Shown in pieces: positions 1 through 64,000 of a stretch of DNA of 64,000 nt. Where the stretch lies: assembly GCA_032622095.1 (NCBI GenBank), contig CP136067.1, positions 194,642,052 through 194,706,051 on the forward strand, given 5' to 3'. Position numbers and translations under genes: made by a program. Source of the DNA: Siphonodentalium dalli (lineage: Eukaryota > Mollusca > Scaphopoda > Gadilida > Siphonodentaliidae). Position 1 is the stretch's first letter; every line of letters starts with the position of its first letter. Under the pieces are notes generated by a model. That model was not told where the DNA came from. It ran no database searches and was given only the letters and a program-made list of their open reading frames with translations.

Positions 1-3000
1 ACCATTACAGAAGTAACCTGGATATTAGATCTATACCGAATAAAGGGACATTAGGACCATTACAGAAGTAACCTGGATATTAGATCTATACCGAATAACG
101 GGACATTAGGACCATTACAGAAGTAACCTGGGTATTAGATCTATACCTAATAAAGGGACATTAGGACCATTACAGAAGTAACCTGGATATTAGATATACC
201 GAATAAAGGGACATTAGGACCATTACTGAAGTAACCTGGGTATTAGATCTATACCTAATAAAGGGACATTAGGACCATTACAGAAGTAACCTGGATATTA
301 GATCTATACCGAATAAAGTGACATTAGGACCATTACAGAAGTAACCTGGATATTAGATATATACCTAATAAAGTGACATTAGGACCATTACAGAAGTAAC
401 CTGGATATTAGATCAATACAGAATAAAGTGACATTAGGACCATTACAGAAGTAACCTGGATATTAGATCTATACCGAATAAAGTGACATTAGGACCATTA
501 CAGAAGTAACCTGGATATTAGATCTATACCGAATAAAGTGACATTAGGACCATTACAGAAGTAACCTGGATATTAGATCTATACCGAATAAAGTGACATT
601 AGGACCATTACAGAAGTAACCTGGATATTAGATCTATACCGAATAAAGGGACATTAGGACCATTACAGAAGTAACCTGGATATTAGATCAATACCGAATA
701 AAGGGACATTAGGACCATTACAGAAGTAACCTGGATATTAGATCTATACCGAATAAAGTGACATTAGGACCATTACAGAAGTAACCTGGATATTAGATCA
801 ATACCGAATAAAGTGACATTAGGACGATTACAGAAGTAACCTGGATATTAGATCAATACCGAATAAAGTGACATTAGGACCATTACAGAAGTAACCTGGA
901 TATTAGATCTATACCTAATAAAGTGACATTAGGACCATTACAGAAGTAACCTGGATATTAGATCTATACCGAATAAAGTGACATTAGGACCATTACAGAA
1001 GTAACCTGGATATTAGATCAATACCGAATAAAGTGACATTAGGACCATTACAGAAGTAACCTGGATATTAGATCTATACCGAATAAAGTGACATTAGGAC
1101 CATTACAGAAGTAACCTGGATATTAGATCTATACCTAATAAAGTGACATTAGGACCATTACAGAAGTAACCTGGATATTAGATCTATACCGAATAACGTG
1201 ACATTAGGACCATTACAGAAGTAACCTGGATATTAGATCTATACCTAATAAAGTGACATTAGGACCATTACAGAAGTAACCTGGATATTAGATCTATACC
1301 GAATAACGGGACATTAGGACCATTACAGAAGTAACCTGGATATTAGATCAATACCGAATAAAGTGACATTAGGACCATTACAGAAGTAACCTGGATATTA
1401 GATCTATACCGAATAAAGTGACATTAGGACCATTACAGAAGTAACCTGGATATTAGATCAATACCGAATAAAGTGACATTAGGACCATTACATAAGTAAC
1501 CTGGATATTAGATCTATACCAAATAAAGGGACATTAGGACCATTACAGAAGTAACCTGGATATTAGATCTATACCGAATAAAGTGACATTAGGACCATTA
1601 CAGAAGTAACCTGGATATTAGATCTATACCTAATAAAGTGACATTAGGACCATTACAGAAGTAACCTGGATATTAGATCAATACCGAATAAAGTGACATT
1701 AGGACCATTACAGAAGTAACCTGGATATTAGATCTATACCGAATAACGTGACATTAGGACCATTACAGAAGTAACCTGGATATTAGATCTATACCGAATA
1801 AAGTGACATTAGGACCATTACAGAAGTAACCTGGATATTAGATCTATACCGAATAAAGGGACATTAGGACCATTACATAAGTAACCTGGATATTAGATCT
1901 ATACCGAATAAAGGGACATTAGGACCATTACAGAAGTAACCTGGATATTAGATCTATACCGAATAAAGTGACATTAGGACCATTACAGAAGTAACCTGGA
2001 TATTAGATCTATACCGAATAAAGTGACATTAGGACCATTACAGAAGTAACCTGGATATTAGATCTATACCGAATAACCTGACATTAGGACCATTACAGAA
2101 GTAACCTGGATATTAGATCTATACCGAATAACCTGACATTAGGACCATTACATAAGTAACCTGGATATTAGATCTATACCGAATAAAGGGACATTAGGAC
2201 CATTACAGAAGTAACCTGGATATTAGATCTATACCGAATAAAGTGACATTAGGACCATTACAGAAGTAACCTGGATATTAGATCTATACCGAATAACGTG
2301 ACATTAGGACCATTACAGAAGTAACCTGGATATTAGATCTATACCGAATAAAGTGACATTAGGACCATTACAGAAGTAACCTGGATATTAGATCTATACC
2401 GAATAAAGTGACATTAGGACCATTACAGAAGTAACCTGGATATTAGATCTATACCTAATAAAGTGACATTAGGACCATTATAGAAGTAACCTGGATATTA
2501 GATCTATACCGAATAAAGGGACATTAGGACCATTACAGAAGTAACCTGGATATTAGATCTATACCGAATAAAGTGACATTAGGACGATTACAGAAGTAAC
2601 CTGGATATTAGATCTATACCGAATAACGGGACATTAGGACCATTACAGAAGTAACCTGGATATTAGATCTATACCGAATAAAGTGACATTAGGACGATTA
2701 CAGAAGTAACCTGGATATTAGATCTATACCTAATAAAGTGACATTAGGACCATTACAGAAGTAACCTGGATATTAGATCAATACCGAATAAAGGGACATT
2801 AGGACCATTACAGAAGTAACCTGGATATTAGATCTATACCGAATAAAGTGACATTAGGACGATTACAGAAGTAACCTGGATATTAGATCTATACCTAATA
2901 AAGTGACATTAGGACCATTACAGAAGTAACCTGGATATTAGATCTATACCGAATAAAGGGACATTAGGACCATTACAGAAGTAACCTGTATATTAGATCT

Positions 3001-6000
3001 ATACCGAATAACGTGACATTAGGACCATTACAGAAGTAACCTGGATATTAGATCTATACAGAATAAAGTGACATTAGGACCATTACAGAAGTAACCTGGA
3101 TATTAGATCTATACCTAATAAAGTGACATTAGGACCATTACAGAAGTAACCTGGATATTAGATCAATACCGAATAAAGTGACATTAGGACCATTACAGAA
3201 GTAACCTGGATATTAGATAAATACCGAATAAAGGGACATTAGGACCATTACAGAAGTAACCTGGATATTAGATCTATACCGAATAAAGTGACATTAGGAC
3301 CATTACAGAAGTAACCTGGATATTAGATCTATACCGAATAAAGTGACATTAGGACCATTACAGAAGTAACCTGGATATTAGATCTATACCGAATAAAGGG
3401 CCATTAGGACCATTACAGAAGTAACCTGGATATTAGATATATACCGAATAACCTGACATTAGGACCATTACAGAAGTAACCTGGATATTAGATCTATACC
3501 GAATAAAGTGACATTAGGACCATTACAGCAGTAACCTGTATATTAGATCTATACCGAATAAAGGGACATTAGGACGATTACAGAAGTAACCTGGATATTA
3601 GATCTATACCGAATAAAGTGACATTAGGACCATTACAGAAGTAACCTGGATATTAGATCTATACCGAATAAAGTGACATTAGGACCATTACAGAAGTAAC
3701 CTGGATATTAGATATATACCGAATAAAGTGACATTAGGACCATTACAGAAGTAACCTGGATATTAGATCTATACCGAATAAAGTGACATTAGGACCATTA
3801 CAGAAGTAACCTGGATATTAGATCTATACCTAATAAAGTGACATTAGGACCATTACAGAAGTAACCTGGATATTAGATCTATACCGAATAAAGTGACATT
3901 AGGACCATTACAGAAGTAACCTGGATATTAGATCAATACCGAATAAAGTGACATTAGGACCATTACAGAAGTAACCTGGATATTAGATCTATACCGAATA
4001 AAGTGACATTAGGACCATTACAGAAGTAACCTGGATATTAGATCTATACCGAATAAAGTGACATTAGGACCATTACAGAAGTAACCTGGATATTAGATCT
4101 ATACCGAATAACCTGACATTAGGACCATTACAGAAGTAACCTGGATATTAGATCTATACCGAATAAAGTGACATTAGGACCATTACATAAGTAACCTGGA
4201 TATTAGATCAATACCGAATAAAGTGACATTAGGACCATTACAGAAGTAACCTGGATATTAGATCTATACCGAATAAAGGGACATTAGGACCATTACAGAA
4301 GTAACCTGGATATTCGATCTATACCGAATAAAGGGACATTAGGACCATTACAGAAGTAACCTGGATATTAGATATACCGAATAAAGTGACATTAGGACCA
4401 TTACAGAAGTAACCTGGATATTAGATCTATACCGAATAACGTGACATTAGGACCATTACAGAAGTAACCTGGATATTAGATCAATACCGAATAAAGTGAC
4501 ATTAGGACCATTACAGAAGTAACCTGGATATTAGATCTATACCGAATAACGGGACATTAGGACCATTACAGAAGTAACCTGGATATTAGATCTATAACGA
4601 ATAACGGGACATTAGGACCATTACAGAAGTAACCTGGATATTAGATCAATACCGAATAACGTGACATTAGGACCATTACAGAAGTAACCTGGATATTAGA
4701 TCTATACCTAATAAAGTGACATTAGGACCATTACAGAAGTAACCTGGATATTAGATCAATACCGAATAAAGGGACATTAGGACCATTACAGAAGTAACCT
4801 GGATATTAGATCTATACCGAATAAAGGGACATTAGGACCATTACAGAAGTAACCTGGATATTAGATCTATACCGAATAACGTGACATTAGGACCATTACA
4901 GAAGTAACCTGGATATTAGATCAATAACGAATAAAGGGACATTAGGACCATTACATAAGTAACCTGGATATTAGATCTATACCGAATAACGGGACATTAG
5001 GACCATTACTGAAGTAACCTGGATATTAGATCTATACCGAATAAAGTGACATTAGGACCATTACAGAAGTAACCTGGATATTAGATCTATATACCGAATA
5101 ACGGGACATTAGGACCATTACAGAAGTAACCTGGATATTAGATCTATACCGAATAACGTGACATTAGGACCATTACAGAAGTAACCTGGATATTAGATCT
5201 ATACCGAATAAAGTGACATTAGGACCATTACAGAAGTAACCTGGATATTAGATCAATACCGAATAAAGTGACATTAGGACCATTACTGAAGTAACCTGGA
5301 TATTAGATCTATACCGAATAACGGGACATTAGGACCATTACAGAAGTAACCTGGATATTAGATCTATACCGAATAAAGGGACATTAGGACCATTACTGAA
5401 GTAACCTGGATATTAGATCTATACCGAATAAAGTGACATTAGGACCATTACAGAAGTAACCTGGATATTAGATCTATACCGAATAAAGTGACATTAGGAC
5501 CATTACAGAAGTAACCTGGATATTAGATCTATACCGAATAAAGTGACATTAGGACCATTACTGAAGTAACCTGGATATTAGATCTATACCGAATAACGGG
5601 ACATTAGGACCATTACTGAAGTAACCTGGATATTAGACCTATACCGAATAAAGTGACATTAGGACCATTACAGAAGTAACCTGGATATTAGATATATACC
5701 GAATAAAGGGACATTAGGACCATTACAGAAGTAACCTGGATATTAGATCTATACCGAATAACCTGACATTAGGACCATTACAGAAGTAACCTGGATATTA
5801 GATCTATACCGAATAAAGGGACATTAGGACCATTACTGAAGTAACCTGGATATTAGATATACCGAATAAAGGGACATTAGGACCATTACAGAAGTAACCT
5901 GGATATTAGATCAATACCGAATAACGTGACATTAGGACCATTACAGAAGTAACCTGGATATTAGATCTATACCGAATAAAGGGACATTAGGACCATTACA

Positions 6001-9000
6001 GAAGTAACCTGGATATTAGATCTATACCGAATAACGGGACATTAGGACCATTACAGAAGTAACCTGGATATTAGATCAATACCGAATAACGGGACATTAG
6101 GACCATTACAGAAGTAACCTGGATATTAGATCAATACCGAATAAAGTGACATTAGGACCATTACAGAAGTAACCTGGATATTAGATATATACCGAATAAA
6201 GTGACATTAGGACCATTACTGAAGTAACCTGGATATTAGATCAATACCGAATAAAGTGACATTAGGACCATTACATAAGTAACCTGGATATTAGATCTAT
6301 ACCGAATAAAGAGACATTAGGACCATTACAGAAGTAACCTGGATATTAGATCTATACCGAATAAAGAGACATTAGGACCATTACAGAAGTAACCTGGATA
6401 TTAGATCTATACCGAATAACCTGACATTAGGACCATTACAGAAGTAACCTGGATATTAGATCTATACCGAATAACCTGACATTAGGACCATTACAGAAGT
6501 AACCTGGATATTAGATCTATACCGAATAAAGTGACATTAGGACCATTACATAAGTAACCTGGATATTAGATCTATACCGAATAAAGTGACATTAGGACCA
6601 TTACAGAAGTAACCAGGATATTAGATCAATACCGAATAACGGGACATTAGGACCATTACAGAAGTAACCTGGATATTAGATCTATACCGAATAAAGTGAC
6701 ATTAGGACCATTACAGAAGTAACCTGGATATTAGATCTATACCGAATAAAGAGACATTAGGACCATTACATAAGTAACCTGGATATTAGATCTATACCGA
6801 ATAAAGAGACATTAGGACCATTACAGAAGTAACCTGGATATTAGATCTATACCGAATAAAGAGACATTAGGACCATTACATAAGTAACCTGGATATTAGA
6901 TCTATACCGAATAAAGGGACATTAGGACCATTACAGAAGTAACCTGGATATTAGATCTATACCGAATAAAGGGACATTAGGACCATTACAGAAGTAACCT
7001 GGATATTAGATCTATACCGAATAAAGTGACATTAGGACCATTACAGAAGTAACCTGGATATTAGATCTATACCGAATAAAGTGACATTAGGACCATTACA
7101 GAAGTAACCTGGATATTAGATCTATACCGAATAACCTGACATTAGGACCATTACTGAAGTAACCTGGATATTAGATCTATACCGAATAAAGGGACATTAG
7201 GACCATTACAGAAGTAACCTGGATATTAGATCTATACCGAATAACCTGACATTAGGACCATTACAGAAGTAACCTGGATATTAGATCTATACCGAATAAA
7301 GTGACATTAGGACCATTACAGAAGTAACCTGGATATTAGATCTATACCGAATAACGTGACATTAGGACCATTACAGAAGTAACCTGGATATTAGATCTAT
7401 ACCGAATAACGTGACATTAGGACCATTACAGAAGTAACCTGGATATTAGATCTATACCGAATAAAGGGACATTAGGACCATTACAGAAGTAACCTGGATA
7501 TTAGATATACCGAATAAAGGGACATTAGGACCATTACTGAAGTAACCTGGATATTAGATCTATACCGAATAAAGGGACATTAGGACCATTACAGAAGTAA
7601 CCTGGATATTAGATCTATACCGAATAAAGTGACATTAGGACCATTACAGAAGTAACCTGGATATTAGATCTATACCGAATAAAGTGACATTAGGACCATT
7701 ACAGAAGTAACCTGGATATTAGATATACCGAATAAAGGGACATTAGGACCATTACTGAAGTAACCTGGATATTAGATCTATACCGAATAAAGGGACATTA
7801 GGACCATTACAGAAGTAACCTGGATATTAGATCTATACCGAATAAAGTGACATTAGGACCATTACAGAAGTAACCTGGATATTAGATCTATACCGAATAA
7901 AGTGACATTAGGACCATTACAGAAGTAACCTGGATATTAGATCTATACCGAATAAAGTGACATTAGGACCATTACAGAAGTAACCTGGATATTAGATCTA
8001 TACCGAATAAAGTGACATTAGGACCATTACAGAAGTAACCTGGATATTAGATCTATACCTAATAAAGGGACATTAGGACCATTACAGAAGTAACCTGGGT
8101 ATTAGATCTATACCGAATAAAGGGACATTAGGACCATTACATAAGTAACCTGGATATTAGATCTATACCGAATAAAGTGACATTAGGACCATTACAGAAG
8201 TAACCTGGATATTAGATCTATACCGAATAAAGTGACATTAGGACCATTACAGAAGTAACCTGGATATTAGATCTATACCGAATAAAGGAACATTAGGACC
8301 ATTACAGAAGTAACCTGGATATTATATCTATACCGAATAAAGTGACATTAGGACCATTACAGAAGTAACCTGGATATTAGATCTATACCTAATAAAGTGA
8401 CATTAGGACCATTACTGAAGTAACCTGGATATTAGATCAATACTGAATAAAGTGACATTAGGACCATTACAGAAGTAACCTGGATATTAGATCTATACCG
8501 AATAAAGGGACATTAGGACCATTACAGAAGTAACCTGGATATTAGATCTATACCGAATAAAGGGACATTAGGACCATTACAGAAGTAACCTGGATATTAG
8601 ATCTATACCGAATAACGTGACATTAGGACCATTACAGAAGTAACCTGGATATTAGATATATACCGAATAAAGTGACATTAGGACCATTACAGAAGTAACC
8701 TGGATATTAGATCTATACCGAATAACCTGACATTAGGACCATTACAGAAGTAACCTGGATATTAGATCAATACCGAATAAAGGGACATTAGGACCATTAC
8801 AGAAGTAACCTGGATATTAGATCTATACCGAATAAAGGAACATTAGGACCATTACAGAAGTAACCTGGATATTAGATCTATACCGAATAAAGGGACATTA
8901 GGACCATTACAGAAGTAACCTGGATATTAGATCAATACCGAATAAAGTGACATTAGGACCATTACAGAAGTAACCTGGATATTAGATCTATACCGAATAA

Positions 9001-12000
9001 AGTGACATTAGGACGATTACAGAAGTAACCTGGATATTAGATCAATACCGAATAAAGTGACATTAGGACCATTACAGAAGTAACCTGGGTATTAGATCTA
9101 TACCGAATAAAGGGACATTAGGACCATTACAGAAGTAACCTGGATATTAGATCTATACCGAATAACGGGACATTAGGACCATTACAGAAGTAACCTGGAT
9201 ATTAGATCTATACCGAATAAAGGGACATTAGGACCATTACAGAAGTAACCTGGATATTAGATCTATACCGAATAAAGTGACATTAGGACCATTACAGAAG
9301 TAACCAGGATATTAGATCTATACCGAATAAAGTGACATTAGGACCATTACAGAAGTAACCTGGATATTAGATCTATACCGAATAAAGTGACATTAGGACC
9401 ATTACAGAAGTAACCTGGATATTAGATCTATACCGAATAAAGGGACATTAGGACCATTACAGAAGTAACCTGGATATTAGATCTATACCGAATAAAGTGA
9501 CATTAGGACCATTACAGAAGTAACCTGGATATTAGATCTATACCGAATAAAGTGACATTAGGACCATTACAGAAGTAACCTGGATATTAGATCTATACCG
9601 AATAAAGGGACATTAGGACCATTACAGAAGTAACCTGGATATTAGATCTATACCGAATAACGGGACATTAGGACCATTACAGAAGTAACCTGGATATTAT
9701 ATCTATACCGAATAAAGTGACATTAGGACCATTACAGAAGTAACCTGGATATTAGATATATACCGAATAAAGTGACATTAGGACCATTACAGAAGTAACC
9801 TGGACATTAGATCTATACCGAATAAAGGGACATTAGGACCATTACAGAAGTAACCTGGATATTAGATCTATACCGAATAAAGGGACATTAGGACCATTAC
9901 AGAAGTAACCTGGATATTAGATCTATACCGAATAAAGTGACATTAGGACCATTACAGAAGTAACCTGGATATTAGATCTATACCGAATAAAGGGACATTA
10001 GGACCATTACAGAAGTAACCTGGATATTAGATCTATACCGAATAACGTGACATTAGGACCATTACAGAAGTAACCTGGATATTAGATCTATACCAAATAA
10101 AGTGACATTAGGACCATTACAGAAGTAACCTGGATATTAGATCTATACCAAATAAAGTGACATTAGGACCATTACAGTAGTAACCTGGATATTAGATCAA
10201 TACCGAATAAAGTGACATTAGGACGATTACAGAAGTAACCTGGATATTAGATCTATACCGAATAAAGTGACATTAGGACCATTACAGAAGTAACCTGGAT
10301 ATTAGATCTATACCGAATAAAGTGACATTAGGACCATTACAGAAGTAACCTGGATATTAGATCTATACCGAATAAAGTGACATTAGGACGATTACAGAAG
10401 TAACCTGGATATTAGATCTATACCGAATAAAGTGACATTAGGACGATTACAGAAGTAACCTGGATATTAGATCTATACCGAATAAAGGGACATTAGGACC
10501 ATTACAGAAGTAACCTGGATATTAGATCTATACCGAATAAAGTGACATTAGGACCATTACAGAAGTAACCTGGATATTAGATCAATACCGAATAAAGGGA
10601 CATTAGGACCATTACAGTAGTAACCTGGATATTAGATCTATACCGAATAAAGGGACATTAGGACGATTACAGAAGTAACCTGGATATTAGATCTATACCG
10701 AATAAAGTGACATTAGGACCATTACAGAAGTAACCTGGATATTAGATCAATACCGAATAACATGACATTAGGACCATTACAGAAGTAACCTGGATATTAG
10801 ATCTATACCGAATAACATGACATTAGGACGATTACAGAAGTAACCTGGATATTAGATCTATACCGAATAAAGTGACATTAGGACGATTACAGAAGTAACC
10901 TGGATATTAGATCTATACCGAATAAAGTGACATTAGGACCATTACAGAAGTAACCTGGATATTAGATCTATACAGAATAAAGGGACATTAGGACCATTAC
11001 AGAAGTAACCTGGATATTAGATCTATACCGAATAAAGGGACATTAGGACCATTACAGAAGTAACCTGGATATTAGATCTATACCGAATAAAGGGACATTA
11101 GGACCATTACAGAAGTAACCTGGATATTAGATCTATACCGAATAAAGGGACATTAGGACCATTACAGAAGTAACCTGGATATTAGATCTATACCGAATAA
11201 AGGGACATTAGGACCATTACAGAAGTAACCTGGATATTAGATCTATACCGAATAAAGTGACATTAGGACCATTACAGAAGTAACCTGGATATTAGATCTA
11301 TACCGAATAAAGGGACATTAGGACCATTACAGAAGTAACCTGGATATTAGATCTATACCGAATAAAGGGACATTAGGACCATTACAGAAGTAACCTGGAT
11401 ATTAGATCTATACCGAATAAAGTGACATTAGGACCATTACAGAAGTAACCTGGATATTAGATCTATACCGAATAAAGGGACATTAGGACCATTACTGAAG
11501 TAACCTGGATATTATATCTATACCGAATAAAGTGACATTAGGACCATTACATAAGTAACCTGGATATTAGATCTATACCGAATAAAGTGACATTAGGACC
11601 ATTACAGAAGTAACCTGGATATTAGATCAATACCGAATAAAGTGACATTAGGACCATTACAGAAGTAACCTGGATATTAGATCTATACCGAATAAAGTGA
11701 CATTAGGACCATTACAGAAGTAACCTGGATATTAGATCTATACCGAATAAAGGGACATTAGGACCATTACAGAAGTAACCTGGATATTAGATCTATACCG
11801 AATAACGTGACATTAGGACGATTACAGAAGTAACCTGGATATTAGATCTATACCGAATAACGGGACATTAGGACCATTACAGAAGTAACCTGGATATTAG
11901 ATCAATACCGAATAAAGTGACATTAGGACCATTACAGAAGTAACCTGGATATTAGTATACCGAATAAAGTGACATTAGGACCATTACAGAAGTAACCTGG

Positions 12001-15000
12001 ATATTAGATCAATACCGAATAAAGTGACATTAGGACCATTACAGAAGTAACCTGGATATTAGATCTATACCGAATAAAGGGACATTAGGACCATTACAGA
12101 AGTAACCTGGATATTAGATCTATACCGAATAAAGGGACATTAGGACCATTACAGAAGTAACCTGGATATTAGATCTATACCGAATAAAGTGACATTAGGA
12201 CCATTACAGAAGTAACCTGGATATTAGATCTATACCGAATAAAGGGACATTAGGACCATTACAGAAGTAACCTGGATATTAGATCTATACCGAATAAAGT
12301 GACATTAGGACCATTACAGAAGTAACCTGGATATTAGATCTATACCGAATAAAGTGACATTAGGACCATTACAGAAGTAACCTGGATATTAGATATATAC
12401 CTAATAACATGACATTAGGACCATTACAGAAGTAACCTGGATATTAGATCTATACCGAATAAAGTGACATTAGGACCATTACATAAGTAACCTGGATATT
12501 AGATATATACCGAATAACCTGACATTAGGACCATTACAGAAGTAACCTGGATATTAGATATATACCGAATAACCTGACATTAGGACCATTACAGAAGTAA
12601 CCTGGATATTAGATCAATACCGAATAAAGTGACATTAGGACCATTACAGAAGTAACCTGGATATTAGATCAATACCTAATAAAGTGACATTAGGACGATT
12701 ACAGAAGTAACCTGGATATTAGATATATACCGAATAAAGTGACATTAGGACGATTACAGAAGTAACCTGGATATTAGATCTATACCGAATAAAGTGACAT
12801 TAGGACCATTACAGAAGTAACCTGGATATTAGATCTATACCGAATAAAGTGACATTAGGACCATTACAGAAGTAACCTGGATATTAGATCTATACCGAAT
12901 AACGGGACATTAGGACGATTACAGAAGTAACCTGGATATTAGATCTATACCGAATAAAGGGACATTAGGACCATTACAGAAGTAACCTGGATATTAGATC
13001 TATACCGAATAAAGTGACATTAGGACCATTACTGAAGTAACCTGGATATTAGATATATACCGAATAAAGTGACATTAGGACCATTACAGAAGTAACCTGG
13101 ATATTAGATCTATACCGAATAAAGGGACATTAGGACCATTACTGAAGTAACCTGGATATTAGATATATACCGAATAAAGGGACATTAGGACCATTACAGA
13201 AGTAACCTGGATATTAGATCTATACCGAATAAAGGGACATTAGGACCATTACTGAAGTAACCTGGATATTAGATATATACCGAATAAAGTGACATTAGGA
13301 CCATTACAGAAGTAACCTGGATATTAGATCAATACCGAATAAAGTGACATTAGGACCATTACAGAAGTAACCTCGATATTAGATATATACCGAATAAAGT
13401 GACATTAGGACCATTACAGAAGTAACCTGGATATTAGATCTATACCGAATAAAGTGACATTAGGACCATTACAGAAGTAACCTGGATATTAGATCAATAC
13501 CGAATAAAGTGACATTAGGACCATTACAGAAGTAACCTGGATATTAGATCTATACCGAATAAAGGGACATTAGGACCATTACTGAAGTAACCTGGATATT
13601 AGATCTATACCGAATAAAGGGACATTAGGACCATTACTGAAGTAACCTGGATATTAGATCAATACCGAATAAAGTGACATTAGGACCATTACAGAAGTAA
13701 CCTGGATATTAGATCTATACCGAATAAAGTGACATTAGGACCATTACAGAAGTAACCTGGATATTAGATCTATACCGAATAAAGTGACATTAGGACCATT
13801 ACAGAAGTAACCTGGATATTAGATCTATACCGAATAAAGGGACATTAGGACCATTACTGAAGTAACCTGGATATTAGATCTATACCGAATAAAGGGACAT
13901 TAGGACCATTACTGAAGTAACCTGGATATTAGATCAATACCGAATAAAGTGACATTAGGACCATTACAGAAGTAACCTGGATATTAGATCTATACCGAAT
14001 AACCTGACATTAGGACCATTACAGAAGTAACCTGGATATTAGATCTATACCAAATAACCTGACATTAGGACGATTACAGAAGTAACCAGGATATTAGATC
14101 AATACCGAATAACATGACATTAGGACCATTACATAAGTAACCAGGATATTAGATCTATACCGAATAACGTGACATTAGGACCATTACAGAAGTAACCTGG
14201 ATATTAGATCTATACCGAATAAAGGGACATTAGGACCAATACAGAAGTAACCTGGATATTAGATCTATACCTAATAAAGGGACATTAGGACCATTACAGA
14301 AGTAACCTGGATATTAGATCTATACCGAATAAAGTGACATTAGGACCATTACAGAAGTAACCTGGGTATTAGATCTATACCGAATAAAGGGACATTAGGA
14401 CCATTACAGAAGTAACCTGGATATTAGATCAATACCGAATAAAGTGACATTAGGACCATTACAGAAGTAACCTGGATATTAGATCTATACCGAATAACGG
14501 GACATTAGGACGATTACAGAAGTAACCTGGATATTAGATCTATACCGAATAAAGTGACATTAGGACCATTACAGAAGTAACCTGGGTATTAGATCTATAC
14601 CGAATAAAGGGACATTAGGACCATTACAGAAGTAACCTGGATATTAGATCAATACCGAATAAAGTGACATTAGGACCATTACAGAAGTAACCTGGATATT
14701 AGATCTATACCGAATAAAGTGACATTAGGACCATTACAGAAGTAACCTGGATATTAGATCAATACCGAATAAAGTGACATTAGGACCATTACAGAAGTAA
14801 CCTCGATATTAGATCTATACCGAATAACATGACATTAGGACCATTACAGAAGTAACCAGGATATTAGATCTATACCGAATAAAGGGACATTAGGACCATT
14901 ACAGAAGTAACCTCGATATTAGATCTATACCGAATAACATGACATTAGGACCATTACAGAAGTAACCTGGATATTAGATCTATACCGAATAAAGGGACAT

Positions 15001-18000
15001 TAGGACCATTACAGAAGTAACCTGGATATTAGATCTATACCGAATAAAGGGACATTAGGACCATTACAGAAGTAACCAGGATATTAGATCTATACCGAAT
15101 AAAGTGACATTAGGACCATTACAGAAGTAACCTGGATATTAGATCTATACCGAATAAAGTGACATTAGGACCATTACAGAAGTAACCTGGATATTAGATC
15201 TATACCGAATAAAGGGACATTAGGACCATTACAGAAGTAACCTGGATATTAGATCTATACCGAATAAAGTGACATTAGGACGATTACAGAAGTAACCTGG
15301 ATATTAGATATATACCGAATAAAGGGACATTAGGACCATTACAGAAGTAACCTGGATATTAGATCAATACCGAATAAAGTGACATTAGGACCATTACAGA
15401 AGTAACCTGGATATTAGATCTATACCGAATAAAGTGACATTAGGACCATTACAGAAGTAACCTGGATATTAGATCAATACCGAATAAAGGGGACATTAGG
15501 ACCATTACAGAAGTAACCTGGATATTAGATCTATACCGAATAACGGGACATTAGGACCATTACAGAAGTAACCTGGATATTAGATCAATACCGAATAAAG
15601 GGACATTAGGACCATTACAGAAGTAACCTGGATATTAGATCAATACCGAATTAAAGGGACATTAGGACCATTACAGAAGTAACCTGGATATTAGATCTAA
15701 TACCGAATAACGGGACATTAGGACCATTACAGAAGTAACCTGGATATTAGATCTATACCGAATAAAGGGACATTAGGACCATTACAGAAGTAACCTGGAT
15801 ATTAGATCTATACCGAATAAAGTGACATTAGGACCATTACAGAAGTAACCTGGATATTAGATCTATACCGAATAAAGTGACATTAGGACCATTACAGAAG
15901 TAACCTGGATATTAGATCAATACCGAATAACGTGACATTAGGACCATTACAGAAGTAACCTGGATATTAGATCTATACCGAATAAAGTGACATTAGGACC
16001 ATTACAGAAGTAACCTGGATATTAGATCAATACCGAATAACGTGACATTAGGACCATTACAGAAGTAACCTGGATATTAGATCTATACCGAATTAAAGTG
16101 ACATTAGGACCATTACAGAAGTAACCTGGATATTAGATCTATACCGAATAAAGTGACATTAGGACCATTACAGAAGTAACCTGGGTATTAGATCTATACC
16201 GAATAAAGTGACATTAGGACCATTACAGAAGTAACCTGGATATTAGATCTATACCCGAATAAAGTGACATTAGGACCATTACATAAGTAACCTGGATATT
16301 AGATCTATACCGAATAACCTGACATTAGGACCATTACAGAAGTAACCTGGATATTAAGATCTATACCGAATAAAGTGACATTAGGACCATTACAGAAGTA
16401 ACCTGGATATTAGATCTATACCGAATAAAGGGACATTAGGACCATTACAGAAGTAACCTGGATATTAGATCTATACCGAATAACGGGACATTAGGACCAT
16501 TACAGAAGTAACCTGGATATTAGATCAATACCGAATAAAGTGACATTAGGACCATTACAGTAGTAACCTGGATATTAGATCAATACCGAATAAAGTGACA
16601 TTAGGACCATTACAGAAGTAACCTGGATATTAGATCTATACCGAATAAAGGGACATTAGGACCATTACAGAAGTAACCTGGATATTAGATCTATACCGAA
16701 TAAAGTGACATTAGGACCATTACAGAAGTAACCTGGATATTAGATCAATACCGAATAAAGGGACATTAGGACCATTACAGAAGTAACCTGGATATTAGAT
16801 CTATACCGAATAGCGGGACATTAGGACCATTACAGAAGTAACCTGGATATTAGATCTATACCGAATAAAGTGACATTAGGACCATTACAGAAGTAACCTG
16901 GATATTAGATCTATACCGAATAAAGTGACATTAGGACCATTACAGAAGTAACCTGGATATTAGATATATACCGAATAAAGTGACATTAGGACCATTACAG
17001 AAGTAACCAGGATATTAGATCAATACCGAATAAAGTGACATTAGGACCATTACATAAGTAACCTGGATATTAGATATATACCGAATAAAGTGACATTAGG
17101 ACCATTACAGAAGTAACCAGGATATTAGATCAATACCGAATAAAGTGACATTAGGACCATTACAGAAGTAACCTGGATATTAGATCTATACCGAATAAAG
17201 TGACATTAGGACCATTACAGAAGTAACCTGGATATTAGATCAATACCGAATAAAGGGACATTAGGACCATTACAGAAGTAACCTGGATATTAGATCTATA
17301 CCGAATAAAGTGACATTAGGACCATTACAGAAGTAACCTGGATATTAGATCTATACCGAATAAAGGGACATTAGGACCATTACAGAAGTAACCTGGATAT
17401 TAGATCTATACCGAATAAAGTGACATTAGGACCATTACAGAAGTAACCTGGATATTAGATCTATACCGAATAAAGTGACATTAGGACCATTACAGAAGTA
17501 ACCTGGATATTAGATCTATACCGAATAAAGGGACATTAGGACCATTACAGAAGTAACCTGGATATTAGATCTATACCGAATAAAGGGACATTAGGACCAT
17601 TACAGAAGTAACCTGGATATTAGATCTATACCGAATAAAGTGACATTAGGACCATTACTGAAGTAACCTGGATATTAGATCTATACCGAATAAAGTGACA
17701 TTAGGACCATTACAGAAGTAACCTGGATATTAGATCTATACCGAATAAAGAGACATTAGGACCATTACTGAAGTAACCTGGATATTAGATCTATACCGAA
17801 TAAAGTGACATTAGGACCATTACAGAAGTAACCTGGATATTAGATCAATACCGAATAAAGTGACATTAGGACCATTACAGAAGTAACCTGGATATTAGAT
17901 CTATACCGAATAAAGTGACATTAGGACCATTACAGCAGTAACCTGGATATTAGATCAATACCGAATAAAGTGACATTAGGACCATTACAGAAGTAACCTG

Positions 18001-21000
18001 GATATTAGATCTATACCGAATAAAGTGACATTAGGACCATTACAGAAGTAACCTGGATATTAGATCAATACCGAATAAAGTGACATTAGGACCATTACAG
18101 AAGTAACCTGGATATTAGATCTATACCGAATAAAGAGACATTAGGACCATTACATAAGTAACCTGGATATTAGATCTATACCGAATAAAGTGACATTAGG
18201 ACCATTACAGAAGTAACCTGGATATTAGATCAATACCGAATAAAGTGACATTAGGACCATTACAGAAGTAACCTGGATATTAGATCTATACCGAATAAAG
18301 TGACATTAGGACCATTACAGCAGTAACCTGGATATTAGATCAATACCGAATAAAGTGACATTAGGACCATTACAGAAGTAACCTGGATATTAGATCTATA
18401 CCGAATAAAGTGACATTAGGACCATTACAGAAGTAACCTGGATATTAGATCAATACCGAATAAAGTGACATTAGGACCATTACAGAAGTAACCTGGATAT
18501 TAGATCTATACCGAATAAAGTGACATTAGGACCATTACAGCAGTAACCTGGATATTAGATCAATACCGAATAAAGGGACATTAGGACCATTACAGAAGTA
18601 ACCTGGATATTAGATCAATACCGAATAACGGGACATTAGGACCATTACAGAAGTAACCTGGATATTAGATCAATACCGAATAAAGGGACATTAGGACCAT
18701 TACAGAAGTAACCTGGATATTAGATCTATACCGAATAAAGTGACATTAGGACCATTACAGAAGTAACCTGGATATTAGATCTATACCTAATAAAGTGACA
18801 TTAGGACCATTACAGAAGTAACCTGGATATTAGATCTATACCGAATAAAGTGACATTAGGACCATTACAGAAGTAACCTGGATATTAGATATATACCGAA
18901 TAAAGGGACATTAGGACCATTACAGAAGTAACCTGGATATTAGATATATACCGAATAAAGGGACATTAGGACCATTACAGAAGTAACCTGGATATTAGAT
19001 CTATACCGAATAAAGTGACATTAGGACCATTACAGAAGTAACCTGGATATTAGATATATACCGAATAAAGGGACATTAGGACCATTACAGAAGTAACCTG
19101 GATATTAGATCTATACCGAATAAAGTGACATTAGGACCATTACAGAAGTAACCTGGATATTAGATATATACCGAATAACGGGACATTAGGACCATTACAG
19201 AAGTAACCTGGATATTAGATCTATACCGAATAAAGTGACATTAGGACCATTACATAAGTAACCTGGATATTAGATCTATACCGAATAAAGTGACATTAGG
19301 ACCATTACAGAAGTAACCTGGATATTAGATCTATACCGAATAACGGGACATTAGGACCATTACAGAAGTAACCTGGATATTAGATCTATACCGAATAAAG
19401 GGACATTAGGACCATTACATAAGTAACCTGGATATTAGATCTATACCGAATAAAGTGACATTAGGACCATTACAGAAGTAACCTGGATATTAGATCTATA
19501 CCGAATAAAGTGACATTAGGACCATTACAGAAGTAACCTGGATATTAGATATATACCGAATAAAGTGACATTAGGACCATTACAGAAGTAACCTGGATAT
19601 TAGATCAATACCGAATAAAGTGACATTAGGACCATTACAGAAGTAACCTGGATATTAGATCTATACCGAATAAAGGGACATTAGGACCATTACAGAAGTA
19701 ACCTGGATATTAGATCTATACCGAATAAAGTGACATTAGGACCATTACAGAAGTAACCTGGATATTAGATCTATACCGAATAACGTGACATTAGGACCAT
19801 TACAGAAGTAACCTGGATATTAGATCTATACCGAATAAAGTGACATTAGGACCATTACAGAAGTAACCTGTATATTAGATCTATACCGAATAAAGTGACA
19901 TTAGGACCATTACAGAAGTAACCTGGATATTAGATATACCGAATAAAGGGACATTAGGACCATTACAGAAGTAACCTGGATATTAGATCTATACCGAATA
20001 AAGGGACATTAGGACGATTACAGAAGTAACCTGGATATTAGATATATACCGAATAAAGTGACATTAGGACCATTACAGAAGTAACCTGGATATTAGATCT
20101 ATACCGAATAAAGTGACATTAGGACCATTACATAAGTAACCTGGATATTAGATCTATACCGAATAAAGTGACATTAGGACCATTACATAAGTAACCTGGA
20201 TATTAGATCTATACCGAATAAAGTGACATTAGGACCATTACAGAAGTAACCTGGATATTAGATCTATACCGAATAAAGGGACATTAGGACCATTACAGAA
20301 GTAACCTGGATATTAGATATATACCGAATAAAGGGACATTAGGACCATTACAGAAGTAACCTGGATATTAGATCTATACCGAATAACGGGACATTAGGAC
20401 CATTACAGAAGTAACCTGGATATTAGATCTATACCGAATAAAGTGACATTAGGACGATTACTGAAGTAACCTGGATATTAGATCTATACAGAATAAAGGG
20501 ACATTAGGACCATTACAGAAGTAACCTGGATATTAGATATATACCGAATAAAGGGACATTAGGACCATTACAGAAGTAACCTGGATATTAGATCAATACC
20601 GAATAACATGACATTAGGACCATTACAGAAGTAACCTGGATATTAGATATATACCGAATAAAGTGACATTAGGACCATTACAGAAGTAACCTGGATATTA
20701 GATATATACCGAATAAAGGGACATTAGGACCATTACAGAAGTAACCTGGATATTAGATCAATACCGAATAACATGACATTAGGACCATTACTGAAGTAAC
20801 CTGGATATTAGATATATACCGAATAAAGAGACATTAGGACGATTACAGAAGTAACCTGGATATTAGATATATACTGAATAACCTGACATTAGGACCATTA
20901 CAGAAGTAACCTGGATATTAGATCAATACCGAATAACATGACATTAGGACCATTACAGAAGTAACCTGGATATTAGATCTATACCGAATAAAGTGACATT

Positions 21001-24000
21001 AGGACCATTACAGAAGTAACCTGGATATTAGATCTATACCGAATAAAGTGACATTAGGACGATTACTGAAGTAACCTGGATATTAGATCTATACCGAATA
21101 AAGGGACATTAGGACCATTACAGAAGTAACCTGGATATTAGATATATACCGAATAAAGTGACATTAGGACGATTACAGAAGTAACCTGGATATTAGATCT
21201 ATACCGAATAAAGGGACATTAGGACCATTACAGAAGTAACCTGGATATTAGATCTATACCGAATAAAGTGACATTAGGACCATTACAGAAGTAACCTATA
21301 TTAGATCTATACCGAATAACGGGACATTAGGACCATTACAGAAGTAACCTGGATATTAGATCTATACCGAATAACGGGACATTAGGACCATTACAGAAGT
21401 AACCTGGATATTAGATCAATACCGAATAAAGGGACATTAGGACCATTACAGAAGTAACCTGGATATTAGATCAATACCGAATAAAGTGACATTAGGACCA
21501 TTACAGAAGTAACCTGGATATTAGATCTATACCGAATAAAGGGACATTAGGACCATTACAGAAGTAACCTGGATATTAGATCAATACCGAATAAAGTGAC
21601 ATTAGGACCATTACAGAAGTAACCTGGATATTAGATCTATACCGAATAACATGACATTAGGACGATTACAGAAGTAACCTGGATATTAGATCTATACCGA
21701 ATAAAGTGACATTAGGACCATTACAGAAGTAACCTGGATATTAGATCAATACCGAATAAAGTGACATTAGGACCATTACAGAAGTAATCTGGATATTAGA
21801 TCAATACCGAATAACCTGACATTAGGACCATTACAGAAGTAACCTGGATATTAGATATATACCGAATAAAGTGACATTAGGACCATTACAGAAGTAACCT
21901 GGATATTAGATATATACCGAATAAAGGGACATTAGGACCATTACAGAAGTAACCTGGATATTAGATCAATACCGAATAAAGGGACATTAGGACGATTACA
22001 GAAGTAACCTGGATATTAGATCTATACCGAATAAAGTGACATTAGGACCATTACTGAAGTAACCTGGATATTAGATCAATACCGAATAAAGGGACATTAG
22101 GACCATTACAGAAGTAACCTGGATATTAGATCAATACCGAATAAAGTGACATTAGGACGATTACAGAAGTAACCTGGATATTAGATCTATACCGAATAAA
22201 GTGACATTAGGACCATTACAGAAGTAACCAGGATATTAGATCTATACCGAATAAAGTGACATTAGGACCATTACAGAAGTAACCTGGATATTAGATCTAT
22301 ACCGAATAAAGTGACATTAGGACGATTACAGAAGTAACCTGGATATTAGATCTATACCGAATAAAGTGACATTAGGACCATTACAGAAGTAACCTGGATA
22401 TTAGATCTATACCGAATAAAGTGACATTAGGACCATTACTGAAGTAACCTGGATATTAGATCAATACCGAATAACGGGACATTAGGACCATTACAGAAGT
22501 AACCTGGATATTAGATCTATACCGAATAACGGGACATTAGGACCATTACAGAAGTAACCTGGATATTAGATCTATACCGAATAAAGGGACATTAGGACCA
22601 TTACAGAAGTAACCTGGATATTATATCTATACCGAATAACGGGACATTAGGACCATTACAGAAGTAACCTGGATATTATATCTATACCGAATAACGGGAC
22701 ATTAGGACCATTACATAAGTAACCTGGATATTAGATCTATACCGAATAAAGGGACATTAGGACCATTACAGAAGTAACCTGGATATTAGATCTATACCGA
22801 ATAAAGGGACATTAGGACCATTACAGAAGTAACCTGGATATTAGATCTATACCGAATAAAGGGACATTAGGACCATTACAGAAGTAACCTGGATATTAGA
22901 TCTATACCGAATAAAGGGACATTAGAACCATTACAGAAGTACCCTGGATATTAGATCTATACCGAATAACGGGACATTAGGACCATTACAGAAGTAACCT
23001 CGATATTAGATCAATACCGAATAAAGGGACATTAGGACCATTACAGAAGTAACCTGGATATTAGATCTATACCGAATAAAGTGACATTAGGACCATTACA
23101 GAAGTAACCTGGATATTAGATCTATACCGAATAAAGGGACATTAGGACCATTACAGAAGTAACCTGGATATTAGATCTATACCGAATAAAGGGACATTAG
23201 GACCATTACAGAAGTAACCTGGATATTAGATCTATACCGAATAACATGACATTAGGACCATTACAGAAGTAACCTGGATATTAGATCAATACCGAATAAA
23301 GTGACATTAGGACCATTACAGAAGTAACCTGGATATTAGATCTATACCGAATAAAGGGACATTAGGACCATTACAGAAGTAACCTGGATATTAGATCAAT
23401 ACCGAATAACGGGACATTAGGACCATTACAGAAGTAACCTGGATATTAGATCAATACCGAATAAAGTGACATTAGGACCATTACAGAAGTAACCTGGATA
23501 TTAGATCTATACCGAATACAGTGACATTAGGACCATTACAGAAGTAACCTGGATATTAGATCTATACCGAATAACATGACATTAGGACCATTACAGAAGT
23601 AACCTGGATATTAGATCTATACCGAATAAAGTGACATTAGGACCATTACAGAAGTAACCTGGATATTAGATCTATACCGAATAAAGTGACATTAGGACCA
23701 TTACAGAAGTAACCTGGATATTAGATCTATACCGAATAAAGAGACATTAGGACCATTACAGAAGTAACCTGGATATTAGATCTATACCGAATAACGTGAC
23801 ATTAGGACCATTACAGAAGTAACCTGGATATTAGATCAATACCGAATAAAGTGACATTAGGACCATTACAGAAGTAACCTGGATATTAGATCTATACCGA
23901 ATAAAGGGACATTAGGACCATTACAGAAGTAACCTGGATATTAGATATACCGAATAAAGGGACATTAGGACCATTACTGAAGTAACCTGGATATTAGATC

Positions 24001-27000
24001 TATACCGAATAAAGTGACATTAGGACCATTACATAAGTAACCTGGATATTAGATCAATACCGAATAACCTGACATTAGGACCATTACAGAAGTAACCTGG
24101 ATATTAGATCTATACCGAATAAAGTGACATTAGGACCATTACAGAAGTAACCTGGATATTAGATATATACCGAATAAAGTGACATTAGGACCATTACATA
24201 AGTAACCTGGATATTAGATCTATACCGAATAACCTGACATTAGGACCATTACAGAAGTAACCTGGATATTAGATCAATACCGAATAAAGTGACATTAGGA
24301 CCATTACAGAAGTAACCTGGATATTAGATCTATACCGAATAAAGTGACATTAGGACCATTACAGAAGTAACCTGGATATTAGATCTATACCGAATAAAGG
24401 GACATTAGGACCATTACATAAGTAACCTGGATATTAGATATATACCGAATAAAGTGACATTAGGACCATTACTGAAGTAACCTGGATATTAGATCTATAC
24501 CGAATAAAGTGACATTAGGACCATTACATAAGTAACCTGGATATTAGATATATACCGAATAAAGTGACATTAGGACCATTACAGAAGTAACCTGGATATT
24601 AGATCAATACCGAATAACCTGACATTAGGACCATTACAGAAGTAACCTGGATATTAGATATATACCGAATAAAGTGACATTAGGACCATTACAGAAGTAA
24701 CCTGGATATTAGATATATACCGAATAAAGGGACATTAGGACCATTACAGAAGTAACCTGGATATTAGATCTATACCGAATAAAGTGACATTAGGACCATT
24801 ACTGAAGTAACCTGGATATTAGATCAATACCGAATAAAGAGACATTAGGACCATTACAGAAGTAACCTGGATATTAGATATATACCGAATAAAGGGACAT
24901 TAGGACCATTACAGAAGTAACCTGGATATTAGATCTATACCGAATAAAGTGACATTAGGACCATTACAGAAGTAACCTCGATATTAGATCTATACCGAAT
25001 AAAGGGACATTAGGACCATTACAGAAGTAACCTGGATATTAGATCTATACCGAATAAAGTGACATTAGGACGATTACAGAAGTAACCTGGATATTAGATA
25101 TATACCGAATAAAGTGACATTAGGACCATTACATAAGTAACCTGGATATTAGATCTATACCGAATAAAGTGACATTAGGACCATTACATAAGTAACCTGG
25201 ATATTAGATCTATACCGAATAAAGTGACATTAGGACCATTACAGAAGTAACCTGGATATTAGATCTATACCGAATAAAGTGACATTAGGACCATTACAGA
25301 AGTAACCTGGATATTAGATCTATACCGAATAAAGGGACATTAGGACCATTACAGAAGTAACCTGGATATTAGATCAATACCGAATAAAGGGACATTAGGA
25401 CCATTACAGAAGTAACCTGGATATTAGATCAATACCGAATAAAGGGACATTAGGACCATTACAGAAGTAACCTGGATATTAGATCTATACCGAATAAAGT
25501 GACATTAGGACCATTACAGAAGTAACCTGGATATTAGATCAATACCGAATAAAGGGACATTAGGACCATTACAGAAGTAACCTGGATATTAGATCAATAC
25601 CGAATAAAGGGACATTAGACCATTACAGAAGTAACCTGGATATTAGATCTATACCGAATAAAGTGACATTAGGACCATTACAGAAGTAACCTGGATATTA
25701 GATCAATACCGAATAAAGGGACATTAGGACCATTACAGAAGTAAACCTGGATATTAGATCTATACCGAATAAAGTGACATTAGGACCATTACAGAAGTAA
25801 CCTGGATATTAGATCTATACCGAATAAAGGGACATTAGGACCATTACAGAAGTAACCTGGATATTAGATCTATACCGAATAAAGTGACATTAGGACCATT
25901 ACAGAAGTAACCTGGATATTAGATCTATACCGAATAAAGTGACATTAGGACCATTACAGAAGTAACCTGGATATTAGATCTATACCGAATAACGGGACAT
26001 TAGGACCATTACAGAAGTAACCTGGATATTAGATCTATACCGAATAAAGTGACATTAGGACCATTACAGAAGTAACCTGGATATTAGATCAATACCGAAT
26101 AAAGTGACATTAGGACCATTACAGAAGTAACCTGGATATTAGATCTATACCGAATAAAGGGACATTAGGACCATTACAGAAGTAACCTGGATATTAGATA
26201 TACCGAATAAAGTGACATTAGGACCATTACAGAAGTAACCTGGATATTAGATCTATACCGAATAAAGTGACATTAGGACCATTACAGAAGTAACCTGGAT
26301 ATTAGATCTATACCGAATAAAGTGACATTAGGACCATTACAGAAGTAACCTGGATTATTAGATCAATACCGAATAAAGTGACATTAGGACCATTACAGAA
26401 GTAACCTGGATATTAGATCTATACCGAATAAAGTGACATTAGGACCATTACAGAAGTAACCTGGATATTAGATCAATACCGAATAAAGTGACATTAGGAC
26501 CATTACAGAAGTAACCTGGATATTAGATCTATACCGAATAAAGTGACATTAGGGACCATTACAGAAGTAACCTGGATATTAGATCTATACCGAATAACGG
26601 GACATTAGGACCATTACAGAAGTAACCTGGATATTAGGTCAATACCGAATAAAGTGACATTAGGACCATTACAGCAGTAACCTGGATATTAGATCTATAC
26701 CGAATAACGGGACATTAGGACCATTACAGAAGTAACCTGGATATTAGATCTATACCGAATAACGGGACATTAGGACCATTACATAAGTAACCTGGATATT
26801 AGATCTATACCGAATAACGGGACATTAGGACCATTACAGAAGTAACCTGGATATTAGATCTATAACGAATAAAGGGACATTAGGACCATTACATAAGTAA
26901 CCTGGATATTAGATCTATACCGAATAAAGGGACATTAGGACCATTACATAAGTAACCTGGATATTAGATCTATACCGAATAAAGGGACATTAGGACCATT

Positions 27001-30000
27001 ACAGAAGTAACCTGGATATTAGATCTATAACGAATAAAGGGACATTAGGACCATTACATAAGTAACCTGGATATTAGATCTATACCGAATAAAGGGACAT
27101 TAGGACCATTACAGAAGTAACCTGGATATTAGATATATACCGAATAAAGGGACATTAGGACCATTACAGAAGTAACCTGGATATTAGATCAATACCGAAT
27201 AAAGTGACATTAGGACCATTACAGAAGTAACCTGGATATTAGATCTATACCGAATAACGGGACATTAGGACCATTACAGAAGTAACCTGGATATTAGATC
27301 AATACCGAATAAAGAGACATTAGGACCATTACAGAAGTAACCTGGATATTAGATCTATACCGAATAAAGTGACATTAGGACCATTACAGAAGTAACCTGG
27401 ATATTAGATCTATACCGAATAACGGGACATTAGGACCATTACAGAAGTAACCTGGATATTAGATCTATACCGAATAAAGGGACATTAGGACCATTACAGA
27501 AGTAACCTGGATATTAGATCAATACCGAATAAAGTGACATTAGGACCATTACAGAAGTAACCTGGATATTAGATCTATACCGAATAAAGTGACATTAGGA
27601 CCATTACAGAAGTAACCTGGATATTAGATCTATACCGAATAAAGTGACATTAGGACCATTACAGAAGTAACCTGGATATTAGATATACCGAATAAAGGGA
27701 CAATAGGACCATTACAGAAGTAACCTGGATATTAGATCTATACCGAATAAAGGGACATTAGGACCATTACAGAAGTAACCTGGATATTAGATCTATACCG
27801 AATAAAGTGACATTAGGACCATTACAGAAGTAACCTGGATATTAGATATACCGAATAAAGGGACATTAGGACCATTACAGAAGTAACCTGGATATTAGAT
27901 CAATACCGAATAACCTGACATTAGGACCATTACAGAAGTAACCTGGATATTAGATCTATACCGAATAAAGGGACATTAGGACCATTACAGAAGTAACCTC
28001 GATATTAGATATATACCGAATAAAGGGACATTAGGACCATTACAGAAGTCACCTGGATATTAGATCTATACCGAATAACGGGACATTAGGACCATTACAG
28101 AAGTAACCTGGATATTAGATCAATACCGAATAAAGGGACATTAGGACCATTACAGAAGTAACCTGGATATTAGATCTATACCGAATAAAGTGACATTAGG
28201 ACCATTACAGAAGTAACCTGGATATTAGATCTATACCGAATAAAGTGACATTAGGACCATTACAGAAGTAACCTGGATATTAGATCTATACCGAATAAAG
28301 GGACATTAGGACCATTACAGAAGTAACCTGGATATTAGATCTATACCGAATAAAGGGACATTAGGACCATTACAGAAGTAACCTGGATATTAGATCAATA
28401 CCGAATAACCTGACATTAGGACCATTACAGAAGTAACCTGGATATTAGATCAATACCGAATAAAGGGACATTAGGACCATTACAGAAGTCACCTGGATAT
28501 TAGATCTATACCGAATAACGGGACATTAGGACCATTACAGAAGTAACCTGGATATTAGATCAATACCGAATAAAGGGACATTAGGACCATTACAGAAGTA
28601 ACCTGGATATTAGATCTATACCGAATAAAGTGACATTAGGACCATTACAGAAGTAACCTCGATATTAGATCAATACCGAATAAAGGGACATTAGGACCAT
28701 TACAGAAGTAACCTGGATATTAGATCTATACCGAATAACGTGACATTAGGACCATTATAGAAGTAACCTGGATATTAGATCTATACCGAATAAAGTGACA
28801 TTAGGACCATTACAGAAGTAACCTCGATATTAGATCAATACCGAATAAAGGGACATTAGGACCATTACAGAAGTAACCTGGATATTAGATCTATACCGAA
28901 TAAAGGGACATTAGGACCATTACAGAAGTAACCTGGATATTAGATCTATACCGAATAAAGGGACATTAGGACCATTACAGAAGTAACCTGGATATTAGAT
29001 CAATACCGAATAAAGGGACATTAGGACCATTACAGAAGTAACCAGGATATTAGATCTATACCGAATAAAGTGACATTAGGACCATTACAGAAGTAACCAG
29101 GATATTAGATCTATACCGAATAAAGTGACATTAGGACCATTACAGAAGTAACCTGGATATTAGATCTATACCGAATAAAGGGACATTAGGACCATACAGA
29201 AGTAACCTGGATATTAGATCTATACCGAATAAAGTGACATTAGGACCATTACAGAAGTAACCTGGATATTAGATCTATACCAAATAAAGTGACATTAGGA
29301 CCATTACAGAAGTAACCTGGATATTAGATCTATACCGAATAACGTGACATTAGGACCATTATAGAAGTAACCTGGATATTAGATCTATACCGAATAACGT
29401 GACATTAGGACCATTACAGAAGTAACCTGGATATTAGATCTATACCGAATAAAGTGACATTAGGACCATTACAGAAGTAACCTGGATATTAGATCTATAC
29501 CGAATAAAGTGACATTAGGACCATTACATAAGTAACCTGGATATTAGATCAATACCGAATAAAGTGACATTAGGACCATTACAGAAGTAACCTGGATATT
29601 AGATCAATACCGAATAAAGGGACATTAGGACCATTACAGAAGTAACCTGGATATTAGATCAATACCGAATAAAGTGACATTAGGACCATTACAGAAGTAA
29701 CCTGGATATTAGATCTATACCGAATAAAGGGACATTAGGACCATTACAGAAGTAACCTGGATATTAGATCTATACCGAATAAAGAGACATTAGGACCATT
29801 ACAGAAGTAACCTGGATATTAGATCTATACCGAATAAAGGGACATTAGGACCATTACAGAAGTAACCTGGATATTAGATCAATACCGAATAAAGGACATT
29901 AGGATCATTACAGAAGTAACCTGGATATTAGATCTATACCTAATAAAGTGACATTAGGACCATTACAGAAGTAACCTGGATATTAGATCTATACCGAATA

Positions 30001-30590
30001 AAGTGACATTAGGACCATTACAGAAGTAACCTGGATATTAGATCTATACCGAATAAAGTGACATTAGGACCATTACAGAAGTAACCTGGATATTAGATCT
30101 ATACCGAATAAAGGGACATTAGGACGATTACAGAAGTAACCTGGATATTAGATCAATACCGAATAACGGGACATTAGGACCATTACATAAGTAACCTGGA
30201 TATTAGATCTATACCGAATAAAGGGACATTAGGACCATTACAGAAGTAACCTGGATATTAGATCTATACCGAATAAAGTGACATTAGGACCATTACAGAA
30301 GTAACCTGGATATTAGATCTATACCGAATAAAGTGACATTAGGACCATTACAGAAGTAACCTGGATATTAGATCTATACCGAATAAAGTGACATTAGGAC
30401 CATTACAGAAGTAACCTGGATATTAGATCTATACCGAATAAAGGGACATTAGGACGATTACAGAAGTAACCTGGATATTAGATCTATACCGAATAAAGTG
30501 ACATTAGGACCATTACAGAAGTAACCTGGATATTAGATCTATACCGAATAACGGGACATTAGGACCATTACAGAAGTAACCTGGATATTA

Positions 30591-32830
30591 GAACTATACC
30601 GAATAACGGGACATTAGGACCATTACAGAAGTAACCTGGATATTAGATCTATACCGAATAACGGGACATTAGGACCATTACAGAAGTAACCTGGATATTA
30701 GATCAATACCGAATAACGGGACATTAGGACCATTACAGAAGTAACCTGGATATTAGATCAATACCGAATAAAGGGACATTAGGACCATTACAGAAGTAAC
30801 CTGGATACACTGGTATACCGAATAACGGGACATTAGGACCATTACAGAAGTAACCTCGATACATTGGTATACCGAATAACGGGACATTAGGACCATTACA
30901 GAAGTAACCTGGATATTAGATCAATACCGAATAAAGGGACATTAGGACCATTACAGAAGTAACCTGGATATTAGATCTATACCGAATAACGGGACATTAG
31001 GACCATTACAGAAGTAACCTGGATATTAGATCAATACCGAATAAAGGGACATTAGGACCATTACAGATGTAACCTGGATATTAGATCAATACCGAATAAA
31101 GGGACATTAGGACCATTACAGATGTAACCTGGATACACTGGTATACCGAATAAAGGGACATTAGGACCATTACAGAAGTAACCTGGATACACTGGTATAC
31201 CGAATAAAGGGACATTAGGACCATTACAGAAGTAACCTGGATATTAGATCAATACCGAATAAAGGGACATTAGGACCATTACAGAAGTAACCTGGATATT
31301 AGATCTATACCGAATAAAGGGACATTAGGACCATTACAGAAGTAACCTGGATATTAGATCTATACCGAATAAAGGGACATTAGGACCATTACAGAAGTAA
31401 CCTGGATATTAGATCAATACCGAATAAAGGGACATTAGGACCATTACAGAAGTAACCTGGATATTAGATCTATACCGAATAAAGGGACATTAGGACCATT
31501 ACAGAAGTAACCTGGATATTAGATCAATACCGAATAAAGGGACATTAGGACCATTACAGAAGTAACCTGGATATTAGATCAATACCGAATAAAGGGACAT
31601 TAGGACCATTACATAAGTTTTCTGGATATTAGATCTATACCGAATAACGGGACATTAGGACCATTACAGAAGTAACCTGGATATTAGATCAATACCGAAT
31701 AAAGGGACATTAGGACCATTACAGAAGTAACCTGGATATTAGATCTATACCGAATAAAGGGACATTAGGACCATTACAGAAGTAACCTGGATATTAGATC
31801 TATACCGAATAACGGGACATTAGGACCATTACAGAAGTAACCTGGGTATTAGATCTATACCGAATAACGGGACATTAGGATCATTACAGAAGTAACCTGG
31901 ATATTAGATCTATACCGAATAACGGGACATTAGGACCATTACAGAAGTAACCTGGATATTAGATCAATACCGAATAAAGGGACATTAGGACCATTACAGA
32001 AGTAACCTGGATATTAGATCTATACCGAATAACGGGACATTAGGACCATTACAGAAGTAACCTGGATATTAGATCTATACCGAATAACGGGACATTAGGA
32101 CCATTACAGAAGTAACCTGGGTATTAGATCTATACCGAATAACGGGACATTAGGACCATTACAGAAGTAACCTGGATATTAGATCTATACCAAATAAAGG
32201 GACATTAGGACCATTACAGAAGTAACCTGGGTATTAGATCAATACCGAATAAAGGGACATTAGGACCATTACATAAGTTTTCTGGATATTAGATCTATAC
32301 CGAATAAAGGGACATTAGGACCATTACAGAAGTAACCTGGGTATTAGATCTATACCGAATAACGGGACATTAGGACCATTACAGAAGTAACCTGGGTATT
32401 AGATCTATACCGAATAACGGGACATTAGGACCATTACAGAAGTAACCTGGATATTAGATCTATACCGAATAAAGGGACATTAGGACCATTACAGAAGTAA
32501 ACTGGGTATTAGATCTATACCGAATAACGGGACATTAGGACCATTACAGAAGTAACCTGGATATTAGATCTATACCAAATAAAGGGACATTAGGACCATT
32601 ACAGATGTAACCTGGATACACTGGCATACCGAATAACGGGACATTATGACCATTACAGAAGTAACCTGGGTATTAGATCTATACCGAATAACGGGACATT
32701 AGGACCATTACAGAAGTAACCTGGATATTAGATCAATACCGAATAAAGGGACATTGGACCATTACAGAAGTAACCTGGATATTAGATCTATACCGAATAA
32801 AGGGACATTAGGACCATTACAGAAGTAACC
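30591..32830. repeat. Duplicated ~2.24-kb block inside the array, copy 1
   Basis: Rare unit variants recur in the same order at a constant offset of 2,686 bp. GAACTATACC is at 30,591/33,277 and the 54-bp variant at 30,803/33,489. CTCGATACATTGG is at 30,855/33,541. CATAAGTTTT units are at 31,611/34,297 and 32,271/34,957. GGATCATT is at 31,881/34,567 (from TCATT), CAGATG at 32,601/35,287 and ACATTATGACC at 32,641/35,327. Between the anchors compared, I noticed one substitution (GGCATACC versus GGTATACC near 32,625) and one 1-bp deletion (ACATTGGACC near 32,751). The match fades just before 30,591 and at about 32,830. Confidence 0.88.
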
Positions 32831-33276
32831 TGGATATTAGATCTATACCGAATAAAGGGACATTAGGACCATTACAGAAGTAACCTGGATATTAGATCTA
32901 TACCGAATAAAGGGACATTAGGACCATTACAGAAGTAACCTGGATACACTGGTATACCGAATAACGGACATTAGGACCATTACAGAAGTAACCTGGATAC
33001 ACTGGTATACCGAATAACGGGACATTAGGACCATTACAGAAGTAACCTGGATATTGGATCTATACCGAATAACGGGACATTAGGACCATTACAGAAGTAA
33101 CCTGGATATTAGAACTATACCGAATAAAGGGACATTAGGACCATTACAGAAGTAACCTGGGTATTAGATCAATACCGAATAAAGGGACATTAGGACCATT
33201 ACAGAAGTAACCTGGATATTAGATCAATACCGAATAAAGGGACATTAGGACCATTACATAAGTAACCTGGATATTA

Positions 33277-35517
33277 GAACTATACCGAATAACGGGACAT
33301 TAGGACCATTACAGAAGTAACCTGGATATTAGATCTATACCGAATAACGGGACATTAGGACCATTACAGAAGTAACCTGGATATTAGATCAATACCGAAT
33401 AACGGGACATTAGGACCATTACAGAAGTAACCTGGATATTAGATCAATACCGAATAAAGGGACATTAGGACCATTACAGAAGTAACCTGGATACACTGGT
33501 ATACCGAATAACGGGACATTAGGACCATTACAGAAGTAACCTCGATACATTGGTATACCGAATAACGGGACATTAGGACCATTACAGAAGTAACCTGGAT
33601 ATTAGATCAATACCGAATAAAGGGACATTAGGACCATTACAGAAGTAACCTGGATATTAGATCTATACCGAATAACGGGACATTAGGACCATTACAGAAG
33701 TAACCTGGATATTAGATCAATACCGAATAAAGGGACATTAGGACCATTACAGATGTAACCTGGATATTAGATCAATACCGAATAAAGGGACATTAGGACC
33801 ATTACAGATGTAACCTGGATACACTGGTATACCGAATAAAGGGACATTAGGACCATTACAGAAGTAACCTGGATACACTGGTATACCGAATAAAGGGACA
33901 TTAGGACCATTACAGAAGTAACCTGGATATTAGATCAATACCGAATAAAGGGACATTAGGACCATTACAGAAGTAACCTGGATATTAGATCTATACCGAA
34001 TAAAGGGACATTAGGACCATTACAGAAGTAACCTGGATATTAGATCTATACCGAATAAAGGGACATTAGGACCATTACAGAAGTAACCTGGATATTAGAT
34101 CAATACCGAATAAAGGGACATTAGGACCATTACAGAAGTAACCTGGATATTAGATCTATACCGAATAAAGGGACATTAGGACCATTACAGAAGTAACCTG
34201 GATATTAGATCAATACCGAATAAAGGGACATTAGGACCATTACAGAAGTAACCTGGATATTAGATCAATACCGAATAAAGGGACATTAGGACCATTACAT
34301 AAGTTTTCTGGATATTAGATCTATACCGAATAACGGGACATTAGGACCATTACAGAAGTAACCTGGATATTAGATCAATACCGAATAAAGGGACATTAGG
34401 ACCATTACAGAAGTAACCTGGATATTAGATCTATACCGAATAAAGGGACATTAGGACCATTACAGAAGTAACCTGGATATTAGATCTATACCGAATAACG
34501 GGACATTAGGACCATTACAGAAGTAACCTGGGTATTAGATCTATACCGAATAACGGGACATTAGGATCATTACAGAAGTAACCTGGATATTAGATCTATA
34601 CCGAATAACGGGACATTAGGACCATTACAGAAGTAACCTGGATATTAGATCAATACCGAATAAAGGGACATTAGGACCATTACAGAAGTAACCTGGATAT
34701 TAGATCTATACCGAATAACGGGACATTAGGACCATTACAGAAGTAACCTGGATATTAGATCTATACCGAATAACGGGACATTAGGACCATTACAGAAGTA
34801 ACCTGGGTATTAGATCTATACCGAATAACGGGACATTAGGACCATTACAGAAGTAACCTGGATATTAGATCTATACCAAATAAAGGGACATTAGGACCAT
34901 TACAGAAGTAACCTGGGTATTAGATCAATACCGAATAAAGGGACATTAGGACCATTACATAAGTTTTCTGGATATTAGATCTATACCGAATAAAGGGACA
35001 TTAGGACCATTACAGAAGTAACCTGGGTATTAGATCTATACCGAATAACGGGACATTAGGACCATTACAGAAGTAACCTGGGTATTAGATCTATACCGAA
35101 TAACGGGACATTAGGACCATTACAGAAGTAACCTGGATATTAGATCTATACCGAATAAAGGGACATTAGGACCATTACAGAAGTAAACTGGGTATTAGAT
35201 CTATACCGAATAACGGGACATTAGGACCATTACAGAAGTAACCTGGATATTAGATCTATACCAAATAAAGGGACATTAGGACCATTACAGATGTAACCTG
35301 GATACACTGGTATACCGAATAACGGGACATTATGACCATTACAGAAGTAACCTGGGTATTAGATCTATACCGAATAACGGGACATTAGGACCATTACAGA
35401 AGTAACCTGGATATTAGATCAATACCGAATAAAGGGACATTAGGACCATTACAGAAGTAACCTGGATATTAGATCTATACCGAATAAAGGGACATTAGGA
35501 CCATTACAGAAGTAACC
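33277..35517. repeat. Duplicated ~2.24-kb block inside the array, copy 2
   Basis: Second copy of the block starting at 30,591, offset 2,686 bp, with the same order of rare variant units. The stretch between the copies (about 32,830-33,276) is ordinary array. The near-identity implies a recent segmental duplication by unequal exchange or replication slippage, or an assembly artefact. Confidence 0.88.
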
Positions 35518-37721
35518 TGGATATTAGATCAATACCGAATAAAGGGACATTAGGACCATTACAGAAGTAACCTGGATATTAGATCTATACCGAATAAAGG
35601 GACATTAGGACCATTACAGAAGTAACCTGGGTATTAGATCAATACCGAATAAAGGGACATTAGGACCATTACAGAAGTAACCTGGATATTAGATCTATAC
35701 CGAATAAAGGGACATTAGGACCATTACAGAAGTAACCTGGATATTAGATCAATACCGAATAAAGGGACATTAGGACCATTACATAAGTTTTCTGGATATT
35801 AGATCTATACCGAATAAAGGGACATTAGGACCATTACAGAAGTAACCTGGATACACTGGTATACCGAATAAAGGGACATTAGGACCATTACAGAAGTAAC
35901 CTGGATACACTGGTATACCGAATAAAGGGACATTAGGACCATTACATAAGTAACCTGGATATTGGATCTATACCGAATAACGGGACATTAGGACCATTAC
36001 AGAAGTAACCTGGATATTAGAACTATACCGAATAAAGGGACATTAGGACCATTACAGAAGTAACCTGGATATTAGAACTATACCGAATAAAGGGACATTA
36101 GGACCATTACAGAAGTAACCTGGATATTAGATCTATACCGAATAACGGGACATTAGGACCATTACAGAAGTAACCTGGATATTAGAACTATACCGAATAA
36201 AGGGACATTAGGACCATTACAGAAGTAACCTGGATATTAGAACTATACCGAATAAAGGGACATTAGTACCATTACAGAAGTAACCTGGATATTAGAACTA
36301 TACCGAATAACGGGACATTAGGACCATTACAGAAGTAACCTGGATATTAGATCTATACCGAATAACGGGACATTAGGACCATTACAGAAGTAACCTGGAT
36401 ATTAGAACTATACCGAATAAAGGGACATTAGGACCATTACAGAAGTAACCTGGATATTAGAACTATACCGAATAAAGGGACATTAGGACCATTACAGAAG
36501 TAACCTGGATATTAGATCTATACCGAATAACGGGACATTAGGACCATTACAGAAGTAACCTGGATATTAGATCTATACCGAATAACGGGACATTAGGACC
36601 ATTACAGAAGTAACCTGGATATTAGATCTATACCGAATAACGGGACATTAGGACCATTACAGAAGTAACCTGGATATTAGATCTATACCGAATAACGGGA
36701 CATTAGGACCATTACAGAAGTAACCTGGATATTAGATCTATACCGAATAAAGGGACATTAGGACCATTACAGAAGTAACCTGGGTATTAGATCTATACCG
36801 AATAACGGGACATTAGGACCATTACAGAAGTAACCTGGATATTAGATCTATACCGAATAAAGGGACATTAGGACCATTACAGAAGTAACCTGGATATTAG
36901 ATCTATACCGAATAAAGGGACATTAGGACCATTACAGAAGTAACCTGGATACACTGGTATACCGAATAACGGGACATTAGGACCATTACAGAAGTAACCT
37001 GGATACACTGGTATACCGAATAACGGACATTAGGACCATTACAGAAGTAACCTGGATACACTGGTATACCGAATAAAGGGACATTAGGACCATTACAGAA
37101 GTAACCTGGATACACTGGTATACCGAATAAAGGGACATTAGGACCATTACAGAAGTAACCTGGATATTAGATCAATACCGAATAACGGGACATAGGACCA
37201 TTACAGAAGTAACCTGGATATTAGATCAATACCGAATAAAGGGACATTAGGACCATTACAGAAGTAACCTGGATATTAGATCTATACCGAATAAAGGGAC
37301 ATTAGGACCATTACAGAAGTAACCTGGATATTAGAACTATACCGAATAAAGGGGACATTAGGACCATTACAGAAGTAACCTGGATATTAGATCTATACCG
37401 AATAAAGGGACATTAGGACCATTACAGAAGTAACCTGGATATTAGATCTATACCGAATAAAGGGACATTAGGACCATTACAGAAGTAACCTGGATACACT
37501 GGTATACCGAATAACGGGACATTAGGACCATTACAGAAGTAACCTGGATATTGGATCTATACCGAATAACGGGACATTAGGACCATTACAGAAGTAACCT
37601 GGATATTAGATCTATACCGAATAACGGGACATTAGGACCATTACAGAAGTAACCTGGATATTAGATCTATACCGAATAACGGGACATTAGGACCATTACA
37701 GAAGTAACCTCGATATTAGAT

Positions 37722-37821
37722 NNNNNNNNNNNNNNNNNNNNNNNNNNNNNNNNNNNNNNNNNNNNNNNNNNNNNNNNNNNNNNNNNNNNNNNNNNNNNNN
37801 NNNNNNNNNNNNNNNNNNNNN
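37722..37821. other. Assembly gap (100 N)
   Basis: Exactly 100 N, the conventional placeholder for a gap of unknown size. The array enters it in mid-unit and a different sequence leaves it, so the true right end of the array and an unknown amount of sequence are missing. Confidence 0.99.
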
Positions 37822-37898
37822 GATTTTCTACTAGGTGAATACCTGTGCCCATGCTTCAAAAACAACTGCACAGTTTCCCATGTAGTAAAAACCTGTGC

Positions 37899-38405
37899 CA
37901 AGCTTAAATAATTCGCCCCCCCCCTGTGCCAAGCTTAACAATTCGCCCTCCCCCTGGCCAAGCTTAAACAATTCGCCCCCCCCCCCCCCCTTGTGCCAAG
38001 CTTAAACAATTCTCCCCCCCCCCCTGTGCCAAGCTTAAACAATTCGCCCCCCCTGGCCAAGCTTAAACAATTCGCCCCCTTGACCAAGCTTAAACAATTC
38101 CCCCCCCCCCTGTGCCAAGCTTAAACAATTCGCCCCCCCTGGCCAAGCTTAAAACAATCCCCCCCCCCCTGTGCCAAGCTTAAACAATTCGCCCCCCCCG
38201 GCCAAGCTTAAACAATTCGCCCCCCCTGGCCAAGCTTAAACAATTCGCCCCCCCCCCTGGCCAAGCTTAAACAATTCGCCCTCCCTGGCCAAGCTTAAAC
38301 AATTCGCCCCCCCCCCCTGGCCAAGCTTAAACAAACCCCCCCCCCCCCCTGGCCAAGCTTAAACAATCCCCCCCCCCCCCCCCCCCCCTGGCCAAGCTTA
38401 AACAA
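37899..38405. repeat. C-rich minisatellite with AAGCTT cores, 17 units
   Basis: Seventeen units of about 24-39 bp share the core CCAAGCTTAAACAATTC followed by a C run of 5 to 21 bases and TGG or TGTG. The longest run is C21 at 38,368-38,388. Length variation is almost entirely in the homopolymer. The minus strand is a regular series of G tracts, so G-quadruplex formation is plausible. Related single-copy sequence flanks it (TGTGCCAAGCTT near 37,897, TGTGCCAAGTT near 38,537), which suggests local origin. Glycine-rich short open frames here are translations of the G runs. Confidence 0.93.
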
Positions 38406-38943
38406 TTGTGCAGGAAATGAAGATGTACAAGTTCGGATTAAATTACGTATGTTACAAAAGCAAATAAATTCGAAATTGAATAAGGGGGATTCTTCCTCTA
38501 AAAATAGTGTACATTTTCCTATGGTGGTAAATATATGTGCCAAGTTAAAAAAGTGGGAAATGTGAGAATACAATAGGGACACATTTTAGCTGATTCCAGT
38601 ATTTTTTTAATTTTTATTTAGAAGAAAAGAATGACAAAGGAGGAAAACTTCTGAGATAAAATGCAGACACACATTCATTCTCTCAACCCACGGCTTGGAA
38701 GAGTGAAGCTCTTCCATGCCATGGCCCACTTTCTTACATGTGACATATAATTAGAAAATATTTAAAGGCACTCAATGTGTTCGGGTAATTTTAACAAAGA
38801 GTGTTCAGACTAAAAGTAAATTGACTCTATACCATGGTGTAATTTATTCTTTTGCTACAACAATGCTGATAAGAACAATAAATTAATATTTTTCTTCAGA
38901 ATGATTTTATAATTCACATTCAGCTACATTATTTATTTGATTA
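38406..38943. other. AT-rich non-coding stretch
   Basis: I looked on the minus strand for a next GPCR exon (phase 2, TM3 with Cys and a DRY-like motif) and found none. A small inverted repeat with GAAGAG/CTCTTC lies near 38,697-38,714. Nothing else is recognisable. Confidence 0.6.
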
Positions 38944-39352
38944 TATGTGACCCGCCATATCAAATCCAGTCGGGAGTAGGTCGCCTCGCATATATAAGAG
39001 AATGCATTGGCCTAACAATGTTTTACAATTTTAATAATTTGTTCTTGTATTCTTTAACAATTTTATAATTTCACCCATACAGAGCCCCAGACAAACATGA
39101 GCAGACGACACTCTTCTATATGCTTCTATATATGTGTGGGGCTCCCTGCAGGGTAATGGATGTTATTTTATTTCATGTCCTAAAAATTGTAAGAAACATT
39201 TATTTAAAAAACATGATAAAAAATTGTTAGGCCAATGCATTCTCTTATATATGCGAGGCGACCTATGGTCGACTCGCATATGTAAGAGAATGCATCGGCA
39301 CAGGGTAAAAAAATCCCGACTTACGACTGGATTTGATATGGCGGGTCACATA
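38944..39352. mobile_element. MITE family A, copy 1 (TA-type ends, twin-hairpin core, one hairpin half deleted)
   Basis: Terminal inverted repeats match perfectly over 29 bp: 38,944-38,972 begins TATGTGACCCGCC and 39,324-39,352 ends GGCGGGTCACATA. The left flank is TA; the right flank is TG, so the target duplication is imperfect or mutated. The core reads as the reverse complement of copy 2 at 44,944-45,381. The right hairpin is complete (39,232-39,298). At the left only the distal half survives (about 38,979-39,010), joined directly to the terminal repeat, indicating an internal deletion. No protein is encoded; a non-autonomous Tc1/mariner-like element is the best guess. It lies in intron 2 of the GPCR gene. 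Confidence 0.85.
39232..39298. repeat. 67-bp hairpin, right hairpin of MITE A copy 1
   Basis: Near-perfect palindrome with arms CCAATGCATTCTCTTATATA and its complement, closed by GGCGACCTATGGTCGA. One of seven complete copies in the window; two arm bases have diverged (CATATGTAAG, GCATCGG). Confidence 0.9.
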
Positions 39353-39508
39353 TGTAGTATTTAATGTTTGCATAATCAAAGTTCCAAACACTGCAGTTTT
39401 AAATATTTTACATTCTGAATTTACCACAAAAAATATAATTAGACAATTTAACCATATTTCAACTGTATTGTAAATATTGTAGTTATTGTAATTATTGGTT
39501 ATATATAC

Positions 39509-39671
39509 CTCTTAGTGAATGAAGCTACAGCTGCAAATGGAATCCCAATTACACTGTGTATGAGGTCGGCAACTATGACATTTAGGATGAATAGGTTAAT
39601 GTTTTGTCTGCACATGCGCGCCTTTATGAAGATAATCAGCATCAACCCATTTCCGATACATGCTATCACCA
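39509..39671 (-). CDS. Class A GPCR, exon 2 (end of TM1, loop 1, TM2)
   Basis: This 163-nt exon encodes residues 31-83 of a predicted class A G-protein-coupled receptor. The minus strand shows an acceptor TTATTTCTATTTTCAG ending at 39,672, then TG plus 53 codons plus AG, then a donor AG|GTATATA with GT at 39,508-39,507. The translation has the TM1 signature ACIGNGLMLIIFIK and the TM2 signature NLFILNVIVADL. Asn37 (position 1.50) and Asp65 (2.50) are 28 residues apart, as in rhodopsin and beta-adrenergic receptors. Loop 1 is basic (KARMCRQN). The exon starts in phase 1 and completes a Val codon with the last base of the exon at 52,130-52,217. It ends in phase 2; no following exon lies between here and the gap. 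Subfamily and ligand cannot be named. It could be a pseudogene remnant, but both splice sites and the frame are intact. Confidence 0.82.
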
Positions 39672-39904
39672 CTGAAAATAGAAATAATTTACACGTATAG
39701 GCGCGAGAGGGCTTCGACTTGCAATACTTGTTAGCTAGAAATTGACAACGTTAACCCTTTACCCAACAAAACGGCCAAAAACGGCCAAATAAAGCTTCAA
39801 CAGCCTAAAATATCTTCGGTCTGTCTCAATAGAACCATACAAATATGGATATCATTGGAACCGGCTCCTTGACCACATTGTGATAGTTACTGTTATGCCC
39901 AGTG

Positions 39905-39971
39905 CCAATGCATTCTCTTATATATGCGAGTCGACCATAGGTCGCCTCGCATATATAAGAGAATGCATTGG
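39905..39971. repeat. 67-bp hairpin, left hairpin of MITE B copy 1
   Basis: Arms CCAATGCATTCTCTTATATA and complement pair perfectly. The asymmetric centre, GAGTCGACCATAGGTCGCCTC, is in the opposite orientation to that of the right hairpin. Confidence 0.92.
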
Positions 39972-40052
39972 CCTAAAAAAAATCTTTTTTTAACACTTTT
40001 TACCATTTTTTCTTACATTCTTTAACAATTTTATAATATTTAATGTGTTAAG

Positions 40053-40119
40053 CCAATGCATTCTCTTATATATGCGAGGCGACCTATGGTCGACTCGCAT
40101 ATATAAGAGAATGCATTGG
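40053..40119. repeat. 67-bp hairpin, right hairpin of MITE B copy 1
   Basis: Exact-type inverted copy of the hairpin at 39,905-39,971; its centre reads GAGGCGACCTATGGTCGACTC. Confidence 0.92.
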
Positions 40120-40170
40120 CACAGGGCCGTTCTGTTAGGTAAAGGGTTAACCAATTAATTCTTGTTAAAT

Positions 40171-40276
40171 ATTCATTGACAGAGAATATTCCCTTAGGAA
40201 ATGTTCAGATAATAAAATCAACTTTGACCACAGGTCGTTTGTTGAACTTATTATCTGAACATTTCCACCAATGAAT
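40171..40276. repeat. Imperfect palindrome, ~106 bp
   Basis: The 19-bp arms GGAAATGTTCAGATAATAA (40,197-40,215) and TTATTATCTGAACATTTCC (40,248-40,266) are perfect complements. Outer arms ATTCATTG (40,171) and CAATGAAT (40,269) extend the fold. Probably the remains of a small foldback element. Confidence 0.8.
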
Positions 40277-41049
40277 AGGAATCATTCTGCTCTTGTATTA
40301 TCTATTGTTCTGTATGTCGTCTGCTTTTATTACATGAACACCCCTCCAAATAAATAATAAACTGTTCCAATTTATACATTTATAGCTATAAGGGAGAATC
40401 CATTCATATAGAAAGTGTTATTAAACGGTAATGAACTGCACGCGTTTGGGTGACTGAATGTCACGAAACTCTCCAAATCCAGTAAGGTTTAACGAATGAA
40501 GAACTAAATTTTGTTCCATGCATAATTGAGTAATCGGAGGATGTTAAATGCGGTTAGAGTGGGTACACACTTGTATGTAATTTCTGTAAGTAAAATGCAT
40601 GTAACTTACAGCGTTACCTCCGCAAGAGCACGATTGATCGTCCATAAATACGAGATTTGCTGGTTCAGTTCAAAGTTCAAAAGCTTTATTTATAAAGTCA
40701 GGCATATTAAATTACAAACATGAGAATTAAGCTCTTAACTGACTTGTAAAACAATGAATATGTACATAAACAGTAACGTGAATAAAATACAACCTATCTG
40801 AAAAATAAATTACATGTATATTAGCTAAAACATTGTAAAAGACGAATAAAATCACTAAGGACAGGTAAAATCACTGAGGACAGGTAGCCCTGACTCGAAC
40901 AAAGGCGTAAGACACAAACTTGTATATTCATATACGGCACAGTAATGTGCACAACGAGTCCATATTTCATGCCTGTATAACACGTTTTGTTCCATTCAGA
41001 GATACCAGACCAGAGAGTGAGGATTAAAATACAAAACATATACATATAA

Positions 41050-42404
41050 TTAGGATATCCTACAGGCACTGCATTTACATTTAAAACCATTCCAGGTTTC
41101 TAACATACATTCACAGTATTTCATCGTCTCTGCGGTTCTGCATGACTCTGGAAGAGAATTCCACACGTTAGGTGCCATGAATCTAAACGAGCTTAAACCG
41201 AAAGTAGTAGTATCAGGTGATGGCAGTTCCAGAGTCTCAGAATTTCTAAAAGAGTATGAACTATGTTTAAGTTTCACCAGGCAGTCCAAATAGGAAGGAG
41301 TGTTAATGTCCTTCTTTAGTATTTTGAAAACTGTAAGTGCCATAAGTCTGAGTCTTTGGAGATGTAGATGCTCACAGTTTGCAAGCTTTAGGAGAAAGTC
41401 ATAATCAGATGTGTAGTCATTATAGATAAAACGAAAGGCTCTCTCCTGAATTTTCTCAAACTTGTCGGTAGAAGACACACTGCAGAAATGCCAGGTAAGA
41501 GGGCAGTACTTAAAATTTGAGAGGATGAAAGATTTGAAGATACATTTTTTGCCTGAGATGGTCAGCATATGTCCAAGTCTCTTGAAGACATTTAGCTGCT
41601 TTGATGCCTTTGAACATAGCGAATCAATGTGAGTGTTAAACGTCAATTTACAGTCCAGAGTTATACCGAGTAATTTCACTTCCTCGATACATGGGATAAG
41701 ATGTGAAGCATTTATGCCAGTTATAGATTTACTTTTGGGACCCAATGATATTGCTTGGAACTTCTCTGGATTTGCCTTCATGCCATTCAGTGCGAACCAC
41801 TCAATGATATGAAGGCTATCAGATTCCAGAGTGCTCCGAACAACATCAGGGTCCTTGTGAGAGAAGGAAATTGTGTTATCGTCTGCATAATTATAAAGGG
41901 GGCAGTCCTTCACAAAGCCGAAAATGTCATTCAGAAAGATGTTAAACATGGTTGGGCCCAGTATGTATCCCTGTGTTACACCCTTGGTGATGCACCTCCA
42001 GGATCTCACACTGGAGCCAAGTTTAACGCAGTGTCTGCGACCAGAAAGATAGCTCCCCATATAAGATACCGACTTTTCACAAAGATTATATGCACGTAGT
42101 TTCTCTAACATAAGATCAAATGAGGTAGACAATCAAAAGCCTTTGAAAGGTCCATCATTACAGCGGCAACACGTTCATGCTTGTCAAGTGTCCTGCGCCA
42201 GTCTTCAATGGCACTTAACATTACGTCACTGCATCCACGATGCTTCCTAAAAGCTGAGAGAGCAGGGTTAAAAATAGAGTCAAAATGCATTTGTAGCTGT
42301 GAATTTATCGCTTTCTCAAATAATTTTGATATAGTAGGTAAAATACTAACAGGCCTGTAGTTTTCCTTACTCAAAATATAATTTTTCTTGTATATAGGTG
42401 TCAC
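41050..42404 (-). pseudogene. LINE reverse transcriptase domain and C-terminal region, broken
   Basis: Two frames give one enzyme. The first (42,404 to 42,105) has ENYRPVSILPTISKLFEKA, AFRKHRGCSDVML and MMDLSKAFDCLPH (the first catalytic Asp in AFD). The second (42,132 to 41,050) continues with LMLEKLRAYNL, GVTQGYILGPTMFNIF and the catalytic NYADDNT box at about 41,889-41,878, then KLLGITLD, SNFKYCPLTWHFCS, IQERAFRFIYNDYTSDYD and a PNVWNSLPES tail. The join near 42,118 needs a frameshift where CCTCATTTGATC replaces the expected LPHDL. An in-frame TAA at about 42,405-42,407 interrupts the region just upstream. The catalytic residues are intact, so loss of function is through frame breaks. Confidence 0.9.
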
Positions 42405-43370
42405 TTAAGCAACTTTAAGGCTATCTGGGAAGGCAACGACAGACAGAGAGTGGTTAAAAAGAATACTCAAAGGCACGTGGATTGCGAGTTACATATTTTC
42501 AGCATTTTTGCTGAGATACCATCAATGCCAGTAGCCTTTTTTGAGTTTAGCTTACATATCTCTTTGGAGAAGAACTCTTCAGAGATTGGTTTCAGGCTAA
42601 AAGTCTCAGGCGAAATACAGTTCTCTTTGATTTTGACGATGCTTGGATGTTCCTTATTTACAGGATGGTTCATGGGTATATTTGATGAAACGTCAATAAA
42701 AAATGAGTTGAAAATTTCACAGACACCATTTTCCAGTAATAATGTACTTGTTTTGGCTTTAAAGCCCTTATTTGTCAGAAATGGTTTGACAGTTGGCCCA
42801 AAATACAAAATCAGCAGATTTTGGGCCATCTGAACATTTGTCATTAAATTACGACTGGATGCTTTCCTTCTTGATACGTGTGACCAGATTTCTTTGTTTA
42901 CGGTAAAGTTCCCAATTTTTATGTGATCTGTATTTAAAAAAGCGTTTCTGTAAGAATCTTTTCTTATAGATAGCTTTTCTCAAAACCTTATTCATAAACG
43001 GGGCCGGGTTTTTATGTGGCCGCCTTGTTTTAACAGGGATGTGCTCATCAATAACATTAAGAAGAAGCCTTTCATGCATCCAGTATATATCATTGATATC
43101 ATCAAATCCATATGCTGCATGGAAAGGAATCTTCGTGATGTCCTCAATGAGCGCATCAGTTTTTAGAGATTTGAAACTCCTATAATTTATAGGATCTTTA
43201 CGAGGTAAAGCCACATGTGATTTCAGTTGAAAGGAGATTAAATTATGTACATCATTTATTCCCGTACAGAAGTTTAGATGATGGAAGCATAAATTTGCTT
43301 TGTTTGTCAGAATGACATCATTTAAAGTTGGATTTGCGTTTTTTTGTAAAACACGAAGGAGATTTAACAA
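42405..43370 (-). pseudogene. LINE endonuclease C-terminus and linker, broken
   Basis: The frame from 43,370 to 42,849 begins inside an exonuclease-endonuclease-phosphatase (EEP) fold: TLNDVILTNKAN is followed by INDVHNLISFQL, where the family usually has a Ser-Asp-His motif. A basic linker follows (KNPAPFMNKVLRKAIYKKR). A TAA at the end of RIKKESIQS interrupts it. The frame then resumes as FNDKCSDGPKSADF, shifts to PTVKPFLTNKG, and reaches KKATGIDGISAKMLK (42,844 to 42,467), the usual lead-in to the reverse transcriptase. Another frameshift lies near 42,475. The catalytic N-terminal part of the nuclease is missing. Confidence 0.82.
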
Positions 43371-43551
43371 TATTTTTCAGAGATAAAACCTTTAAAAGTT
43401 GTTATAAGAGATTGTAAAAAATAGACACCTTTCGCATAATGAACGACGACAGATAACTATTACGAACAGCTACTAACTTCTTGTAGCGTAATTTTTTTTG
43501 GACGGTCCAAAAACCTTTTCTCAGAATGGACGAATACGATTCCGTTTGTAG

Positions 43552-43935
43552 GACAATCGTGCTTTCCATTCGCTGTAAATGGAGACAATCGTGCTTTCCT
43601 TCGCAGTAAGGGGAGACAATCGTGCTTTCCATTCGCAGTGAAGGAAGACAATCGTGCTTTCCATTCGCAGTAAAGGGAGACAATCGTGCTTTCCATTCGC
43701 AGCGAAGGAAGACAATCGTGCTTTCCATTTGCAGTAAAGGGAGACAATCGTGCTTTCCATTCGCAGTGAAGGAAAACAATCGTGCTTTCTATTCGCAGTA
43801 AAGGGAGACAATCTTGCTTTCCATTCGTAGTAAAGGGAGACAATCGTGCTTTCCATTCGCAGTAAAGGGAGACAATTGTGCTTTCCATTCGCAGTACAGG
43901 GAGACAATCGTGCTATCCATTCGTAGTAAAGGGAT
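43552..43935. repeat. 32-bp minisatellite, ~12 units
   Basis: GACAATCGTGCTTTCCATTC recurs about every 32 bp (43,552, 43,584, 43,615, 43,647 and onward), with a variable tail such as GCAGTAAAGGGA or GCAGTGAAGGAA. All three minus-strand frames are open across much of it and give repetitive peptides, because the unit lacks stops; this is not evidence of a gene. Confidence 0.93.
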
Positions 43936-43990
43936 TATGGTTCTGCGCGCCGTGCGTATAAATCTTGTACATCACTATGTTGTTAATATG

Positions 43991-44088
43991 TCACAACATA
44001 GAGCTTTGTGTTTCGCAAGATCCTCGTGTTCCACGGCGACGAATTATTTTATTGCCACTTACAGATAAAACTGAAAACCACATGTCGA
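43991..44088. repeat. 98-bp direct repeat, copy 1
   Basis: Starts at TCACAACATAGAGC, contains CGCAAGATCCTCGTGTTCCA and ends CACATGTCGA. It matches 44,387-44,484 with a few substitutions and no obvious indel (offset 396 bp). Confidence 0.88.
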
Positions 44089-44116
44089 CTTGAAAAGTAT
44101 GTACGAAAGTAATTTG

Positions 44117-44207
44117 TTACAGCCTGATGATTTCTCGTCATCGAACATAGCATCCACAAAGCGTTCAATGTGTTCAGTCTCCAACTTGTTCAATAGCTCT
44201 TTCACTT
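44117..44207 (-). other. Duplicated segment with coding-like frame, copy 1
   Basis: This segment is about 93% identical to 47,148-47,243. On the minus strand it gives about 34 codons (VKELLNKLETEHIERF, then VDAMFDDEKSSGCNK). The other copy differs by five codons (two silent) and has no indel. A stop lies upstream in this copy and not in the other. I do not recognise the peptide. It could be a transposase fragment, a duplicated exon or chance. Confidence 0.45.
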
Positions 44208-44210
44208 GAA

Positions 44211-44370
44211 ATTTTCATCCGCAATTTTGTCCGGGACCGTCCGTTTGACGACGTTTTTCTGGGCCACAACTAATTGCACATCTCGAGAAGTAACAAACTT
44301 TAAAAATCGATATCTGATCGCTCTGAGCTTTGATGAGTGAAATAGTAATTTAGGAGCGTTAAATCGGATT
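44211..44370. mobile_element. MITE family C fragment, degraded
   Basis: Shares TTTTCATCCGCAATTTTG, GGACCGTCCGTTTGACG, TTTCTGGGCCACAA, ATCGATATCTGATC, CTGAGCTTTGATG and AGTAATTTAGGAGCGT with the copies at 58.5, 61.0 and 62.0 kb. Terminal repeats are eroded (AAATCGGATT remains at the right). Confidence 0.82.
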
Positions 44371-44386
44371 ATGCATCTTCAACAGG

Positions 44387-44484
44387 TCACAGCTTAGCGC
44401 TTTGTGATTCGCAAGATCCTCGTGTTCCACGGCGACGAATTATTTTATTGCAACTTACAGATAAAACTGAAGGCCACATGTCGA
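44387..44484. repeat. 98-bp direct repeat, copy 2
   Basis: Starts TCACAGCTTAGCGC and ends CACATGTCGA; matches 43,991-44,088. The two copies flank the family C fragment and the coding-like segment. Confidence 0.88.
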
Positions 44485-44649
44485 TCACAATTTAACCCTT
44501 TACCCAACAAAACGGCCAAAAACGCCCAAATAAAGCTTCAACAGCCTAAAATATCTTCGGTCTGTCTCAATAACACCATACAAATATGGATATCATTGGA
44601 ACCGGTTCATTGACCACATGCATTGTGATGGTTACAGTTATGCCCTGTG

Positions 44650-44716
44650 CCAATGCATTCTATTATATATGCGAGTCGACCATAGGTCTCCTCGCATATA
44701 TAAGAGAATGCATTGG
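44650..44716. repeat. 67-bp hairpin, left hairpin of MITE B copy 2
   Basis: Same palindrome as the others, here preceded by CCCTGTG; one arm carries CTATTATATA in place of CTCTTATATA and the centre reads CCATAGGTCTCCTC. Confidence 0.9.
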
Positions 44717-44781
44717 CCATTTTTTTCTTACAACAATTTTATAATTTTTTCTTACATTTTTATCATTTTTAATATGTTAAG

Positions 44782-44848
44782 CCAATGCATTCTCTTATAT
44801 ATGCGAGGCGACCTATGGTCGACTCGCATATATAAGAGAATGCATTGG
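44782..44848. repeat. 67-bp hairpin, right hairpin of MITE B copy 2
   Basis: Inverted copy of the left hairpin, followed by CACAGGG. Confidence 0.92.
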
Positions 44849-44997
44849 CACAGGGCCGTTCTGTTGGGTAAAGGGTTAAGGACATAATCTCAGAGTCATC
44901 TCCCACATTGAGGAGCTGAGAAACGATCGCAAACTTATTACTATATGTGACCGCCATATCAAATCCAGTCGTAAGTCGGGATTGTTTTTACCCTGTG

Positions 44998-45064
44998 CCA
45001 ATGCATTCTCTTATATATGCGAGTCGACCATAGGTCGCCTCGTATATATAAGAGAATGCATTGG
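44998..45064. repeat. 67-bp hairpin, left hairpin of MITE A copy 2
   Basis: Same palindrome as in family B, with one arm change (CTCGTATATA). Confidence 0.9.
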
Positions 45065-45259
45065 TCTAACAATTTTTTATCATTTTTTTTTAAATAAATG
45101 TTTCTTGCAGTTTTTAGGAAATAAAATAAAAAACATCCATTACCCTGCAGGGAGCCCCACACATATAGAAGCATATAGAAGAGTGTCGTCTGCTCATGTT
45201 TGTCTGGGGCTCTGTATGGGTGAAATTATAAAATTGTTAAAGAATACAAGAAATTTAGG

Positions 45260-45326
45260 CCAATGCATTCTCTTATATATGCGAGGCGACTTATGGTCGA
45301 CTCGCATATAAAAGAGAATGCATTGG
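45260..45326. repeat. 67-bp hairpin, right hairpin of MITE A copy 2
   Basis: Inverted copy; centre GGCGACTTATGGTCGA and one arm change (CATATAAAAG). Confidence 0.9.
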
Positions 45327-45382
45327 CACAGGGTAAAAAAAATCACGACTTACGACTGGATTTGATATGGCGGGTCACATAT

Positions 45383-45904
45383 AATGTATTTTTGAGTTTT
45401 TTGAAAATCCAAAACGGTAATCGTAACAACGGATAGGGAAACACGACAAACGAATTGAAAGAACACAAATTCTAGTGACGTTGTACCCTATTCATATACT
45501 TGTATGTTGTCGTTCATTATGCGAAAGATGTCTACTGACTGCCAGTCAGTCATTATGACAGGTCTTCTCTTACACATTATACAGACACATAATATAATAT
45601 GAATGTATTTGTTATTTTATTAATGTATGCGCATCACAAGAGTCATTTTGAAAGGAGGTTGTGAGCGAGACAAATGTGAATAAATAAATTAAATTACATG
45701 AAAACACATTACATTAATATATAACTATTTATATAATAATAACATTCACATTGACAGCTAAAATTATTAATGCATACGTAATACGTACAATAATTCAATC
45801 ATATAGCGTGAATTCCAATCATAAAACCACCATAGTGTCGGGAAAATCTGATACATCTTCCCATTATGTAATAACATTCACGTTATATTATGTGTTGTAT
45901 AAAC
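45383..45904. other. AT-rich stretch, no gene
   Basis: Contains the right end of the TA-flanked element, a TGACTGCCAGTCAGTCA near-palindrome at about 45,536-45,552, and ancestral pieces of the neighbouring 43-bp satellite (for example ACATTAATATATAACTATTT near 45,711). No coding feature seen. Confidence 0.6.
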
Positions 45905-46346
45905 ACATTACATTAATATATAACTATTTATATACATAATAACATTCACGTTACATTAATATATAACTATTTATATACATAATAACATTCACGTTACATT
46001 AATATATAACTATTTATATACATAATAACATTCACGTTACATTAATATATAACTATTTATATACATAATAACATTCACGTTACATTAATATATAACTATT
46101 TATATACATAATAACATTCACGTTACATTAATATATAACTATTTATATACATAATAACATTCACGTTACATTAATATATAACTATTTATATACATAATAA
46201 CATTCACGTTACATTAATATATAACTATTTATATACATAATAACATTCACGTTACATTAATATATAACTATTTATATACATAATAACATTCACGTTACAT
46301 TAATATATAACTATTTATATACATAATAACATTCACGTTACATTAT
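45905..46346. repeat. 43-bp AT-rich satellite, ~10 units
   Basis: CATTCACGTTACATTAATAT recurs exactly every 43 bp at 45,943, 45,986, 46,029, 46,072, 46,115, 46,158, 46,201, 46,244 and 46,287; the last unit at 46,330 leads into ATTATGTGTTGTAT. Units look identical, so the expansion is recent. The motif CACGTTATATTATGTGTTGTAT also sits just before the array (about 45,881), so both borders resemble each other. Confidence 0.95.
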
Positions 46347-46633
46347 GTGTTGTATATTGTCGCACTTATAAACATGAGTGTCTCTTCTAATCTCAGCTGA
46401 ATGTTTCTCTTTTGATGAAGAATTTACGTCTCGGATCATGTCGCATATTATATTGATATTTTCCTTTCTCACATTAACTCATTATGAATAAAAAGTTACC
46501 AAATGGAGGCTGTTTGTGTCTTCCTTGTTTATGACTACTCACCCTTAATCTAGTAAAACTCAACCTTGCTGAATTATAGAAATTTTACGTGTGTGATTAT
46601 ATATTGATGAGTTTACTCTAATAATATATGGTA

Positions 46634-46669
<36 letters not shown>
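46634..46669. repeat. (CT)n microsatellite
   Basis: CT dinucleotide run interrupted once by TTT. Confidence 0.95.
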
Positions 46670-47147
46670 CTTGTTCTCTCTAAAACAACATTATGTAGTA
46701 TAAAACGATGGAGTCGGAAAAATAAGTTATCTGAAGTTTTCCCATTATACCAGAAATTGTATTGATATTATGATTATACCAGCAAAATGTGTTGCCCATA
46801 TCCAATAATAAAGTGGATCAATATGCTTGTTATTGAAAATTATCAATAATAACTCTGTCGTGATGGAATGAAAATTGGTCATCTCCAAATTTTATTAATA
46901 ATTACTTGTAAGTCGAAGTTATATACTAATACTTAAAGTGGAGAGAATCCACTTTTGTTTTGTAACCTCGTAACAATTGTTATCCATTTGAATATGTATA
47001 TATTATCTATTTCAATGTATACCCCGCCTGTTATATTATGTATTATATCTCAAACACTGTTTTTACAGTTTAATGGGAAATAAATATATTGTATATTGTA
47101 TTGCTTCGGCAAATCTACACCCCAGTAGATATGGTTCTAATTTATAA
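46670..47147. other. AT-rich stretch, possible LINE 3' tail
   Basis: ACCCCGCCTGTTATATTATG and then AATAAATATATTGTATATTGTATTG (about 47,080-47,104) resemble the 3' end of a non-LTR element on the plus strand, but no coding part precedes it. Confidence 0.3.
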
Positions 47148-47243
47148 TTTGTTACAGCCTGAAGATTTCTTGTCATCGAACATAGCATCACCAAAGCGTT
47201 CAATATGTTCAGTCTCCAACTTGTTCAATGGCTCTTTCACTTG
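47148..47243 (-). other. Duplicated segment with coding-like frame, copy 2
   Basis: Matches 44,117-44,207. The minus-strand frame stays open further upstream here (TGKSNEF before QVKEPLNKLETEHIERF). Unidentified. Confidence 0.45.
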
Positions 47244-47375
47244 AAATTCATTCGATTTACCTGTGCATGTTAGAAATGTCTATCTCGTAATTTAGTAATA
47301 AAGATTTCCAACCCGGCGTAGAAGTAATCGCTTGATCTTCAACATAGCAATATAATAATCTACCATGTTCCGTCT

Positions 47376-47642
47376 TCAATATTTTTTCATATATCTGAAC
47401 ATACGAATCATTGCGTAATGTATGACTGGAAGTCTCCGGAGTTCTGCTCGCGGTGTGTGATTCGAAGTCTTTCGGTTAACGCCCAATATATTTTTTGCAA
47501 AATTTAGGTTTAGTTGTTCAAAAGATAAGTTATAACTGCGTGGATTTGCTAAATGTCCGGCCCAAATTTCACTTCCATATAACATGATAGGCTTGATTAA
47601 TTTATCAAATAATTTACATTCCGTTGGTATAGATAATTGCAT
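47376..47642 (-). pseudogene. LINE reverse transcriptase C-terminal fragment
   Basis: The minus-strand frame gives KLFDKLIKPIMLYGSEIWAG, NLNFAKNILGVNRKTSN and AELRRLPVIHYAMIRM. These match the conserved region after the polymerase domain of RTE/Jockey-type LINEs (LIKPILLYGSEIW, KFCKxILGV, GELGRxPL). It is short and isolated, and the rest of the enzyme is about 1 kb upstream, so intervening sequence is deleted or replaced. Same orientation as, and possibly the same element as, the fragment at 48,662-49,076. Confidence 0.85.
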
Positions 47643-48661
47643 TTTTGACCCAAGAGACTGAGTTTAAAAAAGACATAGCTTTTGATGCCTTCCCACTTAG
47701 ATGACCTTGACATTTCAAGGCTTATGTGGTACTCTGGACTTCAATACGTTTCAATCCACAACTCACCTCAGTCCAATTTTCGTTGATCAATAGGCATGAC
47801 ATGGAAATTCTCAAATATAGAGACTTATGTACGGGTATTTGCCTTTATAAATACGAATTAAGAATAATTTAGTTTGCTCTCGTGATCTTGAGATATGATA
47901 GCATGGATATATGGACTGCAATTTTGAAACAAAAATATTTGACAAATTATTAGTACCTGAAAAAAGTGAAATTTTAAATAGCTTTCATGCCATACAATTA
48001 AAGTAAATGAGGTTATAATACCCTATGGGTCGATGGCTCTTAAATATTGGAATTTTGACAAACTTCTCTTAACGAGAGTGACAATTCAATTGGCGATTTC
48101 TGGTTTATGGTATATTACGTGAACCATAAGCTGTAGTCTCGACATACTGTATAACAAGTTGTTGTTTACTTAATTCAGGTTATTTATCAATAATCTGAAC
48201 ATATCCAAGAAAAGTCAATATGTGTATCAAACATTCAGAAACATATATTTACTCGGAGAAGAAAAGCGACGAGTCCTCTGGTTGATAACTTTAATAAGTA
48301 TGAACAACTATATATAACAGCATGGTAGTATCGCGGATAGAACAACGTGGATTTGGGAAACTATCTGGTTGATGGAAAATCTGCTGTACTGTACTGGTCC
48401 GGAGATTAAATTGCTACTGTGTTGGCAAGGAGCCAACTCATTAGCAAGGAACCGAAACTTAATACAATTATACTGAATTAATTATAGATTAAATCTAGAG
48501 TACTAATTGGTACTAGTAGATTAAATCTACGATACTTTAAGGTACAATATAGTCCCCACTTATAACCATAACGGCATGAGATGCAGCCATAAGGCATGAA
48601 AGATTAGTAAACATTAATCTGGTAACAATACTAAAGTTCCGTGCAAATCCATCAGGTAAAG
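47643..48661. other. Non-coding stretch between LINE fragments
   Basis: No family recognised. Short local repeats occur, such as TAGATTAAATCTA pairs near 48,485-48,532. It probably contains degraded LINE sequence or an insertion. Confidence 0.4.
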
Positions 48662-49076
48662 TCACGAACAGGTGTAGCTTCGTGGGAACAGGTAAGTTCG
48701 TGGGAACAGGTAACGAACAGATAACTTCGTTACACTTACCGCGGTGGATGAAATGTTTAGCCCGAGGTATGTATATTCGTTCACCAACTCCAAATTTATG
48801 CAACCAACACTGAAGTTTGGTGATGATTTGGATTTCCGTGATTGGAACAGCATGCAATTCGTTTTACCCGTATTAACTGTCAGATAATAGCACTGGCATA
48901 GCTGTCAGTTTAGATAAGCATTTCTGAAGACCTCCTTCATATTCTGATAGCAACACAAGATTGTCAGCAAAGAGGTGATGATTAAGAGAACGATTATTAA
49001 TTTGAGTCGGTTTACAGGATTCGTCAAAAAATTTTCTTATATCATCAATATATATATTGAATAGCATAGGCGACAT
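48662..49076 (-). pseudogene. LINE reverse transcriptase palm fragment, catalytic Asp lost
   Basis: The minus-strand frame from 49,076 begins MSPMLFNIYIDDI and has HHLFADNLVLLSEYEGGLQK. Active relatives have FADD here; one catalytic aspartate is replaced by Asn. After a frameshift near 48,880 it continues VNTGKTNCMLFQSRKSKSS and VNEYTYLGLNISST, the usual primer-grip side of the domain. Homology starts abruptly at about 49,075 and ends near 48,720 in a short repeat (GTTCCCACGAA twice). Confidence 0.85.
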
Positions 49077-49230
49077 CCTTTATGTTCACAACTTTCCCAA
49101 CATCAAGCGAATAATCTCTAGTTTCGAGTATATTCCTCTCACCAACGTCACCTACTAGAACCACTCCGTCGAGAGGAATGATCTCTGAGTTTACTGACAT
49201 CTCGTTGTTATCTCCAGTAACCAAGTCCAA

Positions 49231-50103
49231 CTGATTATATTAGTTATATCGTGCCATTCAAATCCTAGGCGCGACAATAGGATAGATATAATTTCGGTTC
49301 CGGGAGAAAGCCGTTTTTGCGACGATAAGTTACGTCGCCTTATATCATATGAAAACATAAGATATCGAATAAACTATTGACCATGAATAAATAAATCGAT
49401 GGTATAGAGGGACATGAGCTAATCAATCCCATGCGTTTTAGGTGGTAAGTATATAAACATGACCCCCGTGATACCACTCTTCCAGACCAAAAGTCGAATT
49501 TTTGGACTGAAATTTCCAACCACAATCACGACGCACTGTGCTGACGCATTTTATCAGTTGGAAACATTGAAGTACAACTTGGAAAATGCTAACATGAGGG
49601 ATGTTAATGATATTTCCCAGAGTTTATTTTAGGTCTGTGTAAACAACCACACGGAATACGCTCCGTGTGTGGCTGAAATGATCCGCAACTGACCTGGATA
49701 TGAAAACTCATTTATTGACGGAATATTATTCTGAACATTTTGGAGGTGGAACTAATGAACCAGCTTTCAATGCGAGCTACATAATTATCGCAAGGTTTGA
49801 ACTGTAAATTTGTGAATATATTTTTAATGTTGTCAAGCTCCTTGGAACCTCGGTGATATATGCGCTAAACAGAATAGAATAGAATAGAATAACATTATTT
49901 GCCAATCATAGGCGCCTTCACAGTATACCAAATAAAAAACAGTTATGATTTCGATGATTGAGAGTTAAGTAACTTGTACAATGATTTCGATGATAGAGAG
50001 TTAAGTACGACTTGTACAATTGGAAACAATAATAAAATGGGACATAGACATCACAATTTCAGTGTAATACGGAACAATGTACGGTATAATAACATATAGA
50101 GGA
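49231..50103. other. Non-coding stretch with short repeats
   Basis: Holds a GAATA pentamer run at 49,871-49,891 (about four units) and a tandem duplication of ATGATTTCGATGATTGAGAG (49,945-49,980 and 49,981-50,018). No gene seen. Confidence 0.7.
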
Positions 50104-50241
50104 TCTCACATGAGTTTCTATTTTATACGGAATTTATCAACCAGTTCACTAAATTCGATTTGAGCCGAGGTTTACCGAGGCTCAAATAGAATTTAGAGGA
50201 CGAGGTTGATAAATTACGTATAAAATAGGACGAGTGTGAGA
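50104..50241. repeat. ~138-bp palindrome (foldback)
   Basis: TCTCACATGAG and CTATTTTATACG at the left pair with CGTATAAAATAGGACGAG and TGTGAGA at the right. The inner arms TTATCAACC/GGTTGATAA and TTTGAGCC/GGCTCAAA close on a short centre near 50,172. Mismatches indicate some age. Confidence 0.85.
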
Positions 50242-50599
50242 TACCTTTTATCACATGATCAAATAAACCCGAAGCAACGCGAAATATTCATCGAAAACAA
50301 CAATCATAAACTACATCGATCGCAAGTTATTTGAAGAACGCCGTGACGTCATCGCACGCGCTGATATTAAACGTGTCTATTACCGATAATTATGAAACTG
50401 CTTTTATGGCCAAATTATGTGATAAATATATTTATGAGGAAACAATTTATAAAATAATAAAGGTTTGCAGCATGTGTATGCCAAGGTAATGTTTTTTATT
50501 CAAACTTTGCTTGCTGGAGTGTCAGTCAGAATTAGGGACCTACCTCATTACGGAGGTGTCATCGGAGCTCATGAACCATATGAACTTATTGCTATCATC

Positions 50600-51206
50600 T
50601 CATACCTTGATATTGGGATATTTATTTATTATTTGATTCAAAAGAGGCTTCCGCACATTCTCCAGCATTGGACATTTCATCATGAAGTGTTGCTCGTCTC
50701 CAACTTCTAGTTTGCATAATTCGCACAATTTTTTATCTGCTTCAATACCTAAATATCTACCCTTCTCGATTTCCAAGCTGTGTGAACTAGCCCTAAAACG
50801 AGCTAGCACCTGCCTCTCGATGTCATTGCCCCAGGTAGGGCTCTGGGCCAAATTGTGTCTTAAACCTAAAAGTTCTTAATTTGTTTTTCTGACCTTTTTT
50901 ACTTCTATACATTAGTTTGGTCAGAGCTTTTGAACTCTCCGTGTGCTTTACTACATATTTGTCCTTATTGTTCATCTCCAGAAATTCAAGCAATGTAGTT
51001 ACAAATCCTACCCACGATTTTTTACCATTTTTCGCTAGTTCTGATGATTGATTGTAGGCACATTTAAGAAGAAGATCACCAGTCCTCTTAACAGTCTGGT
51101 AGTATTTAATCATATTGTGGTCTTTGTGGAGTACGGTCAGCATAAGTGGATATATGCCGGTATCTCCCATAGCTGCCAGGTTTATGATTTTTGTCTCTGA
51201 GTCCAA
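50600..51206 (-). pseudogene. LINE C-terminal domain fragment with CCHC-like zinc motif
   Basis: Two overlapping minus-strand frames join by a frameshift near 50,840. The first (51,206 to 50,823) gives GDTGIYPLMLTV, MIKYYQTVKRT and LRTFRFKTQFGPEPYLG. The second (50,851 to 50,600) gives NDIERQVLARFRASSHSLEI, EKGRYLG and CELCKLEVGDEQHFMMKCP, a C-x2-C-x8-H-x4-C motif. This order is typical of the far C-terminus of RTE/Jockey-type LINE polyproteins. It overlaps in content with the end of the 47.4-kb fragment (GELGRYPL region), so it is a different copy. No polymerase domain remains. Confidence 0.82.
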
Positions 51207-52129
51207 GAAAATATTTGCACATCTTCACTTGTATTCGTTCTGGCTTGAAGAAATGTGTGATATGATATCACATGAAATTTCAGCTTAAATTACGGTCATT
51301 TTGCTCTGGACAACATCGGAAATTATGCGCATCAACTAGCGGTGAAATAATACCTGGTTGAGTAGTTTTGCTATAATGTTACGATATTTGTTTTTCTCAA
51401 GTTGTCATTTTCGCGGATTTTACTAAATCTGAATGAATCGAGGAAAAGCAATTATCTGCATAAAACATTCATGCAAGAACATACATATTGTAAAATATTT
51501 TAATAATGGCTGTTCTAGTTGTTGTAAACCAACCATAACCAAGATGGATACTCGGGTCGTTTTGCAAACACCAGCGCAGCCATGATTAAAATATATGTTC
51601 ATACAGACACTCAGGCTCGCTTTTTTTCATCAAATTTCTCTGATTAAACAAACACCGTGGAAACAACAACTTAACGGTAGTTTTTCTCAACACCAACATT
51701 TTGCCACGCCTAACACCATGTCAGTATGGCCCACCAATGTTGAATTGAATTATGCTTTAATCTCAGCCATTTTTACATGGAACATGAGCGATGGTTAACT
51801 ATTTACACTATTTACACATATAGAACATTATATATAATGATCACAATAAACTAGATGTTGTAAACATACAAGATACATTTTACAAATTGAAACAAACAAA
51901 CACGCATCATTAGCATACACTAAACATATACAAAACACGCACAATAAAGCTACAAACAAACAAACAATATTTGCATTTATTACGAACCTTATTCATCATT
52001 CATGATTGTGTCATTTCCACTAAAAAGATTTCAACCCGAGTTTTATAAAGATTGCCAAATTGTTTAATATGTCAGGGTTGGTCACATACCAAACTAGCGG
52101 GACCACATAGCCGGTGGAAATATACTTAC
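51207..52129. other. 5' part of GPCR intron 1, no other feature
   Basis: AT-rich sequence with A-rich strings (AAACAAACAAAC) near 51,890-51,966. No repeat family or exon recognised. Confidence 0.55.
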
Positions 52130-52217
52130 CAACAATGAGAAAATACGACCCGTATAACCAGAATGCCCAGTCGGAGGGTGCATTGTAATCGTGCAATATT
52201 CCTGTCTTATTCTCCAT
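52130..52217 (-). CDS. Class A GPCR, exon 1 (start codon, N-terminus, first half of TM1)
   Basis: The minus-strand exon starts at an ATG (52,217-52,215) in good initiation context (AAAATGG) with an in-frame TGA a few codons upstream. It encodes 29 residues plus one base: a short extracellular N-terminus with one N-glycosylation sequon (Asn3-Lys-Thr), then the hydrophobic WAFWLYGSYFLIV. It ends at a consensus donor, GTTG|GTAAGTATA. Reading through the donor gives a stop about 35 codons later, so the unspliced frame is a decoy. Joined to the exon at 39,509-39,671 it gives FLIVVVIACIGNGLMLIIF, a complete TM1. There is no signal peptide, usual for class A receptors. Promoter and any 5' untranslated exons were not located. 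Confidence 0.78.
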
Positions 52218-54344
52218 TTTATAACGTCTAATTCATCTCATTTCATGTTAATAACACATTTTTTCAGTGCGACAGAATATACCAACCATGCATTGCGAAT
52301 CGTACTTTGATCTGTAATGATTGGGAGGGCTATCCCAGAAACACCTGCCCGCGTGCGAGCTGATGTCGTGACATGTTATCCGGGATGATAACATGGATTA
52401 ATTGGGATCTACGTGTGTAGCTACCCCAATCGGATCTGTCGGATCTATCGACTAATTAATTACACATCACCACTGTCACTGAATCTAATGCCTTCTTGTT
52501 TTTGTCACCACGTACTTCCCTTGTATAGAATATAATCTGAATGATCATTTCTTTCAGCAATGGGTTTTTAGTATATGCGTCATTGGACCGTTTGCGACTA
52601 GCATGCAGAGTTATCGTCGATGGCCGGGATTACCTCCCCTGAGTAGTAGATATAGTATAGCGAGTTTGCGATTTCAAACCGGTACGACTGGTAATGTATG
52701 GTGAGCCAACTGCAACAAAAAAGATATTATGATATAGATAGATTGTTATTCGCTTTATTGGCCGATGTTATACCAACCATGGATTGTTGGAAATTGTTAT
52801 TTACATTAGATGGGCCTCCGGGTAATCAGTTGCTTTCACCAATGACGGGGCGGCAGTTGGATTGGATTCTACAAGTCATAGACCGATCGAGTGTTAACTA
52901 TAAATCGGTTGGAATTTTCAGACTTAGAAAATAGATTATGATAGCTCAGTTATACAATTACGTTATAGTGAAATTTTCCAACCAATATTCGGTGTAAAAT
53001 GTATCATTTTAGACCCAGGGTCTAATAAAGTCCTGCATGTACTTTCAGTCATAAAAAAGTCCGAATTTGTCCCTTATTTTCGTTGGGGAATATTTAGTCA
53101 TATTAAGTGAACATTGGTTTGGAATCTTTCAACAGATCGAAGGGTCGGGGCAAGGGAGTAGGTTGAAAAGTTAAACTTGGTAACGATCAAAAGTGTTAAA
53201 ATGTAGTCTGTGTGTTATACGGATTTAATAAAGAGCGTTTGCTTCACTTATGTGCGAAACACAGAAAACAGCTGAAACTCGATCTGATTATGCTTAGATT
53301 TTGTGAGTATGTATAGATATTTCGTGTCTTTAGCGACCTATATTATCCCCACTACAATATACACCAGCATTGTGGTTCAAATACGCCATGTCCTTTCAGA
53401 TGGTAAATATATATTAAAATGAGAAATCAGTCCCCATCTACATACGATAAAGTAACTAACCGGTTGTATTCAAATGTGCAATACATGGATACATTCACGA
53501 GATATATTGATGCTATTGTACAAATGGTTGAGACAGGGACGTGACGACAGATGTGTATCACCCCCCCCCCCCCAACTTTTGTCAAATGTTCAAAATTTAC
53601 ACCTGACACAACATTTGTTGGAAATTTCACACCAGCAATAGGTTGAAATTGTTCCCCTAGTCTGATTTTCCAACAATTTATTAGTGGATCATTTGTAGTT
53701 TTAAGACCAACATTTGCATATTTTCCTATTTTTGGTGAAACATTTGGACTGAAATGGTTTGTGTAGATAATCGATTGAGTGCATCATTTACAGACAGGTC
53801 ACAAATACAAAGTATACGGACATTTTAATCAGAATTTGCTAAACATATACATGTAAGAGTTTTTCAAACACATTTAATTGTCAAATATAGTATGTCAAGT
53901 GGAATTCTCACAGCAAAATTGCGTTTAATTGAATTTAATTCTATAATTCCAGCTTGTGATTTTTTTTTATCCGGGTGGGGGATGCAAATTGTGGACAAAG
54001 TTACTTCACAAGCTTGGAATGGATTGGGACCAAAAATTAACCAGTGATCCTGTTATTACGTCGATCGCTTGCCAGGCATTTTCTCTTCTCCTCCACCACC
54101 TTTGTTATCGCGACGATTAATGAATCTGTCGCCTTCAGATAGGATGAACACGGCCGTATAAATATCCTATTTGACAGCGACCCAATTATTCCGCTGGTTC
54201 GCCGCCAAGCAAGAAATCGACGAAGCATAACATCACTGCTGTGATCGCCTCGTGGTCAGCGCTTCAGTCGCCTGCGGTGTGAATATAAAAAGAATATACC
54301 TGTACCCATCGGACGGGTATAGCAAACTCGCTATATATTCTCAA
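52218..54344. other. Upstream flank of the GPCR gene, mostly featureless
   Basis: Would contain the receptor's 5' untranslated region and promoter; I could not place either. A plus-strand open frame of 78 codons at 52,698-52,934 is unassigned. A partial family F repeat end (AATAAAGAGCGTTTG) lies at 53,227, and a C15 run near 53,560. Confidence 0.5.
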
Positions 54345-54689
54345 CAGTACCAACGATACCGAATGATAAGACTCAATCTGATGTCTTTAAAATATCGAAC
54401 ATTTAGAGGAGATCTAATCGAGGTATATAAACTGTTGAATTGCCATTACAATATCAATGCCTGTGACCTATTAGAAAGACATTCATCAGGAAGAACAAGA
54501 GGACATAATAAAATGCTACAGATGCCCATTGTTAACAAGGCCATAGGAAAATATTTCTTCACGCAGAGGGTGGTAAATAGCTGGAACTCTCTGCCAGACT
54601 TCGCTGTTGAGGCTCCAACACTCAATCAATTCAAAATATACATAGACTCATTCTTCTATTATATAAAATACCAGTCCGACGACAAGTAA
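54345..54689 (+). pseudogene. LINE reverse transcriptase C-terminal tail
   Basis: The plus-strand frame carries IRLNLMSLKYRTFRGDLIEV, YKLLNCHYN, HSSGRTRGHNKMLQ and FFTQRVVNSWNSLPDFAVEA, and ends at TAA 54,687-54,689. This is the extreme C-terminus of CR1/Jockey-like LINE proteins (RxRGDLIExYK, RVVNxWNSLP, LNxFKxxLD). Nothing of the polymerase lies upstream, so this is a strongly 5'-truncated insertion, and it points opposite to the other LINE fragments. It is a different subfamily from the element at 40.7-43.4 kb: its C-terminal motifs are not alike in detail. Confidence 0.88.
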
Positions 54690-54800
54690 TATGTTCAAGT
54701 GACTCACAAGTAAATATCGAATGACGATGCATTTATTTGTAAACAAGCATTACAAATAATGTTATTGGGACGAAAAGTCGCAAGACTTGTTCCGTATTAT

Positions 54801-54836
54801 GATGATGATGATGATGATGGTGATGATGATTATGAT
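54801..54836. repeat. (GAT)n microsatellite
   Basis: About 11 GAT triplets with a GGT and a TAT interruption. Confidence 0.93.
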
Positions 54837-54984
54837 ATTATTGATAGAACAAACCACTATTATGATGATCGTGTCGTTCTTTGTTTAAAATCAACATATT
54901 TCGACAATTTTAGGGGAACTCCGCGAATTCGGGGATCTCCGCAAATATACGTCCGCAATTAGCGATCTACTGCGATTTGTCACA

Positions 54985-55260
54985 ACCGGAAAAACCCATT
55001 ATCTATTTATAAAATGCCCAGTGAACCACAGATTTCTAAAATCTGTACCACAGTATACACCCGAGGGGCGTTAACAAGAATATATTTTTATATACCCATG
55101 ATTGTAATTATAGAATCTTTTTCATTTCATCAGTAATTGGCATAGCTTATCACAAACCAAAAATCAACATTATTGACATAATGTAAACGCCAATAAACGA
55201 AATTGAAATGATCAACTACACCTTTTACGGGCTCGGCCTCGGGGTCGTACTACAGCTCGT
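54985..55260. repeat. Dispersed repeat family D, copy 1 (order A-B)
   Basis: Segment A (ACCGGAAAAACCCATTATCT to CAGTATACACCCGAGG, 54,985-55,065) is followed by segment B (TATACCCATGATTGTAATTA at 55,091 to about 55,260, including GGCATAGCTTATCACAAACC and GGGCTCGGCCTCGGGGTCGT). In the copy at 61.5-61.9 kb the same segments occur in the order B-A. Confidence 0.82.
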
Positions 55261-55492
55261 CCTCGGGGTCGCACTACAACTTTTAATTTGTCCCAATAAT
55301 TAACACTCTATAAATAGAACCACCAGCGCTATGGCAGCGCCCAGGCGAAACAAGAATTTACACCAAGACAAGCGGTCGGTCCGGGAAATTACATCGCGAC
55401 TTGTTTTAACATCATATAATTGCAAAACAAAATAAATATTTATGAACTAGTATATGTACCTTCTATCTGGTGAACATTAACGAGAGGGAATG

Positions 55493-56290
55493 CTAGACGT
55501 TTCGGCACCTGGGGCTGCCGTTCGGCACCTGGACGTTTCGACACCTGACTTGTCGACCAACAAAATTATGAGTGAAGCGGGGGGGGGGGGGGGGGGGTGA
55601 AAAAAAAATTTCCAGCACGTATGCCGGGGTGGGTGGGTGGTCAAAGCCACCAACAAGCAATTATTTCCGCAACTAAAAAAAAAAATTCCTGCTTGTTTTT
55701 TAGTGTTTTGGCAATGAGTTGGGCTTCAAAACCACTTTGAATGAGAGAAATAATGTAATTCTAACTGGTAACCTGCAGGCAGTTATCGTGTTGTATTTTG
55801 TTGCAAATTTTGAAATCCAAGATGGCCGCTGGCGGCCATGTTTTTTTGGCCGAATGACTTCAAAATGACTCATTCCTATTTACATGTCCATGTTAACATC
55901 CATGATAAATAGTATGCACAGAAGTTCATATACAGCTGTTTACAGTGAATTTCCCCCCGCAAATCTCTGTTTTAGTGTTAAAAGGGGGGTGTGGGTGTCC
56001 AAAAATGGTCGGAAAAAACTGCCGAAAACGGAAAAAAATTTGGCGGTGGGGGTGGGTGGGTACAAAAAATGATCGAAAGGGAAAAAATGAAATTTTTTTC
56101 CGACCATAAATTCGATGATTAAATTACAGGGAATTAATGTTGTTTGTATTGGATACTGAAAGTGGCATATGTTGCGGCTGCAGCCGCGGTTATCGTCGTT
56201 CGAGATTCCTCGGATATGGACATGCGCACACTTATTTCCGATATCGGCTGACACCTAAGCTGCAGCCGACCACGAAGTCCCTCCATGTCT
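55493..56290. other. G-rich, low-complexity non-coding stretch
   Basis: Includes direct repeats of TTCGGCACCTGG near 55,510-55,540, a G19 run at 55,579-55,597, and two related blocks (GGGGTGGGTGGGTGG near 55,626 and GGCGGTGGGGGTGGGTGGGT near 56,042), each next to A-rich stretches. No gene seen. Confidence 0.7.
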
Positions 56291-56554
56291 TTATGTAAGA
56301 TTTTTAAATAAAGTGGGCAAGTTCTAAAGGAAATTGAGTTATGCTATATATGTGCCATGATATCTGATTACTAAATCTCGTGTGGGTGTTTAGTTTCAAC
56401 ATGCACCAATGTGGTTGTAAACTTGAATGGCTAATTTGCCTATAAATTAAGTGATGTGATTTATTGTATATATATTGTTTTATCTTGTTTGTTTTAATTG
56501 GTCAATATTCTCTTATTTATTTGTAAGCCACATTTAATTTAGAGCACAATTGTC

Positions 56555-56901
56555 TTAAAGGGCTACTGTACACGAAATTCGGCCATTTATGGGACCATCT
56601 CCTTTTATAATCGACAGAATATATGAAACAAATGAATGAATTTGAGCCATGGATTAGTGCAAAATACACTCATTTACTTTCTGAACGATGCAAACAACAT
56701 GGTAATTATAATGAAAATGAATTTATGAGTGGAGTCATAAATTCATTTTCATTATAAGTACCATGTTGTTTGCATCGTTCACAGAGCGCACAAAGGTATT
56801 TTGCACTAATCCATGGCTCAAATTAATTCATTTTTGCATATATTCTGTTGAGTATCAAATGAGATGCTCACATAAATGACCGGATTTAGTGTACAGTTTA
56901 A
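56555..56901. mobile_element. Foldback element E, 347-bp near-complete palindrome in TTAA
   Basis: TTAA occurs at both ends (56,555-56,558 and 56,898-56,901). The whole length folds on itself around a 6-bp spacer at 56,729-56,734. Innermost arms are perfect over 21 bp (ATAATGAAAATGAATTTATG and complement, one more base each side). Outer arms match with scattered differences, for example TGAGCCATGGATTAGTGCAA/TTGCACTAATCCATGGCTCA and CTGTACAC/GTGTACAG. No coding capacity. A TTAA-targeting non-autonomous element is likely, though its ends (AGGGCTACTGTACAC) differ from family B. Confidence 0.88.
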
Positions 56902-57035
56902 AATTGACATAGCCTCCGTCACTAAAACGTCGCACGTCATGCACATCGTGGACACATTTCTTCAAGTCATCGAATCTATCGTCCCAGTATTTGTGTTAGT
57001 ATGAAACAATAAAGAGCGTTAAGTGTTAGTTTGTA

Positions 57036-57399
57036 AATAAAGAGCGTTTGTCTCACTTTTGTACGGAAAAAGGAAAATATCTGAGCTATGACTTTGGCAA
57101 CGTTTTTCATGGTATGTAAACAGTTTATTTCGTGCAAAGCCTATTTTCGACCGACATACACGTACATGCATATATATGTAGTATCCCTCCTTCAAAATAC
57201 GTATACCCATAATTTTGAGGTTCTATTGAGCCATGTCTATTTAACTTCGACTGGATATATTACAAATACTAGCTCATATAACCATTCCTCGTATACTCTG
57301 AAAAACTAAACAATTATTGAACAAATATACCATAAATCTGATTTTTTTTATTTTCGAATTTCCACATAATTCATACAGTCAATCAAACGCTCTTTATTT
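57036..57399. mobile_element. Family F short inverted-repeat element
   Basis: AATAAAGAGCGTTTG at the left (to 57,050) is the exact complement of CAAACGCTCTTTATT at the right (57,384-57,398), about 364 bp apart. TA lies near both ends. Related left-end sequence recurs at 53,227 and a partial copy of the end just upstream (57,007). Confidence 0.65.
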
Positions 57400-58331
57400 T
57401 ACCATATCAAGATATAATGTATTAGTGAACGCTTTTTATGTCCACATGTTGTACATTTAAGTGGAAGTCATTTTTTGGAGTATAAATATTAGGAATGCGA
57501 ACAGAGTGCAAGTCCATGGCTTAAATAGAGCTGCCGCTTTTATAAGAGGTGTGGAGTATATTTATGAATTTTGTTTTTCTTTCTAAGACGATAATATGTA
57601 TATATGTCTTTCCACGGGCAAGGTGCATATAGACAGTCCGCAGTCGGGTGTTAGCAAATCTCGTCTCTATCGGCGTGTTACTACATGTATATAACATTCC
57701 CCGTTTAAAGTGAAAGAACTATCATATATAGCTTTAAAGACATATTATATACTTGTTCGGGTGCGTGAAACTGAAAAGTTAGTGTTCAGACGCTATGCCA
57801 ACTGGAGGAATGTAACATTCTACTAACATCGCCGAAAATCTGAAGTAAATCAACCGTACCACTCCATAGAAAACATCGTCTGAACAACGCTCAATTGTAA
57901 ATATTTACATCGCGATTCGAGACGTAACAATCGTCAATAAACTAACACATTTCGCCATCGAGAATCATTGCATGTAATTAATATATAAGAATCACTGTGT
58001 GTGTTATCAATTTGGATTTATATTCGTAAAAAGTAACTACTTTGAGCAAGTTTATTCTAATTTCTATTTGAGAACCCTATCGGTGTGTTTCACATCACTT
58101 TAATTGTTGCGGCTTTTTATTAGACATGTTTGTCGTTTTATTATATTAATATTGACAATAAAACAATAAAATCGTGCTGCAGTTTTTGATGAAACATCTC
58201 TTTGTTGAAGTTACTTCAAGAAAAACGCAAGCGGCGATGACTCCTTTGCTTAGAAGAGAGCTCGACATACCTACTAGTCAAGGGAATAATACGGTTCATC
58301 GACGATAACTCTGCTAGTCGTACATCGTCCA
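57400..58331. other. Non-coding stretch, nothing recognised
   Basis: AT-rich; no repeat family, exon-like frame or RNA gene seen. Confidence 0.5.
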
Positions 58332-58761
58332 TTAAAGGTACTCAATCCGATCAGATGGTCCCCATATCATCAAGCTACAACAACAACATTTCTTCAAAAT
58401 ACGCTGTAGTTATCAGAATCGATTAACTGCAACAAAATAATGCTAACCACTGTCAACTATGGTATCAAATTTCCCAAAACGTGTTATTTATCAGCAATTT
58501 GTTCAACGAAATATGGCCGTCATATTCAGTATTCACGAAATTTGGCCGTATTACCACTTGTTTTTAGAGTTATCCATCTTAATCCGCAATTTTGACCGAG
58601 ACCATCCATTTGACGGCGTGTTTCTGGGCCACAAACAATTGAAATTATAAACTTCAAAATGGATATCTGATCACTCTGAGCTTTGAATGGTAGGTTCCTC
58701 GACTCGAATCAAATATTATTTACCCCCGAAGCCAAAGAAATAGTAATTTAGGAGCGTCTGA
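58332..58761. mobile_element. MITE family C, copy with left terminus
   Basis: The left end TTAAAGGTACTCAATCCGAT (58,332) matches the intact copy at 62,009. The right portion (TTTAGAGTTATCC onward, GATATCTGATCACTCTGAGC, CCCCCGAAGCCAAAGAAATA, TTTAGGAGCGTCTGA) runs to 58,761, where the terminal ~20 bp diverge. The middle (58,356-58,565) is not shared. Confidence 0.82.
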
Positions 58762-60584
58762 GCCCACAACATTATTCTGCCAAATACTCACACGATTGGA
58801 TAGCGAAAGATACTTAATTCGATGACGATTGATAGTAAAACGCCACGCGAGGTTAGGATTGAGGCCTGGATTATTGAAGTAATAACGGAGATGTTTGAAG
58901 AAGTGCTTTTAAAGAGCGCAGCGTAGCTTGTTTATGTCGCCATTTTACCATGCGGTCGGTCCTGTCCACCCGCTCATTGGCTGCATCGATTGCGTGACAG
59001 CTTAACCCATTGTCAATTTAATAGACTGTCAGCACCCCGTTGCTGTTCCACCCGTTGATTGAACACAACTTACCGACACTCAGCTCCTTTTGCGATATCA
59101 ATAAATCAATTAATCAACCAACCATTCAATTAATTTATGTATATGTATATCTGAGTAGATACATGGCCATGGATATGGCAAATAGACATACAGGGAGTGA
59201 TTGAATGGCCAATGGTGATGCAAATATGTATACAAGAAGTGACTGTATGATTTAAAATGAAATTGTCGTGCCGCATAAGGTACATGGACAACCAGAATAG
59301 AACATTTAGTCGTCAGTTGATTAAGTAACATGTTTTGTAAACAAGTGAATCACAATGTGCTACCTTTACAGAAGAGCAGAGAATAACATCCGGGATATAT
59401 TTGAAAATATCAACTTCTACCAAATTGTGTGGACATTTGGAAGCCAGCTTGAGAATAATTTCCTAAAATCACATCAGTGTGACGCAGTTAAGACGGATCA
59501 AAACAGAAGCACCAAAGATTGTTCCATATTACTTGAATAAATGGAAAAACATGAACAGTAATTTTTTGACGATTTTGAGAGAACATTCCAATAATTTTGG
59601 TTATGTTATAGTAACACTTATCCAAAATGCATCATAAATGTTGGTATTCAATGTATATACGACAGAACAGCCAATTTTATTCACCATCCACAACTTTTAA
59701 GCGATTGCTCGGCACGCTGGCAAAATATCTTCCATTTTTCCATAATTTTGACAGCCATTTTTTGGCAAAGTGACAATATTGGTTCCATTGAGTTGAAATA
59801 TGCATGAGTAATGGTGTGCCTTACTTACTTTGCATAGTTCTGCTCATTTCTTGTTGAAATATGACCATAATCCCAATTGTGATTTTTTATGAAACTTCAT
59901 ACCGCGTTCTGTAAAATCGAATTATTGATTGGAATGGGCTGGGATAACAAGAATGGCATATTTGATTGCTCCAGTGATCAATTAACATGAACAATACAAA
60001 AATAAAGTCACATTTATGAACCAGTTCCTTGCAGAAGAAACTGATCTAGAAGATATTAATGAAAACACGTCAAATTTTCCACCCTCTTACGGCTGCCATT
60101 TTGATGGCCGTGTTTGACGGGGAGTTCCAATTGCGCCCTAAAGATGTGCCATTATATCTCGCAGAGTCATACTTACTGTATATGCCTAATTTTAAATCGC
60201 AGATTCCATGGTAAGATTGTGACAATTAATAAATTATATTTAAATTCAGATAAACCCTTTTAAGGAGGTTAAAGTGAAATTTCAGCGTGGCTACACATCG
60301 AATATCAATTAGTATGTGAATATGTACATATATGAACAATTTCGTGCTTTTGTCACGAAGTGAATTTTTTTTTACTAATCTACTCCACTATTCGATTTGA
60401 TATAGCAATCGAATCGTTTTCATCACAGTTCCCAAACTGCCATCTATGTTGAACGGTGCTCATTATATATCGTTGCCTGGGAATAATGAAATTACCATTT
60501 TCAAATTACGTTGTGTTATCAACCACTTTATGTTAACTGAATGTTAAATTCAGTTTCTATGTTGTTTCCGGATTATTTATGACC
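58762..60584. other. Non-coding stretch, nothing recognised
   Basis: No convincing exon, RNA or repeat. The 58.8-59.1 kb portion is less AT-rich than its surroundings (ACCCGCTCATTGGCTGCATC) and could hold a promoter, but no gene follows. Confidence 0.45.
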
Positions 60585-60834
60585 TATCTCGTCATATGTG
60601 ATGTATTTAAAAGGGTTATCGTTGATTAATAATATATCTCGTCATATGTGATGTATTTATAAGGGTTATCGTTGATTAATAATATATCTCGTCATATGTG
60701 ATGTATTTATAAGGGTTATCGTTGATTAATAATATATCTCGTCATATGTGATGTATTTATAAGGGTTATCGTTGATTAATAATATATCTCGTCATATGTG
60801 ATGTATTTATAAGGGTTATCGTTGACTAATAATG
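60585..60834. repeat. 50-bp tandem repeat, 5 units
   Basis: TATCTCGTCATATGTGATGT recurs exactly every 50 bp at 60,585, 60,635, 60,685, 60,735 and 60,785. Units are nearly identical; the first has TTTAAAAGGG for TTTATAAGGG and the last GACTAAT for GATTAAT. Confidence 0.96.
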
Positions 60835-60970
60835 GAGCACATGTATGATTTATGTTATAAATCCGTATACCGGAAGTGACCAACCTAATTCGTACTACAT
60901 AGCATAATGCGTACCTCGCATCATTGCATACACGACAGGATTATCTTATTGTGTCGCTAGCGGCATAATA

Positions 60971-61192
60971 ACCACTTGATTTTAGAGTTATCCTTCTTCA
61001 TCCACATCTTCGTCCGTTTGACCACGTGCTTCTGGGCCACAAACAATATAAATTAAAAACTTCAAAAATCGATATCTGATCACTCTGAGCTTTGATGGGT
61101 GGGTTCCTAGCTCGACTCGAATCAAATATTGTTTACCCCGAAGCCAAAGAAATGGTAATTTAGGAGCGTCTGATCGGATTGAGTACCTTTAA
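60971..61192. mobile_element. MITE family C, copy lacking the left terminus
   Basis: Starts at ACCACTTGATTTTAGAGTTA and ends at GATCGGATTGAGTACCTTTAA (61,192). The right terminus is intact with TTAA; the left inverted repeat is absent. Confidence 0.88.
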
Positions 61193-61470
61193 TCCTCCGA
61201 AATTTAAAAAACAATTAAATGACTTAATTATTACGGTGGCTTAATGTACTGCATAATTTAAAATATTTAAAAGATCTTACGATTAATTACCATCTATCAA
61301 TAATTAATGCAAGGTTTTACAACCACCACCACCACACAAAGCCAGCTGAAGGAGCGTTAAACCTAATAATCAGATAAAATACACCAGTTAGTACCCGTAC
61401 GGACTATCCCAGGTGCATACTGTAACACAAGAAAACCATAGTCAGAAATGGTAACGCGCTCAAGATCATA

Positions 61471-61914
61471 TATTATATACCCATGCTTGTAATTATAGAA
61501 TATAAAATATATTGGTTTCACGAATGACCAACTCAGAATTCCGTTAAAATAACAATAACAACCAGCACATAATTAACGAACCGGTGGCCGACTCGACCGT
61601 CTCCGACCACAACCATCAGTGGGCTGCAGAACGAAACATATTTATAAAAGTTGAAATATAAGACTTACAAATTATCTTTAAAATTTCTTGTATTGGTAAT
61701 TAGCATAGCTTGTCACAAACCAAACATCAACATTATTGACTTAATAATGTAAAGGACAATAAACGAAATTGAAATTCCCAACTACACCTTTACCGGACTC
61801 GGCCTCCTGGTCGTGCAGTTCGACTTTTAAACCGGAAAAACCCATTATCTATAAATAAAATGCCCACGGGACCACAATTATCAAGAATTTGCAGAACAGT
61901 ATACAGGAGGCGCG
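61471..61914. repeat. Dispersed repeat family D, copy 2 (order B-A)
   Basis: Segment B starts at TATACCCATGCTTGTAATTA (about 61,476), continues through AGCATAGCTTGTCACAAACC and GGACTCGGCCTCCTGGTCGT, and is followed directly by segment A (ACCGGAAAAACCCATTATCT at 61,831 to about 61,914). The order is a circular permutation of copy 1. Confidence 0.82.
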
Positions 61915-62008
61915 CGCTAATAATTATGCTTACAGTATAATAAATATCATCAAAAACTGTCGCCAATGTTTTGATGCCGGAATGATTGACATGCATAAAT
62001 TATCCATA

Positions 62009-62345
62009 TTAAAGGTACTCAATCCGATCAGACGCTCCTAAATTACTATTTCTTTGGCTTCGGAGATAACAAATATTTGATTTGAGTCGAGGAACTTACC
62101 CATCAAAGCTCATAGTGATCAGATATCGATTTTTGAAGTTTATTATTTCAATTGTTATTATTACCACTTGATTTTAGAGTTATCCACCTGTATCCGCAAG
62201 ACCGTCCGTTTGACCTCGTGCTTCCTCGTGCTTGTGGCCCAAAAACAATTGAAATTATGTTCCTCGACTCGAATGAAATATTTTTTACCCCCGAAGCCAA
62301 ATAAATAGTAATTTAGGAGCGTCTGATCGGATTGAGTACCTTTAA
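62009..62345. mobile_element. MITE family C, complete copy (TTAA ends, long inverted repeats)
   Basis: TTAA at 62,009-62,012 and 62,342-62,345 bound an element whose ends AGGTACTCAATCCGATCAGA and complement match perfectly. The left arm of about 150 bp is the reverse complement of the family's right part. The right arm here lacks about 45 bp (the ATCGATATCTGATC part), so the palindrome is incomplete. It has GACCTCGTGCTTCCTCGTGC, a small internal duplication. No coding capacity. Confidence 0.92.
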
Positions 62346-62619
62346 GAAATCCAACGTCACGCTACAGAGAATTCGCAGCGCGTCTTGCAAACGTTTTAAA
62401 TTGGCGTTTAGATAATGGACTGTCGGATTTCAATTCGAACCGAGCCAGATGGGTGTAATTCACCCATAATGTAATAAATAAATGTCATATGAATCATTAA
62501 CATTGCCGGATGCATGTCAATTAAAATTGTAATTGTGATTCATGCGTTATACCCTACACCAATTGTTCTTCACCAATAACACTTTGCATTAATACGACCA
62601 AGGTCCAAGTCTGCAAATA

Positions 62620-63042
62620 GTGTGTCTGTCGTTTGCAGAATGAGGTCCTTGGAGAGGTGAATTTAGTGACGCATGCCCCACACAGTGGGCTAGCGTCACC
62701 AAATTAACCCTCTGGGGACCTCATTCTGATTATGCCTCAAATGCTATGGGCGACCTACGGTCATATTGAAGTTCCCCTTTTGAAGTTGGTGATGTTCACC
62801 CATTATTCACCTCGATTATGCATTTTATCTTCTGCAAATTAGGGATATAGATGTAGAAACTTCCCAGAAGGGAAAAGGTAACTAAAACAATGTTAATTTG
62901 AGACTATAGATACTTCCCGGAAGATGAGACCTAAGCAGAATGAGGTCCACAGAGGGTGAACTTTGTGACGCAAGCCCGCTGTGCGGGATAGTATCACTAT
63001 ATCCACCCTTCGGCGACCTCATTCGGCAAATGACAGACACAC
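62620..63042. mobile_element. Element G: twin-hairpin inverted-repeat element
   Basis: Outer inverted repeats of 28 bp, GTGTGTCTGTCGTTTGCAGA at 62,620 and TTCGGCAAATGACAGACACA near 63,022-63,041, pair with few mismatches. Each end folds into its own hairpin of about 90 bp: stem CAGAATGAGGTCC/GGACCTCATTCTG (62,636-62,728) and AGAATGAGGTC/GACCTCATTC (62,937-63,024). The left hairpin has inner stems (AGAGGTGAATTT/AAATTAACCCTCT, GTGACGC/GCGTCAC). The plan resembles families A and B, but the sequence is unrelated. Confidence 0.82.
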
Positions 63043-64000
63043 TGGCCAATCCACGTCTGTATATTTGTGACAGTGACGTATGCAAGACGACATTTATCGT
63101 TGGTGACTTCTGTTATCGTTTCCTAGATGTGTTGGTAAAGTGGTTGTTGTTGTGATATGGTTTATTACCGCCTTCGTGTAATATCAAAGACGACATAGCG
63201 ATTGTTGTTGACACATGCGGCCGTTTCGTATTTTTGAGGATTATGGTAATCCATGCCCACGCTAACACATGTAAGTACAAAAAAAGAAGATGCATGTATA
63301 TCAGATCCCCCATGAACTATTTTACAAGATTTAATCACGTATATTGATAAATTTAATATATATATTTATAACACAATTAGCCCCTAAATTCGGCCTCATG
63401 AGTTAGCAAGACACACGTTTATTACCGGCACGCGCATTGACGCAAGAGCTTAGAGCAATTATATCATTGGCAACACCAGAACTTTAGTATTATGTTAAAA
63501 GTCCAGTGCATTTGTGGCTTTCCCTCAAACTATTTGCAACAAAAGTTTCTCATTGGGAATAAGTACATTATCCAATTAAAAGCAACATGCTAACAAATAT
63601 AAAAGAATCAAGAAAGGCGAAATTGTAGAATTTGTGAATTTTGTGAAATAATATTTCACAAGGCCTTCCATTTGTGTATCCATTGTTTAAAGTGCGTAGA
63701 CAATCCTGAATACAGAACAGAAAACTTTTCCCAGATATGTTCAGTATTTTTTGGGTTATTTGCCTCAAAAATTGGAATTTTATCTAATTTCAGAGCCGCA
63801 ATTTCTCAAAATTAGCTAAAATCCATTTTTTGTGGTCTTCTATTTTAAAAACTAAAAAAAATATGAAGGGATCTCTTGTTGTTTTATTATTGTCTTCTCT
63901 AGATTGTGCACAAACAAAAATGATTTCCTTATGCATCTATGATTGAGAAGAAAAAAATAAAAATATATATTCTTAAACAAATTGTGTCTTCCATTACATG
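63043..64000. other. AT-rich non-coding stretch to window end
   Basis: No gene, RNA or repeat family recognised; short open frames are not supported by any motif. Confidence 0.5.

Follow-up and report, generated by a model that had tools for sequence, protein, structure and literature searches.

A candidate class A receptor gene of Siphonodentalium dalli, split within TM1 by a 12.5-kb intron

Do two short open frames lying 12.5 kb apart on the minus strand of a molluscan contig belong to one receptor gene, and if so, to what kind of receptor and with what remainder? The question was addressed in a 64,000-nucleotide stretch of the Siphonodentalium dalli assembly (GCA_032622095.1, contig CP136067.1, positions 194,642,052 to 194,706,051), here called the window and numbered from its first base. 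The two frames are probably coding exons 1 and 2 of an ordinary multi-exon gene for a class A (rhodopsin-like) GPCR.

Exon 1 (52130-52217, minus strand, 88 nt) begins with an ATG at 52217 that is preceded by an in-frame stop and stands in the context AAAATGG. It comprises 29 codons and one further base and is predicted to encode the extracellular N-terminus and the first half of TM1. Intron 1 (39672-52129, minus strand) is a GT-AG intron of 12,458 nt in phase 1, with the donor GTAAGT starting at 52129 and the acceptor TATTTTCAG ending at 39672, where pyrimidines occupy 14 of the 20 bases preceding the AG. Exon 2 (39509-39671, minus strand, 163 nt) encodes the rest of TM1, the GN motif, intracellular loop 1 and TM2, and ends in phase 2 at GTATAT (GAG/GTATAT, from 39508), which is the sole GT towards the close of the open frame that would give exon 2 this length. 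No other copy of either exon was found within the window. Joining the 88 and 163 nt gives 83 whole, stop-free codons, and the peptide reads in the order N-terminus, TM1, GN, loop and TM2. The first-pass annotation had placed a phase-1 donor at 52,129 and a phase-1 acceptor at 39,672, and both positions were correct to the base. Its description of a continuous TM1 followed by GN and, 28 residues on, by the TM2 Asp was likewise reproduced in the joined translation, the two residues being N37 and D65. The label "cryptic" is overstated, as nearly every multi-exon animal gene escapes ORF-only annotation and splice-aware, homology-based annotation could presumably find this one.

Family membership was assessed by profile and sequence searches. 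Exon 2 alone matched the Pfam 7tm_1 profile at E 5.7e-6 (26.4 bits). The search of the joined 83 residues against the same profile, which had been proposed along with the exon model, produced a match at E 2.4e-5 whose 24.4 bits, like the score of exon 2, lie below the gathering cut-off of 30.5 bits; since only the first 46 of the 260 profile positions are covered, a full score is impossible. Ten control peptides made from exon 2 (one reversed and nine shuffled, five of them keeping the hydrophobic pattern) were submitted to Pfam, and none matched 7tm_1; a single peptide hit an unrelated family (E 0.063). Among PDB sequences searched with phmmer, cephalopod rhodopsin was the best match of the joined peptide (E 8.5e-6, 29.2 bits), in an alignment that spans the exon junction, followed by the NK2 receptor (E 2.0e-5) and then by other class A receptors. 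Exon 2 without exon 1 matched cephalopod rhodopsin at E 5.7e-5 (26.3 bits), and the NK2 receptor was absent among the best 60 PDB matches listed for it. An NCBIfam search gave nothing relevant. Pattern searches for relatives of exon 2 returned 36 matches in viral and 276 in prokaryote contigs, none of which was confirmed, as expected for an animal gene. Together with the splice-like sites, the 7tm_1 and PDB matches support a coding sequence for TM1-TM2 that resembles those of class A receptors and is interrupted by a phase-1 intron.

The spacing from Asn to Asp had been offered as strong evidence for a receptor, and this was not borne out. Translation of 37822-64000 in six frames contains GN-27-D a single time; of 200 dinucleotide shuffles of that region, 64 held it at least once in an open frame (mean 0.4 per region), so that the spacing alone is weak evidence and is just what chance hydrophobic frames unrelated to receptors could supply. 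None of 200 shuffles contained a fuller TM1-TM2 pattern, which had been selected post hoc from the sequence. The family match is much the stronger support, and the 7tm_1 and PDB matches, taken with the negative shuffled controls, speak against such chance frames, a disfavoured explanation that we regard as most improbable. An alternative confined to exon 1 holds that exon 2 is a genuine receptor exon, that the frame of exon 1 is open merely by chance and that the true first exon lies elsewhere. Exon 1 by itself has no Pfam match, being too short, and its addition costs 2 bits against 7tm_1 (26.4 to 24.4), both of which agree with this alternative; against it, the addition raises the cephalopod rhodopsin score from 26.3 to 29.2 bits and improves the score against the NK2 receptor. 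For a wider comparison, exon 2 was joined to every phase-1 GT end in 39672-64000 that closes an open frame of 13 codons or more, 661 in all. Measured against the NK2 receptor stretch, exon 1 brought the largest gain of the 661 (+32, the runner-up reaching +21), and it also ranked first by summed gain against the NK2 receptor and squid rhodopsin; against squid rhodopsin alone its gain of +8 fell outside the best 8 of 661 (best, +14), which is a point in favour of a chance frame. When donors were scanned with an approximate weight matrix, that of exon 1 was 10th of 236 and, with the same matrix, the strongest of the 15 that follow a frame with a hydrophobic end; the start context is also clean. 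A chance exon 1 is rather unlikely. Exon 1 itself is likely, not proven, and less certain than exon 2.

The seven helices of class A receptors include a TM3 with (D/E)RY and a TM7 with NPxxY, and the exons for TM3-TM7 were to be sought to the left of exon 2, as the first-pass annotation had advised. In the 1.7 kb downstream of exon 2 (37822-39508), a phmmer search of the three minus-strand frames against PDB at E up to 1 returned 0, 1 and 6 matches per frame, none to a receptor, and no TM3-TM7 with these motifs was found there. As a positive control, exon 2 was re-found by phmmer within its flanks (cephalopod rhodopsin, E 1.3e-4). Pfam searches of long frame translations, with stops written as X, gave only reverse transcriptase and sub-threshold matches; because positive controls in which exon 2 was embedded in translations of 500 or 1,111 aa also gave no 7tm_1 match, the absence of receptor exons was not argued from these searches. 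Rfam and ARAGORN gave 0 hits each on 37500-64000. Leftward of these 1.7 kb lie an assembly gap of 100 N (37722-37821) and, on its far side, a 37.7-kb satellite array (1-37721) of about 686 copies of a 55-bp unit with 95% matches. Assemblies often use exactly 100 N for a gap of unknown size, so the true distance from exon 2 to the array is not fixed by the assembly. A satellite 22-mer had 0 exact matches in viral and prokaryote collections. Adjoining the gap at 37892-38379 is a minisatellite of 16 copies of about 28 bp, G-rich on the minus strand. With no match in 1.7 kb and then the gap and satellite, TM3-TM7 may be unassembled, outside the window or lost. Loss would make the locus a receptor pseudogene or gene fragment, in which the TM1-TM2 exons remain and those downstream were removed by rearrangement or satellite growth. 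The missing match, the gap with the satellite beyond it and the many repeats nearby all fit such a fragment, but there is no damage to the start codon, to either splice site or to any of the 83 codons, and the absent part coincides with the assembly gap; we give it a small but appreciable chance. Improbable, in our view, is a divergent opsin-like gene that is intact and expressed and whose intron 2 contains the gap together with all 37.7 kb of the array, in which case the transcript would have to run through satellite sequence of great length and homogeneity.

Other features of the window were recorded on the upstream side. An open frame at 56821-56961 (minus strand, as for the exons), 4.6 kb upstream of exon 1, resembles TM7 of class A receptors (N-x-x-L-N-P-V-I-Y). 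Of the 46 PDB sequences that matched it at E 10 or better, 43 are receptors (best E 0.21), it had no Pfam match, and the TM7-like motif appeared in 9 of 200 shuffles. It was rejected as part of the candidate receptor gene because it lies 5' of exon 1; it may instead mark where an adjacent receptor gene ends, or be a relic or a chance frame. A phmmer search of 56700-60402 against PDB returned 0, 0 and 1 matches and no receptor, a weak negative given that it missed the TM7-like fragment itself. On the plus strand, a 152-aa frame at 54231-54689 resembles the 3' end of a non-LTR retroelement, and local tblastn related it to the reverse-transcriptase ORF of intron 1 at E 0.11 only.

The intron between the two exons had been described as transposon-filled. 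By hand-listed intervals, one of them six bases short, roughly 5,384 of its 12,458 bases (43%) belong to repeats, to arrays or to reverse-transcriptase frames, and the description holds in part. The intron contains a broken retroelement (41050-43376, minus strand) with reverse transcriptase in two frames and an ORF upstream. Pfam placed RVT_1 at about 42389-42111 (E 4.5e-14) and, in a different frame, at about 42108-41659 (E 9.4e-13), and we read the ORF as suggesting an element of non-LTR type. Two tandem arrays, one of a 32-bp and one of a 43-bp unit, are also present. A short palindromic repeat has eight listed copies in 38915-45328, on both sides of exon 2; two copies at 38940-39355 sit inside an element that, by eye, has apparent long terminal inverted repeats and is MITE-like. 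A 24-mer from a repeat had 0 matches in viral contigs. Long introns bearing repeats are common in animal genes. Gene type, introns and retroelement together point to an animal.

If the ordinary multi-exon class A receptor gene that we favour is expressed, its product would arise as follows. Splicing out the 12.5-kb phase-1 intron would join the two halves of TM1, and from the phase-2 donor that follows TM2 splicing would continue to exons for TM3-TM7 beyond the gap or outside the window. The completed seven-helix bundle would be expected to respond to a ligand, or in the case of an opsin to retinal and light, and to signal to a G protein.

The hallmark of opsins, the retinal-binding lysine, is in TM7, and the two exons at hand permit comparison over TM1-TM2. 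Squid rhodopsin (PDB 4ww3/2ziy/2z73) was the best-scoring solved relative. It aligns from the N-terminus through TM2 with a single one-residue gap, the TM2 of the candidate being one residue shorter; 20 of 68 aligned residues are identical, and its N-to-D spacing is 28, as in the candidate. The next-best solved relatives in TM1-TM2 were class A peptide receptors (NK2, NPY2, endothelin B and galanin), which score below squid rhodopsin. Scores were also expressed as z against the shuffled query, with reference stretches that were in part approximate. On these partly approximate references, squid rhodopsin (15.5), OPN5 (14.7) and OPN4 (14.0) stood highest, followed by NK2 (12.2), NPY2 (11.6) and peropsin (11.4), then by A2A, rhodopsin, MT1 and ADRB2 at 9.2 to 7.4, with RGR lowest at 3.9. 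An OPN5-type opsin, its letters approximate and serving as a lead only, scored 86 (z 14.7) versus 103 (z 15.5) for squid rhodopsin, and has G-x-P-F late in TM2, as far from the TM2 Asp as in the candidate; peropsin (RRH, letters approximate) equalled OPN5 at 86, and RGR scored 41. This ranking is a mild lead towards opsins and not a test. TM1-TM2 do not settle the subfamily; an opsin-like or peptide-receptor-like identity is favoured, and the candidate receptor is perhaps opsin-like. Many opsin groups have conserved, group-specific intron positions and phases (PMC5648526, where the positions are shown in figures).

The candidate gene is ordinary biology, with nothing unusual about it, and it leaves ideas on receptors or introns unchanged. 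It would gain importance only if it turned out to belong to an unusual opsin group or if its transcript really ran through the satellite array. If the reading is right, an animal genome gains one more receptor gene model, and the locus would serve as a small reminder that receptor genes split within TM1 escape ORF-only reading.
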